DNA of 64,000 nt from Colwellia sp. (GTDB taxonomy: Bacteria; Pseudomonadota; Gammaproteobacteria; Enterobacterales; Alteromonadaceae). Each line of letters starts with the position of its first letter. Within the stretch, counting starts at the first letter, position 1. This document shows, piece by piece, positions 1-64,000 of this stretch. The stretch covers positions 496,001-560,000 of the forward strand of contig JABSOY010000005.1 in NCBI GenBank assembly GCA_013215385.1, in the 5' to 3' direction. A program made the translations under genes and the position numbers. A model generated the notes under the pieces. That model did no database searches and was not told the DNA's origin. It was given only the letters and a program-made list of their open reading frames with translations.

Positions 1-557
1 TTAGCATATTGGCGTTCTTTTAAACGTGTCACTAACAGTAATATCGCCTGAGAAATAATAAAACCGGCAATAATCGCAATGAAAGTATCTACATCTAAGC
101 CATGTACCCAAAGTAAAACAGCGCGGATGATTATCGCCGTAGCAATTGCTCCTGCGGCATCTACAATACCAATCGTTAAGTTTTGCTTTAAAATCTCTTC
201 AGTTTTATTGATATGTTGCAGTGATAACTTGTCATGAATAACACGGCCAACTTTTATTAATATCAGCCCTAGGGTGCCGTAAGTGAACATACCAATAGCT
301 TCCATGGTATAACTCGGAGCATTTTCCCCGCTTATCGCGCCGGTTAGCACTATTCCTAATGCAGCAATTGAACCTGCGACACTTATGCCAAAAGCAAAGT
401 TATCTTTTTGGGCTAACTCTTCAGTAGAGTTTACTTTAGCCGATAATCCAGAGACAAAGCGCATAGCGCCTAGCAGTACAATAGCGATAGAGATATCAAT
501 GGCTAAATATATTAATAGGTCTAGATTTAGTGCGGTAATTTCAAAAAATGTATTCAT
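1..557 (-). CDS. DUF350 (YjfL-type) inner-membrane protein, 3' end cut by window edge
   Basis: Reading the minus strand from an ATG at 557 gives about 185 codons that stay open to the left edge, so the gene is missing only its end. The product is very hydrophobic, with about six predicted membrane segments in two similar halves, each with a Gly-rich helix (IAALGIVLTGAI, AGAIATAIIIRAVL). This is the pattern of the duplicated DUF350 family. An AGGA ribosome site precedes the ATG. The gene starts 22 bases after the stop of the lipoprotein gene on the same strand, so the two probably form an operon. DUF350 proteins have no firmly established function, though they often sit beside lipoproteins and polyamine- or glutathionylspermidine-related genes. 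The family call is from memory of the profile. The six-frame track omitted it because there is no stop inside the window. Confidence 0.75.
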   Translation of the reverse strand, partial: MNTFFEITALNLDLLIYLAIDISIAIVLLGAMRFVSGLSAKVNSTEELAQKDNFAFGISVAGSIAALGIVLTGAISGENAPSYTMEAIGMFTYGTLGLILIKVGRVIHDKLSLQHINKTEEILKQNLTIGIVDAAGAIATAIIIRAVLLWVHGLDVDTFIAIIAGFIISQAILLLVTRLKERQYA

Positions 558-579
558 GTTAATTCCTATATCCTACTCG

Positions 580-1557
580 TTATTTGCCGCGTCTAAAACT
601 GCGAGAAGTGGTACTTTTACTGTTTCTAAAGCTTGAGCTTTTGGAGTAGCTAGATTTTTTAGCGTATGAGCTTTTACTGGTGCTTTTTGTACTAAAACGT
701 TTCGCGCTCGTTTGTGCCGTGCTACTTTGTCTAGAAAGACTTGATGAACCGGTTCTACTTTTACTATAAGTACTGTTGTATTTTTGGCCACGGCTTTCAA
801 ATGATTTTTTGGTACGCGTATCTAAATCATTTTGTTTTTTTAATTGCGTCGGCGAGCTATAACGAGTTCGACCATAGTCATTGTAATAACTGTAGTTTCT
901 TGAACGTCCCCAGTCATTATACGAAGTACGACGTGAGCCAAATACATCACCCATCATAGAATACATGCCATACCATGCCCAAAAAGACATGCCATTGCTG
1001 CCAGTATTCCAACTTCCGTAACTCGGGTTACCAATTAACTGCTCTCCTGTGCCAAAGTCTTGGGCATTATTTGCCCGTTTACTTTGTGCTTTTGACAGCG
1101 AATTAACACGTGGAAGGACACCATCTGACATATCAGCAAGTACATTAAGCGGGTCGCTTAATGCGTCAGAATAAAGTACGGGATCAGCGGCCAAGTATAT
1201 ATTAACTAACTCATTAAAAATATCTTGTTTGCTGGTAAACATATTAGGTTGATTTTTAACCGTTGCTAATCGGTCAAGTAACGATATATACATTGGCCCT
1301 TTGGTTGTAGCATCTTTTTTGAATTCGTTAATTAACTGTGTAAGTTCAGGTTTTTGCTGCCTAAGTTTATCGGCATATTGACTTATTAAATTGGCATTTT
1401 TTACCTGACCATTGCTTAAGGCATCAGCTAATTGTTGAATACGAAGTTCAGTGATGGGCGTTTGTTGATTGATCTTTTCTTTATAAGGATCGGAGCAACC
1501 GACTAAGAAAATAATCATGCTAAATAAAGCGTATTTGATCTGCTGCATTCCTGCCAT
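580..1557 (-). CDS. Putative lipoprotein with Ser/Lys/Arg-rich low-complexity tail
   Basis: The 325-residue product starts with a short charged stretch, a hydrophobic segment and the lipobox-like LVGC, so it is probably a lipoprotein with Cys at about residue 21. A GAGGA site lies just before the ATG at 1557. The middle is helical and globular. About residues 170-230 are rich in Gly, Trp, Tyr and Ser (GMSFWAWYGMYSMMGD), and the last 90 residues are almost only Ser, Lys, Arg, Thr and Gln. Such a basic disordered tail could bind peptidoglycan, nucleic acid or a polyanion, but that is conjecture. The gene lies immediately upstream of the DUF350 gene. I do not recognise a named family, although lipoproteins beside DUF350 genes are a recurring arrangement. 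Confidence 0.75.
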   Translation of the reverse strand: MAGMQQIKYALFSMIIFLVGCSDPYKEKINQQTPITELRIQQLADALSNGQVKNANLISQYADKLRQQKPELTQLINEFKKDATTKGPMYISLLDRLATVKNQPNMFTSKQDIFNELVNIYLAADPVLYSDALSDPLNVLADMSDGVLPRVNSLSKAQSKRANNAQDFGTGEQLIGNPSYGSWNTGSNGMSFWAWYGMYSMMGDVFGSRRTSYNDWGRSRNYSYYNDYGRTRYSSPTQLKKQNDLDTRTKKSFESRGQKYNSTYSKSRTGSSSLSRQSSTAQTSAKRFSTKSTSKSSYAKKSSYSKSSSFRNSKSTTSRSFRRGK

Positions 1558-1728
1558 AGAGTCCTCAAAAATGCTATGGTAAACAAATACTCAAGATAAT
1601 TGAGTATACATTTGTTATGTTTGATAACACGCTATTAATATCATCAAAGACATAATATGTCTATTGATTCGTGTATTCTTATTGTAATTAATTAATTCCT
1701 TTTTACGGCCTAAGCGCAGCAAGCTAAA

Positions 1729-4593
1729 ATGAAAAAAACTATAAACCTGCCAGAAATACTCATTCACCAACAACATAAAAGTTGTCAGCAGTTTAATGAG
1801 CAATATCCAAAAGCTGTTGTATGTTTATCAGCACAGCAATTAGCTGATTTTGAAAGCTCGCTAATGGTCAGCGATTTCATTTTAAATAGTGCGTTACAGT
1901 GTCCTGAAACGGTTGTTTCTCTATTTTTTACTGGTCGTGTTTATCAAGTTGAATGCCCTAATTATCAAACAATGCTTGCTGAATTATTAGCAGGTTGTGA
2001 AAGCGAAGCACAACTACATAAAATTTTAAGACAGTTTAGGTTGCAAGAGATGGTTAATATCGCTGTTGCTGATTTGTTATTTGAACTTGAGTTAACAGTG
2101 TCATTAGAGCGTTTATCTGAACTTGCTGATCAACTGATTTTAGCGGCATTAAATTGGCTGACATTGTTTTGTCGTGACAAGTGGGGAACACCTACTAGTA
2201 AAAATGGTGAAACTCAACAATTACTTGTTTATGGTATGGGAAAACTAGGCGGCAGAGAGTTAAATTTTTCCTCCGATATCGATCTTATTTTTACTTATCC
2301 TGAAATGGGTGAAACCCAAGGGGCTAGACGTAGCCTTGATAATCAGCAGTTTTTTACCCGATTAGCACAAAAACTTATCGCAGCTTTACATCAAAAAACA
2401 GCGGATGGTTTTGTCTATCGAGTTGATATGCGCTTACGGCCTTATGGTGAAAGTGGTCCGCTAGTGCTTACTTTTAATGCCATGGAAGATTATTACCAAG
2501 AGCAAGGCCGTGATTGGGAGCGTTATGCGATGCTTAAAGCTCGATTAATTGGTCAAGGAAAATATCATGACCAACTTTCAACCATGCTACGTCCTTTCGT
2601 TTATCGACGTTATATTGATTTTAGTGTTATTGATAGTTTACGCCGTATGAAGATGATGATCGCTCAAGAAGTCCGACGTAAACAATTAAAGAACAATATC
2701 AAATTAGGTGCTGGTGGTATTCGAGAAGTTGAATTTATCGTACAAGTTTTTCAACTGGTGCGTGGCGGACGAGTAAAAGAATTGCAACATCGACGTTTAT
2801 TAACTGTGCTGCCTATCTTAGTTGAAAAAGAAGTGATTAGCGCTGAAAATGAAGTTGTACTCACAACGGCTTATTGTTTTTTACGACGCGTAGAAAATAT
2901 CATACAAGCATTAAACGATCAGCAAACACAAACATTGCCTGACAATGAACTAGATCAAATGCGGTTATTATGGGCGCTTAACCATAAATGCTGTGAAACA
3001 TGGCCCGAATTTCTTAATTTTTTAGCTCAACAAATGAATGGCGTTCATCAGGAGTTTTGTGCACTTATTGGCGAAGATAGTCCTAATCATCAAGCTAAAG
3101 ATCAGCATTGGACCACTCTATGGGATAGCGATTGGTCTGATGAAGAGGGTACTGCCTGGGTAGCTCAAGTAAGTGTATTTGTTGATGCAAACAAAATATG
3201 GCAATTATTGGTTGAATTTAAAACGGGCATGAAAAATCGTAGTATCGGAAATCGAGGACGAGCAGTACTCGACAAACTAGTTCCTGTTTTAATGTGGCAT
3301 ATTCAGCAAGAACATAGTGATCACACCACGTTAGAACGTGTGTTAATCATTTTTAGCAAAATATCAACACGTACCGCTTATATCGAATTGTTATTCGAAA
3401 ACGAAGGTGCTTTAAAACATCTGATAAAATTATGTTATCGAAGTAGTTGGGTTGCCGAGCATATTGCTAAATATCCTATTTTATTAGATGAACTTATTGA
3501 TCCGACATTATTAAATAATCCTCCTGAGCTAAGTAGTTATGCCGTTGATTTAAGGCAAGTTATGTTGCGTATTCCTGAAGATGATCAAGAAGCACAAATG
3601 GATAGATTACGACAATTTAAACAAGCGCAACACTTGCGGATTGCTGCTGCTGACATTTGTGAAATATTACCCGTGACTAAAGTGAGTGATCATCTAACTG
3701 CTTTAGCCGAGGCGATTATTAATGAAGTCATCCATTTGGCTTGGCAACAAATGTCTGAACGTTTTGGTGTGCCTGAGTCTACCGTTGGCCAAGACCATAA
3801 AGGCTTTGCCGCTATAGCTTATGGGAAAATGGGCGGAATAGAACTTGGCTATAGTTCAGATTTAGATTTAGTTTTTGTGCATAATAGTCAAAGTGATGAA
3901 GTTACAACAGGCACAAAGCAGGTTCCTGCATTACAATTTTATATGAAGCTAGCCCAACGTATTATGCATATTTTTAATACTCGTATGGCAAGTGGAATTT
4001 TATATGAATTGGATATGCGATTACGACCATCAGGTAATTCTGGTTTATTAGTTGTACATATTGATAGTTTTGAAAAATATCAGCATGAAGAAGCTTGGAC
4101 ATGGGAACATCAAGCTTTAGTACGAACGCGAATGGTTTATGGTCATCAAGCATTAGCAAGTAAATTTATCGCTATTAGAAAAGCGATTATTAGTAAACCT
4201 CGTGAGCGAAGTCAAGTTCGTGCTGATGTTTTAGCGATGCGTGAAAAAATGCGTTTGCATTTAGATAAATCAACTATGGACAATGTGGATATTAAGCAAG
4301 GGCAGGGTGGCTTAGTCGATATTGAATTTTTAGTGCAGTTTTTAGTTTTAAGCGAAAGTGCGAGGCATAATGAACTTTGCCAATATTCTGATAATATTCG
4401 TTTGCTTAAACAACTAAAACATTGTCGTGTTATTAATGAAGAACAGCAAAAACAACTCGCCCAGTGTTATTGTAATTTACGTGATTTTGGCCATCATGCG
4501 ACATTAAAAAATGAGCAGCAGTTATTAAGTAACGTTGACTTTGCAGGTTTAGCAGCAAAAGTGAAGGCGATTTGCCAAACTATCTACCAGTAA
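1729..4593 (+). CDS. glnE: Bifunctional glutamine synthetase adenylyltransferase/deadenylase
   Basis: GlnE adds AMP to, and removes it from, a tyrosine of glutamine synthetase under control of PII protein and glutamine, and so sets nitrogen assimilation. The 954-residue product matches the usual length of about 946. Two nucleotidyltransferase domains are visible: the deadenylase motif YGMGKLGGRELNFSSDIDL near residue 167 and the adenylylase motif YGKMGGIELGYSSDLDLVF near residue 697. Both keep the metal-binding DxD, and each is followed by a conserved arginine segment (DMRLRPYGESG, DMRLRPSGNSG). A helical linker joins the halves. The ribosome site before the ATG is weak, so a slightly different start is possible. 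The gene stands alone, converging with the TcpQ-like gene only 29 bases downstream. The identification is secure. Confidence 0.97.
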   Translation: MKKTINLPEILIHQQHKSCQQFNEQYPKAVVCLSAQQLADFESSLMVSDFILNSALQCPETVVSLFFTGRVYQVECPNYQTMLAELLAGCESEAQLHKILRQFRLQEMVNIAVADLLFELELTVSLERLSELADQLILAALNWLTLFCRDKWGTPTSKNGETQQLLVYGMGKLGGRELNFSSDIDLIFTYPEMGETQGARRSLDNQQFFTRLAQKLIAALHQKTADGFVYRVDMRLRPYGESGPLVLTFNAMEDYYQEQGRDWERYAMLKARLIGQGKYHDQLSTMLRPFVYRRYIDFSVIDSLRRMKMMIAQEVRRKQLKNNIKLGAGGIREVEFIVQVFQLVRGGRVKELQHRRLLTVLPILVEKEVISAENEVVLTTAYCFLRRVENIIQALNDQQTQTLPDNELDQMRLLWALNHKCCETWPEFLNFLAQQMNGVHQEFCALIGEDSPNHQAKDQHWTTLWDSDWSDEEGTAWVAQVSVFVDANKIWQLLVEFKTGMKNRSIGNRGRAVLDKLVPVLMWHIQQEHSDHTTLERVLIIFSKISTRTAYIELLFENEGALKHLIKLCYRSSWVAEHIAKYPILLDELIDPTLLNNPPELSSYAVDLRQVMLRIPEDDQEAQMDRLRQFKQAQHLRIAAADICEILPVTKVSDHLTALAEAIINEVIHLAWQQMSERFGVPESTVGQDHKGFAAIAYGKMGGIELGYSSDLDLVFVHNSQSDEVTTGTKQVPALQFYMKLAQRIMHIFNTRMASGILYELDMRLRPSGNSGLLVVHIDSFEKYQHEEAWTWEHQALVRTRMVYGHQALASKFIAIRKAIISKPRERSQVRADVLAMREKMRLHLDKSTMDNVDIKQGQGGLVDIEFLVQFLVLSESARHNELCQYSDNIRLLKQLKHCRVINEEQQKQLAQCYCNLRDFGHHATLKNEQQLLSNVDFAGLAAKVKAICQTIYQ

Positions 4594-4622
4594 AACTAAA
4601 ATATAACCCTATATAATACAGA

Positions 4623-5303
4623 CTATCTCCGTCGTTTTTTTACCGGTAATAAAATACATTCTTCATCTAGGTAGGGGATAGGTAAATCAATTAATACCAG
4701 AGCACGTTGTTGATTACAAAAATAAACGTTAATACCTTCAGCGAAATGTCCTTCAACGGCTTTACCGACTTGATAGGCAGTTTTAATAATATCTTTATTA
4801 ATGCGAAAAGGGTCTTTAACAATAAAGTCACGATTTAACCACCAAATAACTTCTAAGCCTTCACTATTGGCATATTCAGATAGTTTTTGAAACAGTGTTT
4901 CGCCTAAACGAAAGGGATAGTTTTCATTACTACCACGCCAATTTTTACGTAATGGACGAGTAACCATACGACGTGCTTCAAGTAGTTTGACAATATCACC
5001 CTTGGGATCGGGTAGATAAACAATGTTATTACGAATTCTAGGACCTTTGCTGTTATCATCGCCATGTAAGTTGGCATAAAATCGAGATAATCCGTCGGCT
5101 GCAGCATTGCTACTTTTCTTTATGATAGTCGAGGGGGATTTTTTAATTTTTGCTTTGTCTGCTGGGTCAATCGCGACAACGTCTTCTGACTTAGTATTTT
5201 CTTTTTCTATAGCAGTAAACAATAACGCTTGGTTATCAATTAATAAAAGGGCCAAGGCAATTAAGACCGAGCCAAAAATAATATTACGTATCCAAAAACT
5301 CAT
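4623..5303 (-). CDS. Membrane-anchored protein with TcpQ-like C-terminal domain
   Basis: The 226-residue product begins with one hydrophobic segment (about residues 8-28) that looks like a signal anchor. It continues with a polar linker of about 80 residues and ends in a compact domain (about residues 110-220). That domain has the pattern LGETLFQKLSEYANSEGLEVIWWLNRDF..., a helix followed by a beta-rich fold. This resembles the toxin-coregulated-pilus biosynthesis Q (TcpQ/PilL-N-like) domain found in secretion and pilus accessory proteins that bind near secretins. No pilus genes lie beside it, so its partner is unknown. The 3' end nearly meets glnE, and a 12-bp inverted repeat lies just upstream of the start. 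The domain call is from memory and moderately sure; the biological role is not known. Confidence 0.6.
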   Translation of the reverse strand: MSFWIRNIIFGSVLIALALLLIDNQALLFTAIEKENTKSEDVVAIDPADKAKIKKSPSTIIKKSSNAAADGLSRFYANLHGDDNSKGPRIRNNIVYLPDPKGDIVKLLEARRMVTRPLRKNWRGSNENYPFRLGETLFQKLSEYANSEGLEVIWWLNRDFIVKDPFRINKDIIKTAYQVGKAVEGHFAEGINVYFCNQQRALVLIDLPIPYLDEECILLPVKKRRR

Positions 5304-5323
5304 AGAGGTTATCTTTGCTGTAA

Positions 5324-5366
5324 TTTCAGTATGGTTTAACTAATATAAGTATACACCATACTGAAA
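5324..5366. repeat. 12-bp perfect inverted repeat upstream of the TcpQ-like gene
   Basis: TTTCAGTATGGT at 5324-5335 is repeated in inverted form as ACCATACTGAAA at 5355-5366, with 19 AT-rich bases between. It lies between the end of the acyltransferase gene and the start of the TcpQ-like gene. It could be a terminator stem for the acyltransferase message, though no clear T-run follows, or a two-half operator for the downstream gene. Confidence 0.5.
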
Positions 5367-5389
5367 AGACAATATTTATACAATACCGA

Positions 5390-6328
5390 CTATTTATAAA
5401 GCGAGGGATCGTCTTCATTTGGCCGTGTTTTAAAACGGCGGTGCAGCCACATATATTGTTCAGGTTTAAATAAAATGGCTTTCTCTAACTCTTGATTAAT
5501 ACGGATAACGTCTGCTTCGTCATCACCCGTTGGGAAGTTTTCCATCATAGGTTTTATTTCTAGAGTATAACCACTGCCATCATCATTTCTTGTTGGTATA
5601 AGCATGTGATTCTGAACGTTTTTTTGCCTGGCGAAAATTAACGTGCCTGTGGTTGTTGCGGCATCTGGCACGGCAAAAAATGGCACGAATAAACTACGGT
5701 TTCGGCCATAATCTTGATCTGGTAAATAAACACAAACTTCTTTATCACGCAGTGCTTTCATTAATCCTTTAACGTCACGTTTACCTAACATGTATTTATT
5801 AGAGCGACCTCTACCTCTAAACTGAAAGAACTCCATCAATTGATTATTGTGAGGTCGATAAAAAACAACCATAGGGTGCCCTGTACCAATACCTCGACAG
5901 TTAATTTCTACACTCAAGTAGTGCATGGTTAACAATAATACACCTTTACCTTCTTGGTGTGCTTTCTCTAAATGCTCAAGGCCGATAACTTTAGTTTTTC
6001 TTCTGACCCGCCAATCTGGCCACCACCAGCCCATACCTGTTTCAAATAAGGCGATACCCGTATTCTCAAAGTTTATCTTTAAAATACGTTGATGCTCCTG
6101 TGCAGGCATCTCTGGAAAGCATAATTCAAGGTTACGTAATGCGATCTTTTTTCGGCTTGAACCTATTTTAAATAACAAGCGGCCCAGCATACGGCCCAGC
6201 ATTAACTGAAATTTATAAGGCGACCATGAAATAGTATAGAGAATAACTACACCAAGCCAAGTTAACCAATATTTAGGTAATAGAAAGGATATTTTAAAAT
6301 CAGGCTGTAATACTTTGTTTTTACTCAC
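5390..6328 (-). CDS. lpxL: Kdo-lipid A lauroyl/palmitoleoyl-type acyltransferase (LpxL family)
   Basis: The enzyme transfers an acyl chain from acyl-ACP onto Kdo2-lipid IVA at the inner face of the inner membrane, late in lipid A synthesis. The 312-residue length matches LpxL/LpxP (about 306). It has a single N-terminal hydrophobic anchor (about residues 18-34), the helix RKIALRNLELCFPE typical of the family, and the catalytic HX4E motif (HYLSVE) near residue 137. FYRPHNN and PDQDYG blocks follow, as in LPLAT enzymes. The start codon is GTG at 6328; an in-frame TGA lies just upstream, which limits other choices. It is divergent from hldE, another lipopolysaccharide gene, with 84 bases between. 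LpxL and the cold-type LpxP cannot be separated by eye. Confidence 0.88.
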   Translation of the reverse strand: MSKNKVLQPDFKISFLLPKYWLTWLGVVILYTISWSPYKFQLMLGRMLGRLLFKIGSSRKKIALRNLELCFPEMPAQEHQRILKINFENTGIALFETGMGWWWPDWRVRRKTKVIGLEHLEKAHQEGKGVLLLTMHYLSVEINCRGIGTGHPMVVFYRPHNNQLMEFFQFRGRGRSNKYMLGKRDVKGLMKALRDKEVCVYLPDQDYGRNRSLFVPFFAVPDAATTTGTLIFARQKNVQNHMLIPTRNDDGSGYTLEIKPMMENFPTGDDEADVIRINQELEKAILFKPEQYMWLHRRFKTRPNEDDPSLYK

Positions 6329-6412
6329 GGGATGATGTCAACTCATTGAAATTCATGTGATACACTATTGGGCATTATATCTGTATATCGGTAAAGAGTT
6401 AAGAGGCATAGG

Positions 6413-7840
6413 ATGAAATTAGACATTCCCGCTTTTGCGCAAGCAAGTGTATTGGTTGTAGGCGATATTATGTTAGATCAATATTGGTACGGCCCAACGC
6501 AACGTATTTCACCAGAGGCTCCAGTTCCAATAGTTAAAATAACTAAGGACGAACGTCGTCCTGGTGGCGCAGCTAACGTAGCATTAAATATTGCTTCGAT
6601 TGGCGGAAAAGTAACCTTGGCAGGGATTACTGGCGTAGATGACGCGGCTCAACATTTACAGACACAGTTAACCGCATTAAATATTAATTGTGAATTTGAT
6701 CAACAAAGTCACATTCCCACGATCACTAAATTACGTGTCATGAGCCGCAATCAGCAACTTATTCGTTTAGACTTTGAAGAATCATTTCATGATGTAAATA
6801 AAACTAAATTAGAAGAAAAAGTTGCCGCTCAGATAGCACTACACGACTTACTCTTATTATCAGATTACAGTAAAGGTACTTTGTCTGCTGTGCAAAACTT
6901 GATTGCAATAGCGAAAAAACAAGGCAAGGCAGTATTGGTTGATCCGAAAGGAACTGATTTTGAGCGTTACCGTGGTGCGACGTTATTAACGCCAAACTTG
7001 TCTGAGTTTGAAGCCGTTGTCGGCGAATGTAAAACAGAAAGTGATATTGTCAGTAAAGGACAAATATTACTTGAGCATCTTGATTTAGAAGCGATGTTAG
7101 TGACCCGTAGTGAACAAGGTATGACTTTATTGCGTCGAGATCACGAAGAGTTTCACCTACCAACACAAGCGCGTGAAGTGTATGACGTAACGGGGGCAGG
7201 GGATACCGTTATTGCCACCTTAGCTTTAGCTATCGCAGCAAAAGCTGAATATACTCAAGCCAGTGCTTTAGCCAATATTGCCGCAGGTATTGTAGTGGGT
7301 AAATTGGGGACATCAACGGTGAGTGAAGCTGAACTTTTAGCTGAAATATCGACAGGACCAGAAAGTGGTTTTGGAGTGCTGAGTGAAGAACAATTAAAAA
7401 TTGCCGTGAAATTAGCAAAAGCACGTGGTGAAAATATTGTTATGACTAATGGTTGTTTTGATATTCTCCATGCTGGACATGTTTCGTATCTAACACATGC
7501 CGGCACCTTAGGAAGTCGACTCATTGTCGCTGTTAACGACGATGCTTCAGTGAAACGACTAAAAGGTAGTGGTCGACCGGTAAATCCTACAGACAGACGT
7601 ATGGCTGTGCTCGCAGGGTTAGGCGCTGTTGACTGGGTAGTACGTTTTTCAGAAGATACCCCTCAGCGTATTATTGCTAATATTCTCCCAGACATTCTCG
7701 TTAAAGGCGGAGACTATAAAGTGGCAGATATCGCCGGTGGTAGTGAAGTTATGGCTAATGGCGGAGAGGTAAAAGTACTGAATTTTGAAGACGGTATTTC
7801 AACTACTGAAATTATTAATACTATTCGACTTTCAGAGTAA
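6413..7840 (+). CDS. hldE: Bifunctional heptose 7-phosphate kinase / heptose 1-phosphate adenylyltransferase
   Basis: HldE makes ADP-heptose for the lipopolysaccharide inner core by phosphorylating D-glycero-beta-D-manno-heptose 7-phosphate at O-1 and later adding AMP. At 475 residues it is the standard fused length. The N-terminal half is a PfkB/ribokinase kinase with [12 protein letters not shown] near residue 49 and the catalytic DVTGAGDT near residue 257. The C-terminal half is a cytidylyltransferase-like domain with [14 protein letters not shown] near residue 346. The gene ends in a strong hairpin terminator and is divergent from the lipid A acyltransferase. The identification is secure. 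Confidence 0.97.
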
Positions 7841-7855
7841 ATAGATACTCCTCAT

Positions 7856-7885
7856 AAAAAAAGCAGCTAAATTAGCTGCTTTTTT
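7856..7885 (+). terminator. Rho-independent terminator after hldE
   Basis: AGCAGCTAA and TTAGCTGCT form a 9-bp inverted repeat flanked by an A-run on the left and a T-run on the right. It lies 15 bases after the hldE stop and 51 bases before the end of the convergent rdgC. The symmetric A and T tracts suggest it can work in both directions. Confidence 0.88.
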
Positions 7886-7936
7886 GTTATAAGATAAACG
7901 CTAGCCTTCAACATTTTATTCTCGAAAGTTAACCTT

Positions 7937-8863
7937 CTACTTTTCACTCTCTAAATAATCAGTCGCTTTAACATTAAATTCAGATAATAGGTCGTTAATT
8001 AGACGATTGATTTCACCGGCCATTAACGCAAAGTCTGCATCTATTTTGGCTACGACATCATCACTGTCAATATCATCATTTTGTTCTTGTAACACATCAA
8101 AGAATTTCAAACGCTTAATCGCTAAATCATCACAAAGAATAAACGACATCGCTTCATCCCATTCTAGGGCTAATTTTACGACATATTTATCAGCATCTAA
8201 ATGGGTTTTAATTTCTTCGCTGGCAAGATCTTGATTTTTAACACGAACAACTGCGCCGTCATCACCGAGCCCATGAAACTCGGCTTCCATACCTAAGGTA
8301 AAGTTATCTCCGATACTTTTTTCATTTAACCAGTCAGTCATTAATTCATCAGGAGCAGTTTCTGGTGAAACACTCGTTACTGGTAAAGTGCCAATAACTT
8401 TACGCAATAAGGCTAATAAATCTTCTGCTTTACCGCGACTACCTGAGTTGACCACAATAAGGTTATGTTCAGCATTAATGTAGGCATGAGTATCTGTTAC
8501 GCGGGAAAAGGCACGTGGCAATAATTCAAAAATAATATCTTCTTTATATTGTTCTCTTTCTTTTTTCGTTGCACTACGCCCTTGCTCTACTTCAAGTAGT
8601 GCTATTTTTGCTTCAATCATGTCTTTGACAACAGGAGCTGGAAGGATTTTTTCTTCTTTACGAGCACAAATTAGAAAATTGCCGTTAGCCGAATGAACCG
8701 TTGAATGGCCATGTTTACCTATGGCGTTCACCCAACCAAAATGAGATTGCTCAGTTGAGCCACAAGGGGTAAATAAATGTTCAGCTAAGTGTTTTTCTAA
8801 CTGATCTTCTGATAATTCAAAAGGACGAGTAAATGCGAAAAAATATAAGTTTTTGAACCACAT
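7937..8863 (-). CDS. rdgC: Recombination-associated protein RdgC
   Basis: RdgC is a ring-shaped DNA-binding protein of the nucleoid that limits RecA action and helps replication when fork-restart pathways are missing. The 308-residue product has the characteristic start MWFKNLYFFAFTRPFELS, the LFTPCGSTEQSHFGWV block, the FELLPRAFSRVTDTHAYI block and an acidic C-terminal half. Length and motifs fit the family (about 303). An AGGAAA site lies just upstream of the ATG. It is transcribed alone, convergent with hldE. Confidence 0.95.
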   Translation of the reverse strand: MWFKNLYFFAFTRPFELSEDQLEKHLAEHLFTPCGSTEQSHFGWVNAIGKHGHSTVHSANGNFLICARKEEKILPAPVVKDMIEAKIALLEVEQGRSATKKEREQYKEDIIFELLPRAFSRVTDTHAYINAEHNLIVVNSGSRGKAEDLLALLRKVIGTLPVTSVSPETAPDELMTDWLNEKSIGDNFTLGMEAEFHGLGDDGAVVRVKNQDLASEEIKTHLDADKYVVKLALEWDEAMSFILCDDLAIKRLKFFDVLQEQNDDIDSDDVVAKIDADFALMAGEINRLINDLLSEFNVKATDYLESEK

Positions 8864-8995
8864 AGGAAGTTTCCTGTGCCGCTGTTATTAGATAACTACG
8901 GCTGACAAATTGAAAAAAGAGCAACATAATAACTTAAATGTTTACGATAAGCACTGATTAGCTTGCTCTTTAGGTTTGCGTGCTTTGATAGGATT

Positions 8996-10741
8996 TTAAC
9001 GCATGTCATCAAATTCAATGTTATAGCTTAATCCCTGTCCTTCTTTACTATGCGCAGTAATTGAACCATTTAAGGTGTCGGTAACGAGTTCATTAATAAT
9101 ATGAGTGCCTAACCCGGTACCACCAGTACCCGATTTTGTTGTGTAAAAGGGATCGAAAAGTAACGACAATTTACTCTCTGGCACACCAACGCCATTATCG
9201 TGGTAATGCAAATGTAGCCGATCAGCTTTTAAATCAGCAGTAATGGTTATTACTCCGTGACTTATGCCTTCAAATCCATGAAGAAGCGAGTTAATAATTA
9301 AGTTAGTAAATATTTGCGAAATCGCACCGGGGTGACAATAAACTTCAATGTTATCAAGGCAATTAACATTGATTACATGCTTGGTTTTCTTTAGTTTTGG
9401 ATGGAGCGACTGTATTATTTCATCAAGATATTGAGCAATATTGACCTTGCGTGTTTTATTACTGGTTTGATCAACCGCCACTTGTTTATAGCTGGTAATA
9501 AGGTCTGAGGCACGGTTAAGGTTATTTAATAATAACTGCAAACTTTGATCTACGTTTTTAGTAAAGTCATCTAAAGTGCGTTTCGATAGTTTTTGCTCGT
9601 CGATGTCTTTTTGCAGATAAACGAGCAAATCGGCTAAATAACTCGTTGATGTAATACTAACGCCAATTGGCGTATTAATTTCATGATAAACCTCCGCAGA
9701 AAGTTTACCTAGCACAGCCATTTTCTCTGCATCAAGCAGGCGTTCTTGCGCTTTATTTAACTCGGCAATTGAACTCTTTAGTTCATCGTTCGTTTTTATT
9801 AAGGTTTGTTCTGTTTGACTACGACGATGGTTTTCGGCTTTAAGTTGTTTTTGCTGTTCGATTAACTCATGTTGTTGTTTATTCATTTCTAGCATAGTCT
9901 TGCTTAATGACGATGTTTTTCTAGCAACTTCTTGCTCCAATTGCAGGTTTTGTTCATCAAGTTTGTGATTAGCTGCTAAAATCTCTTGTTGCGCACTACT
10001 TAGTTCATTTTGGTGTTGGATGAGTTCATCAAGTAAATTGTTATAAGTGGTTTGCAATATCGTCAACTCATTATGTTCGTAGGTCATAATGTGCAGTTTT
10101 GATGCTTCGGGATCGTCAATATCAAAATGGTTAATTTGTTCGGTAAGTTCATTTAATGGATTGGTTAATAAATGAGAAAAAGCCAGTGAAAATAAAATGA
10201 CTAATGCGGCTGTTTTTACCATAGCATTGCCAATTAAAAAATAAATACCGACTTCAATACGCTCAAAAATAACCTTATTACTAGATAATAGAGTCACTGT
10301 ACCTACTTTAGTCGTCCGCCCTGAAAACTGAAAAATAAGCGGGAAGGAATGGCCAAAAAGTCCGTCAGAAAGGGAGTCTATTGTTAAATGTTCGTTGTTG
10401 TCTGCGGTATCATTTTGCGTGTTAAATGGTTCGTTAACGGGGATTTCCCCTAATCGTGCAATTATTTGTTCGTTTTCATCCATCACGGTAATGCCTTTTA
10501 TCATAGGTATTGCAACTAACCCTTCGGCAATATCTATGGCTTGGTGAGTGTTCAACTCCCAAACAGCACGAGTTAAACTACCCGTAAAGGTTTTTTCTAG
10601 GGTAAGTAACTCACTATTAATATGACTTTTAGTATTTATGTACTCCGCGCCAATTTGCACACAAGTGACTATAAAGGTTAAAACAAAATAAACCGATAAA
10701 ACTCGAGTCAGTAATTTACGAGATATGCTAGTGACCTTCAT
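8996..10741 (-). CDS. Orphan membrane sensor histidine kinase
   Basis: The 581-residue protein has a first membrane segment at about residues 11-31, a periplasmic sensing region to about 170, a second membrane segment to about 195, a HAMP-like stretch (NPLNELTEQINHFD) and a long Gln/Glu-rich coiled coil at about 225-340. The phospho-acceptor domain has EVYHEINTPIG with His near 355. The HATPase domain has NLIINSLLHGF, DNGVGVP and a GGTGLGTHI lid. The periplasmic part does not match a domain I can name. No response regulator lies next to it, so its partner is elsewhere. Its transmitter half closely resembles that of the MASE3 kinase at 34.4 kb; both keep the unusual string KQVAVDQ. It is divergent from the porin. 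Confidence 0.85.
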   Translation of the reverse strand: MKVTSISRKLLTRVLSVYFVLTFIVTCVQIGAEYINTKSHINSELLTLEKTFTGSLTRAVWELNTHQAIDIAEGLVAIPMIKGITVMDENEQIIARLGEIPVNEPFNTQNDTADNNEHLTIDSLSDGLFGHSFPLIFQFSGRTTKVGTVTLLSSNKVIFERIEVGIYFLIGNAMVKTAALVILFSLAFSHLLTNPLNELTEQINHFDIDDPEASKLHIMTYEHNELTILQTTYNNLLDELIQHQNELSSAQQEILAANHKLDEQNLQLEQEVARKTSSLSKTMLEMNKQQHELIEQQKQLKAENHRRSQTEQTLIKTNDELKSSIAELNKAQERLLDAEKMAVLGKLSAEVYHEINTPIGVSITSTSYLADLLVYLQKDIDEQKLSKRTLDDFTKNVDQSLQLLLNNLNRASDLITSYKQVAVDQTSNKTRKVNIAQYLDEIIQSLHPKLKKTKHVINVNCLDNIEVYCHPGAISQIFTNLIINSLLHGFEGISHGVITITADLKADRLHLHYHDNGVGVPESKLSLLFDPFYTTKSGTGGTGLGTHIINELVTDTLNGSITAHSKEGQGLSYNIEFDDMR

Positions 10742-10969
10742 CTGTTATTTCTTTTTTATGATACCTATTGCTGATTCTAGCTATTTTACGGTAGGTTAAT
10801 AGTTTTTTCTGTTATATGACTGCTTTTTATTCAATATAAGCAGGTGATTTAGCCTTATTTGAAAAATTGATATGCTTTCAATTTATTTGAAAGATCTAAT
10901 CCCTCGTTTTTATTGACAAAAGTAAGCATAATTTCAAAAATGTCATAAACTTTATAAAAAAGATGTGTA

Positions 10970-10991
10970 ATGTCACAAAAGTGTCATAGAT
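10970..10991 (+). promoter_or_regulatory. Putative PhoB box upstream of the porin
   Basis: Two adjacent 11-bp units, ATGTCACAAAA and GTGTCATAGAT, each carry TGTCA at the same place, which is the direct-repeat layout of a PhoB box. A further lone TGTCATA lies at 10941. The box ends 83 bases before the porin ATG. This fits phosphate-starvation control of the porin and matches the arrays before pstS. It is a by-eye match only. Confidence 0.65.
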
Positions 10992-11074
10992 GTTGGGCAG
11001 AATATGCATCAAATAATGAGTAACCCAAATAATTCTTAAATAAAAAGAATTTTGACATACACAAAGGTATTAAC

Positions 11075-12007
11075 ATGAAACTTTCTTACAGCACTATCGC
11101 AGCAGCGTTATTATCAACATTATCTGTTTCAGCATTGGCAGGAGATATTGTTATTTATGGTAAAGCTAACCTAACCGCTCAATCATCAGATGATGGAAAT
11201 GGTAAAGGTTCTTATACTGAAATTAAAAGTAACGCTTCAAGAATTGGTTTTAAAGGTGGACAAGATTTAGGTAACGGTCTTGAAGTTATTTTTAAAGCAG
11301 AGTTTCAGGTAGACCTTGATGGTGATAGCGATAAAGGTGACAGTATTACTGACCGTAATCAATATCTTGGTCTTAAAGGAAATTTCGGTACGGTTTTATT
11401 AGGAAAAAATGACACGGTATTAAAGCAATCACAAGGTAAAGTCGATTTATTCAGCGATTTAAATGCAGATATTAAGAAACTATGGAAAGGTGAAAACCGG
11501 ATGAGTGATACTATCACTTATAAGTCACCTAAATTTAATGGACTGCAAGTAGGCGTTACCTACATTGCTGAAGATGCCGTTGATGCTGAAGATGCTACAT
11601 CTATTGCCATTTTTTATGGTGATAAAAAACTTAAGAAATCTAAGTTCTATGCTGCTTTTGCCGTAGATTCAGAAGTGAATGGTTATGATACAACACGTTT
11701 AACGATACAAAGTAAACTTGCTGGTTTCACCTTAGGCGCTATTGTTCATAAGCAAGAAAAAGTGTCTGACGGTAGTGAAGTTGATGGCTTCTTAGTCTCA
11801 GCAAAATATAGCTTTGATAAAATAACCGTTAAAGCACAATTACAAACCGCTGAGCATGACGGTGGGGATGACCGTTCAGGCATGACATTAGGTGCTGATT
11901 ACAAACTAGCGAAAAGTACTAAAGTTTTTGCTTATTTCACCACATTCGATATGGACAGTGAAGAAGACAAAGATTATTTAGCAGTGGGCATGGAATACAA
12001 ATTTTAG
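11075..12007 (+). CDS. Outer-membrane porin (Gram-negative porin family), probably phosphate-regulated
   Basis: The 310-residue product has a clear signal peptide (cleavage after SALA, giving mature GDIVIYGKANL), then alternating beta strands and a final Phe (VGMEYKF) as in trimeric porins of the Porin_4 type. The mature part has the usual ASRIGFKGGQDLGNGLEVIFKAE region and an LGLKGNFGTVLLGK strand, and it is Lys- and Asp-rich in the loops. It should form a general or phosphate-preferring diffusion channel. The PhoB-box-like repeats upstream and the phoB gene just downstream suggest it is the local counterpart of PhoE/OprP, but I cannot show anion selectivity. It ends at a hairpin terminator. 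Confidence 0.88.
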   Translation: MKLSYSTIAAALLSTLSVSALAGDIVIYGKANLTAQSSDDGNGKGSYTEIKSNASRIGFKGGQDLGNGLEVIFKAEFQVDLDGDSDKGDSITDRNQYLGLKGNFGTVLLGKNDTVLKQSQGKVDLFSDLNADIKKLWKGENRMSDTITYKSPKFNGLQVGVTYIAEDAVDAEDATSIAIFYGDKKLKKSKFYAAFAVDSEVNGYDTTRLTIQSKLAGFTLGAIVHKQEKVSDGSEVDGFLVSAKYSFDKITVKAQLQTAEHDGGDDRSGMTLGADYKLAKSTKVFAYFTTFDMDSEEDKDYLAVGMEYKF

Positions 12008-12046
12008 TTATTGATCTCTAGCTAAATAACGATAACTATTGTAAAT

Positions 12047-12072
12047 AAAGCGACTTTTTAGTCGCTTTTTTA
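12047..12072 (+). terminator. Rho-independent terminator after the porin gene
   Basis: AAAGCGACT and AGTCGCTTT pair around a TTTT loop and are followed by more T residues. It lies 40 bases after the porin stop and separates the porin message from phoB. Confidence 0.88.
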
Positions 12073-12129
12073 TTGGCTTAGCTTTTTGCGATAAGAAAAA
12101 TGCAGTAAACTTGATCTGTGTAATATAAA

Positions 12130-12162
12130 TGTCATAAAAAGTTATCACAATGGTCACAAGAT
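12130..12162 (+). promoter_or_regulatory. Possible weak PhoB box before phoB
   Basis: TGTCATAAAAA at 12130 and GGTCACAAGAT at 12152 lie 22 bases apart, which is two 11-bp turns. The unit between (GTTATCACAAT) is out of register. This would fit the usual autoregulation of phoB, but the match is weaker than at pstS. Confidence 0.4.
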
Positions 12163-12192
12163 AAAACCTCAAACGGATAGTGGGAAGTTTAC

Positions 12193-12894
12193 ATGAACAG
12201 ACAGATTTTGGTTGTAGAAGACGAAGCACCAATCAGGGAAATGATCACCTTTGTATTAGAACAGAATGGTTTTAATGCCATTGAAGCGGAAGATTTCGAA
12301 CAGGCAAAGGCAAAGATAGTTGAACCTTATCCAGATCTTATTTTACTCGACTGGATGTTACCAGGCGGTACTGGCGTTAAATTAGCAAAATTGTTAAAGC
12401 AAAATGAGTATACTCGTGGTATTCCTATTATTATGTTAACTGCGCGTTCGGACGAAGACGACAAAGTGAAAGGCTTTGAAGCTGGAGTTGACGACTACGT
12501 AACTAAACCTTTTTCTCCAAAAGAACTTATAGCGCGTATTAAAGCCGTTATCCGCAGAGTTTCACCAACGGCATTAGAAGAAGCGATTGAGTTTCATGGT
12601 ATGAAACTTGACCCTGTAGCTCATCGAGTATCAATTAACGACCGAGCATTAGAATTAGGCCCAACAGAATTTCGTTTATTACATTTTTTTATGACACATA
12701 CTGAGCGTGTTTATAGCCGAGAACAGTTATTAGATAATGTCTGGGGCACCAATGTTTATGTAGAAGATCGCACCGTTGATGTTCATATTAGGCGTTTACG
12801 TAAAGCCATTACTGGCGAAGGACATGAAGACTTTATTCAAACAGTTCGCGGATCAGGGTATCGATTCTCAGGAAAACTTAAAACGAATGTTTAA
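12193..12894 (+). CDS. phoB: Phosphate regulon response regulator PhoB
   Basis: PhoB binds Pho boxes after phosphorylation by PhoR when phosphate is scarce. The 233-residue product has a receiver domain (acidic pair near residues 9-10, phospho-Asp in [11 protein letters not shown] near 53, Lys in VTKPFSP near 105). An OmpR-type winged helix follows, ending [32 protein letters not shown] and [14 protein letters not shown] match PhoB closely. phoR follows 63 bases downstream on the same strand. The preceding region has a possible autoregulatory box. Confidence 0.96.
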
Positions 12895-12957
12895 GTTTTC
12901 ACAACTTAGCCAATTATTACTTCTTATTAAGCTTTCTCTTAAGTAAGACGACTCACT

Positions 12958-14253
12958 ATGTATTTTCGTTTATCTGTAAAAAGTATTTTTACGCGTTTGT
13001 TGACCATATTGTCGATAAGCGTACTTTTTGGCTTTATAATTGGTCAGCCGTTATTAGTACTTTGTATTAGTTCGTTGGCTTTATTGTGTTGGCATTACCA
13101 TCATTTACTTAAACTAGTCAAATGGTTATGGCGTAGCAAAACTATTTCACCGCCACAATCTGAAGGGGTTTGGGGGCGAATTTATGACGGTTTATATCGA
13201 CAAATTAGGCAGCATCGTCATAAGCAAAAGCAACTTAATGACCGAATTCGTAAATTTCGAGATGGCGCTGAAGCGCTTCCTGATGCAGCCTTGGTATTGT
13301 CTGACGAGTTAACCATATTATGGGGTAATAAAAAGGCTCAACGTATTTTAGGCATTCGTTGGCCGAGTGATGTTGGGCAGCGCATTGATAATTTAATACG
13401 TTTTCCTGAATTTTCTAAATATCTTGAAGTGGGAAATTTTGAACAGCCTTGTCATATCATTTCCCCGGTCAATAGTGAGTTGCAACTTGAGTTAAGATTA
13501 ATGGCTTATGGCAGCGATCAAGTACTTTTCCTGGCACGTGATGTAAGTAAAATTAAACGTCTTGAAGAAATGCGGCGTGACTTTGTTGCTAATGTTTCCC
13601 ATGAGCTAAAAACGCCTCTTACCGTGGTACGTGGTTATGTTGAAATGATACTCGCTACCGAACATGCACTAGATCCACATTGGCAAAAAGCGTTTAGTAC
13701 CATCGAAACACAAGTTTCGCGCATGGACCGTTTAGTGGAACAGTTACTGGTCTTATCACGTGTTGAAAATCATGCCGACGCAGAAGACAAACAATTAGTT
13801 GATATGCCTAGGTTGATTCGAGGGTTAGTGGAAGATGCTACTTGGCTTAATCAAGATAAGCAGCATGAAATTACCGCGGACATTGCCGATGATTTACTGG
13901 TAGATGGTATTGAAACTGAACTTAAAAGCGCTTGTTTGAATTTGATTTCCAATGCTATTGCTTACACTTCTGCCCATGGTAATGTTCATATATCATGGTT
14001 ACTGAGTGGTAATAAAGTTAAGTTTTCAGTTAAAGATAATGGCCCAGGTATTCGGCCAGAACATGTTAATCGTATTACAGAGCGTTTTTTTCGAGTCGAC
14101 AAATCACGTTCACGTGACACAGGAGGTTCTGGGTTAGGCTTATCAATTGTTAAGCATGTTTTATATCATCATAATGCAGAGTTAGCGATAGAAAGCCAGT
14201 GGGGCGAAGGAAGTGAGTTTATTATTTACTTTGAAGCGATAAATAGGTTCTAA
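12958..14253 (+). CDS. phoR: Phosphate regulon sensor histidine kinase PhoR
   Basis: PhoR senses phosphate status through the Pst transporter and PhoU and phosphorylates PhoB. The 431-residue product matches the E. coli length. It has two close N-terminal hydrophobic segments (about residues 10-55) with no real periplasmic domain, a PAS-like domain (about 95-195), a phospho-acceptor VSHELKTPLTVVRGYVEM with His near 214, and a HATPase domain with NLISNAIAYT, DNGPGI and GGSGLGLSIVKH. It follows phoB directly and ends before a long hairpin. Confidence 0.96.
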   Translation: MYFRLSVKSIFTRLLTILSISVLFGFIIGQPLLVLCISSLALLCWHYHHLLKLVKWLWRSKTISPPQSEGVWGRIYDGLYRQIRQHRHKQKQLNDRIRKFRDGAEALPDAALVLSDELTILWGNKKAQRILGIRWPSDVGQRIDNLIRFPEFSKYLEVGNFEQPCHIISPVNSELQLELRLMAYGSDQVLFLARDVSKIKRLEEMRRDFVANVSHELKTPLTVVRGYVEMILATEHALDPHWQKAFSTIETQVSRMDRLVEQLLVLSRVENHADAEDKQLVDMPRLIRGLVEDATWLNQDKQHEITADIADDLLVDGIETELKSACLNLISNAIAYTSAHGNVHISWLLSGNKVKFSVKDNGPGIRPEHVNRITERFFRVDKSRSRDTGGSGLGLSIVKHVLYHHNAELAIESQWGEGSEFIIYFEAINRF

Positions 14254-14321
14254 CTAAAGTATCTAAGACGAGAGATAATATAGTTAAACAGTTAATTTAA
14301 TATCTTTATTCTTGTTGTTAT

Positions 14322-14366
14322 AATTAAGCGGCTTATTTCTTTGGGAGAAATAAGCCGCTTAATTTT
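14322..14366. terminator. Long bidirectional hairpin between phoR and the chemoreceptor gene
   Basis: A 19-bp perfect stem (AATTAAGCGGCTTATTTCT and its complement) with a TTGGG loop lies between the convergent phoR and chemoreceptor genes. It is flanked by AT-rich ends, with TTTT only on the right, so termination is clearer for phoR. Confidence 0.85.
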
Positions 14367-14380
14367 GAGATATTGCTTAG

Positions 14381-16360
14381 TTAAGAAACCTTAAAGCGAA
14401 GCGTTAATTGATTAAGGGTATCTGCAATATTGCTGATATCCTTGCTGGACACAGATACTTGCTCGGCACTAGCTGAATTTTCATAAGCGACATCGCTAAT
14501 CGCCGTTACATTTTTGCTGATTTCTGTTGATACACAAGATTGCTCTTCGACTGCTGCGGCTATTAACTCACTCATTTCGCTAATAGTGGCAATTTCGCTA
14601 TTCATCGTGGTAACAACCTCAGCAACATCTCGAGTATTGTTAATACTTGTTTGGCAAACATCCCGACTAACTATCATAGCTTGAACGGCATCATTAGAGG
14701 CTTTTTGTAGCTTTTCAATCATCACTTCAATATTTTTAGTTGACTCTTGAGTTTTAGAGGCTAAGGTACGAACTTCATCAGCAACTACCGCAAAACCTCG
14801 CCCTTGTTCGCCTGCACGTGCTGCTTCAATAGCTGCATTTAATGCTAATAAATTAGTTTGTTCAGCAATACCGCGAATAACTTCTAATACTGAGCCGATT
14901 TCATTTGAATCATTTTTTAAGTCTTGAATAATTTTGCTTGCTTGATCTATTTCAATGCCTAAATGGCTTAATCCGCTGATGCTATCTGATATTTTCTTAT
15001 TAGCTAATGCTGATGAGGTGCTAGCACTTTGTGCCGAATGAGCAACACTCGCCGCATTTTGAGCAACTTCATTAATACTCATCGACATTTCTTCAACGGC
15101 GGTTGCAACTTGCTCAATATTAGATTTTTGATCTAATAAGCTTGTTGATGATTGCAAGCTTAATGCACTGGTTTCCATTGCGACATTGGTCAAATTATTA
15201 CTGTCATGAATAATCTCACTGATAATAGTGCGTAAGTGCGATGTCATTCTTTGCATTGCACCATAGACACTTGAGTGGTTATCGTGATCCGTAAAATTAA
15301 TCATCAGGTCGCCATCGGCAATGGTTTCAGAAATCCTTTGCATTTCATGAGGCTCACCACCTAAGGGTCTTAATATTGATTTTGATGTTAGTAGTGCGAC
15401 ACCAACAATGACAAGAAGACAAAACGCGATAACATAAGTTATATTCCAATACATTTGATACATAGGCTTGAATGCTTCTGCAACATCAATTTCGGATAAT
15501 AAGGCCCATTTGATGCCGTTAATATTAATGGAAGTATAAGCCGATAATACCGGGTTGCCATTATAATCAGTGATTATTCTAGTACCGGTTTTTCCGGCAA
15601 TTGCTAACTGTGACGCTTCTGTATTTACGCCATTTTGTTTCACTGTTCCCGCAAAAGAGGCGATAACAGAATGACCTTCAGGGTCTAGAAATGAATCAGA
15701 TCGCATCAGTAAATCACTGCCTACTAAGTAGCTTTCACCGGTATCTCCCATGCCTGCTCGCTGTTGCATTAAACTGTTTATTTTATCTATCGATAACTGC
15801 AAAGCGATAACGATAGGCATACCATTTTCACTGAAAAAAGGTAAGGCAATAAAACCTGCAGGTTCGTTATTACTTGGCGCATAACGACTAAAGTCAGACA
15901 TTGCAAATTTGCTACCTTGCGCAACCTTTTTGTACAACGTACCCAAGCCAGAATGATTATAAGCACCTGTTAAAAGATTCGTTTGATAATCAGCTTCTTT
16001 AGTAACGGTATAAAAAATATCACCGGTATTATCAATAATAAAAAAGTCATAATAACCATAGGTATTAATAAATTTTTCAAAGAAGTCATGTTGATTATCT
16101 GCGCTTATTTTAAGCGCGTTAATAGAGCTGAAATCAAGTGTTTTTTGCAGCGTTTCCGCTAATATTTCAATATCACCTTTGCGCTCACTAAAGTAGTCTT
16201 CGATTTGAGATTTTTTTATTTCTCGTACTGAAATTAGTTGTGAGAAAGCTTGCTTCTCAAGTGCTGCACTAGAAATGTAACTAGAAATTAGGCCTACAGC
16301 TATGGTGGGAATTAGAGCGATAGCTAGAAATGTGATCAGTAATTTATGCTTTAAATTCAT
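14381..16360 (-). CDS. Methyl-accepting chemotaxis protein with large periplasmic sensor (Cache-like)
   Basis: The 659-residue receptor has a first membrane segment (about residues 6-28), a periplasmic region of about 250 residues, and a second membrane segment near 285-310. A HAMP region and the signalling hairpin follow, the latter containing [18 protein letters not shown]. The periplasmic part starts with the long helix and [16 protein letters not shown] pattern and contains [16 protein letters not shown] and [19 protein letters not shown], as in double-Cache sensors. It should bind a small ligand and drive CheA. It is divergent from pstS, and the shared 395-bp region has two arrays of PhoB-type repeats. 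This makes phosphate or a phosphate-linked signal a reasonable ligand, as in the phosphate receptors CtpH and CtpL of Pseudomonas. The ligand is inferred from context only. Confidence 0.88.
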
Positions 16361-16524
16361 AATAATTCCTTTTATTAATAATCCAATCGTCTTAACTGGT
16401 ATAGGGGTAAAAGTGAGAAATAGCTAATGTTAAACCTCGATGATTTCATTAAATGAGAATTATTCATGTTGTGTTTATATAATAACAACTTCGATTCTCG
16501 ATATAAATATCACCCTTAATAAAA

Positions 16525-16568
16525 CTGTCACAAAACTGAAATAAAAGTGTAACGAATAGTGTTCACTG
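16525..16568 (+). promoter_or_regulatory. Putative PhoB-type tandem array, distal, between chemoreceptor and pstS
   Basis: Four consecutive 11-bp units can be laid out: CTGTCACAAAA, CTGAAATAAAA, GTGTAACGAAT and AGTGTTCACTG. The first is a good PhoB half-site and the others are increasingly degenerate. The array is 165 bases from the chemoreceptor start and about 190 from the pstS start, so it could serve either gene. Confidence 0.5.
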
Positions 16569-16625
16569 GTTAAAATTTCGTATAAAATTTGAGGGAGATA
16601 AATTTTTGTTATTAAATATACGGGG

Positions 16626-16669
16626 CTGTCACACAAGTGTCATAAAGCTTAAATATAATTGTCACATTA
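16626..16669 (+). promoter_or_regulatory. Strong putative PhoB box array before pstS
   Basis: CTGTCACACAA and GTGTCATAAAG are adjacent 11-bp direct repeats that fit the PhoB consensus very well. A degenerate unit (CTTAAATATAA) and then TTGTCACATTA continue the same 11-bp phase. The array ends 86 bases before the pstS start. This is the best Pho box in the window. Confidence 0.8.
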
Positions 16670-16755
16670 GGTTTATATAGTGTTCACAAATTAATTAGCT
16701 CCAACCAAATCAGTCATAATTTAGTTGGGAATAAACACTCTTAATGGAGAATAAC

Positions 16756-17721
16756 ATGGGTTTTAAACGTGCTTTAGGCATTATTGGTTTAACAAGTTTG
16801 GTAAGCTTTTCATCTTTAGCGATTGACAAAGATTTACCTGAATATAAAAAAGTGAGTGGCATTTCTGGGAATTTATCATCAGTAGGTTCAGATACATTAG
16901 CAAACATGATGACATTTTGGGCAGAAAACTTTAAACGTACATACCCTAATGTGAACATACAAATTCAAGCAGCGGGTTCATCTACTGCTCCACCAGCATT
17001 GACAGAAGCAACATCAAATTTAGGGCCGATGAGCCGTAAAATGAAATCACGTGAAATCGAAGCTTTCGAAAAACGTTTTGGTTATAAGCCTACTGCCGTT
17101 CGTGTAGCGATTGATGCATTAGCGGTATTTGTTCATAAAGATAATCCGATTAAGGGTTTACGTATTGACCAAGTTGATGCGATCTTTTCTAATAACCGTA
17201 AATGTGGTGCTGACAAAGATGCAGACCGTTGGGGTGATTTAGGGTTAACCGGCAGTTGGAAAGGTAGAGATATTCAACTTTATGGTCGCAACTCAGTTTC
17301 TGGTACTTATGGCTATTTTAAAAAGAAAGCATTATGTAAAGGTGATTTCAAAAATAGTGTAAACGAACAGCCTGGTTCTGCATCTGTTGTGCAGTCAGTC
17401 TCTGCTTCTTTGAACGGTATTGGTTATTCAGGCATTGGTTATAAAACATCGGGTGTTCGTGCATTAGCGTTATCTAAAAAAGGTGATAACTATATTGAGG
17501 CAAACATGGCGAATGCTATTTCGAAGAAGTATCCATTATCTCGCTTCCTATATGTTTACGTTAATAAGCACCCAAACAAAGCGTTAACACCAATGGATGC
17601 TGAATTCTTGAAAATGATACTATCTCAATCAGGTCAGAAAATAGTTGAAAAAGATGGTTATATTCCATTACCTAGTTCAGTTGTTCAAAAAGAATTGAAA
17701 AAATTAGGTCTTAAATTTTAA
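16756..17721 (+). CDS. pstS: Periplasmic phosphate-binding protein PstS
   Basis: PstS captures inorganic phosphate in the periplasm for the PstCAB ABC transporter. I choose the ATG at 16756, not 16744, because GGAGA sits five bases before it and the product then opens with a clean signal peptide ([12 protein letters not shown]...SSLA). The mature protein has the phosphate-site motifs [22 protein letters not shown] and [17 protein letters not shown]. The length is 321 residues, as expected. A strong Pho box array lies upstream and a hairpin terminator directly follows. No pstC, pstA, pstB or phoU follows, so the rest of the transporter must be encoded elsewhere. Confidence 0.95.
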
Positions 17722-17746
17722 ATATAAATATTTAAAATGTAAACGC

Positions 17747-17778
17747 AAAAAGGTCTGACTTATGGTCAGACCTTTTTT
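17747..17778 (+). terminator. Rho-independent terminator after pstS
   Basis: AAAAAGGTCTGAC and GTCAGACCTTTTT pair around TTATG and end in a T-run. It lies 25 bases after the pstS stop, so pstS is transcribed as a single gene. Confidence 0.93.
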
Positions 17779-17780
17779 AT

Positions 17781-17933
17781 GTTCAGGATGAACGGTATGT
17801 CGTGATGCCATGGATGGCAAGGAACGACGAATGTTCAGGATGAACGGTCATGATTTTTGCTCCAGGCAAATCATAAGTACCTACATCCATGTAGGCAATG
17901 TCGTGATGCTATGGATGGCAAGGAATGACGAAT
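17781..17933. repeat. Duplicated structured intergenic repeat (REP-like)
   Basis: Two modules occur twice. Module A, GTTCAGGATGAACGGT, is at 17781-17796 and 17833-17848. Module B, about 36 bases beginning ATGTCGTGATGC and ending GACGAAT, is at 17797-17832 and 17898-17933 with only two mismatches. Each contains small inverted repeats (GTTCA/TGAAC, TGCCAT/ATGGCA). Between the copies lie two more hairpins, including CTACAT/ATGTAG. The GC content is higher than the surroundings. It resembles REP-type intergenic elements of Alteromonadales. Together with the pstS terminator it fills the 348-bp gap before the protease gene. Confidence 0.75.
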
Positions 17934-18069
17934 ACCCTTATGTATCAAAGTGGATACAAACAATGAACAAATCGATACTCTAAACGGCTCCTGATCATTA
18001 TAAAGTGTCATTAAGCGAATAATGACTAAAATGATTACATGTAATACGTTACATGACTTGGAGAAGTAT

Positions 18070-20676
18070 ATGAAGAAATCCCCGTTAATAATTAGCTTGT
18101 TAAGTGCATTAATAATAAACCAAGCCTCTGCCACTAATGAACTTGTAGCGTTTAATGCTTCGCAATGGAAAGAGATTAGTACGGCGAACAAACAGCAAGT
18201 CGCTCAGCATTATGCTGAGCTTAATAGTCGTGCGGTTAACGATAAAAAGTTTGAGTTAAATGTTGACCTATTGACCCAAGTCTTAGGTAACGAAAAAGAG
18301 CTAGTGTTAGACTTACCCTTGCCTAATGGACAGTTTGCTACGTTTAGATTATCCGCCAGTAGCGTAATGAACCGCGCTCTGGCAGAAAAATATCCATCAA
18401 TAAAAACGTTTACCGGTTATCAAGTCGATAAACCTGAAAATTATGGACATTTTGATATGACTCCTCATGGCTTTCACGGCGTTTTTACCTTTGAAAATGA
18501 TAAAGTTTTTATTGATCCTATCATGCGTAATAATCGTGCTACGTATCACAGCTATTTTAGAAAAGATGCGCAACCATTAAGCCTTAATGCTTTAGGAAAA
18601 CGATTACCACCAAGGCAGCACTTTTTAGCAACCAACCGCAATAAAAACACGCCATTAAGGACGAATAAAAAACAAGCAACTAACCTTATTACATATCGAA
18701 TTGCTGTAGCTACAACGGCTGAATATAGTGAGTTTCATGGCGGTACCAAAGAGCTGAGTCTTGCATCAGTAGTAACCATGTTAAACCGAGTCAATGAAGT
18801 TTATCAAAGAGACTTAGCGATAACGTTAGAGTTAGTGGCTAATAACGACAGTATTATTTTTCTTGATGCGGCCAGTGATCCATTTAAAAATACCGATGAA
18901 GATATTGATGTAATTACTGACGTAATTAATTCGGCTATTAGCGTTGACGCATACGATATTGGTCATATTGTCGGAACTGGTGGCGGGGGGCTCGCGGGGT
19001 TAGGCGTGGTCTGTAGTGAACAAAAAGCTGAAGGGCTTACGGGCAGTGACAGTCCAACCAGTGATTCGTTTCATATTGATTATGTCGCACACGAGATAGG
19101 TCATCAATTTGGTGCTGAGCATACGTTCAACGGTGCATTAGGTGGCTGTGAAGGAAATAGAGAAGCAAGCAGTGCATACGAACCTGGTAGTGCATCAACC
19201 ATTATGGGCTATGCCGGAATTTGTGCAGAACAAAACTTACAAAACAATTCAGATGCTTATTTTCATCTCCATTCAATTGAGCAGATTAGTGCCTTTACTG
19301 CCAGTGGCACAGGGAATACCTGCGGAGTGAAATCAGCTAGAAATAATAACATACCTAGCGTTAATGCCGGAAATAACTATAGTATTCCTGCCCGTACTCC
19401 TTTTACCTTAACGGGGCAAGCCAGTGATAGTGATGGAGATAGTTTATCCTATAGTTGGGAACAGTACGACTTAGGTACTATTTCTAGCACTAAAGAAGAG
19501 GACAATACCGACGATGGGAAACGGCCTTTATTTAGGGTTTTCGCTCCGAATAATATTAATAGCAGAACATTTCCACAGCTGAAAGATATTTTAGCTGCTC
19601 AGCAAAGTTACGGCGAAACTTTACCAACCACCACCAGAGAGCTAAATTTTCGCTTAGTGGTTAGAGACCATAAAAGTAATGTGGTCAATGATGCGATGAC
19701 AGTATCAGTTATAGGAAACGAACAAGGCTTTTCAATAACAGAGCCAAATGCTGGCGTTTCATGGCAAGGAGAGCAGCAAACTGTTACTTGGCATATTGCT
19801 GATACCGATAAACACCCCGTGTCTTGTGCGTCAGTAAATATTTCACTGTCTACCGACTCAGGCAATAATTTTAACCAAGTATTAGTGAGTGAAACGCCTA
19901 ACGATGGCAGTCAGCTTGTTAATTTACCCGATGTAAATACCGAAACAGCAAGAGTTAAAGTTGCGTGTAGTAACAACATTTTCTTTGCTATCAATACTGG
20001 TAATATAAAAATTAATAGCGCGGGTACTAGCGTTACTACCAAACCGGTCTTCGTCAGCCAAGAAGTGCTGGTCATCAATGAAGATGAAGGGTTTACGTTA
20101 AATAAAACCAAGCTAACTTTCAGTCAAAACCAAAATGTAGATAGTATTACACTTTTAGCCGGTGAAAATTATCAAGTTGAAAATCTAACATTAACACCTG
20201 CACTAAATTTTACCGGGGAATTATTACTAAAACTAACAGCGAGTAAAGGTCAGTTGACCAGTGATGAATTTACCGTAAAAGTAACGGTTACTGCGATTAA
20301 TGACGCACCGGTTATTATTGATGATTCAGCAAGTGTTATTGAAGATTCAAGTAACAATTCCCTTGATGTTATAGTTAATGATACCGATGTTGATAATGAA
20401 TCATTAACGATAAAGTCAGTCAGTTATGCAGGGAAAGGCCGTGTCGTTATTGAAAATAATAAAATAAGTTATAGTCCAGCCAAGGGGTTTACCGGCATTG
20501 AAAAAGTAACTTACTTAATCAGTGATGGCCAACTAGACAGTCAAATAGGAACTCTAACGGTAACCGTATCAGCTAAAGTAAAAAATGATAGTGGAAAATC
20601 ATCGGGTGGTGCAGGAATTTATTTGTTAATCTTAGTCTTAATGGCAACGGCACGACTTAAAAGGGTAAAAAAATGA
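18070..20676 (+). CDS. Secreted reprolysin-like zinc metalloprotease with GlyGly-CTERM-like tail
   Basis: I choose the ATG at 18070, which has GGAGAAG just before it and opens a good signal peptide (MKKSPLIISLLSALIINQASA); the track start adds 16 unlikely residues. The 868-residue product has a propeptide-like region and then a metzincin catalytic domain with HEIGHQFGAEH (HExxHxxGxxH) near residue 340 and a downstream Met-turn candidate (STIMGYAGIC). Ig- or PKD-like segments follow (about 425-560), then a second beta domain (about 570-660) and a cadherin-like repeat (NDAPVIIDDSASVIEDS, about 750-840). The end is SGGAGIYLLILVLMATARLKRVKK-like: Gly-Gly, a hydrophobic helix and basic residues. 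That is the GlyGly-CTERM sorting signal cut by rhombosortase in type II secretion hosts. A palindrome (ATTACATGTAAT, 18034-18045) lies upstream. Confidence 0.88.
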   Translation: MKKSPLIISLLSALIINQASATNELVAFNASQWKEISTANKQQVAQHYAELNSRAVNDKKFELNVDLLTQVLGNEKELVLDLPLPNGQFATFRLSASSVMNRALAEKYPSIKTFTGYQVDKPENYGHFDMTPHGFHGVFTFENDKVFIDPIMRNNRATYHSYFRKDAQPLSLNALGKRLPPRQHFLATNRNKNTPLRTNKKQATNLITYRIAVATTAEYSEFHGGTKELSLASVVTMLNRVNEVYQRDLAITLELVANNDSIIFLDAASDPFKNTDEDIDVITDVINSAISVDAYDIGHIVGTGGGGLAGLGVVCSEQKAEGLTGSDSPTSDSFHIDYVAHEIGHQFGAEHTFNGALGGCEGNREASSAYEPGSASTIMGYAGICAEQNLQNNSDAYFHLHSIEQISAFTASGTGNTCGVKSARNNNIPSVNAGNNYSIPARTPFTLTGQASDSDGDSLSYSWEQYDLGTISSTKEEDNTDDGKRPLFRVFAPNNINSRTFPQLKDILAAQQSYGETLPTTTRELNFRLVVRDHKSNVVNDAMTVSVIGNEQGFSITEPNAGVSWQGEQQTVTWHIADTDKHPVSCASVNISLSTDSGNNFNQVLVSETPNDGSQLVNLPDVNTETARVKVACSNNIFFAINTGNIKINSAGTSVTTKPVFVSQEVLVINEDEGFTLNKTKLTFSQNQNVDSITLLAGENYQVENLTLTPALNFTGELLLKLTASKGQLTSDEFTVKVTVTAINDAPVIIDDSASVIEDSSNNSLDVIVNDTDVDNESLTIKSVSYAGKGRVVIENNKISYSPAKGFTGIEKVTYLISDGQLDSQIGTLTVTVSAKVKNDSGKSSGGAGIYLLILVLMATARLKRVKK

Positions 20677-21059
20677 AAACATCCAAGTTTGCCTTGCTCT
20701 TAACAACTATCACATTTTTCGGTTTAGCAATGTCAGCTTGCAATAATGAAGCGATAACATCTAAAACAACAGTTAAAGAAGAGCCCATAGCGCATAAATT
20801 GAACCGTGTTGAACAAGCGTTAAGCGATGCCATAACTACGAAAGACTTTCGTTTATATGGTTTGTCTGGTCGCAGAATTGTATTGCCAGGTCTAGAAAAT
20901 AAAAATGTTGAAGAAATAAAAAAACGTTGTGGGATTCGATTATTATCAGGAACAGGTGATGTACTTAAGAACAGCCAAGACCGTGAAAATCGACGCTTAA
21001 ATTATCAGTTTGCGGTAAAAATAAATGAAAAACTTTATGCACTTTGTCTAAAAAAATAG
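20673..21059 (+). CDS. Small putative lipoprotein coupled to the metalloprotease gene
   Basis: The 128-residue product starts with a signal peptide whose end, FGLAMSAC, is an acceptable lipobox. The mature part is charged and has two later cysteines (KKRCGIRLL, YALCLKK). The ATG overlaps the protease stop by four bases (ATGA), so the two are very probably translated together. I do not recognise the family. The tight coupling suggests a role linked to the protease, for example an inhibitor, chaperone or anchor, but nothing in the sequence proves it. A hairpin follows the stop. Confidence 0.72.
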   Translation: MKTSKFALLLTTITFFGLAMSACNNEAITSKTTVKEEPIAHKLNRVEQALSDAITTKDFRLYGLSGRRIVLPGLENKNVEEIKKRCGIRLLSGTGDVLKNSQDRENRRLNYQFAVKINEKLYALCLKK

Positions 21060-21071
21060 TCAAGGATAAAC

Positions 21072-21100
21072 AGAAAGGCAAAGTGAACCTTTGCCTTTCT
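21072..21100 (+). terminator. Hairpin after the lipoprotein gene
   Basis: AGAAAGGCAAAG and CTTTGCCTTTCT form a perfect 12-bp stem with a five-base loop. The T-tail is weak (ACAT follows), so termination may be partial and the next two genes may get some read-through. Confidence 0.65.
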
Positions 21101-21113
21101 ACATAGGAACAAT

Positions 21114-21812
21114 ATGACGAGTAAAGATAAAATACTACTTATTGATGACGATATTGAACTGACGGTATTAATTAGCCAGTTTCTAACTTCAAATGGCTTT
21201 ATGGTTGAAGTTGAACATCATGGCGATAAAGCTAAGCAACGTATTCTCGATTATCAGCCAGATTTAATTGTTTTAGATCTTATGCTTCCTGGATTAGATG
21301 GTTTAACGATTTGCAAAGATATTCGTCATAGTTTTTTTGGCGCAATAATAATGCTAACCGCCTTAGATGACGATATTGACGAAGTCACCGGTCTAGAAGT
21401 TGGCGCTGATGATTATTTATGTAAGCCAATCAAACCACGGGTCCTATTAGCACATATTCGAGCACAGTTAAGACGTCAAACTGTCTTAACACAAGCTAAC
21501 CAACAAGATGTTCGCCGAGTAAGTCGAGGTGAATTAATGATTGATTCGAGAAAACGATTAGTGACTTATCAGCAAAAAGAGGTCAGTCTTTCTAGCGCGG
21601 AGTTTGATTTGCTTTGGGTACTATCTTTATCGGCGGGTGAAATTATTTCTCGAGATCAATTACATCTAGAAATATTCCGTCTTGAGTTTGACGGTTATGA
21701 CCGCTCCATTGATTTACGAATTTCTCGCTTACGAAAAAAGTTAGGAGACGATCCTAAAGAACCACAAATTATAAAAACCATACGAAATAAAGGCTATCTT
21801 CTTGCAGATTAA
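21114..21812 (+). CDS. OmpR-family response regulator, RstA/CpxR-like
   Basis: The 232-residue protein has a receiver domain (DDDIE acidic cluster, phospho-Asp in LIVLDLMLPGLDGL near residue 53, Lys in LCKPIKP near 105). The DNA-binding winged helix ends RSIDLRISRLRKKLGDDP...IKTIRNKGYLL. It is followed, with a small overlap, by its partner kinase. The pair most resembles RstAB in size and layout, but the stimulus and targets are unknown. Its place just after the protease and lipoprotein genes raises the possibility that it controls them. Confidence 0.88.
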   Translation: MTSKDKILLIDDDIELTVLISQFLTSNGFMVEVEHHGDKAKQRILDYQPDLIVLDLMLPGLDGLTICKDIRHSFFGAIIMLTALDDDIDEVTGLEVGADDYLCKPIKPRVLLAHIRAQLRRQTVLTQANQQDVRRVSRGELMIDSRKRLVTYQQKEVSLSSAEFDLLWVLSLSAGEIISRDQLHLEIFRLEFDGYDRSIDLRISRLRKKLGDDPKEPQIIKTIRNKGYLLAD

Positions 21813-23115
21813 TACACGAAAACCTATATTTGTTGTTATCTTGCTCTTGCTGATTAACTTCGTCGTGGCAAGCTTAATGAGCAACCATGTATATTATAAT
21901 TTAGAATTATACATATACGAGCAGTACAACGATTACCTCCTTGAAGTAAAGCAAGAAACGCATAAATTATTTGAACACTCAGCAAGTTCACAATGGCAAA
22001 AAAATACTACAATTTTAGCGAATAAGTTTGATGGACAATGCCATATTATTTCTCGTGCTGACAGCAAACTTGATGATTACGTTAAGTCGTACTTATTACA
22101 ACCACAAGCAAAATTTGGCTTTGTCGATATGGACAATGCGACGATATATTATCCGCTAAACGATGAGTTTACCGTGGAACTAGGACCCGTTGTTTTTAGT
22201 ACTTGGTTAACCTTTTTGAGTGACTGGTTTAGTTGGTTAACGGCTATTCTTTTAAACGCTATTTTAGCTTTTTTTTACTTAAGCCATATCGAAAGCAAGC
22301 GAAAAAAGTTGAGTGACGCAATTATTAATTTACCCTTCAACTTTGATGAACAAAAATCAGATGTTTACCATCACATTCAACAGCTCGCTTTACATATAGG
22401 TGAACTACAACAAGACAATGAAAGTCGTTTATTACTGCAACGTGACTTATTACACGGTGTTGCGCATGAGTTTAGAAGCCCTATGGCGAGAATTCAGTTT
22501 GCCTTAGATATGCTTGAAGAGTCTCCTGAAAACGAACAAGGGCAGCTGCGAAAAAGTATGCATACCTCGCTAGACGATCTTGATAAATTAGTGAAAGAGT
22601 TGCTGTATTACGCCAGATTGAAAGACAGTGAGTCAGCGCTGAGTTATAGAAAGGTTAGTTTAGCTGAGCTTTGTAAATCAGCTATTGAACAAGTGAGCCC
22701 TTTCTATCATGAAATAAACTTTGAGTTGAATGAATTGAGCTTTGATGCCGTTGATATTACCGCAGACGAAAACCTGATCAAGCGGATGATAGTGAACTTA
22801 CTCAGAAATGCTGGGCGTTTTGCAACATCGACTTGCCGAATTAGTCTTTATTTTACCGAACATGAGGTTACATTAGTTATAGAAGATGATGGTGTTGGTA
22901 TTCCTCCAGGGAAAATATCGCGTATCTTTGAGCCTTTTACCCGCCTAGATCCTAGCCGCTCAAGAGATTCTGGTGGTTGTGGTTTGGGTCTGGCAATTGT
23001 TGACTCGATTGTAAAAAAACATCATGGAGTCATAGAGGTTGTTAATGGCAAACTAGCAGGTGCATGTTTTCGAGTTAGTTTACCTTTGATTGACCGTTCA
23101 GAAATAGCCAGATAA
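21802..23115 (+). CDS. Sensor histidine kinase, RstB-like
   Basis: The 437-residue kinase starts at a TTG (21802) inside the end of the regulator gene; this start is needed to include the first membrane segment (about residues 8-27). A periplasmic region of about 110 residues and a second membrane segment (about 138-160) follow. The phospho-acceptor has HGVAHEFRSPMARIQFAL and the HATPase domain has NLLRNAGRFA, EDDGVGIPPG and GGCGLGLAIVDS. Together with the regulator it forms a complete two-component system. The RstB label is by likeness only. Confidence 0.87.
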   Translation: MQINTRKPIFVVILLLLINFVVASLMSNHVYYNLELYIYEQYNDYLLEVKQETHKLFEHSASSQWQKNTTILANKFDGQCHIISRADSKLDDYVKSYLLQPQAKFGFVDMDNATIYYPLNDEFTVELGPVVFSTWLTFLSDWFSWLTAILLNAILAFFYLSHIESKRKKLSDAIINLPFNFDEQKSDVYHHIQQLALHIGELQQDNESRLLLQRDLLHGVAHEFRSPMARIQFALDMLEESPENEQGQLRKSMHTSLDDLDKLVKELLYYARLKDSESALSYRKVSLAELCKSAIEQVSPFYHEINFELNELSFDAVDITADENLIKRMIVNLLRNAGRFATSTCRISLYFTEHEVTLVIEDDGVGIPPGKISRIFEPFTRLDPSRSRDSGGCGLGLAIVDSIVKKHHGVIEVVNGKLAGACFRVSLPLIDRSEIAR

Positions 23116-23116
23116 A

Positions 23117-24721
23117 TTAATATCCTATTTCACTGTCATCATCAATCACTGTCTCTAAATCAATTCCAAGTGCTAGCATAGCCGCTTGTTCATAAAATAA
23201 TTCAGTGTCAACAATTGGCCGCTTAAGTAACCATTGTTGATCAATATGCACGATTAGATTACTGCCAATAACGTCCACTTTGGCTATGTTTACAATAGAA
23301 GAAGTCTCAGCCGGTAATTGACCATCACTTTGGCGCTGTTGGCATAATAACGTTGCTAAGCGGAGCAGTGCACATAACTGTTTCAAGCTATCGCTTTTTA
23401 ATAAATACCATTGGTACTCGTTTAGTGATGATATTTTTTTTCGTTGATTACCGACTAACCAAGCAAGTGCTTGTTGTTGTTCTTGATTAAAGCCCGGCAA
23501 ATCACTATGTGTTAAAATATATTGGCCATGCTTTTGATAGCCAGAAGGGTTTATATCAATACCTAATTCGTGCAGCTGAACGGCAAACATTAATAGTTCG
23601 GCGTATATGGGCTCTTGTAATTGCCATTTTTTATCTACTTGCTGTAACCAGGTTTTTAACAGCTCTTGCACATTATGCACTTGAGCTTGGTCTACATTAA
23701 AGCGTTGCGCTAAGTTGTCGACACTACGCCAACGGATATTGTTAGCTAATTGGCCATGAAGTAAATTTTCGAGCTGTTCATATAAAACGCCTTCGCGTAA
23801 GGCATATTGACAGTAATCGAGTTCTTCAATTTCCAAGCTTTCCATTAATGCAATGGCGATAGCAACACCCGCGCAAATAAGCTCGCGACGACTTTCATGT
23901 AAACCCGCAATTTTTAATTCGTTACAGTGTTGGTGCTCAAGTAATTTTTTCTTTAGCTGTTTCAATTGTTTTAGTGAAAAGGGTTGTGGTAAAGCTTGTC
24001 CGGCATTTACTATTTTATAAATACATTTGAAAGTGCCTGAAGTGCCAATGGCTTGTTGCCAGCTTGATTTTTTAAAGCGTTTTATAAACGAATCAACTTC
24101 GTGTTTAGCCTTGCGAATAGCTTGCTTAAAATTACTTTCGCTGATAATTCCCGTTGAAAAGTATTCTTGACTAAGGCTGACACAGCCAATATTTAAACTT
24201 GCTAAGGTCATTATGTTTTGCTGCTTACCAATAATACATTCTGTACTACCACCGCCAATATCAATCACTAATTGCTGTGTTGAATTTTCGCTGTGGTGAG
24301 CAACACCCTGATAAATTAAACGCGCTTCTTCATGGCCTGAAATTACTTCAATATCGTAAGGAAAAACCTTGGCTGCTGCTTGTAAAAAAGTTTCAATGTT
24401 TTTTGCCTGACGTAAGGTATGAGTTGCGACAATACGAAAGTTTTCTTTGTTGAGGTGTTGAGCTGTGCTGGCTAAGTTGCCCAATGTTGTTACGCCACGA
24501 AAAATGGCTTCGTCACTTAATTCGTTATCAAAATTTAAGCCTTGAGCAAGTTTTACGCGATATTTCTCTGAATGCATTATCTGTAGTTCTTCTCCAACTT
24601 GCCTAGCAAGTACAAAGTGAAAACTATTTGACCCCATATCGAGAGCGGCAAAATATTGTTGCGGGGTGTCCGCTTTATTTTCGTTATTTTTTATTTTCAT
24701 AGGTAATTCAGTCGCGGGCAT
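23117..24721 (-). CDS. ppx: Exopolyphosphatase (Ppx/GppA family)
   Basis: Ppx removes terminal phosphate from polyphosphate; the related GppA acts on pppGpp. The 534-residue length fits Ppx. The phosphate-binding motif ALDMGSNSFHFVLAR is near residue 27 and DIGGGSTECIIG near 155, as in the ASKHA-fold phosphatases. An HD-like C-terminal domain follows (about residues 330-500). The ATG at 24721 is three bases after the ppk stop, so ppk and ppx form an operon, as in E. coli. A second in-frame ATG seven codons later is possible. Confidence 0.92.
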   Translation of the reverse strand: MPATELPMKIKNNENKADTPQQYFAALDMGSNSFHFVLARQVGEELQIMHSEKYRVKLAQGLNFDNELSDEAIFRGVTTLGNLASTAQHLNKENFRIVATHTLRQAKNIETFLQAAAKVFPYDIEVISGHEEARLIYQGVAHHSENSTQQLVIDIGGGSTECIIGKQQNIMTLASLNIGCVSLSQEYFSTGIISESNFKQAIRKAKHEVDSFIKRFKKSSWQQAIGTSGTFKCIYKIVNAGQALPQPFSLKQLKQLKKKLLEHQHCNELKIAGLHESRRELICAGVAIAIALMESLEIEELDYCQYALREGVLYEQLENLLHGQLANNIRWRSVDNLAQRFNVDQAQVHNVQELLKTWLQQVDKKWQLQEPIYAELLMFAVQLHELGIDINPSGYQKHGQYILTHSDLPGFNQEQQQALAWLVGNQRKKISSLNEYQWYLLKSDSLKQLCALLRLATLLCQQRQSDGQLPAETSSIVNIAKVDVIGSNLIVHIDQQWLLKRPIVDTELFYEQAAMLALGIDLETVIDDDSEIGY

Positions 24722-24724
24722 TAT

Positions 24725-26917
24725 TTACTCATGATTTTTAAACGTATCATTATCAATTGTAGACTCACTTTTAACATTTGACAGCTTAATTAACGCTTGT
24801 TGATCGAGAAATTCTTGCTCTTGTAAGTACTCATAAATAGCCATTTGGGAGCGAACTTTATCCTTGTTTCCTTGTTGCACATAGCGATTATTTTGCTGAC
24901 GATTAATGATTCTTGCCTTGGTATTATCTTTAAAGTGTAGTTCTAGAGTCTGTAAAATTCGTGCCTTCAAGCTTTCATCGTAAATAGGGCAGGCGACTTC
25001 AACACGGTTATCTAAATTTCTTTCCATCCAATCAGCTGAAGTAATAAAAACGTGTTTATTTCCTTGGTTATGAAAAACCATTACTCTAGGGTGCTCAAGA
25101 AACTGATCGACTATTGAGATGACTTTTATTTTTTCACTCATCCCTTTAACGCCCGGTATAAGTGAGCACATACCACGAATAATCAAACGAATAGTCACTT
25201 TAGCATTACTCGCAGCATACAGTTTTGTGATTAAACCTTTGTCGACTAAATTATTAAGCTTCAATATGATTTCAGCTTTATGACCTTGCTCGGCACTTTG
25301 AATTTCATGATCAATCATTTGATACAAACGTCGACGAGAGGTTAGAGGGGAAACGATTAAATGATTAAAACGAAAGCGTTTATAACTGTGTGAAATAAAA
25401 GAAAAAACATTATTTACTTCTTGGCAAATTTCTTTGTGTTGCGTAAACAGCGAAAAATCTGTGTATACCCGCGCATTGCTTTCGTGAAAGTTTCCGGTGC
25501 CAATATGGGCATACTTAACTTTTTGGTCATTTTCAATACGCGTGATCAAGCAAAGCTTTGCATGAATCTTAAGGGTTTCAATGCCAAATTCCACATGAAT
25601 ACCAGCGTCTTTCATTATTTTCGCCCATTCGATATTGGCTTGCTCGTCAAACCTTGCGCGTAGCTCAATAACCACGGTAACTTTTTTACCATTTTTTACC
25701 GCTTCAATTAATGAGTGAATAATGCGTGAATTCTTTGCCACACGATAAATATTAATTTTAATACTTTTTACCAAAGGATCATAAGATGCTTGTCTAACGA
25801 ACTCAGTAAAATGTCTAAACTTATGGTATGGGTAATACAGTAAAATATCGTGTTGTTGTATTGCATCAAAAACTGAATCAAACGCAGTGAAACGGCTAGA
25901 GGTTAGCGCAGGTAACTCTGATTTTTCTAAGTTTTTATTACCAATATTGGGGAATTGGATAAAATCTTTGAAGTGCCGATAACGAATGCCCGGCACTAGA
26001 TTATCAAGTTCTTTGATTTTAAGTGCTTTACGTAAAAATGTGGTCATATATTGCGGCATGTTGTGATCGTAAACTAGACGTACCACGTCAGCTTTTAATC
26101 GTTGTTTTAGTCCTTTAGACATTTGGTCAAGTAAACTTTCATCAAGGTCGTCTGTTAAATTGTACTCAGCATCACGAGTGAGTTTTATAGAATAAGCTTC
26201 TAACTCATCGTAGTGAAAAACCCCTTTAAAAAGCTTTTCAATAAAAAAATGTACCACATCATCAAGTAGCATAATGTATTGGTTTTTTCTTGGTTTATGT
26301 TCTGGGAAAAGCTTTTCGGGAATAAGAATAAAGCGCTGAATTTCTTCACGAGGAATCTCTACCAAGGCAAATTGCGTTTGTTCTGTTGGTGGTTGGTCGT
26401 CAGAACGCAATGCGACTAAAAAGTAAATGCCGTCATCATCAATACAATTAGATAAATGTGTCTTTGAATGAATGACAATTGGCGTTATGTGACGAATTAT
26501 TCGATTATCAAAATACTGCTCCAGCCACAATTTTTGGTCGTAACTCAGCTTGCTTTCAATGCTATTTGTTTGGTTGTTGTTAAAAAGAATTTCTATGTCG
26601 TTGTCAGCAAGTTGAGTAAAAATATGCTCAGCAACGCGCTTAAATTCTGTGGTAGAACAATTAACTTTTTCACTAATTTGTTGGTGGAGGAGTGTATTGG
26701 TTTTTTGCTCACTATTTTGAGCAACTTCTAAAATGGCGCGGCGACGAATACCTGCGATACGGACACGAAAAAACTCGTCTAAATTGGCTGAATAAATCCC
26801 TAAAAATCGAATGCGCTCAATTAATGGCACCGTTTCGTCGGCAGCTTCTTGTAATACCCGCTCGTTAAAAGAGAGCCAGCTGAGTTCTTTGTCAAAAAAG
26901 GTCGGTAACGTATTCAT
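24725..26917 (-). CDS. ppk: Polyphosphate kinase 1
   Basis: Ppk1 makes long-chain polyphosphate from ATP through a phosphohistidine. The 730-residue product is a little longer than the E. coli enzyme (688); the extra residues are at the Gln- and Asn-rich C-terminus. The N-terminal FFDKELSWLSFNERVL block is diagnostic. The phosphohistidine-bearing LKIHAKLCLITR and the HIGTGNFHESNARVYTD block follow, then the second site HVFITSADWMERNLDNRVEV. It is transcribed first in the ppk-ppx operon. No convincing Pho box is visible before it, although it lies near the Pho block. Confidence 0.97.
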   Translation of the reverse strand: MNTLPTFFDKELSWLSFNERVLQEAADETVPLIERIRFLGIYSANLDEFFRVRIAGIRRRAILEVAQNSEQKTNTLLHQQISEKVNCSTTEFKRVAEHIFTQLADNDIEILFNNNQTNSIESKLSYDQKLWLEQYFDNRIIRHITPIVIHSKTHLSNCIDDDGIYFLVALRSDDQPPTEQTQFALVEIPREEIQRFILIPEKLFPEHKPRKNQYIMLLDDVVHFFIEKLFKGVFHYDELEAYSIKLTRDAEYNLTDDLDESLLDQMSKGLKQRLKADVVRLVYDHNMPQYMTTFLRKALKIKELDNLVPGIRYRHFKDFIQFPNIGNKNLEKSELPALTSSRFTAFDSVFDAIQQHDILLYYPYHKFRHFTEFVRQASYDPLVKSIKINIYRVAKNSRIIHSLIEAVKNGKKVTVVIELRARFDEQANIEWAKIMKDAGIHVEFGIETLKIHAKLCLITRIENDQKVKYAHIGTGNFHESNARVYTDFSLFTQHKEICQEVNNVFSFISHSYKRFRFNHLIVSPLTSRRRLYQMIDHEIQSAEQGHKAEIILKLNNLVDKGLITKLYAASNAKVTIRLIIRGMCSLIPGVKGMSEKIKVISIVDQFLEHPRVMVFHNQGNKHVFITSADWMERNLDNRVEVACPIYDESLKARILQTLELHFKDNTKARIINRQQNNRYVQQGNKDKVRSQMAIYEYLQEQEFLDQQALIKLSNVKSESTIDNDTFKNHE

Positions 26918-27053
26918 CTTGCTTACTCAAATTCAATCGATAGTGCAGTTAAAACAAGTATATAAACAAAATGTGACGTTTTTATTATCGCGAATAAAAC
27001 CTTTTAAAAATAACGTAAGACAAAGTACTAAAAGCTAAACACAGACCACAATT

Positions 27054-27551
27054 TTAGCGTGAAACGTCAACCATCAAATCGTCGGCGAGGTTTTCCAATG
27101 CGTTTACTAAATTATCGGTTTGCTCGCTGTTCACAGATAAAGTTATTTTGGCTCTGAATAGTGCTTGTCCGGTATGCGGCGCATTGTCTTGGGAACTTAC
27201 TAGTTTTATCATGTTGCCACCTTGATGATGGATAACTGATGATATTTCTTGCACTATGCCTTCTCTGTCATTGGCGGTAAGTTCTAAGATAACATTAGCG
27301 CCATTATCACTCTGCTCAGGGCTGGTTTGTTCAATATTAACTTTAAAGTTTGTTAATTCGTTAAGGGCACTTTTAAGTGCATTGCAGTGCTCTTTTGCAA
27401 CGGCAACTTCAAGTACGCCGGTAAAGAAACCTGATAAATGATGCAAGCTACTCGTTTGCCAATTGCCTTGGTGTTCTTTAACCGTTTTTGATAAAAGTTC
27501 AACTAACCCTGGACGGTCTTCAGTGATAAATGAGATAACTAAATGATTCAT
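27054..27551 (-). CDS. gcvR: GcvR-type ACT-domain regulator
   Basis: The 165-residue product has two ACT domains. The first starts MNHLVISFITEDRPGLVELLS and the second LELTANDREGIVQEISSVIHHQGGN. This is the architecture of GcvR, which in E. coli binds GcvA and represses the glycine cleavage genes when glycine is low. No gcvA or gcvTHP genes are in the window. The gene is alone on its strand between the PilZ gene and ppk. Confidence 0.82.
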   Translation of the reverse strand: MNHLVISFITEDRPGLVELLSKTVKEHQGNWQTSSLHHLSGFFTGVLEVAVAKEHCNALKSALNELTNFKVNIEQTSPEQSDNGANVILELTANDREGIVQEISSVIHHQGGNMIKLVSSQDNAPHTGQALFRAKITLSVNSEQTDNLVNALENLADDLMVDVSR

Positions 27552-27603
27552 AATGTTCCTTAACTGAAAAGTATAAAAGTAAATAGCAAAATAAAGGGAG
27601 GGG

Positions 27604-27966
27604 CTAAGCTAAACGTGATAATTGTGAAAGTTCTTTATGCAGTTGGCTTTCGTCGCCTAAATTTAACTCTACTAAACGTCGTAAATGCGTAACACTGTCT
27701 ATATCAATGGCATTACATTGCAAGCCTACTTCGTTGTTTACTTCATGCACAACTGCAATGTGCATCTCAACCACAGATTCACCGTTAGCTAAGTCGAAAT
27801 GTAGTAAGCCAAGTTTACCTTTTAAGGAATGCTCTATATTAGGCATAGTGGCTAGCGCGCCATTTAAAGAAATGTCGTGGATAGTAACTGGATAGTTTTG
27901 CTGTTCAACCTCTAATATCGCATTGATTGAAAACAAAATTCGGGTGAATTGACGTCTATTTTCCAT
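27604..27966 (-). CDS. PilZ-domain protein, putative cyclic-di-GMP receptor
   Basis: The 120-residue product is almost only a PilZ domain. It opens with NRRQFTRI (RxxxR) and continues with the DISLNGAL (D/NxSxxG) motif, which together bind cyclic-di-GMP. It has no membrane segment or output domain, so it should act by protein contact, for example on motility or polysaccharide synthesis. Its neighbours (gcvR, ettA) give no clue to a partner. Confidence 0.88.
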   Translation of the reverse strand: MENRRQFTRILFSINAILEVEQQNYPVTIHDISLNGALATMPNIEHSLKGKLGLLHFDLANGESVVEMHIAVVHEVNNEVGLQCNAIDIDSVTHLRRLVELNLGDESQLHKELSQLSRLA

Positions 27967-28015
27967 TACTTAAGTTCAAATAATTAATCGTTAGCTTAAG
28001 CATAGCCGCCTTTTA

Positions 28016-28072
28016 TAAAAAAGGCACTTTATTCATCTGAATAATTAATAATTCATCAAAATTAAAGTGCCT
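28016..28072 (-). terminator. Terminator of ettA
   Basis: On the minus strand AGGCACTTTA and TAAAGTGCCT form the outer stem of a long hairpin that is followed by TTTTTT. An inner AT-rich stem (GATGAAT...ATTCATC type) extends it. It lies just after the ettA stop. Confidence 0.8.
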
Positions 28073-28106
28073 ATAACTATTTAATAACTAATAGTAATTG
28101 CTGAGG

Positions 28107-29786
28107 TTAGCCTATTTTTTTGTATTTTATTCTATGTGGTTCGGTGGCTGCTGGACCCAATGTTTTCCTCAACCATGCTTCATAGTCAGTAAAGTTACCT
28201 TCATAGAAGTTGATTTTACCTTCATCACGGTAATCTAGAATGTGGGTGGCAATACGGTCAAGGAACCAACGGTCATGCGAAATAACCATGGCACAGCCCG
28301 GAAATTCTAATAACGCTTCTTCAAGAGCACGTAAGGTTTCAATATCTAAATCATTGGTCGGCTCATCGAGTAACAATACATTACCGCCCGTTTGTACTAA
28401 CTTGGCTAAATGAACACGGTTGCGCTCTCCACCTGATAATTGGCCGATGATTTTTTGTTGATCGGTGCCTTTAAAGTTAAAACGGCTCACATAAGCACGA
28501 CTTGGAATTTCATAAGTGCCTATTTGTAAAATTTCATGACCTTGAGATATCTCTTGGTAAACGGTTTTGCTGTTATCCATATCATCACGGAATTGATCAA
28601 CACTGGCGAGTTTTACCGTTTCACCTAAGGTTATTTCACCTGAATCGGGTTTTTCAGCCCCAGTCATCATTTTAAAGAGTGTCGATTTACCGGCGCCATT
28701 TGGGCCAATAATGCCAACAATCGCGCCCTTAGGCACGCTAAAACTTAAATCATCTATTAAAACTCTATCGCCAAACGATTTTGTTAAGTTAACAACATCT
28801 AAAACTTTATCACCAAGGCGAGGTCCCGGTGGGATGTAAAGTTCATTGGTTTCATTACGTTTTTGGTGTTCTTGGCTGTTAAGCTCTTCAAAGCGAGCCA
28901 TACGGGCTTTGCTTTTAGACTGACGCGCTTTCGGATTTGAACGAACCCATTCAAGTTCTTGCTTGATGGTTTTTTGTAGTGCACTTTCGGTTTTGCCTTC
29001 TCGTTCAAGACGAGCATCTTTTTGTTCTAACCATGAAGTGTAGTTGCCTTCATAAGGGATTCCGTGGCCTCTATCAAGCTCTAAGATCCAACCGGCAACA
29101 TTATCTAAGAAGTATCTATCATGGGTAATTGCTACCACAGTACCTGGGTAGTCATGTAAGAAGCGTTCTAACCAAGCAACAGATTCGGCATCCAAATGGT
29201 TAGTAGGTTCATCAAGCAATAACATGTCTGGCTTTTCGAGCAATAAACGACACAGGGCGACACGACGGCGTTCACCACCACTGAGCACTGCAATTTTTTG
29301 ATCCCATTCAGGCAAACGTAAAGCATCGGCTGCACGTTCTAATACATTATCAAGATTATGGCCATCTTGTGCATTAATAATGTCTTCTAACTCACCTTGC
29401 TCTTTTGCTAACGCATCGAAATCAGCGCCTTCTTCAGCATATTCGTTATAGACTTGGTCTAAGCGAGCCATGGCATTTTTAACTGTCGCAACAGCTTCTT
29501 CAACAGCTTCGCGCACTGTTTGATTTTCATCAAGCTTAGGTTCTTGCGGTAAATAACCAATTTTAGTGCCGGCTAAAGCAACCGCATCACCTTCAAATTC
29601 AGTATCAACACCCGCCATAATACGAAGTAAGGTCGATTTACCTGAACCATTTAGACCTAATACGCCGATTTTAGCACCAGGGAAAAATGAAAGAGAAATA
29701 TCTTTTAAAATAGTGCGCTTTGGTGGAACTACTTTAGAAACTCGATTCATCGACATGATGAATTTATCGGGTAGTGGCTGAGCCAT
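28107..29786 (-). CDS. ettA: Energy-dependent translational throttle protein EttA (ABC-F ATPase)
   Basis: EttA binds the ribosomal E site and gates entry into elongation according to the ATP/ADP ratio. The 559-residue length is standard. It has two ABC domains with Walker A GLNGSGKST and GPNGAGKST, signatures LSGGERRRVALCRLL and LSGGERNRVHLAKLV, and Walker B LLLDEPTNHLD and LLLDEPTNDLD. The linker with many Lys and Arg (NPKARQSKSKARMARFEEL) lies between. There is no transmembrane part, as expected for ABC-F. It is a single-gene unit with a terminator. Confidence 0.97.
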   Translation of the reverse strand: MAQPLPDKFIMSMNRVSKVVPPKRTILKDISLSFFPGAKIGVLGLNGSGKSTLLRIMAGVDTEFEGDAVALAGTKIGYLPQEPKLDENQTVREAVEEAVATVKNAMARLDQVYNEYAEEGADFDALAKEQGELEDIINAQDGHNLDNVLERAADALRLPEWDQKIAVLSGGERRRVALCRLLLEKPDMLLLDEPTNHLDAESVAWLERFLHDYPGTVVAITHDRYFLDNVAGWILELDRGHGIPYEGNYTSWLEQKDARLEREGKTESALQKTIKQELEWVRSNPKARQSKSKARMARFEELNSQEHQKRNETNELYIPPGPRLGDKVLDVVNLTKSFGDRVLIDDLSFSVPKGAIVGIIGPNGAGKSTLFKMMTGAEKPDSGEITLGETVKLASVDQFRDDMDNSKTVYQEISQGHEILQIGTYEIPSRAYVSRFNFKGTDQQKIIGQLSGGERNRVHLAKLVQTGGNVLLLDEPTNDLDIETLRALEEALLEFPGCAMVISHDRWFLDRIATHILDYRDEGKINFYEGNFTDYEAWLRKTLGPAATEPHRIKYKKIG

Positions 29787-30363
29787 GTAAAGACCTTTTT
29801 ATTTGAAGGGAAATTAACTTGCCGATATTTTAGGTTAAAGAGGGTAGGCAAGCAAATGTGATTGAGGGAATTTCTGTTAATGTTACAAATAGCTCTACTA
29901 ATTAGGTGTAAAAAAAACGAATTTCAAGGGGCACTTTGTTAAGGTTTTTAGATATCAACCGTCAGGTGCTGAGCTATTGATAGGTCTGGTGCTCTAACTG
30001 ATATCTAAAAATATTAACATGATGGTCATTCCTTTATAGTGAGTTTTTGTAATATTTAGACCGTATGCCTTGAACAAGCGGACATAAACTTGTGAGAGTT
30101 AGATGATTACTTCTCGTGCGAATACAGACGTGTTTTTTCATGAATATCTATACACATTTTAATGAATCTGACTTAGCACTCTTAGTCTGCGTGTGAAATT
30201 GTTAGTGAACTCAGGGGGCTATATTCTAGTGCTATACTCTTTGATGATGTTAAAGTTGATTGGTGCTTATTGAAGTAGGCTTAAATTACTGTAAGTATAC
30301 CTAATATATAAACAAGTATTTTTCACAACTCATATTATTCACCAGCAAATTAGGAATTAAATA
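29787..30363. other. 577-bp gene-free region upstream of the carbonic-anhydrase-like gene
   Basis: No ORF with a credible start is seen. It holds the ettA promoter on the minus strand, the imperfect inverted repeat at 29938-30018, and the promoter of the downstream gene. An AGGA ribosome site lies close to 30364. Confidence 0.6.
29938..30018. repeat. 20-bp imperfect inverted repeat around a 41-bp core
   Basis: GTTAAGGTTTTTAGATATCA at 29938-29957 is the inverse of TGATATCTAAAAATATTAAC at 29999-30018 with two mismatches, 13 central bases being perfect. The core contains the near repeats CAGGTGCTGAG and CTGGTGCTCTA. It could be a tiny mobile element, a transcribed hairpin or a protein-binding site. 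No transposase is near. Confidence 0.6.
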
Positions 30364-31224
30364 ATGAAAAAAAATCTCATCATCGCATTAGTGGCAACGA
30401 CACTATTACCAATACACGCTAGTGCAAAAGAGAATAACCATGGACCGGTAGCAGATAAGGTTATATCTGAACAAAGAGCAATGCTTGCAACAAATACCCA
30501 AGGGCAAGGATTTGGTCCACAATCCCCTCGCGATATTGATGCAGTAGTAGGTAATAACCCAAGATCATTTAATGCTGCCCCGGCAGCTACAGAAATGAAT
30601 CTTTGTAATATACATTTTCATAAAAATGCTGAGCATAAAGGTGGAGAGTTCACTAGGTATGCAGGAAATGGTGACGGACATGGCTACCAGAGTGGTTATG
30701 AATATTCCGGGAAACTGAGTGTTGCCGAGCTTAAATCAGCAGGGCATGATATTTGTCCTAGCAAACATGGGGCTTTGAGTGCAGGTGATACGATTGAAGT
30801 TCACTATGTGCACTCAACTGCTCAAATTGAACCGGGCCCAACATTAGGTTCATGTTTAAGCGACTCGATCAAAAACCCGCAGTTACGTGTAGAAACACAG
30901 GTATATGTTCTGGTTAACAACAGTAATGCACTAGATTTTACTAAATTAACCAAGCATGGAAAAGTAAATGGCTTGCATCAGGCTATGAATATACCAAGCA
31001 ATACTGGAACAGCTGTTCAGTATGCCGGTTCAACCACAGGACCTGGTTACAATGAAAAAGGCTCACCATTTCAGGTGTCATGGAGTGTACGCCCTAATGT
31101 AGCCAAAGTTAATATTGCTAGTGTTGGTGAATGGTGTAAAGGAAATACTTTCAATGAAGACCATGCTCATGGTGTAAGAAACCTAGTGATCAATCCTGAT
31201 CTTATTTCAAAAATTGGTCATTAA
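30364..31224 (+). CDS. Probable secreted delta-class carbonic anhydrase
   Basis: The 286-residue product has a signal peptide (MKKNLIIALVATTLLPIHASA). The conserved core contains NLCNIHFHKNAEHKGGEF (about residue 80) and GYQSGYEYSGKL, and the end has a HAHGVRNLVINPDL block. The HxH plus HK.AEH arrangement and the Cys in front resemble the delta-class carbonic anhydrases first known from diatoms. They would hydrate CO2 in the periplasm or outside the cell using a metal held by histidines. Four or five cysteines suggest disulphides. It is isolated, with long gene-free stretches on both sides, which fits a gene gained by transfer. I recognise the family from the histidine-rich motif only, and activity is not proven. 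Confidence 0.65.
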   Translation: MKKNLIIALVATTLLPIHASAKENNHGPVADKVISEQRAMLATNTQGQGFGPQSPRDIDAVVGNNPRSFNAAPAATEMNLCNIHFHKNAEHKGGEFTRYAGNGDGHGYQSGYEYSGKLSVAELKSAGHDICPSKHGALSAGDTIEVHYVHSTAQIEPGPTLGSCLSDSIKNPQLRVETQVYVLVNNSNALDFTKLTKHGKVNGLHQAMNIPSNTGTAVQYAGSTTGPGYNEKGSPFQVSWSVRPNVAKVNIASVGEWCKGNTFNEDHAHGVRNLVINPDLISKIGH

Positions 31225-31537
31225 ATTTAGCCAACAAGCACTTTATTTGTTTTTAACAAAACAAAACAAATTCAGATGAGCCTGCTTAGCATCGCGTTTT
31301 TACCAAAAATTCGCGCGGCTGGCAGGATTTAGACATTGGGGCAGGAGAATCCACACCAATCAAGAAATGTTTTTTTCATATCAATTCAAAATCCAAACCA
31401 ATACGGTTTTAATGGTCAGTTTTATTTGTACGATTAAATTTGAAATAAGAAAATTTGTCTAATACTTATTTTGATATATTTTCATTTGTAATGATTTCAA
31501 ATGGTTTAATATTCGATACGCCAGAACATATGAAGCA
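31225..31537. other. Gene-free stretch with a short GC-richer segment
   Basis: After the carbonic-anhydrase-like gene there is no credible ORF. About 31285-31370 is more GC-rich than its surroundings (GCGCGGCTGGCAGG, GGGGCAGGAG) and may be a decayed element, but I see no terminal repeats or transposase remnant that would prove it. Confidence 0.35.
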
Positions 31538-31726
31538 TTGATTAACTCCCTCCGTTTAACCCGTTATGAACGCGATAAACTCGTTGAATTAAAAGCATTT
31601 TCTATGAGTAAATTAGACAAAATCAATAAAAACAAAAAGATGGAACAACTGATAAACGCTCTAATCTTTGATAGCATTAAAAATGAAAGCAGTAATGTAA
31701 TTAATGAACTCAGTGGTTGTATTTAA
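31538..31726 (+). CDS. Doubtful small ORF or gene fragment
   Basis: A 62-residue Lys- and Asn-rich product starts at a TTG with no good ribosome site. The open frame extends upstream to about 31475 without any ATG (reading ...RTYEALINSLRLTRYERDKL), so it may be the tail of a degraded gene. The predicted helices and repeated Lys could be a small DNA-binding or antitoxin-like protein, but no family is recognised and it may not be expressed. Confidence 0.25.
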   Translation: MINSLRLTRYERDKLVELKAFSMSKLDKINKNKKMEQLINALIFDSIKNESSNVINELSGCI

Positions 31727-32098
31727 GTAATTGATTAATAAGATAATAGTTAATATAGAAGCTGAAATGATATGATTTAGAGAAGTGGGGCTGCGTAGTT
31801 GGTAGCTTAAATGTAATTTGTTTAATTATACTGTGGTTATATTGGCTGTTAATTTAAGTCTAAAGGTGGTCCTTTAATTGGGGCTAAGGTACTCAACTTA
31901 TTCATTGAGTAGGCATTTTATAGCAATGCTACGATGATCAACTTTGGACACAAAAATTTGATCTGAGTAGCCTCAGTATCTTACTTTGAAAAACATTCTA
32001 TACTGTAAATGATAAAAATATTTTTATTGGTGATAACCATTTAAGCAATATAACTTGTGCTATTAACTTTAACCATTAAATATGGGAGGGACAGATTA
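31727..32098. other. Gene-free stretch before the solute-binding protein gene
   Basis: No ORF of note is seen. A weak hairpin (ACTCAACTTATTCATTGAGT, near 31890-31910) is present. A strong ribosome site, GGGAGGG, lies just before the ATG at 32099. Confidence 0.45.
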
Positions 32099-32809
32099 AT
32101 GAAAAGTTTTCTGCTAATTATATTTTTACTCTGTACTTCTACAGTACAGAGTAGTGAAGATGAGCTTAAAGTTGTAACGGAAAATTGGCCACCATTTATT
32201 ATAAAAGGCAAAGTAATATCAGGAATAGTTACTAAAAATATAAAAGAAATATTGGCATTCACAGATATTAAATACTCTATAAAACTCTATCCTTGGGCAA
32301 GAAGTCTTCATTTAGCTAAAACCAAGCCTAATGTACTTATTTATTCAATTTTACGAACAAAGCAGCGGGAAGCCAAGTTTAATTGGATTTGTCCCATCTA
32401 TAAATCCACGGCAATTCACGTATATAAACTTGCATCGAATGAAATCAATGTAAACTCGCTAGAATCTATAAGAACAGGTGTGGTAGGAGTTATGCGTGGT
32501 GATCATGGCTACAGTTTCTTTGTACAAAAGGGGTTTGAAGAAGGAATTAATTTAGATTTATCTTCCAATGAAGAAATAAACCTTAAAAAATTGATTACCG
32601 GAAGAGTTGATGTCGTTATACAGGCCAAAGAATCACTTAGTTATCGTTTAAAATCAATTGGCGCCAATAATTTAAACCTGGTGTCAGGTTTAGCAATAGG
32701 GGAGGGGGAAAGCGTTGAACATTGCATGGCACTTAGCCTTGGCACTAAGCCTGAAACTATTAATAAAATCAGAACAGGATTCAAGCTGTGGCAAAAAGAG
32801 CAAGAATAA
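32099..32809 (+). CDS. Solitary periplasmic solute-binding protein (SBP_bac_3-like)
   Basis: I choose the ATG at 32099, which has GGGAGGG eight bases before it and opens a signal peptide (MKSFLLIIFLLCTSTVQS); the track start adds 14 residues. The 236-residue product has the family opening VVTENWPPFI, then GIVTKNIKEIL and YPWARSLHLAKTKPNVLIYSI, and a second-lobe KKLITGRVDVVIQ. This is the pattern of short extracellular solute-binding family 3 proteins common in marine gammaproteobacteria. No permease or ATPase is adjacent, so it may not serve an ABC transporter. It could act as a periplasmic sensor module. Its ligand is unknown. Confidence 0.78.
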   Translation: MKSFLLIIFLLCTSTVQSSEDELKVVTENWPPFIIKGKVISGIVTKNIKEILAFTDIKYSIKLYPWARSLHLAKTKPNVLIYSILRTKQREAKFNWICPIYKSTAIHVYKLASNEINVNSLESIRTGVVGVMRGDHGYSFFVQKGFEEGINLDLSSNEEINLKKLITGRVDVVIQAKESLSYRLKSIGANNLNLVSGLAIGEGESVEHCMALSLGTKPETINKIRTGFKLWQKEQE

Positions 32810-32927
32810 TTTTGACCTGCATTTTTGTGTAGTTTAAATTGTATAATATTCTCGATAGATGAAAAAATAGCATAAAACAAATAAACCGGTAAATAATAGC
32901 AAGTTCTTTACCGTTTCTGGTTTAAAA

Positions 32928-34238
32928 TTATGGAGATAATTGCTCGGTAATTTCCTTAAAATTTGGTCTTTTAAACGTGGACGCTTGCAGACAATTCTCT
33001 TTTATTATTAGCAACTTTTTATATTGTTCAGTGCTCGGAGAACAATGACAAAGCGGTAATAAATCATCTAATAAACAGCCAAAAGCTCTTACTTCAATAG
33101 CTTGCATTGCGTTTTGTTGTTCTTTAGATAATAAGCTTAAATCTGAGGCTGCACCAAAATCACCCAGTAACATATTTACTTGCTCATCAATCATCGTATT
33201 ATGTGCATATATATCGCCATGACTTACCTTGTTTTTATGTAAATGACGTAGGGTATCTGCCATGCAACTAGCTATAGCCGTTATTTCAGTGATGTTAAAC
33301 AATGTACCTTCAACAAAAGTATCTCTTGTGCAAGTAACTAACGATGGTGGTAAGCCTAAGTTTGTAAAATGAGAGGGGATCAATTCCATAATCAAAGCGA
33401 GTTGATCTGCCGACATTATTTTAGCGATGACTTTAATTAAGTTTTTATGTTCACCCGCTTGCAAGCAATTATTTAACTCATCAATCGGGTAGCCGTCACT
33501 GGTTACTTCGCCTTTAAACAATTTTACGGCAATGTCATTAGTTGACTGAATTTCTTCAGGTTTATTCAACCATGTTGCTTGGTGAATAACTCCTGATGCG
33601 CCTTCACCTAATTTTTGCTTTAACTGAAAGTCAGCCATAGAAACCTGAAGCATATTGTTAGGCTCTTGTAGCGTTTTACTGGTTAGCTTATTACCAGAAA
33701 AAGCCAACCAAGCCAATTTGGGTAATTGAAATAACCAATCAGGTAGAGAAGTTAATTGGTTGGCTGAAAGACGTATTAACTCTAAGTTTTTACAGTTTTC
33801 CATTGTGTCGGGAATTTTTTTTAACTGATTACCGGCAAAAGCGAATTTTTGTAAGTGGATTAACTCACCCATAGAGTCAGGCAAACTAGCTACTTTATTG
33901 TCAGTAAGTATTAACCAACGTGTTTGAATAGGTAAGGCATTCTCATCAACAGTATGCAATTTATTTGACTTGAAACTGATCATTTCCAGTTTTGGGCAAC
34001 TAGCTAATATTGTTGGTACTTTTTCAAATTCATTGTTAGTAAAAAAGAGCCTTTTTAGCTTTTTTAATACCGCGAACTCTGCTGGTAAATCAGATAATTG
34101 ATTATTCGATAAGTCTAAAACTTCGAGTGTGTTAGCTAACGATAATATCTCTTGGGGAAATTCTGTTAAATTTTCACTTAACGTCAAATGAGTCGTGTTG
34201 GCGTATTTACCTGAATTGAGTAGCGCTAAAGTATGCAA
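32928..34238 (-). CDS. Leucine-rich-repeat protein with C-terminal Ser/Thr kinase-like domain
   Basis: The 436-residue product begins directly with about seven leucine-rich repeats (NTLEVLDLSNNQLSDLP, LRLSANQLTSLPDWLFQLP; residues 15-195). A protein kinase fold follows (about 210-435): glycine loop LGEGASGVIHQ, ATP Lys in IAVKLFKG, catalytic HGDIYAHN in place of HRDxxxxN, and metal-binding GDFGAAS. The key Lys, Asp, Asn and DFG are present, so activity is possible. There is no signal peptide or membrane segment, so it should be cytoplasmic. The start codon is TTG at 34238 with AGG seven bases upstream. It is divergent from a MASE3 sensor kinase. The substrate is unknown. Confidence 0.85.
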   Translation of the reverse strand: MHTLALLNSGKYANTTHLTLSENLTEFPQEILSLANTLEVLDLSNNQLSDLPAEFAVLKKLKRLFFTNNEFEKVPTILASCPKLEMISFKSNKLHTVDENALPIQTRWLILTDNKVASLPDSMGELIHLQKFAFAGNQLKKIPDTMENCKNLELIRLSANQLTSLPDWLFQLPKLAWLAFSGNKLTSKTLQEPNNMLQVSMADFQLKQKLGEGASGVIHQATWLNKPEEIQSTNDIAVKLFKGEVTSDGYPIDELNNCLQAGEHKNLIKVIAKIMSADQLALIMELIPSHFTNLGLPPSLVTCTRDTFVEGTLFNITEITAIASCMADTLRHLHKNKVSHGDIYAHNTMIDEQVNMLLGDFGAASDLSLLSKEQQNAMQAIEVRAFGCLLDDLLPLCHCSPSTEQYKKLLIIKENCLQASTFKRPNFKEITEQLSP

Positions 34239-34391
34239 GGTGAGCCTATGAATATACTAAAAATTATTGCTATGTTACTGGGAAAATCGCTTCGGCTAAA
34301 GAGTATTAACCGTTTGCTAGGGATATTTCTCTACTTAATAGATTTTTAGTCATATTTTTCTATAATTATTCGCAAGTAAGACAATAAAATA

Positions 34392-36365
34392 TTGATAAAA
34401 AGGTTATTTATTTTGCTCATCGACATAAGCAGCTCAAAAATGAGATCAATGGTTTACCCTCTTGTGATTATTTGTGCTCTGCTTTATGTTCGTTATAACA
34501 GCAGTGTGTTACTTTTTCATACCCTTGCTGAACTATTTTCTATTTTTGTCGGGTTGTTAATGCTAGTGGTCGTGTTGAATACCCAACATTTTGTGCGAAA
34601 TGATTTTCTTATTTTTTTAGGTATTGGTTATTTTTCTATTTCAGTGCTAGACGCTTTACATGCTTTCACCATTAAGGGTATGCCTTTTTTCAACATTATT
34701 GATGGTGAAATTACTATCCATCTTTGGATTTATAGTCGAATCTTTGAAGCATTACTTTTGCTGATTGCTCCTATTTATTTAACCAATCGGTTGAATAGCA
34801 AGGTTATGATCATAGTAACTAGTGCTTTGGTAACTTGCATTGCCTTAGCCGCCTTTCATTTAGAGCAACCGATTATGTTTGTTGAAGGCAAACTGTCTAA
34901 CTTTAAAGTTTACACAGAATTTGTGGTGATTTTACTACTTGCTACGGCTATTGGACTTTATTGGAAAAAGCGACTGATGTTTGAACAAAATGTTCTATTC
35001 TTTTTGATCTGTTCATTAGTGCTCACTATATTCGCTGAGCTTTGTTTTACCTTATATGCCAATTTTAGTGGCCTTGCTTTTGTCATTGGGCACCTTTTTA
35101 AGTTTTTATCTTTTTGGATGATCTATCAAGCCATTATTCAAACCACGTTAAATGAGCCTTTAAAATTGCTAACTATAAGCTCAAACAGTTATGACGCTAT
35201 ACCTAATCCAGCTATCCGAGTCGATGAAAAAGGAATTATTGCGCAAGTAAATCGTGCGGCTTTGTTGTTAGTGGACGAATCTGTTGTACAGCTTATGCAT
35301 CAACCTGTTCATCGTTATTTTCATCCAGAATTAGCAGAAGGAAGCCTTTGTCCATTTTGCGTAGCTATTAAAAATGGTGAGAATGTTCTAGATAAAGAAG
35401 TCTATTTTTCAAAATCTAAACAATGGTATTTATTATCAATAACATCTGTTGACCCATTAAATAAAAAAGGTGGGCTTGTTCAGTCGTTGACTAATATCTC
35501 CTATCAAAAATATCAAGAGAAAGAATTATTAGATAATAAAAATTTATTAGAAATGCGAGTAAAAGAACGAACCGAGGAATTAGAATGTTCATTTGAAAAG
35601 TTAGCTAAAGCGCAAACAGAATTAGTAGAGTCAAAAAAAATGGCCTCACTGGGAAGTTTAGTTGCCGGTGTTGCCCATGAAATAAACACTCCCGTGGGTA
35701 TTTGTATAACGGCAGCATCAAACCTGTGTCAGTTATCTAACGATTTAAAAAGTGATTTTGAAAACGAAAAAGTGACTAAAAGTGGTTTTGTAAAATATAT
35801 AGATAACGCTGAACAAAATGCAGATTTAATTGTAACAAACTTGTCTCGAGCCGCAGACCTGATTGGCAGCTTTAAACAAGTAGCCGTTGACCAATCAAGT
35901 GAACTATTACGTACCTTTTATTTGAAAGCTTATCTTAGTGAGGTATTAGCAAGTTTATCGCCTAAATATAAAAGTAGAAATATACGGATAAACTTTTCTA
36001 ACGATCATGATTTTGAAGTACATGTTTCTCCAAGTGCTATTTCTCAAATATTAACTAATTTATTAATGAACTCGTTAATTCATGGTTTTGATGAAAGTGA
36101 TTCGGGAACAATTTCAATTACCGTTACTAAAATAAATGAAACGGTGGTTTTTAGCTATCAAGACTCAGGTAAGGGAATATCAACGGAGCATTTAAAAGAA
36201 ATTTATGAGCCATTCTTTACCACTAAACGAGGACAAGGTGGTAGTGGTTTGGGGTTAAATATTGTTTATAACTTGGTTCATCAGTCGTTAAATGGTTCAA
36301 TAATTTGTACCAGTAAAGAAGAAGATGGAGCATTGTTTACTATTGAGTTTCCTTACCAAAAATAG
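34392..36365 (+). CDS. MASE3-domain membrane sensor histidine kinase with PAS domain
   Basis: The 657-residue protein has about seven membrane segments in residues 20-250 with DALHAFTIKGMPFF and HLWIYSRIFEA, as in the MASE3 integral sensor domain. A PAS domain (about 265-370) contains the short Cys pair CPFC. A coiled coil, a phospho-acceptor GVAHEINTPVGICITAA (His near 435) and a HATPase domain with GGSGLGLNIVYN follow. The TTG at 34392 is the track start; ATGs at 34440 or 34449 are alternatives because no ribosome site decides. No response regulator is adjacent. Its transmitter half is clearly related to that of the kinase at 9-10.7 kb. Confidence 0.85.
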   Translation: MIKRLFILLIDISSSKMRSMVYPLVIICALLYVRYNSSVLLFHTLAELFSIFVGLLMLVVVLNTQHFVRNDFLIFLGIGYFSISVLDALHAFTIKGMPFFNIIDGEITIHLWIYSRIFEALLLLIAPIYLTNRLNSKVMIIVTSALVTCIALAAFHLEQPIMFVEGKLSNFKVYTEFVVILLLATAIGLYWKKRLMFEQNVLFFLICSLVLTIFAELCFTLYANFSGLAFVIGHLFKFLSFWMIYQAIIQTTLNEPLKLLTISSNSYDAIPNPAIRVDEKGIIAQVNRAALLLVDESVVQLMHQPVHRYFHPELAEGSLCPFCVAIKNGENVLDKEVYFSKSKQWYLLSITSVDPLNKKGGLVQSLTNISYQKYQEKELLDNKNLLEMRVKERTEELECSFEKLAKAQTELVESKKMASLGSLVAGVAHEINTPVGICITAASNLCQLSNDLKSDFENEKVTKSGFVKYIDNAEQNADLIVTNLSRAADLIGSFKQVAVDQSSELLRTFYLKAYLSEVLASLSPKYKSRNIRINFSNDHDFEVHVSPSAISQILTNLLMNSLIHGFDESDSGTISITVTKINETVVFSYQDSGKGISTEHLKEIYEPFFTTKRGQGGSGLGLNIVYNLVHQSLNGSIICTSKEEDGALFTIEFPYQK

Positions 36366-36589
36366 CGTGTTTAAAAACTGATTGAGTCTTTATTTACATA
36401 CAATTTTAAATATAGTCATTATTTGATTTTTCATGGTCATAATGAAAATCGACTAGGTTATTCTCTTTATTGGTCGCGACCTAAATTTTACTGCTAGAAC
36501 TATAAGCTCAAAGACTTATAACTTCTCATTGCAAAATTAAAGAAGGCAGTGAATAATTACTTATTCCTTGCCTTTTTTAAGTAATTAAT

Positions 36590-38206
36590 TTGTCTTTTTT
36601 AGCCCTCCAATTTGATAACCCATTCACTACGCTATTACCTGCCGATAGCGAAACATTAAATTATCCACGCCAAGTTCATGATTCTGTTTATTCATCGGTC
36701 ATGCCTAAAAAAACACCAAACCCTCAGTTGGTGGCGGTAAGTGATGACGTGGCTGAAATGTTAGGCTTTAGTACCTCGCAACAACAAGGTGATGATTTTC
36801 TAAAGTTTTTTAGTGGCAATTATGTACCAGAAGATATCTCACCTTATGCGATGTGTTACGGCGGGCATCAATTTGGCCATTGGGCGGGGCAACTTGGTGA
36901 CGGTCGTGCTATTAATTTAACGCAAGTTAACACCCTTAATCACGGTAGTCAGGTATTACAGTTAAAAGGCGCAGGGCCGACGCCATATTCTCGTACTGCT
37001 GATGGTTTAGCGGTATTACGTTCTTCGATTCGAGAGTTTCTCTGTTCAGAAGCTATGTTTCATTTAGGTATACCGACCACGCGGGCACTCAGTCTGTCGT
37101 TAACCGGTGACCAAGTGGTACGTGACATGTTTTACGACGGCAATGCGAAAGCTGAATTAGGCGCTGTCGTTTGCCGAGTGTCGTCGTCTTTTATGCGTTT
37201 TGGCAGTATCGAGTTACCCGCTTATAGAAAAGATAAAGACCTCTTAAAACAGTTGGTTGATTACTCTATTAAACACGATTTCCCTGAATTAGTTATCGAG
37301 CATCAAGCTAATGAAGTTAAACGCTACCTCGCTTGGTTTGAAGAAATTGCTAAACGCACCTGCAAACTTATTATCCATTGGATGCGAGTCGGCTTTGTAC
37401 ATGGTGTGATGAACACCGACAATATGTCACTGATTGGTGAAACCATAGATTATGGCCCTTACGGCTGGATTGATAATTTTGACTTAAATTGGACGCCTAA
37501 CACGACCGATGCGCAAGGCAAACGTTATAGTTTTGGCAAGCAAGGGGAGATAGCTCAATGGAATTTATTTCAATTGGCTAATGCGATTTACCCTTTAATT
37601 GCAGAGTCTGCGCCATTAGAGAAAATACTTAATAATTTCTCTAAACATTATCAACAACAATGGCGTGAAATGATGGCGCAAAAGCTTGGTTTTCATTCGG
37701 CTGATAATACGCTGAAAGAACAGCGCAATGAAGGTGATGAACAGTTGTTTTTAGAGTTAGAAACTTTACTCAGTGAAGTAGAAACCGACATGACCATTTT
37801 TTATCGTTTATTAGCTGACTTTAATTATAACGATGTAACGCGAGCAAATAATATTGCTCATTTCAGTGACTGTTTTTATCAAACCGAACCATTAAGTTCA
37901 GAATATCAAGAAAGGTTTTCTTTATGGTTACAACATTATGCCCAGCGTATTCAAGCAGATAATATCGCCCAGTCAGTAAGAAAAGCGGCGATGAACAAAG
38001 TTAACCCAAAATATGTTTTACGTAATTATTTAGCGCAGCAAGCGATTACGTTGGCAGAGCAAGGTGACTATAGCCAGTTGCATGAGCTAAAAAATGTTCT
38101 AAAAAAACCTTATGACGAACAAGTGGCGTTTCATCACTTTAGTGAAAAGCGACCAGAATGGGCAAGAAATAAAGCCGGTTGTTCCATGTTATCGTGTAGC
38201 TCTTAG
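36590..38206 (+). CDS. selO: Protein adenylyltransferase SelO (YdiU family)
   Basis: SelO is a pseudokinase that moves AMP from ATP to Ser, Thr or Tyr of target proteins in redox homeostasis. The 538-residue product has the family blocks YGGHQFGHWAGQLGDGRA, QLKGAGPTPYSR, GLAVLRSSIREFLCSEAM and VHGVMNTDNMSL. It ends in CSMLSCSS, the cysteine motif found where eukaryotic forms carry selenocysteine. The start is a TTG at 36590 with only a weak ribosome site. A downstream start is unlikely because the N-terminus aligns well by length. It probably ends in the hairpin at 38253. Confidence 0.94.
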   Translation: MSFLALQFDNPFTTLLPADSETLNYPRQVHDSVYSSVMPKKTPNPQLVAVSDDVAEMLGFSTSQQQGDDFLKFFSGNYVPEDISPYAMCYGGHQFGHWAGQLGDGRAINLTQVNTLNHGSQVLQLKGAGPTPYSRTADGLAVLRSSIREFLCSEAMFHLGIPTTRALSLSLTGDQVVRDMFYDGNAKAELGAVVCRVSSSFMRFGSIELPAYRKDKDLLKQLVDYSIKHDFPELVIEHQANEVKRYLAWFEEIAKRTCKLIIHWMRVGFVHGVMNTDNMSLIGETIDYGPYGWIDNFDLNWTPNTTDAQGKRYSFGKQGEIAQWNLFQLANAIYPLIAESAPLEKILNNFSKHYQQQWREMMAQKLGFHSADNTLKEQRNEGDEQLFLELETLLSEVETDMTIFYRLLADFNYNDVTRANNIAHFSDCFYQTEPLSSEYQERFSLWLQHYAQRIQADNIAQSVRKAAMNKVNPKYVLRNYLAQQAITLAEQGDYSQLHELKNVLKKPYDEQVAFHHFSEKRPEWARNKAGCSMLSCSS

Positions 38207-38252
38207 TCTTTTATTGCTAAGAAGTTATAGCTAGGAGGTTATACCGTAGAGG

Positions 38253-38291
38253 CTCACCGAAAATCTTGTAGATGGATTGTCGGTGAGTTTT
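38253..38291 (+). terminator. Probable terminator after selO
   Basis: CTCACCGA and TCGGTGAG pair around a 19-base loop and are followed by TTTT. It lies between the convergent selO and pheA genes. Confidence 0.65.
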
Positions 38292-38307
38292 ATATCTTAT
38301 TGTCCGG

Positions 38308-39489
38308 TTATTTATTTAACGCACTACTCGGTACACTCGTCGGACTAATATGTTCAATAGGGTAACAGCCTAATACCTTAATGAAATTGGTAATAGCAGT
38401 GATTTCAGAGATCGCTTCTTGCAAGGCGATACTCTTCAAATTGGCCTCGACATCAATATAAAACATTTCTTCCCAAGGTCTGCCTTGAATAGGTCTTGAT
38501 TCTAATTTTAACATGTTAATACCTTTTTCTTTTAAGATAACAAGGCAATCGACTAACGCACCTGCTTTTTGGCCAGTGGCCAAAATTATCGTCGTTTTAG
38601 CGGGAATTTGCTCAGCAACATCAATAGGTTTACGGGCAACTAAAATAAATCGGCTATGATTTTCTATTTGATTTGCTATCGACTTTTCTAGCGCATGCAG
38701 TTTATATAACTGACCACCTTCTTCACTGCCAATAACCGCTACGGTTTCGTCTTGTAACTCAAAAACCTTTGCCATAGCGTCGGCAGTGCTGTCACAATAT
38801 TCAATACGAATATTTTTTTGCTTATCAAGAAAGTTACTACACTGGGTAAAAGGTTGGCCATGGGCATAAATGGTTTTTATTTCACTTAACTGAGTATTCA
38901 CTGCTGTTAATAAGCAATGCTCAATCGGCTGGGTAATTTCACCGACAATAGATAAATTGGTATGTTGCAGTACGTCATAAACTTCATTAATACTGCCTGA
39001 ACTGGTATTTTCAATAGGTAGTACGCCGTAATCGACATGGCCAGACTCTACCTGCTGCATAATTTCGCTAAAGCTTTGACAGCCGTATTCAAGAATTTTT
39101 TCTGCACGTCGTGAAAAATAACGATGGCTTGCTAAATAACTGTATGAGCCTTTGTCGCCTAGAAACGCTACGCTTACGGTTGGCACTTGAATATTCGGGT
39201 TAGCAAGTGTTTGCAAATAGGCTTGTTGATTAAGTACCGAGTCTTCAATAATGGTTTGATAAACGCTGGTTACATAATGAGCGTCTAAACCCAACGTTTT
39301 ACCTTGGTTGATTAATCGAATTAATAGCGCTTGCTCTCGTTGCTGATCGCGAACCGGGCGAATTTGATGAGCTTTACTTTTAGCGACATTGAGGGTGAGA
39401 GAGCGGCGTTGAGCAAATAATTCCAGTAATTCTTGGTCAAGTTGGGTTATTTTTTCACGGATTTTATTCAGATCTAGTTCTTCGCTCAC
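38308..39489 (-). CDS. pheA: Bifunctional chorismate mutase / prephenate dehydratase (P-protein)
   Basis: PheA converts chorismate to prephenate and then phenylpyruvate for phenylalanine synthesis. The 393-residue length is typical. The N-terminal mutase domain (about residues 1-90) has LNKIREKITQLDQELLELFAQRR. The dehydratase domain has GDKGSYSYLASHRYF near 113 and the catalytic-region CDSTADAM. The C-terminal ACT domain has AGALVDCLVILKEKGINMLKLESRP, the GALV and ESRP sites for phenylalanine feedback inhibition. I looked upstream for a Phe-rich leader peptide and attenuator and did not find one. Confidence 0.96.
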   Translation of the reverse strand: MSEELDLNKIREKITQLDQELLELFAQRRSLTLNVAKSKAHQIRPVRDQQREQALLIRLINQGKTLGLDAHYVTSVYQTIIEDSVLNQQAYLQTLANPNIQVPTVSVAFLGDKGSYSYLASHRYFSRRAEKILEYGCQSFSEIMQQVESGHVDYGVLPIENTSSGSINEVYDVLQHTNLSIVGEITQPIEHCLLTAVNTQLSEIKTIYAHGQPFTQCSNFLDKQKNIRIEYCDSTADAMAKVFELQDETVAVIGSEEGGQLYKLHALEKSIANQIENHSRFILVARKPIDVAEQIPAKTTIILATGQKAGALVDCLVILKEKGINMLKLESRPIQGRPWEEMFYIDVEANLKSIALQEAISEITAITNFIKVLGCYPIEHISPTSVPSSALNK

Positions 39490-39635
39490 AGCACTTCCTA
39501 CCTATATTTTATGATTTTAGACAATGATTAAAAATAAAGAGCCCCAGTGTTTTAGTAATCGAAAACGATGAATGCGACTAAAACAAGGTATTGTACAGGG
39601 GGATATGGCATCACTGTAACTAGGGCAAAGAAATT

Positions 39636-39665
39636 GTTCAAGCCTTTATTAATAAAGGCTTGAAC
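39636..39665. terminator. Perfect 30-bp palindrome between the MAPEG gene and pheA
   Basis: GTTCAAGCCTTTATT is followed at once by its exact complement AATAAAGGCTTGAAC. As RNA it would form a long hairpin. In the direction of the MAPEG gene (minus strand) it lies just after the stop and probably ends that message, although only a broken T-run (AATTTC) follows. Confidence 0.6.
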
Positions 39666-39699
39666 TAAAAAAATCTATATTAGAGAAAGCTTAACCGTA

Positions 39700-40086
39700 T
39701 TATGGAATACACTGCCAAATTATAGCAAAAGATGACAGGGTAGCTACAGCCCAAGCTATGGAACGTAGCGTGCCTATGTTAAACAAATACAACAAGTTAT
39801 ATATAATACGAGCGACTACATGTATAACGGCTAAAAGTTCGATACCACCAGTGATTGTTTGCGTGGTAATCGCTAATAATACCGCAGGTGCAAAAATAAG
39901 GAATGACTCGAAAGCATTTTGATGAGCCGCTAATGCGCGTGCACCAAAACCGGTAAGTTTAGCTTGTTGTGAACGAGGGTGATTATTATCGTAACCGTCG
40001 AGTTTATTCATTGCTGCAGCAACAGGGCCTTTTGCGACGTAAGGAAGTAGTGCTGCGATAAATAAACACCAAATTAAAACGGTCAT
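39700..40086 (-). CDS. MAPEG-family membrane protein
   Basis: The 128-residue product has four predicted membrane segments and the MAPEG pattern: LPYVAKG near the start, a polar loop with NNHPRSQQAKLTGFGARALAAHQNAFESF, then AVIHVVARIIYNLLYLFNI and a final helix. MAPEG proteins of this bacterial subgroup resemble microsomal glutathione transferases, but the substrate is unknown. An AGGAG site precedes the ATG. It follows the acylase gene in the same direction with 78 bases between, so it could be cotranscribed. Confidence 0.88.
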   Translation of the reverse strand: MTVLIWCLFIAALLPYVAKGPVAAAMNKLDGYDNNHPRSQQAKLTGFGARALAAHQNAFESFLIFAPAVLLAITTQTITGGIELLAVIHVVARIIYNLLYLFNIGTLRSIAWAVATLSSFAIIWQCIP

Positions 40087-40164
40087 GTTTTTCTCCTGAT
40101 TTTGATTATTATTATTTTTACTGTGTATAGTTTTAGAGAGCGATTTAGAGAAAGGTGATTAATC

Positions 40165-42585
40165 TTAATAGCTCAGTAATGTTAGGGTGTATTTAGTTTC
40201 CCCGGGTAAAAATGGTGAAGCGTTTCCTTGCTCCCAGTCTTTATGACCCATACCATAATAGGGGCTCCATGGGTGTCCCGCTTGACTCGTTGGCATATGT
40301 AAAATTCCTGACTCTTCATGGCCTGGAGATACAATCATACGCTCAGAAGCGCCAAAACTTTTCCCTTGAACTCGTGGCATATAACTATCACCCGGTAAAG
40401 GCGTCGCTGGCATATCTAACCATCGGCCAAGAAAAGGTATTGCTTTACTTATAGGGTGGCCGATAGTGCTGGTATTTTGTTGCCCCCAAGTGGCTTGGGC
40501 TAATACTTGGTTTTGTGTCATATCGGCAATGGTCGTTGTTAATGCTTGTTCAAAAACACCTTGCCAGCTATTTTGCTCAAGCCAAAGGAAATTCTCTGGC
40601 TGTTCGTTTATCATTTGCCAAAGCGGTGTTTCAACTTGGTGGCGAATAGTGCGAAATGAAAAGTTGTTATCGAGTTGTGTTAAGTTGTCGTTGAGTAAAC
40701 TAAAAACATCATCACGAACATTTAAGCGAAAGTTATTAATAAGGCGATAAGCGACCGACTCTACACAGGCACATAAATTATCTTGGCTAACAATCCTTCT
40801 AACTTCTTGCCATGTTGGATGAATATCAATGGCATTTTTTGTTAAAACCTTTTCAAGTAAAAATGTTTGCCAGCGTTTTAGAAATATAGCGCGGTCGTCA
40901 AGAGCAATATCAAGTAAGTCTTGCTCTGTAAATTGTTTTTTTGCGAGTAAACCATCACGAATTTGCTGGGCTCTTGCACCTAAAGCATAACCGCCATTGC
41001 CAAGTTTTTTCAGCATATCACCACCAACCACACGAGTATTGGCTGTCCATAAACGATTGTTTTTGGGATTTTTGACTTTTGGGTATTCATCGGCGGTTAA
41101 ATATCCTTGCCAATGATTTTTACCGTCAGCCCAGTGAGTGGGTGTTTCACCGAAGTTTGATGATTTTTTTGGGATCGCGCCCATAATGGTCCAGCCGATA
41201 TTTCCATCTTTATCACCGACAACCAAATTTTGCGCAGGAATACCAGATTGTGCCGCAATTAAAAAAGCTTCATCAACATTGGCCGCTTGCTCTAATTGCG
41301 TGTGACGAAGGTTTACCGCTTGTATGTCATGAGCAACCCAACGATAGGCTAATAATTGCTGCTGACTATTGGTGCCAATAACTGGGCCCCAAATCGTTTC
41401 TTTTATTGTTATCTCTACAGCCGCTTGCCCCTTTATCGCGATAACTTGTTTGTGTTCAGTAAAATTTTGATAACCACTTGGCGTTAAATACTGGCTGTTA
41501 TTTTCATTGGTATCAAGAATAATAACATCGCTCCAATCGCCATAGCTGTTAGTAAAGCCCCAAGCAATCTTGCTATTACTGCCGGCAATTATATTAGGCG
41601 TACCCGGTAAAGTGAGCCCAGTTACTTTTACAGGAATATTTTTACTCGTTTGGTATTCAAAGGTTGCTCTAAACCAAGTGTTAGGCACGCGGATCCCTAA
41701 ATGCATATCGTTAGCGACTATAGCGCTACCAGTCTTACTTAACTCACCTGATACCGCCCAGTTATTTGAACCCGGGAACTCTTCACCTTGATAGTTGTTG
41801 CTGGTTGAAGATATTTCTGCGTTTTTTTTCGCTCTTAATGATGGAGAGGTTTGCGCTGTTTGCTCTGATGATGCAGAAGGCCAAGCGCGAGTCGGCATAA
41901 CACTTGGCTTAAATTGACTGCCATCAATGGCGGCATCCCAAATACTACCTTTTGGGTTTAAGAACTGAAATACATCGTCTCCTAACGCAAGCTTGATATT
42001 ACCTAATGTTCTTTCACGATCTCCGCTGGCATATTGTAAATCCATATACATGCTTAACACGGTTAAAATTGTGTCTTCTTCTTGCCATGCAACAGGCTCT
42101 TGCTGTAATAATAAATACTCAAAGGGCGGGGATTTTAAATGGTTGATACCTTGATTTACACCGCGAGTATAAGCCTTCAACAATGCTAAATCCTCAGGCA
42201 GAAGTTGCGACACAATCAAACGAGCTCGTTCGCGAAATCGATGACGACGAACTTTTTTGTCGTGAGGTAGGGCTTTTTCACCAAATAAACTGGCTAATTC
42301 ACCTGCAGAGTTCCTGCGTAATAAATCCATTTGAAAAAAACGCTCTTGGGCATGAATAAACCCCGTTGCTACTGCAATATCGTTGCGACCTTTTGCTTTA
42401 ATAGTAACAATACCTTGTACATCACGTTCTACAACGGTGGTATTCACTAAACCTAATAAAGTTCTCTTTCCGTCAAGTATCGGTAGAGCGCTGTCTATTT
42501 GGCTATAAACCCAAGTAGCTAAACTGGCAATCACTAAAAGTGAGATGAGCAAGAAACCGATCAATATATTTTTAGTGTTTTTCAT
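40165..42585 (-). CDS. Penicillin acylase family Ntn-hydrolase (peptidase S45)
   Basis: The 806-residue precursor has an N-terminal hydrophobic segment (about residues 8-27). The alpha-chain contains AKGRNDIAVATGFIHAQERFFQMDLLRR, and then comes the self-cleavage site GSNNWAVSG near residue 273. The Ser there becomes the N-terminal nucleophile of the beta chain. Later blocks AWGFTNSYGDWSDV, QNLVVGDKDGNIGW and ANTRVVGG fit the family. Such enzymes cut amides, including beta-lactam side chains and acyl-homoserine lactones (PvdQ/QuiP), so quorum quenching is possible but not shown. The protein is likely periplasmic. A MAPEG gene follows. Confidence 0.9.
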   Translation of the reverse strand: MKNTKNILIGFLLISLLVIASLATWVYSQIDSALPILDGKRTLLGLVNTTVVERDVQGIVTIKAKGRNDIAVATGFIHAQERFFQMDLLRRNSAGELASLFGEKALPHDKKVRRHRFRERARLIVSQLLPEDLALLKAYTRGVNQGINHLKSPPFEYLLLQQEPVAWQEEDTILTVLSMYMDLQYASGDRERTLGNIKLALGDDVFQFLNPKGSIWDAAIDGSQFKPSVMPTRAWPSASSEQTAQTSPSLRAKKNAEISSTSNNYQGEEFPGSNNWAVSGELSKTGSAIVANDMHLGIRVPNTWFRATFEYQTSKNIPVKVTGLTLPGTPNIIAGSNSKIAWGFTNSYGDWSDVIILDTNENNSQYLTPSGYQNFTEHKQVIAIKGQAAVEITIKETIWGPVIGTNSQQQLLAYRWVAHDIQAVNLRHTQLEQAANVDEAFLIAAQSGIPAQNLVVGDKDGNIGWTIMGAIPKKSSNFGETPTHWADGKNHWQGYLTADEYPKVKNPKNNRLWTANTRVVGGDMLKKLGNGGYALGARAQQIRDGLLAKKQFTEQDLLDIALDDRAIFLKRWQTFLLEKVLTKNAIDIHPTWQEVRRIVSQDNLCACVESVAYRLINNFRLNVRDDVFSLLNDNLTQLDNNFSFRTIRHQVETPLWQMINEQPENFLWLEQNSWQGVFEQALTTTIADMTQNQVLAQATWGQQNTSTIGHPISKAIPFLGRWLDMPATPLPGDSYMPRVQGKSFGASERMIVSPGHEESGILHMPTSQAGHPWSPYYGMGHKDWEQGNASPFLPGETKYTLTLLSY

Positions 42586-42771
42586 GATGGTATAAATTTA
42601 TTAAGGGCGTTAAGTCACGCTAGATTACCTTAAAATTTAGAAAGTTAACATTGCTTATAAAAACAAACTGCATAGTAAGATCATAAAGAAGTTCTATGAT
42701 ACTTTTTTCTTTGTATATTTACCGATAGAATAGCGGGAATTTTTAACGATTAATTCAACGTAGGAAATTTC

Positions 42772-43323
42772 ATGGCATCGTTACAAGACCAGTTACTAAA
42801 GGCTGGGTTATCAACTAAGCAAAAAGCACGACAAGCAAATAGTGATCAACGTAAAAAAAACAAGCAAAAGCGTAGCGGTGTTGCTATTGAAAAAACCTTG
42901 CAAGAACAAGTTAAACAAGACTTGGAGCAAGAGAAAAAAGACAAGTTTGCAAAAGATATCGCCCTTAACGAAGAAAAAAAGCAACAACTTGCTGAAAAAG
43001 AAAATGTGTTACGGATTCAACAAATACTTCAACATCACCAAATTCAAAATGCGAAAGGTGAAAGCGAGTATAACTACACCTTTAATAATAAAATTAAAAA
43101 ATTATTGGTTAACTCAGTAACACACAAAGCACTTGTTAATGGCCGTTTAGCAGTATGTGGTTTAGCTGATACAAGTTATTTAGTTACCGCTGAAACTGCT
43201 GAAAAAGTAGCAAGCTTAGATGCGAAAGTTGTCTTAGTACAAAACGACAAAGTGGAAAGTGAAGTTATTGAAGATAACGACCCATATGCAGATTACCAAA
43301 TCCCTGATGATTTAATATGGTAA
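42772..43323 (+). CDS. DUF2058 (YaiL-type) nucleoprotein
   Basis: The 183-residue product opens MASLQDQLLKAGLSTKQKARQ, the strongly conserved start of DUF2058 (YaiL). A highly charged coiled coil rich in Lys, Gln and Glu (residues 20-85) follows. The C-terminal part has YNYTFNNKIKKLLV, LVNGRLAVCGL and a final DPYADYQIPDDLIW. The family has been annotated as nucleoprotein- or polynucleotide-associated, but no clear function is known. It stands alone, followed by a glutaredoxin gene. Confidence 0.9.
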   Translation: MASLQDQLLKAGLSTKQKARQANSDQRKKNKQKRSGVAIEKTLQEQVKQDLEQEKKDKFAKDIALNEEKKQQLAEKENVLRIQQILQHHQIQNAKGESEYNYTFNNKIKKLLVNSVTHKALVNGRLAVCGLADTSYLVTAETAEKVASLDAKVVLVQNDKVESEVIEDNDPYADYQIPDDLIW

Positions 43324-43448
43324 TGATGTTTGCTTAGTGCCTTGTTTTGTCAATTATGCTAAAATCGAGCGCTGTTCGGTTATCTTATTTATAAGGCCAG
43401 TTTTTTACTTGCCTTGATGTTTATTATTTTATAAAGAGAAGTTGTTTT

Positions 43449-43811
43449 ATGTTTATTATTCGCTGGGTCGTTGGCCGTATTATCTTATTGTTAAACTTTG
43501 TTTTTTCACCAAGTAGTCCGAAAAGAGCTACTGAGTTACAAGCTAAAATTGACGCTAAAACACAAAACTTAAGTTTGTACCAATTACCTGCTTGCCCATT
43601 TTGTGTGAAAGTTCGTCGAGCAATAAAGCGTGAAGGTCTAAATATTGATTTACGTAACATTAATAAAAATGAAAGTTATAATGAAGAACTAGTCCGTGAA
43701 GGTGGCAAACGAAAAGTGCCGTGCTTAAAGATTACTGATGAAAATCAAAAGGTTACTTGGTTGTATGAATCTTCAGATGTGGTAACTTATTTACAACAGT
43801 TTGCACGTTAA
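43449..43811 (+). CDS. Membrane-anchored glutaredoxin
   Basis: The 120-residue product has an N-terminal hydrophobic helix (about residues 4-20, IRWVVGRIILLLNFVF). A thioredoxin-fold domain follows with the active site CPFC near residue 49, the TVP-like cis-proline (KVPCL) and the GG-containing helix. It should reduce disulphides or glutathione mixed disulphides. The helix has positive residues on both ends and no cleavage site, so the domain is probably tethered to the inner membrane facing the cytoplasm. A strong terminator follows. Confidence 0.87.
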   Translation: MFIIRWVVGRIILLLNFVFSPSSPKRATELQAKIDAKTQNLSLYQLPACPFCVKVRRAIKREGLNIDLRNINKNESYNEELVREGGKRKVPCLKITDENQKVTWLYESSDVVTYLQQFAR

Positions 43812-43838
43812 TATGTAAGCTTGAATGCAAATTTTAAT

Positions 43839-43871
43839 AAAAAAGCCTGATGAATTTCATCAGGCTTTTTT
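43839..43871 (+). terminator. Rho-independent terminator after the glutaredoxin gene
   Basis: AAAAAGCCTGATGAA and its complement TTTCATCAGGCTTTTT form a long hairpin with a T-run. The following stretch to 44155 shows no gene. Confidence 0.93.
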
Positions 43872-44155
43872 ATTAAGATTTTTCGAGGCCAGCTTCATCT
43901 TTATTGGCAGCTATTACTAGCCTGCCAATTTAGATTTGTATTTGGGTTTTTAAATAACATTTATCAAGACTATTGCTGTTATTATTTAATGTAAGGATTA
44001 TTGATTAAAACAGCTTAAGGCATCGATAAACTGGCTTTTTATTAGCGGCTTTTCAATAAAATATAATATTAATAAAATAAGATCTCTGAAATATAATTGC
44101 TCTAATGCCTTTCCTATTACCTATTGGAAATAATAAATTTAATAAGGCTTTAACT

Positions 44156-45163
44156 GTGCTTATAAAAACACCCAAAAGTTACCTGCTAAAAGAAAATGAA
44201 GTAACCCCTGAAAATGTCTATTTAAATAGGCGCGGATTATTGAAGGGGCTGGGCTTTTTAGGCGCTGGCGCTTTGTTATCTTCAACAAGCACAACTGCTA
44301 GCGCAGATTGGTTTAGCAAAGACGAACCGACTAAATTTAAAACAACAGCTTTAAAATTCCAAACCGATCAAAATACCGATAACTTAATTCTTACTCCTGA
44401 AGCTAAAATTACTTCCCACAATAATTTCTATGAGTTTGGTACGAGTAAAACAGATCCTGTTAATAACGCTCAAGGTTTTAAAATTGATCCTTGGAAACTA
44501 ACCATAAGTGGCGAGTGTGATAAGCCTTACACTTTAGACTTAGATGACTTAACCAAAGCTTTTGCTCTTGAAGAACGTATCTACCGGATGAGATGTGTCG
44601 AAGCTTGGTCTATGGTTATTCCTTGGGTAGGCTTTGAACTAGCCAAACTACTAAAAAAGGCACAGCCAAACTCGCGGGCAAACTTTGTTGCCTTTGAGAC
44701 CTTGCACGATCCGCAGCAGATGCCAGGACAAGCCAGCAGAAGAGTAGGCGGTGGTATTAATTACCCCTATGTAGAAGGCTTGCGTATTGATGAGGCGATG
44801 AATCCGTTAACACTGATGAGTGTCGGGTTATACGGTAAAACTTTACCTGCACAAAATGGTGCTCCTATCCGTTTAGTGGTGCCATGGAAATATGGCTTCA
44901 AAAGTATAAAATCGATTGTCGGCATTAAATTTGTAGAGCAGCAACCTGCTGCTACTTGGAATATTTTAGCCCCCAATGAATATGGCTTTTATGCCAATGT
45001 TAACCCTGAGGTTGATCATCCAAGATGGAGTCAAGCAAGTGAACGAAGAATAACCTCGGGCGGATTATTTGCTCGTAATCGCATTGATACTCTACCTTTT
45101 AATGGCTATGGCGAACAAGTTGCCGATATGTACAAAAATCTCAATTTACGTAAGAATTTTTAA
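44156..45163 (+). CDS. msrP: Protein-methionine-sulfoxide reductase, molybdopterin catalytic subunit MsrP
   Basis: MsrP repairs oxidised methionine in periplasmic proteins using electrons from quinol through MsrQ. I prefer the GTG at 44156, which has AAGG eight bases before it and gives 335 residues (E. coli has 334); the ATG at 44105 lacks a ribosome site. The Tat signal is [20 protein letters not shown], so the folded enzyme is exported with its cofactor. The molybdenum-binding Cys lies in MRCVEAWSM, and the family blocks [12 protein letters not shown] and [15 protein letters not shown] follow. msrQ begins nine bases after the stop. Confidence 0.95.
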
Positions 45164-45172
45164 GTTTTATTT

Positions 45173-45808
45173 ATGACAAAAAATACTGTGCTTATTCGAG
45201 CTCCCTTCAAAAAATTACTAGCAAAACATCAAGTTAAACTTTTTAAGCTTTTTATTCACTTAGCCGCTTTGTTCCCTTTGATTAATGCCTATTATTTAGC
45301 TTTTACGGATCAGCTAGGGGCGGATCCTGTTGAAGCTATTCTTCACTTTACCGGTATCGGAGCTTTTAATTTATTATTACTAAGTTTAGCAATAACCCCT
45401 ATTAGTAAACGCTTTAAAATCTCTATATTACTTAAAATTCGTCGATTAGTTGGTTTATATAGCTTTACCTACGCGTTTTGTCATTTAGCCAATTTTTTAG
45501 TCTTTGAAGTGCAATTTGACTGGCTGTTATTTATTAATGAAATAATTAAACGCCCTTATATTACCGTGGGTATGGCAGGGTTCATTATTTTGCTTAGTTT
45601 AGCCGTTACCTCTATTTCTGTGTTGAAAAAACGTATGGGTAAGCGTTGGCAAAAATTGCATAATTGGGTGTATTTAGCCGTTGTTTTAGTGGGCATTCAT
45701 TTTTATTGGTCGGTAAAGTCTGAAATTATTGAACCCAGTATTTACCTTTTTATTGCTTTAGTTTTATTAAGTGTGCGCTTTAAAAAACTAACCCGGTTTA
45801 AAAAATAA
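45173..45808 (+). CDS. msrQ: Haem-binding membrane subunit MsrQ
   Basis: MsrQ is the b-type haem and flavin quinol oxidase partner of MsrP. The 211-residue product has six hydrophobic segments and the family blocks PVEAILHFTGIGAFNLLLLSL, RRLVGLYSFTYAFCHLANF and KLHNWVYLAVVLVGIHFYW. The conserved His residues in helices 2, 3 and 5 are the likely haem ligands. It follows msrP closely in the same operon and ends at a strong hairpin. Confidence 0.95.
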   Translation: MTKNTVLIRAPFKKLLAKHQVKLFKLFIHLAALFPLINAYYLAFTDQLGADPVEAILHFTGIGAFNLLLLSLAITPISKRFKISILLKIRRLVGLYSFTYAFCHLANFLVFEVQFDWLLFINEIIKRPYITVGMAGFIILLSLAVTSISVLKKRMGKRWQKLHNWVYLAVVLVGIHFYWSVKSEIIEPSIYLFIALVLLSVRFKKLTRFKK

Positions 45809-45840
45809 AAAAGCTAGTCAGTAAATGCTGACTAGCTTTT
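45809..45840 (+). terminator. Terminator after msrQ
   Basis: AAAAGCTAGTCAG and CTGACTAGCTTTT pair around TAAATG immediately after the msrQ stop. The convergent M4 protease ends 20 bases further on, so it may serve both genes. Confidence 0.92.
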
Positions 45841-45859
45841 ATTTAAGGTTAAATATAGA

Positions 45860-48097
45860 TTAAGGGTTTGCTTGTAACGTTAACGTTATGCCAGAAGCTG
45901 TGCTATATCCATAAATATCAATGTACCACGTACCTGCACCTGGGTTAGTAAAACTACAGCTCTCATTGTTGCCATTTTCATATGGACGACAATCAAATGC
46001 GGAAGTTGTTGATTGCGCTCCTTTACGAATGTATAAGTCAGCATCACCAGAACCACCTGAAATACTAATGGTCATGTCGGCATAACCCGCTGGTAATACC
46101 TGCGTATAACGCTGCCATTGTCCTTTGGTGACTGAAATATTAGCGAGAGTATCACTAATTGGATCGTTACCACCTGGCGTACTCGTCGAATAACTACCGG
46201 TAAGACTTACGCCGGAAAAAGTAGAATATGCTTTTAAACGAACATAATAAGTACCGCCAGTCGATGTACCAGTACAAGACTCGCTGTTACCATTTTTATA
46301 TGGACGACAGTCCCAAGTTGAGTCTGTTGGCGTGGCACCAAATTTCACGTACATATCTGCATCGCCTGACCCACCACTCATGGTAAAGCTAATGTTAGTT
46401 GCACCAGAAGGTACGTCCATGGTGTAAACAATATCTGCACCTGCTGAAGCAGCTAAGTTTGTCGCGGCAACACCATTGGTTAATACATCACCTGTTGGAT
46501 CTGTTGGGTCTGTTCCACCATCAGGACAAGTACCAACACCAACGGCACACCAAGCGGTTTCTACCGCTGTTTTTTCAACTGCACCATATAAATCTTGTGC
46601 AGCCTGTGCTGTTGCCGTTCTTGCACCAGCAAAGTTGGTATTTTGATTCATATAAGTAACAAGGGCGCGGTAGAAAATCTTCTCTGCTTTTGCCATACCA
46701 ATACTAGGAACTACTGCTGTTGATTTATTACGAGGGTGAGTACCACCGTCAACTAATAAAACATAAGCTAAGTTAGCAATACCTGAATTACCATGCACGC
46801 CACCTTGGTCATTACTATTACTTGGGTTACTCACGTAAGGAATACGTTCAGGCCACCAATCTTTCGAGTAGTTGTCTTTAGTTGGGTTGTCCATATAACG
46901 CAAAGCTTTACCTGCGGTGTTATATAAACCGTCACCTAACAACCATGTAGATGTTGTCTTGCCATTTTTATATGCTTCTGCAGAAAGGCCTAAAATATCA
47001 GACCAAGCTTCATTCAATGCGCCTGATGCATTCGCATAAACAAGATTGGCTGTTTTATCGGTAACGCCATGCGTTAATTCATGACCAATGATATCAAAGT
47101 CACTGGTGAAATCGTTCATGCCACTTGATGCTTGGCCATACATCATTTGCGTACCAGTCCAGTAAGCATTCGCTACGCCCATATCAACACTTGAAATTAA
47201 TGTCATGCCATTGTTGTCTAAGCTGTCACGACCAAATTTGCTTTGGTAATAATCATAAACTTTTGATGCACCATCATGGGCACGTTGAGCGGCAGCATTA
47301 CCACCACAACTCTGAGTATTAGTACATAATAACGAGCCAGGCGCTGAATTGGCTGAACCGCCATTGAGTGTATAAGTTTTCCAGCTTTTTGATGAATGAA
47401 TTTGTGCTTCTCTGGTGAGTACTTCAGAAGTATTCGCATCAAAATAAATGAAGTCACGGCCAAAATCTTCACCACCGTTATCCCAAGAAACCTCGACCCG
47501 ATAGGCCAGTTTTGTTTCTTCGCTCAAAGGTAGATAAATGTAAGCCAATTCCGCTGAACCGTTAACTTCACCCATACTTTCTGCAGCAGCTATCGCTTGA
47601 TTTTCACCTAAGTTGCTAGTACTACTGTTTAGTGCGCTTATACCATTTAATCCTGATATTGCAGGTGTCGAGTTTGTCGCTAAATTTCCGGTGATACCGT
47701 AAATGTTTGCTTGGCTATTACCTGTACTTAATACGCCGACAGAACTATTAGCATGCATGATCATACTCGTACCATAAACTTTAATACCGTTAATGGTTTG
47801 ATCAAAATGGGTGTGAGTTTTTCCTAATTCATCGGTCCATTGTCTGCGAACGTTAAAGCTTTCGTTACCGACGACAGCAAATTCGCTTTGGCTAGTAATA
47901 ATGTCTGTCAGTGCTTGAACTGCAGTTCCTTGAGTCATACTGCCTAATTCACCAACAACAAAAGACGGAGCGCCATTTGCTGTTTGGTTTTGTACCGTCA
48001 TTGAAGTAACTTCAGTAGCATAAGAGCTAAATGTAGATGCAGCAAGTGATGTAGCGACGATTAATGACAATTTTGTTATTTTATTGTGTTTTTGCAT
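45860..48097 (-). CDS. Secreted M4 (thermolysin/vibriolysin-type) metalloprotease with two PPC domains
   Basis: The 745-residue preproenzyme has a signal peptide (to about residue 28) and an FTP/PepSY propeptide (about 40-235). The catalytic domain has zinc site HELTH near 340, the third ligand in GALNEAWSD and HGNSGIANLAYVLL carrying the catalytic His. Two repeated pre-peptidase C-terminal domains follow (about 555-645 and 655-745), each with GGSGDADLY or GGSGDADMY and a paired-Cys CRPYENGNNESC. The closest relatives are vibriolysins and cold-active marine elastases. The PPC domains are often cut off during maturation or bind insoluble protein. The enzyme would supply peptides, including collagen-derived ones, to the cell. 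Confidence 0.95.
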   Translation of the reverse strand: MQKHNKITKLSLIVATSLAASTFSSYATEVTSMTVQNQTANGAPSFVVGELGSMTQGTAVQALTDIITSQSEFAVVGNESFNVRRQWTDELGKTHTHFDQTINGIKVYGTSMIMHANSSVGVLSTGNSQANIYGITGNLATNSTPAISGLNGISALNSSTSNLGENQAIAAAESMGEVNGSAELAYIYLPLSEETKLAYRVEVSWDNGGEDFGRDFIYFDANTSEVLTREAQIHSSKSWKTYTLNGGSANSAPGSLLCTNTQSCGGNAAAQRAHDGASKVYDYYQSKFGRDSLDNNGMTLISSVDMGVANAYWTGTQMMYGQASSGMNDFTSDFDIIGHELTHGVTDKTANLVYANASGALNEAWSDILGLSAEAYKNGKTTSTWLLGDGLYNTAGKALRYMDNPTKDNYSKDWWPERIPYVSNPSNSNDQGGVHGNSGIANLAYVLLVDGGTHPRNKSTAVVPSIGMAKAEKIFYRALVTYMNQNTNFAGARTATAQAAQDLYGAVEKTAVETAWCAVGVGTCPDGGTDPTDPTGDVLTNGVAATNLAASAGADIVYTMDVPSGATNISFTMSGGSGDADMYVKFGATPTDSTWDCRPYKNGNSESCTGTSTGGTYYVRLKAYSTFSGVSLTGSYSTSTPGGNDPISDTLANISVTKGQWQRYTQVLPAGYADMTISISGGSGDADLYIRKGAQSTTSAFDCRPYENGNNESCSFTNPGAGTWYIDIYGYSTASGITLTLQANP

Positions 48098-48471
48098 TGA
48101 GGGTTCCTATTTAATTTAATTTTGTACCTGAGGTAAAAACAGATATTATTTTTATTTCCCCAAAGATCTTAATTATAAATACATTTAAAATCGGAGGTTT
48201 TTTAGTCAGTCTTTGCTGACAAATCAAACGTAACAGTAAAGTTAATACGTTAACAAATAATTAATAAAATATTAACAATGCCAGTCGTATAGATTCCTTT
48301 ACAAAACAGCGAAAGTTAATTAATAAAATAAAAATAGATGGTTTTTATTTTATTAAATATCAATACCTTGGAGTTGACTGGTTTTTATGTCGCAGACGCG
48401 ATTAATAGGAATAGGTAAATATATAAAGATGAGGATGAAAAAATTATGAACTAAATAATTGAATGTATGGT
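48098..48471. other. 374-bp intergenic region carrying the M4 protease promoter
   Basis: It is AT-rich with no credible ORF. A small hairpin (GTCAGTCTTTGCTGAC) lies near 48206-48221. The M4 gene is read away from its left edge, so its promoter should lie here. Confidence 0.5.
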
Positions 48472-48843
48472 TTAGTGGATGAAAATTAATTCATTTTTCA
48501 AGCTACTTTCCAAACTAATAAAACTAACTTTTGGTTTGCTATCGATACTTGAGGTTATGCCTTCAACTAAAAGTAGAATAGTCTTAGTTGGGCTATTTGA
48601 ACTTTTTGAGGTGATGATGACCGATACAAGTTGTCGCCAATTACAACCAACGAAGCCACAAATGCCACCAAGCTTTAATGGCTGGTAGCTCACTTGAAAG
48701 TCGTGAGAGGACTTATCTGCAAGGAAATTAATGATTTTTTCATGTGATTTTACCGCATTGATAGCGATTTCTGCGGTGGTATCTGCAGCACGAGAAACGT
48801 TAGCAATCGATAAGAGAACAATAAAAAACATAAACTTTTTCAT
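48472..48843 (-). CDS. Small exported protein of unknown function
   Basis: The 123-residue product has a clear signal peptide (MKKFMFFIVLLSIANVSRAA) and a small mature domain. It contains two close Cys residues (GGICGFVGCNWRQLV) that could form a disulphide, and a beta-rich C-terminal half. A purine-rich AGGAAG site precedes the ATG. I do not recognise the family. It lies between the M4 protease and a parvulin gene, all on the minus strand but with separate gaps. Confidence 0.65.
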   Translation of the reverse strand: MKKFMFFIVLLSIANVSRAADTTAEIAINAVKSHEKIINFLADKSSHDFQVSYQPLKLGGICGFVGCNWRQLVSVIITSKSSNSPTKTILLLVEGITSSIDSKPKVSFISLESSLKNELIFIH

Positions 48844-48889
48844 AATATATACTTCCTTTTATCGACTGTATTTTATCTTGTTGTGCTAA

Positions 48890-49168
48890 TTAAGTGCGAG
48901 CGGTAACTTCTAATAAATGATAACCAAACTGAGTCTTTACAGGGCCTTGCACAGTATTTAGCTCTGCGGTGAAAACAACTTCGTCAAACTCTGGTACCAT
49001 TTGACCTCGTCCAAAAGTACCTAAATCGCCACCTTGCATTTTAGAAGGACAATTAGAATGATCTTTTGCAACAGTTGCAAAATCTTCACCCGCTTCTATT
49101 TGTGCTTTAAGTGCTAAACACTGTTCTTCGGTATCGACTAATAAATGACGTGCTGATGCTTGTGACAT
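48890..49168 (-). CDS. ppiC: Parvulin-type peptidyl-prolyl isomerase (PpiC)
   Basis: The 92-residue product is a single rotamase domain with SARHLLVDTEEQC, AKDHSNCPSKMQGGDLGTFGRGQMVPEFDEVVF and VKTQFGYHLLEV. Size and motifs match the small cytoplasmic PpiC (parvulin 10). There is no signal peptide. It is divergent from oxyR with 170 bases between. Confidence 0.93.
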   Translation of the reverse strand: MSQASARHLLVDTEEQCLALKAQIEAGEDFATVAKDHSNCPSKMQGGDLGTFGRGQMVPEFDEVVFTAELNTVQGPVKTQFGYHLLEVTART

Positions 49169-49338
49169 GATGGTTCCAAATAAGTGGGTTAATTAAAAAC
49201 TAGTATAATATGTTAGGTAAACTTTAACTTATCTTCATTGTTAATTAAAGAAATTTTATATAAACACATAATCGCTTTTATTGGTTAAATTATGATAAAT
49301 TAATCGTAATAGTCAATTAATGCGGATTTATACCGAAA

Positions 49339-50232
49339 ATGTACTTACCTAACTTAAAGCACCTACGTTATTTACTTGCCCTTTATCAAGAACAAAATTT
49401 TCATCGAGCTGCCAGCGTCTGTTTTGTTAGCCAGTCAACATTAAGTAGTGCCATTTTGAAATTAGAAGGGCAGCTTAACTGTCAGCTTATTGAACGAGAC
49501 AACAAGTCCTTTCTCTTTACAGCACAAGGCCTTGAAGTCGTCGAAAGGTCTCGTCAGTTATTAGTTTCAGCCAATGAATTAGTCAATTTTGCAAAACAAC
49601 AAGGTGATGAGTTTTCAGGCCTAGTTCGTATTGGTTGTATTCCAACCATAGCACCGTTTTTATTAACTGATTTTGTTAACGCATGCCAAAAGACATTGCC
49701 TGATTTAGAAATGTACCTGCGCGAAGATACCACTGAAAACTTAGTGAAAATGCTTAACAATGGTGAAATTGATGTGCTGATTTTAGCGTTACCTATTGCC
49801 CCTAATAGTTTTCATTGTAAAAAAGTGGGTAAGGATCCTTTTTTGATGGCTGGAGAATACGCCCTAGTAAATAAATTTAAGCAAACAGGTAATTATCAAA
49901 GCCTTCCTGAGCAAAGTATATTTTTATTATCATCTGAGCACTGTTTAACTGAACACGCGGTTTCTGCTTGCCAGCTTGCCGATAAAGCACGTATTAATCC
50001 TTTTTCTGCTTCAAGTCTATCAACACTCGTGCAAATGACTGCGCTTCATCAAGGCATTACATTTTTGCCTAAAATGGCGGTAAATAAAGGCGTAGGCCAA
50101 GCTGAAAAGTTATCCATCGAAAAATTAGACAATGACTTCTACCGAGAAATTGGCGTGCTTTGGCGAAAAACCTCAATGAGAAACTCACTGTATAACCAGT
50201 TAGGGCAGATTGTTGAAGGTCTTTTAAAATAA
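49339..50232 (+). CDS. oxyR: Hydrogen-peroxide-sensing LysR regulator OxyR
   Basis: The 297-residue LysR protein has the N-terminal helix-turn-helix LKHLRYLLALYQEQNFHRAA. In the sensing domain it has EHCLTEHAVSAC, two Cys with eight residues between, which matches the peroxide-sensing pair Cys199 and Cys208 of E. coli OxyR. The FLPKMAV block is also typical. Oxidation to the disulphide should switch on antioxidant genes. The gene is next to the parvulin gene and a few kilobases from msrPQ, but I see no evidence that it controls them. Confidence 0.93.
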   Translation: MYLPNLKHLRYLLALYQEQNFHRAASVCFVSQSTLSSAILKLEGQLNCQLIERDNKSFLFTAQGLEVVERSRQLLVSANELVNFAKQQGDEFSGLVRIGCIPTIAPFLLTDFVNACQKTLPDLEMYLREDTTENLVKMLNNGEIDVLILALPIAPNSFHCKKVGKDPFLMAGEYALVNKFKQTGNYQSLPEQSIFLLSSEHCLTEHAVSACQLADKARINPFSASSLSTLVQMTALHQGITFLPKMAVNKGVGQAEKLSIEKLDNDFYREIGVLWRKTSMRNSLYNQLGQIVEGLLK

Positions 50233-50338
50233 AAGTGATTTAATTTAAATAAATTCAAACTTTTTTCTTATCCATAGCTACCTCTATAGTAACTGACAAA
50301 CATAAGCGCATATTAATTAAATAATAATAGGAATATAC

Positions 50339-50887
50339 GTGTTCGAACGAAGTGATGAAACACTGGTGAAACAAGCACTAAAGGGTAAAAAATCTGCTTG
50401 GGTAACCTTGGTAAAGCGTTATGAAAAAAACCTATACAACTACACCTTGCGCATGGTGAGTAATCCGGCTGATGCCATGGATTTAATGCAAGATGTTTTT
50501 GTTGCCGTTTTTAGAAACTTATCGACTTTTCGTGGTGACAGCCCTTTTAAAGGGTGGATGTTTAAAATTGCTCATTATCGTTGTATTGAATATTACCGTC
50601 GTAAAAAGCCAACACAGTCGCTTGATGATGTACCTGAACAAGTTGATGAAAGTAATGATGAATGCCCTGTGTATCATGCTGTTTCCGGGCAACAAGCGAC
50701 GGCTTTACATAAAGCAATGAAAACGTTACCGGTAAATCAAAAGTTGGTGATTGAATTGAAATTTTTTCAACATTGCACGTTTGATGATATTGCGAAGCAA
50801 TTAGGTATCTCGGTCAATACCGTTAAATCTCGTTTATATAGCGGTTTAGATAAATTAAAAGATCATTTGGAGTTTGATTATGTCTGA
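50339..50887 (+). CDS. ECF (sigma-70 family) sigma factor
   Basis: The 182-residue product has region 2 (YNYTLRMVSNPADAMDLMQDVFVAVFRNLSTF, then FKGWMFKIAHYRCIEYYRRKK) and region 4 (ALHKAMKTLPVNQKLVIELKFFQHCTFDDIAKQLGISVNTVKSRLYSGLDKLK). It starts at GTG 50339 with AGGA seven bases upstream. The next gene's ATG overlaps its stop (ATGTCTGA), so they are translated together, which is the usual layout of a sigma factor and its anti-sigma factor. The regulon is unknown. It is not the main RpoE, because RseA and RseB are missing. Confidence 0.93.
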   Translation: MFERSDETLVKQALKGKKSAWVTLVKRYEKNLYNYTLRMVSNPADAMDLMQDVFVAVFRNLSTFRGDSPFKGWMFKIAHYRCIEYYRRKKPTQSLDDVPEQVDESNDECPVYHAVSGQQATALHKAMKTLPVNQKLVIELKFFQHCTFDDIAKQLGISVNTVKSRLYSGLDKLKDHLEFDYV

Positions 50888-51677
50888 AGATAAAAATAGA
50901 TCCCCAGAGAAGTCCTCAGAAAAAGTCTTTGAGAAATGGCTTGACCGTTTAGACCATGTTGAAGGTGAACAGAGCCAGCCAGTGCAAAGCAATGCAAATA
51001 CTCATGAAGATGCTATTTGGCAAGCAAGGCTAAAAACGGCACAAACGGTTGAGCACCAAGCCAGTCTGCAAACAGAATACGCTGTTCCTCATTGGGATCG
51101 CTCGGCTGCATTTGAAACTGACAAATCACCTTGGTGGCAATGGGGGGGATTACCCGCCATGTCGATGGCATTTTCACTTTTTGCCATGGCACTCGTATTG
51201 TTTAAGGTTGAATTAGTGATGAAAGATGACGGGGTGTTATTAACCTTTACTGGTTCAACGCAAACGAACATCAAACAAGTGAGTTATAGCCAAGAGGAAA
51301 TCAATGGTTTAGTCGAAGCTAAAGTTAACCAACAACTGCAAAGATTTGCCAGCGAACAACAAGTTATTTTAGCGAATTACGTTGCTGATATTTCAGTGAA
51401 ACAGCAAAACAGTAACCTGCAATTAGCGAGTTATTTGATGGGGGCAACCCGCAAAGAGCGCAAAGAAGACATCAGTGATTTCGTGCAATACATTAATGAC
51501 CAACGTGCTGACGACTCATTAGATAATAAAATTAAATTTCAGCAGCTTGAAAGTGAAATTAATTATCAATCTTTAAAAACACAAAGAACTAACTATCAAC
51601 TTAAAAATATAAAATCACAAGATTCAGACGGCTTAGGTTTAACAACAAAACCTGCTAGTTGGACTTCAGAGGAGTAA
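50880..51677 (+). CDS. Probable membrane-bound anti-sigma factor
   Basis: I choose the ATG at 50880, with GGAG seven bases before it; the track TTG two codons earlier is less likely. The 265-residue product has a polar N-terminal part (about 90 residues) facing the cytoplasm, and one membrane segment (WGGLPAMSMAFSLFAMALVLFKVEL, about residues 90-115). The C-terminal part is Gln-rich and helical, outside the membrane. That topology and the overlap with the sigma gene are what one expects of an anti-sigma factor. There is no obvious zinc HxxxCxxC motif, so it is not a ZAS-type protein. The role is inferred from position. Confidence 0.7.
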   Translation: MSEDKNRSPEKSSEKVFEKWLDRLDHVEGEQSQPVQSNANTHEDAIWQARLKTAQTVEHQASLQTEYAVPHWDRSAAFETDKSPWWQWGGLPAMSMAFSLFAMALVLFKVELVMKDDGVLLTFTGSTQTNIKQVSYSQEEINGLVEAKVNQQLQRFASEQQVILANYVADISVKQQNSNLQLASYLMGATRKERKEDISDFVQYINDQRADDSLDNKIKFQQLESEINYQSLKTQRTNYQLKNIKSQDSDGLGLTTKPASWTSEE

Positions 51678-51681
51678 TACC

Positions 51682-52635
51682 ATGAAAAAAATAATGACAT
51701 TTATCCCAACGGCGCTATTTGTTCTAACTAGTTCGCTGGCGACAACGGTAACTTTTGCCGCAGATAATGGCGGATACGCAGCAATGCATAAGCAACTTGA
51801 TATTATGAGTAATATTATAAAATCATCGGTAAGCGTTCAAGAAGGACGCAAAGGCTCAAAAATCACTAGTATTGAAAGTACTTATTTAAAAGGGCAAGGT
51901 ATTGTCTTTACCATAAATTCAAGCTCAGGTAACAATCAGTGGGGTAACTTTAATTTTAACTTTGCGATGCCGGACTTTCCTGCCGTTCCTGTACCTCCAA
52001 TAGCTCGAGCAGTTTCAAGAAGAAGTTCGAATAATGATGCTGAGTATGAAACAAAAATTAACCAGTCTATTGCTCGAAGCATGGAGGAAGCGGCGCAAGC
52101 GTACGAACATGCTATGGAATCTTTTGAACATAATCGTGAAGGTTACCGTGAATTACGTGAAGAACAACGTGATTTATCGTACGAGTTAAGAGATGTAGCA
52201 CGAGAAAAACGTGATGTAGAATATCGATTACGCAGAGCTGACGATGACGATAAAAAAGAGCTACAAACTGAACTTGCAGCACTAAAAAAGCAAACGGCAA
52301 AACTTGCTGTTAGCCAAAAAGCGTTTAAAGAAAGAAGTGATGTAATGCACAAAAAACAAAAAGCACAAAAGGCTGAACGAGAAAAAGCACGAGGAATTTA
52401 TTATCAAGACCTAAGTGCATCACTAACCGAAACACTTTGTTTGTATGGCAATGGCTTAAAAGCTTTACCTAAAAATGAACACGTGAGTGTTATTTTAAAG
52501 TCAGCAGGAGAAAAACAGGGGCGTCGCTACAAAGACAGTATTTTAGTGTTCAGCAAAAAAGATATTAGCGATTGCTCTGCCGATAAAATTACGGTGTCAA
52601 AGTTAATGAGCAAAAGCCAACACTATCAATTTTAA
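51682..52635 (+). CDS. Exported coiled-coil protein of the sigma factor operon
   Basis: The 317-residue product has a signal peptide (MKKIMTFIPTALFVLTSSLATTVTFAA). A short beta-rich segment with many Asn and Phe (GNNQWGNFNFNF) follows, then a long highly charged coiled coil (about residues 125-240: EEQRDLSYELRDVAREKRDVEY...). The C-terminal domain has two Cys (LTETLCLYGNG, ISDCSADK). It starts four bases after the anti-sigma gene, so it belongs to the operon. I do not recognise the family. It could be an envelope stress sensor or effector for the sigma system; that is inference. A hairpin terminator follows. Confidence 0.75.
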   Translation: MKKIMTFIPTALFVLTSSLATTVTFAADNGGYAAMHKQLDIMSNIIKSSVSVQEGRKGSKITSIESTYLKGQGIVFTINSSSGNNQWGNFNFNFAMPDFPAVPVPPIARAVSRRSSNNDAEYETKINQSIARSMEEAAQAYEHAMESFEHNREGYRELREEQRDLSYELRDVAREKRDVEYRLRRADDDDKKELQTELAALKKQTAKLAVSQKAFKERSDVMHKKQKAQKAEREKARGIYYQDLSASLTETLCLYGNGLKALPKNEHVSVILKSAGEKQGRRYKDSILVFSKKDISDCSADKITVSKLMSKSQHYQF

Positions 52636-52677
52636 TTAACTTTCAGAAAATATTTATCCGTTTATCTAGAACTACTT

Positions 52678-52710
52678 TGCCACTTCACTCTTTGAGTAAG
52701 TGGCATTTTT
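52678..52710 (+). terminator. Terminator of the sigma factor operon
   Basis: TGCCACTT and AAGTGGCA pair, with an inner ACTC/GAGT extension, and are followed by TTTTT. It lies 43 bases after the operon's last stop. Confidence 0.9.
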
Positions 52711-52781
52711 ATTCTTGCATAAAGTTATTGCTTATAAGTTAAGTATAATTATTGAGTTATTTCAACATGAGGAAAGCTATC

Positions 52782-52877
52782 ATGTTGTTATTATACTTAT
52801 ATTTGGGTTGTTTTCTGGCTAAGATTTATTCGGTCGTTGGCGTTTATTTTAATAAAATTTCGCATTGTCAGCGCTGA
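52782..52877 (+). CDS. Possible 31-residue membrane peptide
   Basis: An ATG at 52782 with GAGG nine bases upstream opens a 31-codon frame, MLLLYLYLGCFLAKIYSVVG... ending in KISHCQR. The first 22 residues would span the membrane. It is too short for the ORF track. It lies in the 335-bp gap after the sigma operon terminator. Small hydrophobic frames arise by chance, so confidence is low. Confidence 0.3.
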   Translation: MLLLYLYLGCFLAKIYSVVGVYFNKISHCQR

Positions 52878-52970
52878 TTTATTTGGAAAAAGTAAAAACG
52901 CATAAAACAGCCAAGCATAGGACAGTAAAAGCCTAAATAATATCTTTTGCGCTTTTGCCAAGATGTTAAA

Positions 52971-53366
52971 TTACTCTGTTTGGCTAAACACCATATTAAT
53001 ATAGTCAACCATACCAATAACCTCATTGTTTTCAACGACAGGTGCTAAATGAATACTAAAGCGTTCAAAAAACCTGGCGCAATATCGAACATCCATATTT
53101 GGGGGCACACTCAATAGAGGTTTTGCCATTATTTCATATAAGTTGACACGATCGGGTGAACGGTCTTTTGCTAATACTTCTTTCGCGATATCAGCAAGCA
53201 TTACTAAGCCATATTCGTCGTGTTCATTGCGCTTATTAATAATCAGTGCACTAACATTATGTTGCTTCGCGAGCTTAATACCTTCGGCAACAGTCATCAT
53301 GCCATCGGCAAATTGATAGTTGTTGGTGGTCATTGCATCTTTCACTTTCACTAATTTATGGTTCAT
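52971..53366 (-). CDS. CBS-pair protein of the DUF1538 operon
   Basis: The 131-residue product is a tandem pair of CBS motifs (VKDAMTTNNYQFADGMMTVAEGIKLA... and IMAKPLLSVPPNMDVRYCARFF...) with nothing else. CBS pairs bind adenine nucleotides or cyclic-di-AMP and gate transporters and enzymes. Its ATG overlaps the stop of the PII-like gene by four bases (ATGA), and it is last in a tight four-gene operon with two DUF1538 membrane proteins. It therefore probably regulates that transporter. Confidence 0.88.
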   Translation of the reverse strand: MNHKLVKVKDAMTTNNYQFADGMMTVAEGIKLAKQHNVSALIINKRNEHDEYGLVMLADIAKEVLAKDRSPDRVNLYEIMAKPLLSVPPNMDVRYCARFFERFSIHLAPVVENNEVIGMVDYINMVFSQTE

Positions 53367-53713
53367 AACTCTTCCTCAACTTTACCTTTTAAGCGCTCAA
53401 TCTGATGGGCCACGCCTACGGCATCTTCTACATTTAGCTGAATCGCAATACCTTTGCCGGGATCTATATCAAAACCAGCTATTTTGCTTATTCGTTCAAG
53501 TATCTTTCGGGATAAATGTTCTTCAACGACAAAGAGTAATACATCTCTTTGTGACTCAAGTTGCATGCCAAAAAAAGTACGCTGGCGTTTAATACCTTCG
53601 CCTCGAGCATTATTTATAATGGTTGCACCTGTGGCTCCTGCCATTCTGGCGCCTTTCATTACGTCATCTGTTACACCGTCGTCAACAAATGCGACAATTA
53701 ATTTGAATTGCAT
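53363..53713 (-). CDS. PII-like signalling protein of the DUF1538 operon
   Basis: The 116-residue product has the ferredoxin-like PII fold pattern: MQFKLIVAFVDDGVTDDVMKGARMAGATGATIINNARG at the start, a T-loop-like part (EGIKRQRTFFGMQ) and VLLFVVEEHLSRKILERI. It lacks the uridylylated YRG-E-Y loop of GlnB, so it is a PII-like rather than a classical nitrogen sensor. It lies four bases after the second DUF1538 gene and overlaps the CBS gene. A nucleotide-sensing control of the transporter is likely by context. Confidence 0.85.
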   Translation of the reverse strand: MQFKLIVAFVDDGVTDDVMKGARMAGATGATIINNARGEGIKRQRTFFGMQLESQRDVLLFVVEEHLSRKILERISKIAGFDIDPGKGIAIQLNVEDAVGVAHQIERLKGKVEEEL

Positions 53714-53717
53714 GTGA

Positions 53718-54599
53718 TCACCTGTCTTGCTTATCTTGTTGATTAATGTCGTTAGAGGTTTGGTCAGCCTCTTGTTTTTTTTGTCTTAATTTTCGTTTGT
53801 TAATTTTTATTCGTTGTCGTTTTTCTACCTTTCGCTCAATTTTATGGGCCTTAGCATGCGTTAATTGGGCATAAGTCATAACAGCAATAATGGAGAATAA
53901 ACTCGCAAAAGCAATTAAACCAAAGCCGTCAATAAGTGGGCTTCTTCCCGGAATGGTACTTGCTAAACCTAAACCTAAAGCGGCCACTAATGGCACAGTT
54001 ACGGTAGAGGTAGTAACCCCGCCAGAGTCATAGGCTAATGGCACAAGTAACTTGGGGCAATAAAAGGTTTGAATAACAACGATCACATAACCGGTAATAA
54101 TATAATAATGAAGAGGGTGACCCACTACGATACGATAACTGCCGAGTGCAATACCGACTGATACACCAATAGCTACAGAAATACGTAAGCTATTAGCGTT
54201 AATTGCACCACCTGAGACTTCTTCAGCTTTTATTGCTACGGCAATAAGCGATGGCTCAGCAATGGTGGTGCTAAAACCAATCGCCGCGGCAAAAACATAA
54301 ACCCATGCATAATCGGACCAATGTACTGTAGTTAAGACCTTGGCACCTTGATGAATAAACTCGGGGGCGGTAAGTTGCTCTGCCATCATTTTACCGAGCG
54401 GAAATAATGCTTTTTCGAGGCCGAGTAAAAAAAGTGTTAAACCAATTAAGACATAAATGAAACCAAAGCTTACTTGCTTGATATGGGGAATAGGTTTGCG
54501 AATAACTAATAACTGAAATCCTAAAATAATAGATAATATGGGTAATACGTCGACGACTGTATTTTTTAATGTTTGCAAGAACTCCAATAATAACGCCAT
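53718..54599 (-). CDS. DUF1538 membrane transporter subunit (second)
   Basis: The 293-residue product has about seven membrane segments and the family blocks [24 protein letters not shown] and [46 protein letters not shown]. The C-terminus is a basic, Gln-rich cytoplasmic tail (about residues 245-293). Its start overlaps the stop of the first DUF1538 gene by one base. The two are homologous and should form a heteromer. From memory, a two-protein DUF1538 system called UmpAB from a Halomonas was reported as a Na+(Li+,K+)/H+ antiporter; that would fit a marine host, but the function here is not shown. Confidence 0.88.
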   Translation of the reverse strand: MALLLEFLQTLKNTVVDVLPILSIILGFQLLVIRKPIPHIKQVSFGFIYVLIGLTLFLLGLEKALFPLGKMMAEQLTAPEFIHQGAKVLTTVHWSDYAWVYVFAAAIGFSTTIAEPSLIAVAIKAEEVSGGAINANSLRISVAIGVSVGIALGSYRIVVGHPLHYYIITGYVIVVIQTFYCPKLLVPLAYDSGGVTTSTVTVPLVAALGLGLASTIPGRSPLIDGFGLIAFASLFSIIAVMTYAQLTHAKAHKIERKVEKRQRIKINKRKLRQKKQEADQTSNDINQQDKQDR

Positions 54600-55336
54600 T
54601 AGTTAATCACCATGCCGTATATCATGACAAAAACCATTGGGGTTAACGAAGCAAAAGCGATCAGGCCAAAACCGTCTATCATTGGGTTTCTGCCTTTTAT
54701 AGCTGACGCTAAACCTACACCAAGTGCAGTGACTAAAGGCACAGTAATCGTAGAGGTGGTAACGGCACCAGAATCATAAGCAATGCCTATAATCCAGCTA
54801 GGAGCTATAATGGTCATGAGTACAACAACCACATAGCCGCCTAAGATTAAATACTGAATAGGCCAGCCACGGATTATACGTAATACGCCTATAGAAATGG
54901 CAAAACCAACAGCAAAGGCAACGGTATAACGTAAACCATTGGCGTAAGAAAGTTGTGCTTCAAGGGTATTGCTAATCATGCCTCCAGCAGCGGCAACAGT
55001 TGCAGCTTCTTTAGCAACGGCAATAAGTGAAGGTTCGGCAACCGTCGTGCCAAAACCTAAACAAAAGGCAAAAGTAAGTAACCAATTAATACTGCCTTTT
55101 TTAGCAAAGGCTTGGGCCATAGATTCGCCAATGGGGAATAAGCCCATTTCTAAACCATAAATAAAAAAAGTTAAGCCAAGTACGACTAATGCTAAACCCA
55201 CTAATATGTCGCCAATATTCGGCATGGCTTGTTGAAGAACGACAAATTGAAAAAAAGCGATCACTAAAACAATAGGCAGCAAATCTTTGCAGCTACCTAA
55301 TAATGCTTTAAAGAAAACAATTAACTGTTGATTCAT
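54599..55336 (-). CDS. DUF1538 membrane transporter subunit (first)
   Basis: The 245-residue product has six or seven membrane segments, with [26 protein letters not shown] and [45 protein letters not shown]. These two conserved blocks, with acidic and Thr/Ser residues inside the membrane, are the probable ion path. It is the first gene of the four-gene operon DUF1538, DUF1538, PII-like, CBS. It lacks the basic tail of its partner. Confidence 0.88.
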
Positions 55337-55485
55337 AAAGACCAGCGTGATGGCGAATTATAAATATTATAATATTGACGGAAACAATTACTTTGTCTGC
55401 AATCAAAGTAATTGTTTTATTTGAATTTAAGCCTAGCACAACTCTAAAAAAACATAGGGAACTTTATAAATATAATCATGGGATT

Positions 55486-56769
55486 TTAGTTAAAACGACT
55501 TAAACAAAACGGCGTGACATCGATGTCAGTTGGTTGTTTAGTTATTAGCTGGCCAATGAGTTTTCCTGTAATGGCTCCTTGAGTTAACCCTAAATGTTGA
55601 TGGCCTAAGGCAAGAAATATATTGCTATGCTTTGGCGCTTGGCCAATAACAGGTAATGAATCAGGAAGTGAAGGACGGTGTCCCATCCACTTTTGACCTT
55701 CTTTTGCTGTTTGTGCATTTAATTCAGGTAAAATCGTGAGTACCTGCTGGGCATTTTTAAAGAGCATATCGGCTCGTTTCATATTCGCTTGTTGTTTTAA
55801 GCCCGCATATTCAACCGTGCCAGCTAACCGTAAACCATGTGCCATGGGTGTCATAATGAATTTTCGTTCTGCAGATGCTACCGGACGTGACAATTTATCT
55901 TTATTTTTACTAGGCGGTAAATCTAAGCTATATCCTCGCTCTGCCTCTATGGGTAAAGTGTAACCTAAGGGTTTTAAAAGTGCTTTTGACCAAGCCCCAC
56001 TCGCAATGACCACTTGGTCAAATATCAAGGTTTCTTCTTTTGTTGTTAAATTAACCCCACTTCGATTGTGGCTAATGTTAAGTACCTCAGCTTGTTTGTA
56101 CTCACAGCCTTTGCTAAAAGCTAACTTAGCCAGTTGTGTACAAATAGCGGAAGGATCTGCACTATGCCCGACCTCAGTAAAATAGAGCGATGCTTGAATA
56201 TTTTTACTCAAATTGGGTTCTAATAATAACGTTTGTTGCCGATCGAGTAATAACACGCTAATACCGGCATTTTTATACTGTTCAAAATATCGCTTGATGG
56301 TTTTATCTGAACTTTTTTCGAAGACTAATAAGCTGCCTTTTAACGTTAATAATGCTTCAGCTTTTGCTTCTTTTAAAAGTGGCTGGTAATAACTAATGGC
56401 ATTTTTATTAAGTGTTTTTATTGCTGCACTGTTTTTTGAACGTTTACTGGCCAGCATATTCCATATAAATTGACCAAACCAAGGCAATGCCTTAGGCAAA
56501 TATGAGGCAGACAAAGACACAGGACCTAAGGGATCAAGTAATAGTTTTGGAAACTGCCATAACAAGTTTGGCTCCGCCAATGGAAATACTTGCTCGGTGG
56601 CGAAATGTCCTGCGTTTGCTTTTGAGCAACCTTCGCCAATGCCTAACTTATCAATAAGTGTTACTTGAAAGCCAAGTGACTGTAATTCAAGCGCACAATT
56701 AATACCTATGATACCAGCACCGATCACGGCAATGTTTTTTTCAGCGTTACCAATATTTAATGTTGTCAT
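55486..56769 (-). CDS. DadA-like FAD oxidoreductase, probable D-hydroxyproline dehydrogenase
   Basis: The 427-residue product has the FAD-binding GAGIIGINCALELQSLGFQVTLID near residue 17. The DadA-family blocks follow: GCSKANAGHFATEQVFPLAEP, VVIASGAWSKALLKPLGYTLPIEAERGYSLDL and WMGHRPSLPDSLPVIGQAP. In hydroxyproline catabolism such an enzyme oxidises cis-4-hydroxy-D-proline, the epimerase product, to 1-pyrroline-4-hydroxy-2-carboxylate. A general D-amino acid dehydrogenase is the alternative. It lies 38 bases after the dehydratase gene on the same strand. The substrate is inferred from its neighbours. Confidence 0.85.
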   Translation of the reverse strand: MTTLNIGNAEKNIAVIGAGIIGINCALELQSLGFQVTLIDKLGIGEGCSKANAGHFATEQVFPLAEPNLLWQFPKLLLDPLGPVSLSASYLPKALPWFGQFIWNMLASKRSKNSAAIKTLNKNAISYYQPLLKEAKAEALLTLKGSLLVFEKSSDKTIKRYFEQYKNAGISVLLLDRQQTLLLEPNLSKNIQASLYFTEVGHSADPSAICTQLAKLAFSKGCEYKQAEVLNISHNRSGVNLTTKEETLIFDQVVIASGAWSKALLKPLGYTLPIEAERGYSLDLPPSKNKDKLSRPVASAERKFIMTPMAHGLRLAGTVEYAGLKQQANMKRADMLFKNAQQVLTILPELNAQTAKEGQKWMGHRPSLPDSLPVIGQAPKHSNIFLALGHQHLGLTQGAITGKLIGQLITKQPTDIDVTPFCLSRFN

Positions 56770-56807
56770 GTCTATCTACTTACTTAAGTGATGGTTAGTT
56801 ATACGGG

Positions 56808-57848
56808 TTAACGCAATAAAAAACCTTGCGGAAAAATGTCATTTTTATCGACTAAAAACTGATGGATACCGGTAATAAAAGCTCTACCACTAACACGGGG
56901 AATAACAGCCTCTTTGTTAAAGTAGTTAATTGACTCTTCTATGTTCACCGTCATCTCTCCACCAGTAATACTTTCAATGATGACTTTTTCACCCATGGTT
57001 AGACCTTCTTTAGTGGCTAATAAAGCAGCACGTGCACTTACGCCTGTGCCGGTTGGTGAACGGTCGAGTTCACCTTCTGCAAAGATGCAGACATGACGAG
57101 AATGAGAGGCTGAACGTGCAGTTTTCTTAGAGTGAAAAATAACGCCATATAAAAAACTAAGGTCATCTTCAAGAGGGTGTTTTATGTCGTAATCAGCCAT
57201 TACTGCTCTTTTAATGGCTCGTCCTGCTGCTATCAAGACTTGGCTATTTGCTGCGTCGCAAGTTAAGTTTAAATCATCAGCATCAACAAAAGCATAATAA
57301 GCACCACCGAAGGCAATGTCGTAATTAACGCTACCTAACCCGTTAATATCTACTTGTTGATTGAGTGTTTCAACAAAAGCAGGAACGTTATCAAAACTTA
57401 CCGATAGCTGGTTATTCTTTATTTCCGCATAGGCTTTAATGAAACCAGCCGGGGCATCAATGCCAATATATTCACCAGTCTCAGGCATGGCGAGAATTTT
57501 CGTTTCTATCGCAACTGATACCGCAGCAATAATGCCATGACCACACATGCTGGAATAACCTTCGTTGTGCATAAATAAAATGCCAAAGGTCGCTTTTTCT
57601 GTGCATGGCTCGGTAATAAGGGCGCCGTACATATCTCCATGGCCACGTGGCTCATACATTAAAAATTGACGGTAACTATCTAAGTGCTCCGTTAAAAACT
57701 GACGCTTGTCTAAAATGGTGTCACCGATTATTTCCGGATAACCGCCGGTAATAATTCGTAATGGCTCGCCTTCTGTGTGGGCGTCAATACTGGTAACTGA
57801 AAGATATTTTTCTGAATTAAGCGCTAAATTTTCATGGATGAACTGCAT
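56808..57848 (-). CDS. Proline racemase family, probable trans-3-hydroxy-L-proline dehydratase
   Basis: The 346-residue product belongs to the proline racemase family (DAHTEGEPLRIITGGYP, EPRGHGDMYGAL). The first catalytic residue is Cys (SSMCGHG, near residue 101). The second site reads DRSPTGTGVSARAAL, Thr near 267 where racemases and 4-hydroxyproline epimerases have Cys. The Cys/Thr pair is the mark of trans-3-hydroxy-L-proline dehydratase, as in the human enzyme, which gives 1-pyrroline-2-carboxylate. A reductase to turn that into proline is not in the window. It shares an operon with the FAD oxidoreductase. The substrate call depends on this residue logic. Confidence 0.85.
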   Translation of the reverse strand: MQFIHENLALNSEKYLSVTSIDAHTEGEPLRIITGGYPEIIGDTILDKRQFLTEHLDSYRQFLMYEPRGHGDMYGALITEPCTEKATFGILFMHNEGYSSMCGHGIIAAVSVAIETKILAMPETGEYIGIDAPAGFIKAYAEIKNNQLSVSFDNVPAFVETLNQQVDINGLGSVNYDIAFGGAYYAFVDADDLNLTCDAANSQVLIAAGRAIKRAVMADYDIKHPLEDDLSFLYGVIFHSKKTARSASHSRHVCIFAEGELDRSPTGTGVSARAALLATKEGLTMGEKVIIESITGGEMTVNIEESINYFNKEAVIPRVSGRAFITGIHQFLVDKNDIFPQGFLLR

Positions 57849-57876
57849 AGTTTTTTACTCTTTATAAAATTAAACC

Positions 57877-57904
57877 TTGTACAACGAGAATAATTGTATA
57901 CAAT
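57877..57904. promoter_or_regulatory. Putative GntR-family operators in the divergent hydroxyproline promoter
   Basis: Two nearby palindromes, TTGTACAA (57877-57884) and ATTGTATACAAT (57893-57904), lie between the divergent dehydratase and deaminase genes. TTGTxTACAA-type sites are typical of FCD-subfamily GntR regulators, and such a gene is part of this locus. Confidence 0.6.
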
Positions 57905-58021
57905 ATCCTATATCAAATCCACTGATACTGTTTGTTTTTTTTAAGTCTTCAATAAGCCTTTGAAAAAAATGAGTATCGTAAGTAAAAAAAAAGTAATTTT
58001 TAAAGTAGTGAGTAAATAATA

Positions 58022-58938
58022 ATGAAAGAGATTAACTGGCAAGGCGTATACCCAGCAGTAACTACCCAATATTTTGATGATATGTCGATTAATTTCGAAG
58101 CGACAAAAAAATATGGCTGATAGTTTGATTAATGAAGGTGTACATGGAATTATCGCTTTGGGTACTGTGGGCGAGAATTGTTCACATACACAAGCTGAAA
58201 AACGTGAAATCCTTGAAGCGGTAAAAGAAGTGGTTGCCGGTCGAGTGCCAGTACTTTCTGGTGTTGCTGAAACAACAACCAAGTTTGCTATTGAATATTG
58301 TCAAATGTGTGAAGAAGTTGGCATTGATGGTTTAATGGTTTTACCTGGCATGGTTTATCGTTCAAGCGAACGTGAAGCAATTAATCATTACCAGTAAATT
58401 GCAGGTAACTGTGGTTTACCTCTTATGATTTACAATAACCCGGTGACTTACGGTGTTGATGTATCTATTGAAGGCATGGCTATTTTAGCCAACGAACCGA
58501 CCATCGTTTCAGTAAAAGAAGCGACTGAAGATACCCGTCGAATTTCTAAATTATATGCTGAATTTGATGATCGATTTATCGTATTGTGGTGTTGATGACA
58601 TCGCGCTAGAAAGCTTAATGTTAGGTTGTACGGGTTGGATTTCAGGCTTAACTAATGTTTTCCCACAAGAATCTGTAGCAATTTACAAATTAGCACAGCA
58701 AGGCCGTTACCAAGAAGCGCTTGAAATCTGGCGTTGGTTCTTACCTTTATTACGTTTAGACACTATTCCAACACTTGTCTAATGTATTAAATATAGTGAA
58801 CAGTTGGCAGGTCGTGGTAGTGAAGTTGTGCGTGAACCGCGGTTACCTCTTGCCGGCGAAGAACGTGTAAGAGTTGAAAAATTATATAACGATGCTTTAG
58901 CAACACGAATAGATTTGTCAAAATTCAATTTAGATTAA
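58022..58938 (+). pseudogene. Broken DHDPS-family 1-pyrroline-4-hydroxy-2-carboxylate deaminase
   Basis: Joined across frames, the stretch encodes a DHDPS/NAL-superfamily protein of about 305 residues: WQGVYPAVTTQYF, then LINEGVHGIIALGTVGEN, MIYNNPVTYGV (active Tyr), SVKEATED (Schiff-base Lys) and a normal C-terminus. Four lesions break it. There is a frameshift in the A-run near 58105-58113 (stop TGA at 58118), an in-frame TAA at 58395, a frameshift near 58584-58586 (stop TGA at 58593), and an in-frame TAA at 58780 that looks like CAA changed to TAA. By family and place it would be the deaminase giving alpha-ketoglutarate semialdehyde. The lesions and the otherwise good residues suggest recent decay. 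Confidence 0.9.
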
Positions 58939-58963
58939 TATTGTTAAGTTGAATGGTTAAAAG

Positions 58964-59008
58964 CTAAAGCCTCATCTACAAGCCCTATACTTGTAGGCGG
59001 GGCTTTAG
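58964..59008 (+). terminator. Hairpin between the pseudogene and the epimerase gene
   Basis: CTAAAGCC pairs with GGCTTTAG and, inside, CTACAAG pairs with CTTGTAG, giving a two-part hairpin. No T-run follows, so it may be an mRNA processing or stabilising stem rather than a full terminator. Confidence 0.5.
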
Positions 59009-59049
59009 TCTTAACAAGACAGGAATAATATGGACAGTAAAGGTAGAAC

Positions 59050-60120
59050 ATGAACAAAGGCACATTTTTTTGTATAGACGCACATACTTGTGGCAACCCA
59101 GTTCGTTTGGTTACCAGTGGTCACCCTAATTTAAAAGGGCAAACCATGAGTGAGAAACGACAGGATTTTTTAGAGAATCATGATTGGATCCGTCAAGGAT
59201 TGATGTTTGAACCACGCGGTCACGATATGATGTCTGGTGCATTTTTATATCCGCCTTGTAGTGAAAATGCTGATGCGTCCATTTTATTTATTGAAACATC
59301 GGGTTGTTTACCCATGTGCGGCCACGGCACAATTGGTACAGTGACCTCTGGCTTAGAAAGCGGATTGTTAACACCAAAAGTTGCTGGGAAATTAACGCTT
59401 GATGTACCCGCTGGGCAAATTGAAGTGGAGTACACCTTACAAAGTGAATCTGATGAAAGTCAGTTGCATGACAATCCCATAACTAAAGTAGATTCTGTGA
59501 AAATTTACAATGTTCCAGCCTATTTATCACACCAAGATATTGAACTTAATATTGAAGGATTAGGACGGATAACCGTTGATGTTTCATATGGAGGCAATTA
59601 TTACGTGATAGTTGAGCCACAAGAAAATTTTCCTGGGATTGATCAATGGACGGCAAATGAAATACTGCATTGGAGTCCCCTTGTTCGTGCAGCGGCAAGT
59701 AAGGTCGTTACCTGTATTCATCCTGAAGACCCTAGTGTAAACGGTGTTTCTCATGTCTTATGGACAGGAAAACCTAAACACGAAAATTCAGACGGAGCTA
59801 ATGCAGTCTTTTACGGTGAAAAAGCGCTCGACAGATCGCCCTGTGGAACAGGCACAAGCGCGCGTATGGCACAACTTTACGCGAAAGGGCAGTTAAGCTT
59901 AGGCGATAGTTTTGTTCATGAAAGTTATATCGGTAGTCAGTTTATTGGAAAAATAGAACAAATTGTTGAGCTCAGCTGTGACAGCACCTATCCACAAGGG
60001 GTGAAAGGTAAAATATCTGCGATAAAGCCTAGCATTCAAGGTTGGGCAAAAGTATTTGGTAAAAACTGTATCACGATTGACGATGATGACCCGTATGCTT
60101 TTGGTTTTGTTGTTACATAA
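59050..60120 (+). CDS. 4-hydroxyproline 2-epimerase (proline racemase family)
   Basis: The 356-residue product has both catalytic cysteines of the racemase fold: LPMCGHG near residue 88 and DRSPCGTGTSARMAQL near 264. Opening blocks are DAHTCGNPVRLVTSGHP and EPRGHDMMSGAFLYPP. The Cys/Cys pair plus the hydroxyproline context point to conversion of trans-4-hydroxy-L-proline into cis-4-hydroxy-D-proline. Proline racemase is the alternative, but the neighbours argue against it. AAGG lies five to six bases before the ATG. It is between the broken deaminase and the aldehyde dehydrogenase, all on one strand. Confidence 0.88.
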   Translation: MNKGTFFCIDAHTCGNPVRLVTSGHPNLKGQTMSEKRQDFLENHDWIRQGLMFEPRGHDMMSGAFLYPPCSENADASILFIETSGCLPMCGHGTIGTVTSGLESGLLTPKVAGKLTLDVPAGQIEVEYTLQSESDESQLHDNPITKVDSVKIYNVPAYLSHQDIELNIEGLGRITVDVSYGGNYYVIVEPQENFPGIDQWTANEILHWSPLVRAAASKVVTCIHPEDPSVNGVSHVLWTGKPKHENSDGANAVFYGEKALDRSPCGTGTSARMAQLYAKGQLSLGDSFVHESYIGSQFIGKIEQIVELSCDSTYPQGVKGKISAIKPSIQGWAKVFGKNCITIDDDDPYAFGFVVT

Positions 60121-60164
60121 TCAAAAAATTATTAGCTAAAAATAACATTGAGTAGGAATAGATA

Positions 60165-61697
60165 ATGAATATTACCGGAAAAAATTTAATCGCAGGCGAA
60201 TGGTCTGGCGATACAACTAATGGTTTTTCTGCAATGAATGCCGTTACTAATCAAGCAATGAACGAAAAATTTGCTGACGCTAGCGAACAAGAAATTGACC
60301 AAGCTATTGGCAAAGCAAACCAAGCATTTTATTCTTATAGCCAATTAAGTGCAGAAAAACGTGCGTTATTTTTACGTACTATCGGTGAGCAAATTCTTGC
60401 CCTTGGGGACGATTTAGTTACTATGGCGTGTGCCGAAACTGGCTTGCCTGCGATGCGAATTCAAGGTGAACGTGGCCGTACTATCGGTCAACTTGGCTTA
60501 TTCGCTAACTTATTAGAACAAGGTGAATATCAAGCGGTTGTCGATTTAGCCGATGCGAATCGCCAGCCTTTACCTAAGCCAGAAACACGCTTAGGTTATT
60601 TGCCACTTGGCGCGGTCGCTGTTTTTGCTGCCAGTAATTTCCCATTAGCATTTTCAACAGCAGGCGGCGATACGGCTTCGGCACTTGCTGCCGGTTGTCC
60701 GGTTGTAATGAAAGCACATGCAGCACATCCTGGAACGGCAGAATTAGTTGCTCAGGCGATCAATAAAGCGATTGAAATTTGCAGTATCGATGCCGGTGTT
60801 TTCTCGCTGATTCAAGGGAAAAACTACGGTATTTCTAGTCAAATAGTGACACATCCACTTATTAAAGCGGTTGGTTTTACCGGGTCTGAGCGTGTCGGTA
60901 TGATTTTACAACGACAAATAAATGAACGTGCAGAGCCAATTCCATTTTACGGTGAACTTGGCAGTGTTAACCCGCAATTTATTTTAGCGAACAAATTGGC
61001 TGATGATGCTCAAGGATTAGCACAAGCATTAGTCGCCTCATTAATGATGGCGCAAGGGCAGTTTTGTACCAGTCCTGGAATTTGGGCTTACGTTAGTGAT
61101 GAAAATACACCAGTGTTTGAAAAGTCAGCGGCGCAAGCGATCAGTGAAACGTCAGCAGGTGTTATGTTAACGCCGAGTATGGCGACTTCATATAATAGCA
61201 TTGTCGCCCAATGGCAGAATATCTCGGGTGTTGAATGTTTAGCTCAAGGCAAAAAACCAGAAAAAGGCCAAGAACATTTTTGTTCAGCAGCACTGTTTGC
61301 CACCGATTTAGCAACATTTAAAGCTAATGAAGCATTACATGAAGAAGTCTTTGGTTCGAGTGCACTAATTGTCCGTTGTGACAGTCAAGCGCAGCTGATG
61401 GAATTTATTAATTTACTTAATGGCAGCTTAACGGCAAGTATTCATGCCAGTGAGCAGGATGTTAATATTGCTAAACAAGTTGCCTTAAGCGCGGCTCATA
61501 AAGTGGGTCGTTTAATCTATAATCAAATGCCAACTGGCGTTGAAGTATGTGCCTCTATGAACCATGGTGGACCGTTTCCAGCTTCTACCCAAATAAGAAC
61601 TACCTCGGTGGGCAGTGAAGCCATTAAACGTTTTCAGCGACCTATTTGTTATCAAAATATGCCTGATGAGCTGTTACCAAGTTTACTGAAAAGTTAA
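60165..61697 (+). CDS. Alpha-ketoglutarate semialdehyde dehydrogenase
   Basis: The last step of the 4-hydroxyproline route oxidises 2,5-dioxopentanoate to 2-oxoglutarate. The 510-residue aldehyde dehydrogenase has NLIAGEWSG at the start, cofactor-region blocks AVFAASNFPLAFSTAGGDTASALAAGCPVVMKAHAAHPGTAELV and GFTGSERVG, Glu in GELGSVNPQF, and the catalytic Cys in GQFCTSPG. The GQFCT-x-PG form and the ETRLGYLPLGAVAVF region are those of the KGSADH subgroup. It follows the epimerase by 44 bases. Confidence 0.92.
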   Translation: MNITGKNLIAGEWSGDTTNGFSAMNAVTNQAMNEKFADASEQEIDQAIGKANQAFYSYSQLSAEKRALFLRTIGEQILALGDDLVTMACAETGLPAMRIQGERGRTIGQLGLFANLLEQGEYQAVVDLADANRQPLPKPETRLGYLPLGAVAVFAASNFPLAFSTAGGDTASALAAGCPVVMKAHAAHPGTAELVAQAINKAIEICSIDAGVFSLIQGKNYGISSQIVTHPLIKAVGFTGSERVGMILQRQINERAEPIPFYGELGSVNPQFILANKLADDAQGLAQALVASLMMAQGQFCTSPGIWAYVSDENTPVFEKSAAQAISETSAGVMLTPSMATSYNSIVAQWQNISGVECLAQGKKPEKGQEHFCSAALFATDLATFKANEALHEEVFGSSALIVRCDSQAQLMEFINLLNGSLTASIHASEQDVNIAKQVALSAAHKVGRLIYNQMPTGVEVCASMNHGGPFPASTQIRTTSVGSEAIKRFQRPICYQNMPDELLPSLLKS

Positions 61698-61791
61698 CTT
61701 TTCCGCATATAAAGTGGCTAATATCTACTAGCCGCTTTTGTTTAGCTGATAAATCCTTATAATGACTGTACACTTTCAAGAGAAGTCTTTT

Positions 61792-62460
61792 ATGAGCATA
61801 GTTTACAAAACCCGAACGCAGTTAGTTGTTGAAACCCTTAGAGAGAAGATTTTAAGTGGTGAGATTAAAGCGGGGCAACCTTTACGCCAAGCGGCATTAG
61901 CAGAAGAATTAAATGTTAGCCGTATACCCGTACGTGAAGCGTTATTGCAACTTGAAGCGGAAGGTTTAGTTTCTTTTGAACCTCATAAAGGTGCGACGGC
62001 TACCGAGCTTACAGCCAGCCAAGTAGATGAATTATTTGAATTAAGAGCTATGCTCGAAGCTGATTTATTGGCTTCGTCTATCCCGCATATCAGTGACGAA
62101 AAACTGGCCGAAGCCACTGAGCTTTTATCTCGATTAGATAAAGCGCTGGGTAAAGAAAATGCGGCGAATACTTGGAGTGAGTTAAATTCTGACTACCATA
62201 ATTGTTTGTATTCAGGTGCGAATCGACCACAAACTCAAGACTTAGTAAACACGTTAAATAAAAATGCCGACCGCTATATTCGTATGCATTTATTATGGGC
62301 TGGCGGGATTTCTAAAGCTGAGTCTGAGCACAACGAGCTATTAGCCCTATGTAAAGCGCGCGATGTCGAGAAGTCAGTTGCCTTACTCAAACAGCATATT
62401 CTTGGTTCACGTGACGAGATAAAAGAATTTTTGAGTGAACGTGAGCGAGCTGCAGAATAA
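61792..62460 (+). CDS. GntR-family (FCD-type) regulator of the hydroxyproline locus
   Basis: I choose the ATG at 61792, with GAGAAG upstream, over the ATG at 61762; the product is then 222 residues. It has the winged helix-turn-helix (TLREKILSGEIKAGQPLRQAALAEELNVSRIPVREALLQLEAEGLV). An all-helical FCD ligand domain follows (ELFELRAMLEADLL, NSDYHNCLYSGANRP, HNELLALCKARDVEKSV). It probably binds hydroxyproline or a pathway intermediate and the palindromes at 57877-57904. A TGTACA lies just before the chosen start and may allow autoregulation. Confidence 0.88.
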   Translation: MSIVYKTRTQLVVETLREKILSGEIKAGQPLRQAALAEELNVSRIPVREALLQLEAEGLVSFEPHKGATATELTASQVDELFELRAMLEADLLASSIPHISDEKLAEATELLSRLDKALGKENAANTWSELNSDYHNCLYSGANRPQTQDLVNTLNKNADRYIRMHLLWAGGISKAESEHNELLALCKARDVEKSVALLKQHILGSRDEIKEFLSERERAAE

Positions 62461-62764
62461 CAAAAAATAACCCCTTGAGGCGAAATTATGTTTATTTGAT
62501 ATTTTCGCCTTATCGAACAATTGTTACTCCTATAATATTTATTGTACCCCAAGCCTTTTCGGCTGTTATACCCTCTATGTATACCTAATGTAACCTGTAT
62601 TAAAACTAAGCATTTATTGACTTTTTCACTGCAAATCATTAGTATTCCCGCGCCGTAAATCCCTGAAGCATTCTTTAATGAGCCAATTAACAATTATTGT
62701 TAAAATTTCCTATTATTAGAAAACGATCAGGTTATATCTATTTTATTTAATTAATGAGAGTGCA
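62461..62764. other. 304-bp intergenic region with a stem-loop
   Basis: AGGCGAAA at 62478 pairs with TTTCGCCT ending at 62510 (16-17 base AT-rich loop) and could end the gntR message, although no clear T-run follows. The rest carries the promoter of the SulP gene. The minus-strand ORF here is a shadow. Confidence 0.5.
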
Positions 62765-64000
62765 ATGTTTGAATTACATGCCAGTAAAGTTTCCAATCTA
62801 AAGAATGATGTTCTTTCAGGTTTTACCGTCGCTTTGGCGCTAGTGCCTGAAGCGGTTGCTTTTGCCTTTGTTGCGGGTGTTGATCCTCTCGTTGGTTTAT
62901 ACGCCGCCTTTATGGTGGGTTTAATTACCTCTATTTTTGGTGGTCGCCCGGGAATGATTTCTGGAGCTACTGGCGCTATGGCGGTCGTGATGGTGAGTTT
63001 AGTTGCTCGTCACGGAATAGAATACTTATTCGCTACTGTGGTATTAACCGGTTTGCTGCAAATCTTAGCCGGAGTCTTTAAACTCGGAAAATTTATCCGC
63101 TTAGTACCACATCCCGTAATGCTCGGTTTTGTAAATGGCTTAGCCATTGTAATTTTCTTAGCACAATTAGGACAGTTTAAATTTACTAATGAAGCGGGTG
63201 AGCTAGAGTGGATGCAAGGTACACCGCTTTATACCATGCTAGGGTTAATTCTATTAACTATGGCAATTATTCATTTTTTCCCTAAGTTAACTAAAGCGGT
63301 ACCTTCGACTCTTGTCGCCATTGTTGTTGTCTCATTTTTAGTGTTTGGTATTAACCTTGATACTAAGCTGGTTGGTGATATTGCTTCTATTTCCGGTGGT
63401 TTACCAACTTTTAGTATTCCAAGTGTCCCTTTTGATTTGAACACTTTACAAATTATATTGCCATTTGCAATAGTGTTAGCTGGAATTGGTTTGATTGAGT
63501 CGTTATTAACATTAACGCTTATTGATGAATTAACCGGCACACGTGGCCGTGGTAATAAAGAATGTATTGCCCAAGGTGCTGCCAATACTGCTTGTGGATT
63601 TTTTGGTGCTATGGGTGGGTGTGCCATGATTGGTCAGTCTATGATCAATGTAAACTCGGGTGGGCGAGGTCGAGCCTCAGGTATTACTGCGGCATTGGCC
63701 TTACTTGGCTTTATATTATTTGCTTCAGGGTTAATTGAACAAATTCCATTAGCAGCTCTCGTTGGCGTGATGTTTATCGTGGTTATTGGTACCTTTGAAT
63801 GGTCAAGTTTCCGTATCTTGAAAAAGGTTCCTAAAGCAGATGCTTTTGTCATTATTCTTGTTTCAGGTATTACTGTTTATAAGGATTTAGCCGTCGCTGT
63901 TGTAGTTGGTGTGATTGTTTCAGCATTAGTTTTTGCTTGGGAACACGCAAAACACGTTATTGTGAATCGCTCAACTGATGCTGACGGTTCAACTGTTTAC
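62765..64000 (+). CDS. SulP-family inorganic anion transporter, cut by window edge
   Basis: The ATG at 62765 with GAGAG upstream opens a frame that stays open for 412 codons to the right edge. It has the SulP start [71 protein letters not shown], a [25 protein letters not shown] block and [23 protein letters not shown]. About eleven membrane segments are visible. The missing C-terminus would carry the STAS domain, if present. Members carry sulfate, bicarbonate or other anions, often with Na+; the substrate cannot be told here. The track missed it because no stop is inside the window. Confidence 0.92.

Follow-up and report, generated by a model that had tools for sequence, protein, structure and literature searches.

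The gene for the hydroxyproline deaminase HypD in the analysed window (the whole stretch of 64 kb) is highly likely to be a recent pseudogene without a substitute in the window's genome (G000), while elsewhere a distant protein of the same superfamily, here called X, very probably replaces HypD as the deaminase. Hydroxyproline is an amino acid of collagen, and the deaminase step of its use is very probably a point at which the pathway repeatedly swaps enzymes, with the HypD of the window belonging to the wave of losses but having received no substitute. The step joins the D-hydroxyproline oxidase to the semialdehyde dehydrogenase, as the earlier note correctly held. HypD is a known enzyme, the Pyr4H2C deaminase (Watanabe 2012, as cited in PMC5144071; eLife 2014, PMC4113996), and the window gene is its decayed orthologue at the same locus.

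The HypD pseudogene occupied positions 58022-58938 (+) and was legible only by joining pieces from three frames in a three-frame translation. Both pieces, which contained stops, scored over the cut-off for PF00701, the DHDPS-family profile, and outside the lesions they were 93-96% identical to the intact HypD of two congeners (G005 and G002). Alignment showed four lesions, and the congener genes were intact at all four sites. The first frameshift was an A7 run (58105-58111, +) with one base more than in the intact congeners, and the second, at 58580-58592 (+), had 2 bases fewer than in the congeners, between 58585 and 58586. The two in-frame stops, both TAA, stood at 58395-58397 (+), a glutamine codon in congeners, and at 58780-58782 (+), a glutamine codon in relatives. 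The earlier note had described a decayed hydroxyproline deaminase gene with two frameshifts, two in-frame stops and otherwise well-kept residues, and the alignments bore this out. Translation and alignment showed that no open reading frame could encode the enzyme, and a full barrel is impossible with these lesions, whereas the intact HypD of relatives was predicted to fold with a mean pLDDT of 90. An inverted repeat of the AAAGCC...GGCTTT type was observed at 58955-59020, between the HypD remnant and the epimerase gene, and is perhaps an attenuator or mRNA-processing element.

The remnant was linked to genes for the epimerase, a presumed D-hydroxyproline oxidase and a presumed alpha-ketoglutarate semialdehyde dehydrogenase (KGSADH). 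The order of the locus was oxidase (-), a Cys/Thr protein of the proline racemase family (-), HypD (+), epimerase (+), semialdehyde dehydrogenase (+) and GntR regulator (+). Intact genes included the FAD oxidase/dehydrogenase presumed to be the D-hydroxyproline oxidase (55486-56769, -; PF01266 and locus position), 4-hydroxyproline 2-epimerase or HypE (59050-60120, +; NF010578 at 556 bits against a cut-off of 376, with the Cys/Cys pair in MCGHG/DRSPCGTG) and the aldehyde dehydrogenase presumed to be KGSADH (60165-61697, +; PF00171, locus position and a GQFCT motif), which scored under the NCBIfam cut-offs. The GntR/FCD regulator (61762-62460, +; PF00392 and PF07729) was conserved in the locus of relatives and is likely HypR-like. 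The remaining protein (56808-57848, -) had the proline-racemase fold with a Cys/Thr pair (MCGHG/DRSPTGTG), and its best NCBIfam match was NF045511 at 336 bits, under the curated cut-off of 540. It looks like a trans-3-hydroxyproline dehydratase because that activity has Thr in place of the second Cys of proline racemase (PMC4113996). A homologue of the dehydratase's partner, pyrroline-2-carboxylate reductase, was intact elsewhere in the window's genome, with a one-mismatch operator upstream. The trans-3-hydroxyproline branch of dehydratase and reductase needs no HypD and looks intact, so that the locus would serve two branches, of which only the trans-4 one would be broken. The earlier note's otherwise intact pathway locus stood as regards the flanking genes, which were open and kept their active-site motifs in the epimerase, dehydratase and dehydrogenase, but the idea of a single pathway did not.

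The palindrome ATTGTATACAAT in the divergent promoter (57893-57904) probably serves the GntR (HypR-like) regulator as its operator. It was perfect in the window and before 10/10 HypD genes of relatives, was the sole match in the 64-kb window when up to 1 mismatch was allowed, and agreed with the TKGT/ACMA core that PMC6608401 quotes for GntR operators of the FadR type.

Comparison with congeners, as the earlier note had proposed, showed that G005 kept all hydroxyproline genes. G003 kept the dehydratase and reductase, and its HypD had an internal deletion of ~440 bp and a 1-bp deletion. These lesions differ from those of the window and the loss is therefore independent; within this one genus, HypD went in at least two independent events, with the rest of the locus staying. 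G002 showed the reverse pattern, having lost the trans-3 branch: HypD was kept, the dehydratase was absent and the reductase was broken. Neither epimerase nor HypD was found in G001 and G004, which had reductase remnants only. Pseudogenes of the pyrroline-2-carboxylate reductase (OCD family) were located in G002 (L176, C84:123000-134000) and G004 (L177, C15:83000-94000), and the upstream operator was still present before the one in G002.

The absence of a substitute in G000 was judged on an assembly of 40 contigs with a completeness of 100. The genome-wide PF00701 search yielded two other DHDPS-family genes, one DapA-like and one in a lysA/dapD operon; neither was HypD, and a second HypD elsewhere in the genome was rejected. 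An overlooked X was rejected as well, as the only signal from G000, where neither a match nor a remnant was seen, was a weak cross-match to its HypD pseudogene. The earlier note had left it that use of trans-4-hydroxyproline was either lost or carried by another copy. With neither a second HypD nor X in the genome, the other copy falls away and loss is the branch that the data favour. HypD being the only trans-4 deaminase in the genome, the pathway should stop at 1-pyrroline-4-hydroxy-2-carboxylate, and trans-4-hydroxyproline use is predicted to be blocked in this strain.

The decay of HypD is very recent. In a codon model with five species, omega of HypD was 0.021 on the window branch against a background of 0.017, and since it was not raised, selection must have constrained HypD over almost the whole of that branch. 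Omega of the neighbours was 0.034 for the epimerase, 0.044 for the dehydrogenase, 0.059 for the oxidase and 0.024 for the regulator. The same model showed no relaxed selection on the remaining pathway genes of G000, a result that is uninformative given the recent decay: constraint on the neighbours says nothing yet on whether they still matter.

The distribution of HypD was first surveyed at loci anchored on the epimerase. HypD was repeatedly missing or reduced to remnants while the epimerase, oxidase and semialdehyde dehydrogenase persisted. Almost all HypD-less genomes carried X, a 323-aa DHDPS-family protein recognised in a PF00701 search of 24 genomes. HypE was present in 98 of 399 genomes of the window's family, and among these 63 had HypD, 29 had X, 0 had both and 6 had neither (Fisher 3e-19, uncorrected for kinship and thus overstating independence, since the genomes are related). 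Flavobacteriaceae, which entered the survey via a Polaribacter locus, gave 121 genomes with HypE, with a HypD-type match in 104, X in 13, both in 0 and neither in 4. Overall, HypE was kept and HypD was absent in all X genomes (42/42). The six genomes of the window's family with neither gene were G000 and G003 with their broken HypD, G070 where the dehydrogenase was also lost, G026 with epimerase and regulator only, and G135 and G215, whose assemblies were 80% and 93% complete. G000 and G003 lost HypD without gaining X and are genuine breaks.

X is presumably the substitute Pyr4H2C deaminase of the relatives. Its match to the HypD profile had a probability of 99.9% (E 6e-32) at 28% identity; GTxGEN, YNNP, GVD and the lysine all lined up, and X kept the Schiff-base lysine and the catalytic tyrosine. 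X resembles HypD in superfamily, catalytic residues, motifs and, in relatives, operator and operon slot, but differs in its low identity, its extra length (~20 residues), its mobility, its never occurring together with HypD and its absence from the window's genome. X scored below all NCBIfam cut-offs. Its predicted structure was of low confidence, with a mean pLDDT of 57 and Foldseek matches to generic DHDPS/NAL folds only, and was given no weight in the argument; a sequence search of solved structures gave none closely related to either X or HypD. No description of X was found in the open-access papers searched.

In Flavobacteriaceae, X stood directly before KGSADH, epimerase and oxidase, which is the slot of HypD in other species; three genomes of this family had HypD remnants in the slot and X nearby. 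HypD remnants co-occurred with X in genomes of two phyla. Gammaproteobacterial X was often far from the hydroxyproline locus, and the palindrome preceded it with ≤2 mismatches in 28/29 cases (in 27 of them no more than 51 nt from the start), compared with 25/606 control windows. The epimerase, oxidase and dehydrogenase were all intact at most X loci examined. The Polaribacter operon (L100) also contained two conserved genes (4272-6008 and 7037-9304; 578 and 755 aa) between KGSADH, HypE and the oxidase, and both recurred in several Flavobacteriaceae.

X moved recently between genera by horizontal transfer. Third-codon identity of X reached 96% between genera where that of HypE was 45%, and Polaribacter and gammaproteobacterial X were ~82% identical compared with ~61% for HypE. 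A quick tree of HypE needed 12 changes between HypD and X, at least 5-6 of them forced by well-supported branches. The proposed course is that X arrives by horizontal transfer in marine Gammaproteobacteria and Flavobacteriaceae, comes to sit under the hydroxyproline operator in gammaproteobacteria and would take over deamination before the resident HypD decays; the order, with X usually first, is inferred. G000 and G003 lost HypD and received no X. The pattern is like non-orthologous (xenologous) gene displacement in that an incoming gene would take the step and the resident decays in place, with remnants in two phyla, but it differs in G000, where the resident HypD decayed without an incoming gene.

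Sequencing or assembly errors, with HypD intact in the strain, are a very improbable source of the lesions. One lesion does sit in the A7 run, and four lesions next to hardly any excess missense change slightly exceed the expectation from neutral decay (about 0.3 nonsense changes alongside 5 neutral missense; P about 0.04). However, the two stops are substitutions at glutamine codons and the 2-bp deletion lies outside a homopolymer. HypD alone was truly disrupted among the genes aligned to the window (42 from G005 and 40 from G002), the window sequence is not a generally error-ridden assembly, and G003 and many relatives lost HypD independently. The two other disruption flags were rejected as read-through upstream of a start codon; at 42703-43320, a suspected second broken gene, the stop lies upstream of the start codon. 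With the decay taken as real, a third, unrecognised enzyme could still perform the deaminase step in G000 and G003 and keep the pathway working. The epimerase, oxidase and dehydrogenase of G000 stay open and constrained, which a long-dead pathway would not need, and X would be an example of a distant protein able to take over the step. Such an enzyme is unlikely, since G000 had no third DHDPS-family candidate, the decay is too recent for the constraint on neighbours to inform, and G070, without HypD and X, also lost the dehydrogenase as a dead pathway would. Recency explains the constraint on the neighbours in G000, as a third deaminase would too.

It is also quite unlikely that X, rather than being a deaminase, serves hydroxyproline or collagen metabolism in some other way, and that the absence of HypD from X genomes means loss of trans-4-hydroxyproline use. 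The deaminase role is predicted, and the identity to HypD and the NCBIfam scores given above leave room for such a role. Against it stand the presence of HypE in every X genome with HypD in none (0/42), the intact pathway genes at most X loci, the filling of HypD's slot before KGSADH in Flavobacteriaceae and the retained lysine, tyrosine, GTxGEN and YNNP, all of which argue for X as the substitute deaminase.

Pathway prediction for marine collagen and hydroxyproline turnover depends on finding HypD, and genomes without it are called incomplete (PMC7883544). The published Colwellia collagen and hydroxyproline clusters have the same pathway genes as here, and the deaminase was noted as missing; the authors read the pathway as incomplete (PMC7883544), whereas X offers a candidate explanation, and the missing deaminase may be X. 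If X is the deaminase, many HypD-less genomes would be complete and an uncharacterised DHDPS-like family would gain a function. Genomes of two phyla that hold both remnants of the old gene and an intact substitute would then show gene displacement caught in progress and raise the question of what makes the replacement of one deaminase by another recur. The genome of the window is the opposite outcome, with one hydroxyproline branch lost and the other kept.

Finally, three further loci were observed. An Aquimarina locus (L113) in general decay had a HypD remnant with a stop, a truncated oxidase and no X. Colwellia maritima MSW7 (L059) had a HypD remnant, KGSADH in three pieces and no X, with other DHDPS-family genes in the genome, which points either to a pathway that is dead or to an assembly prone to errors. 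In G281 (L174), a TAA was present at the end of the HypD match; this was not counted as a loss, as the frame was otherwise open (302 aa).
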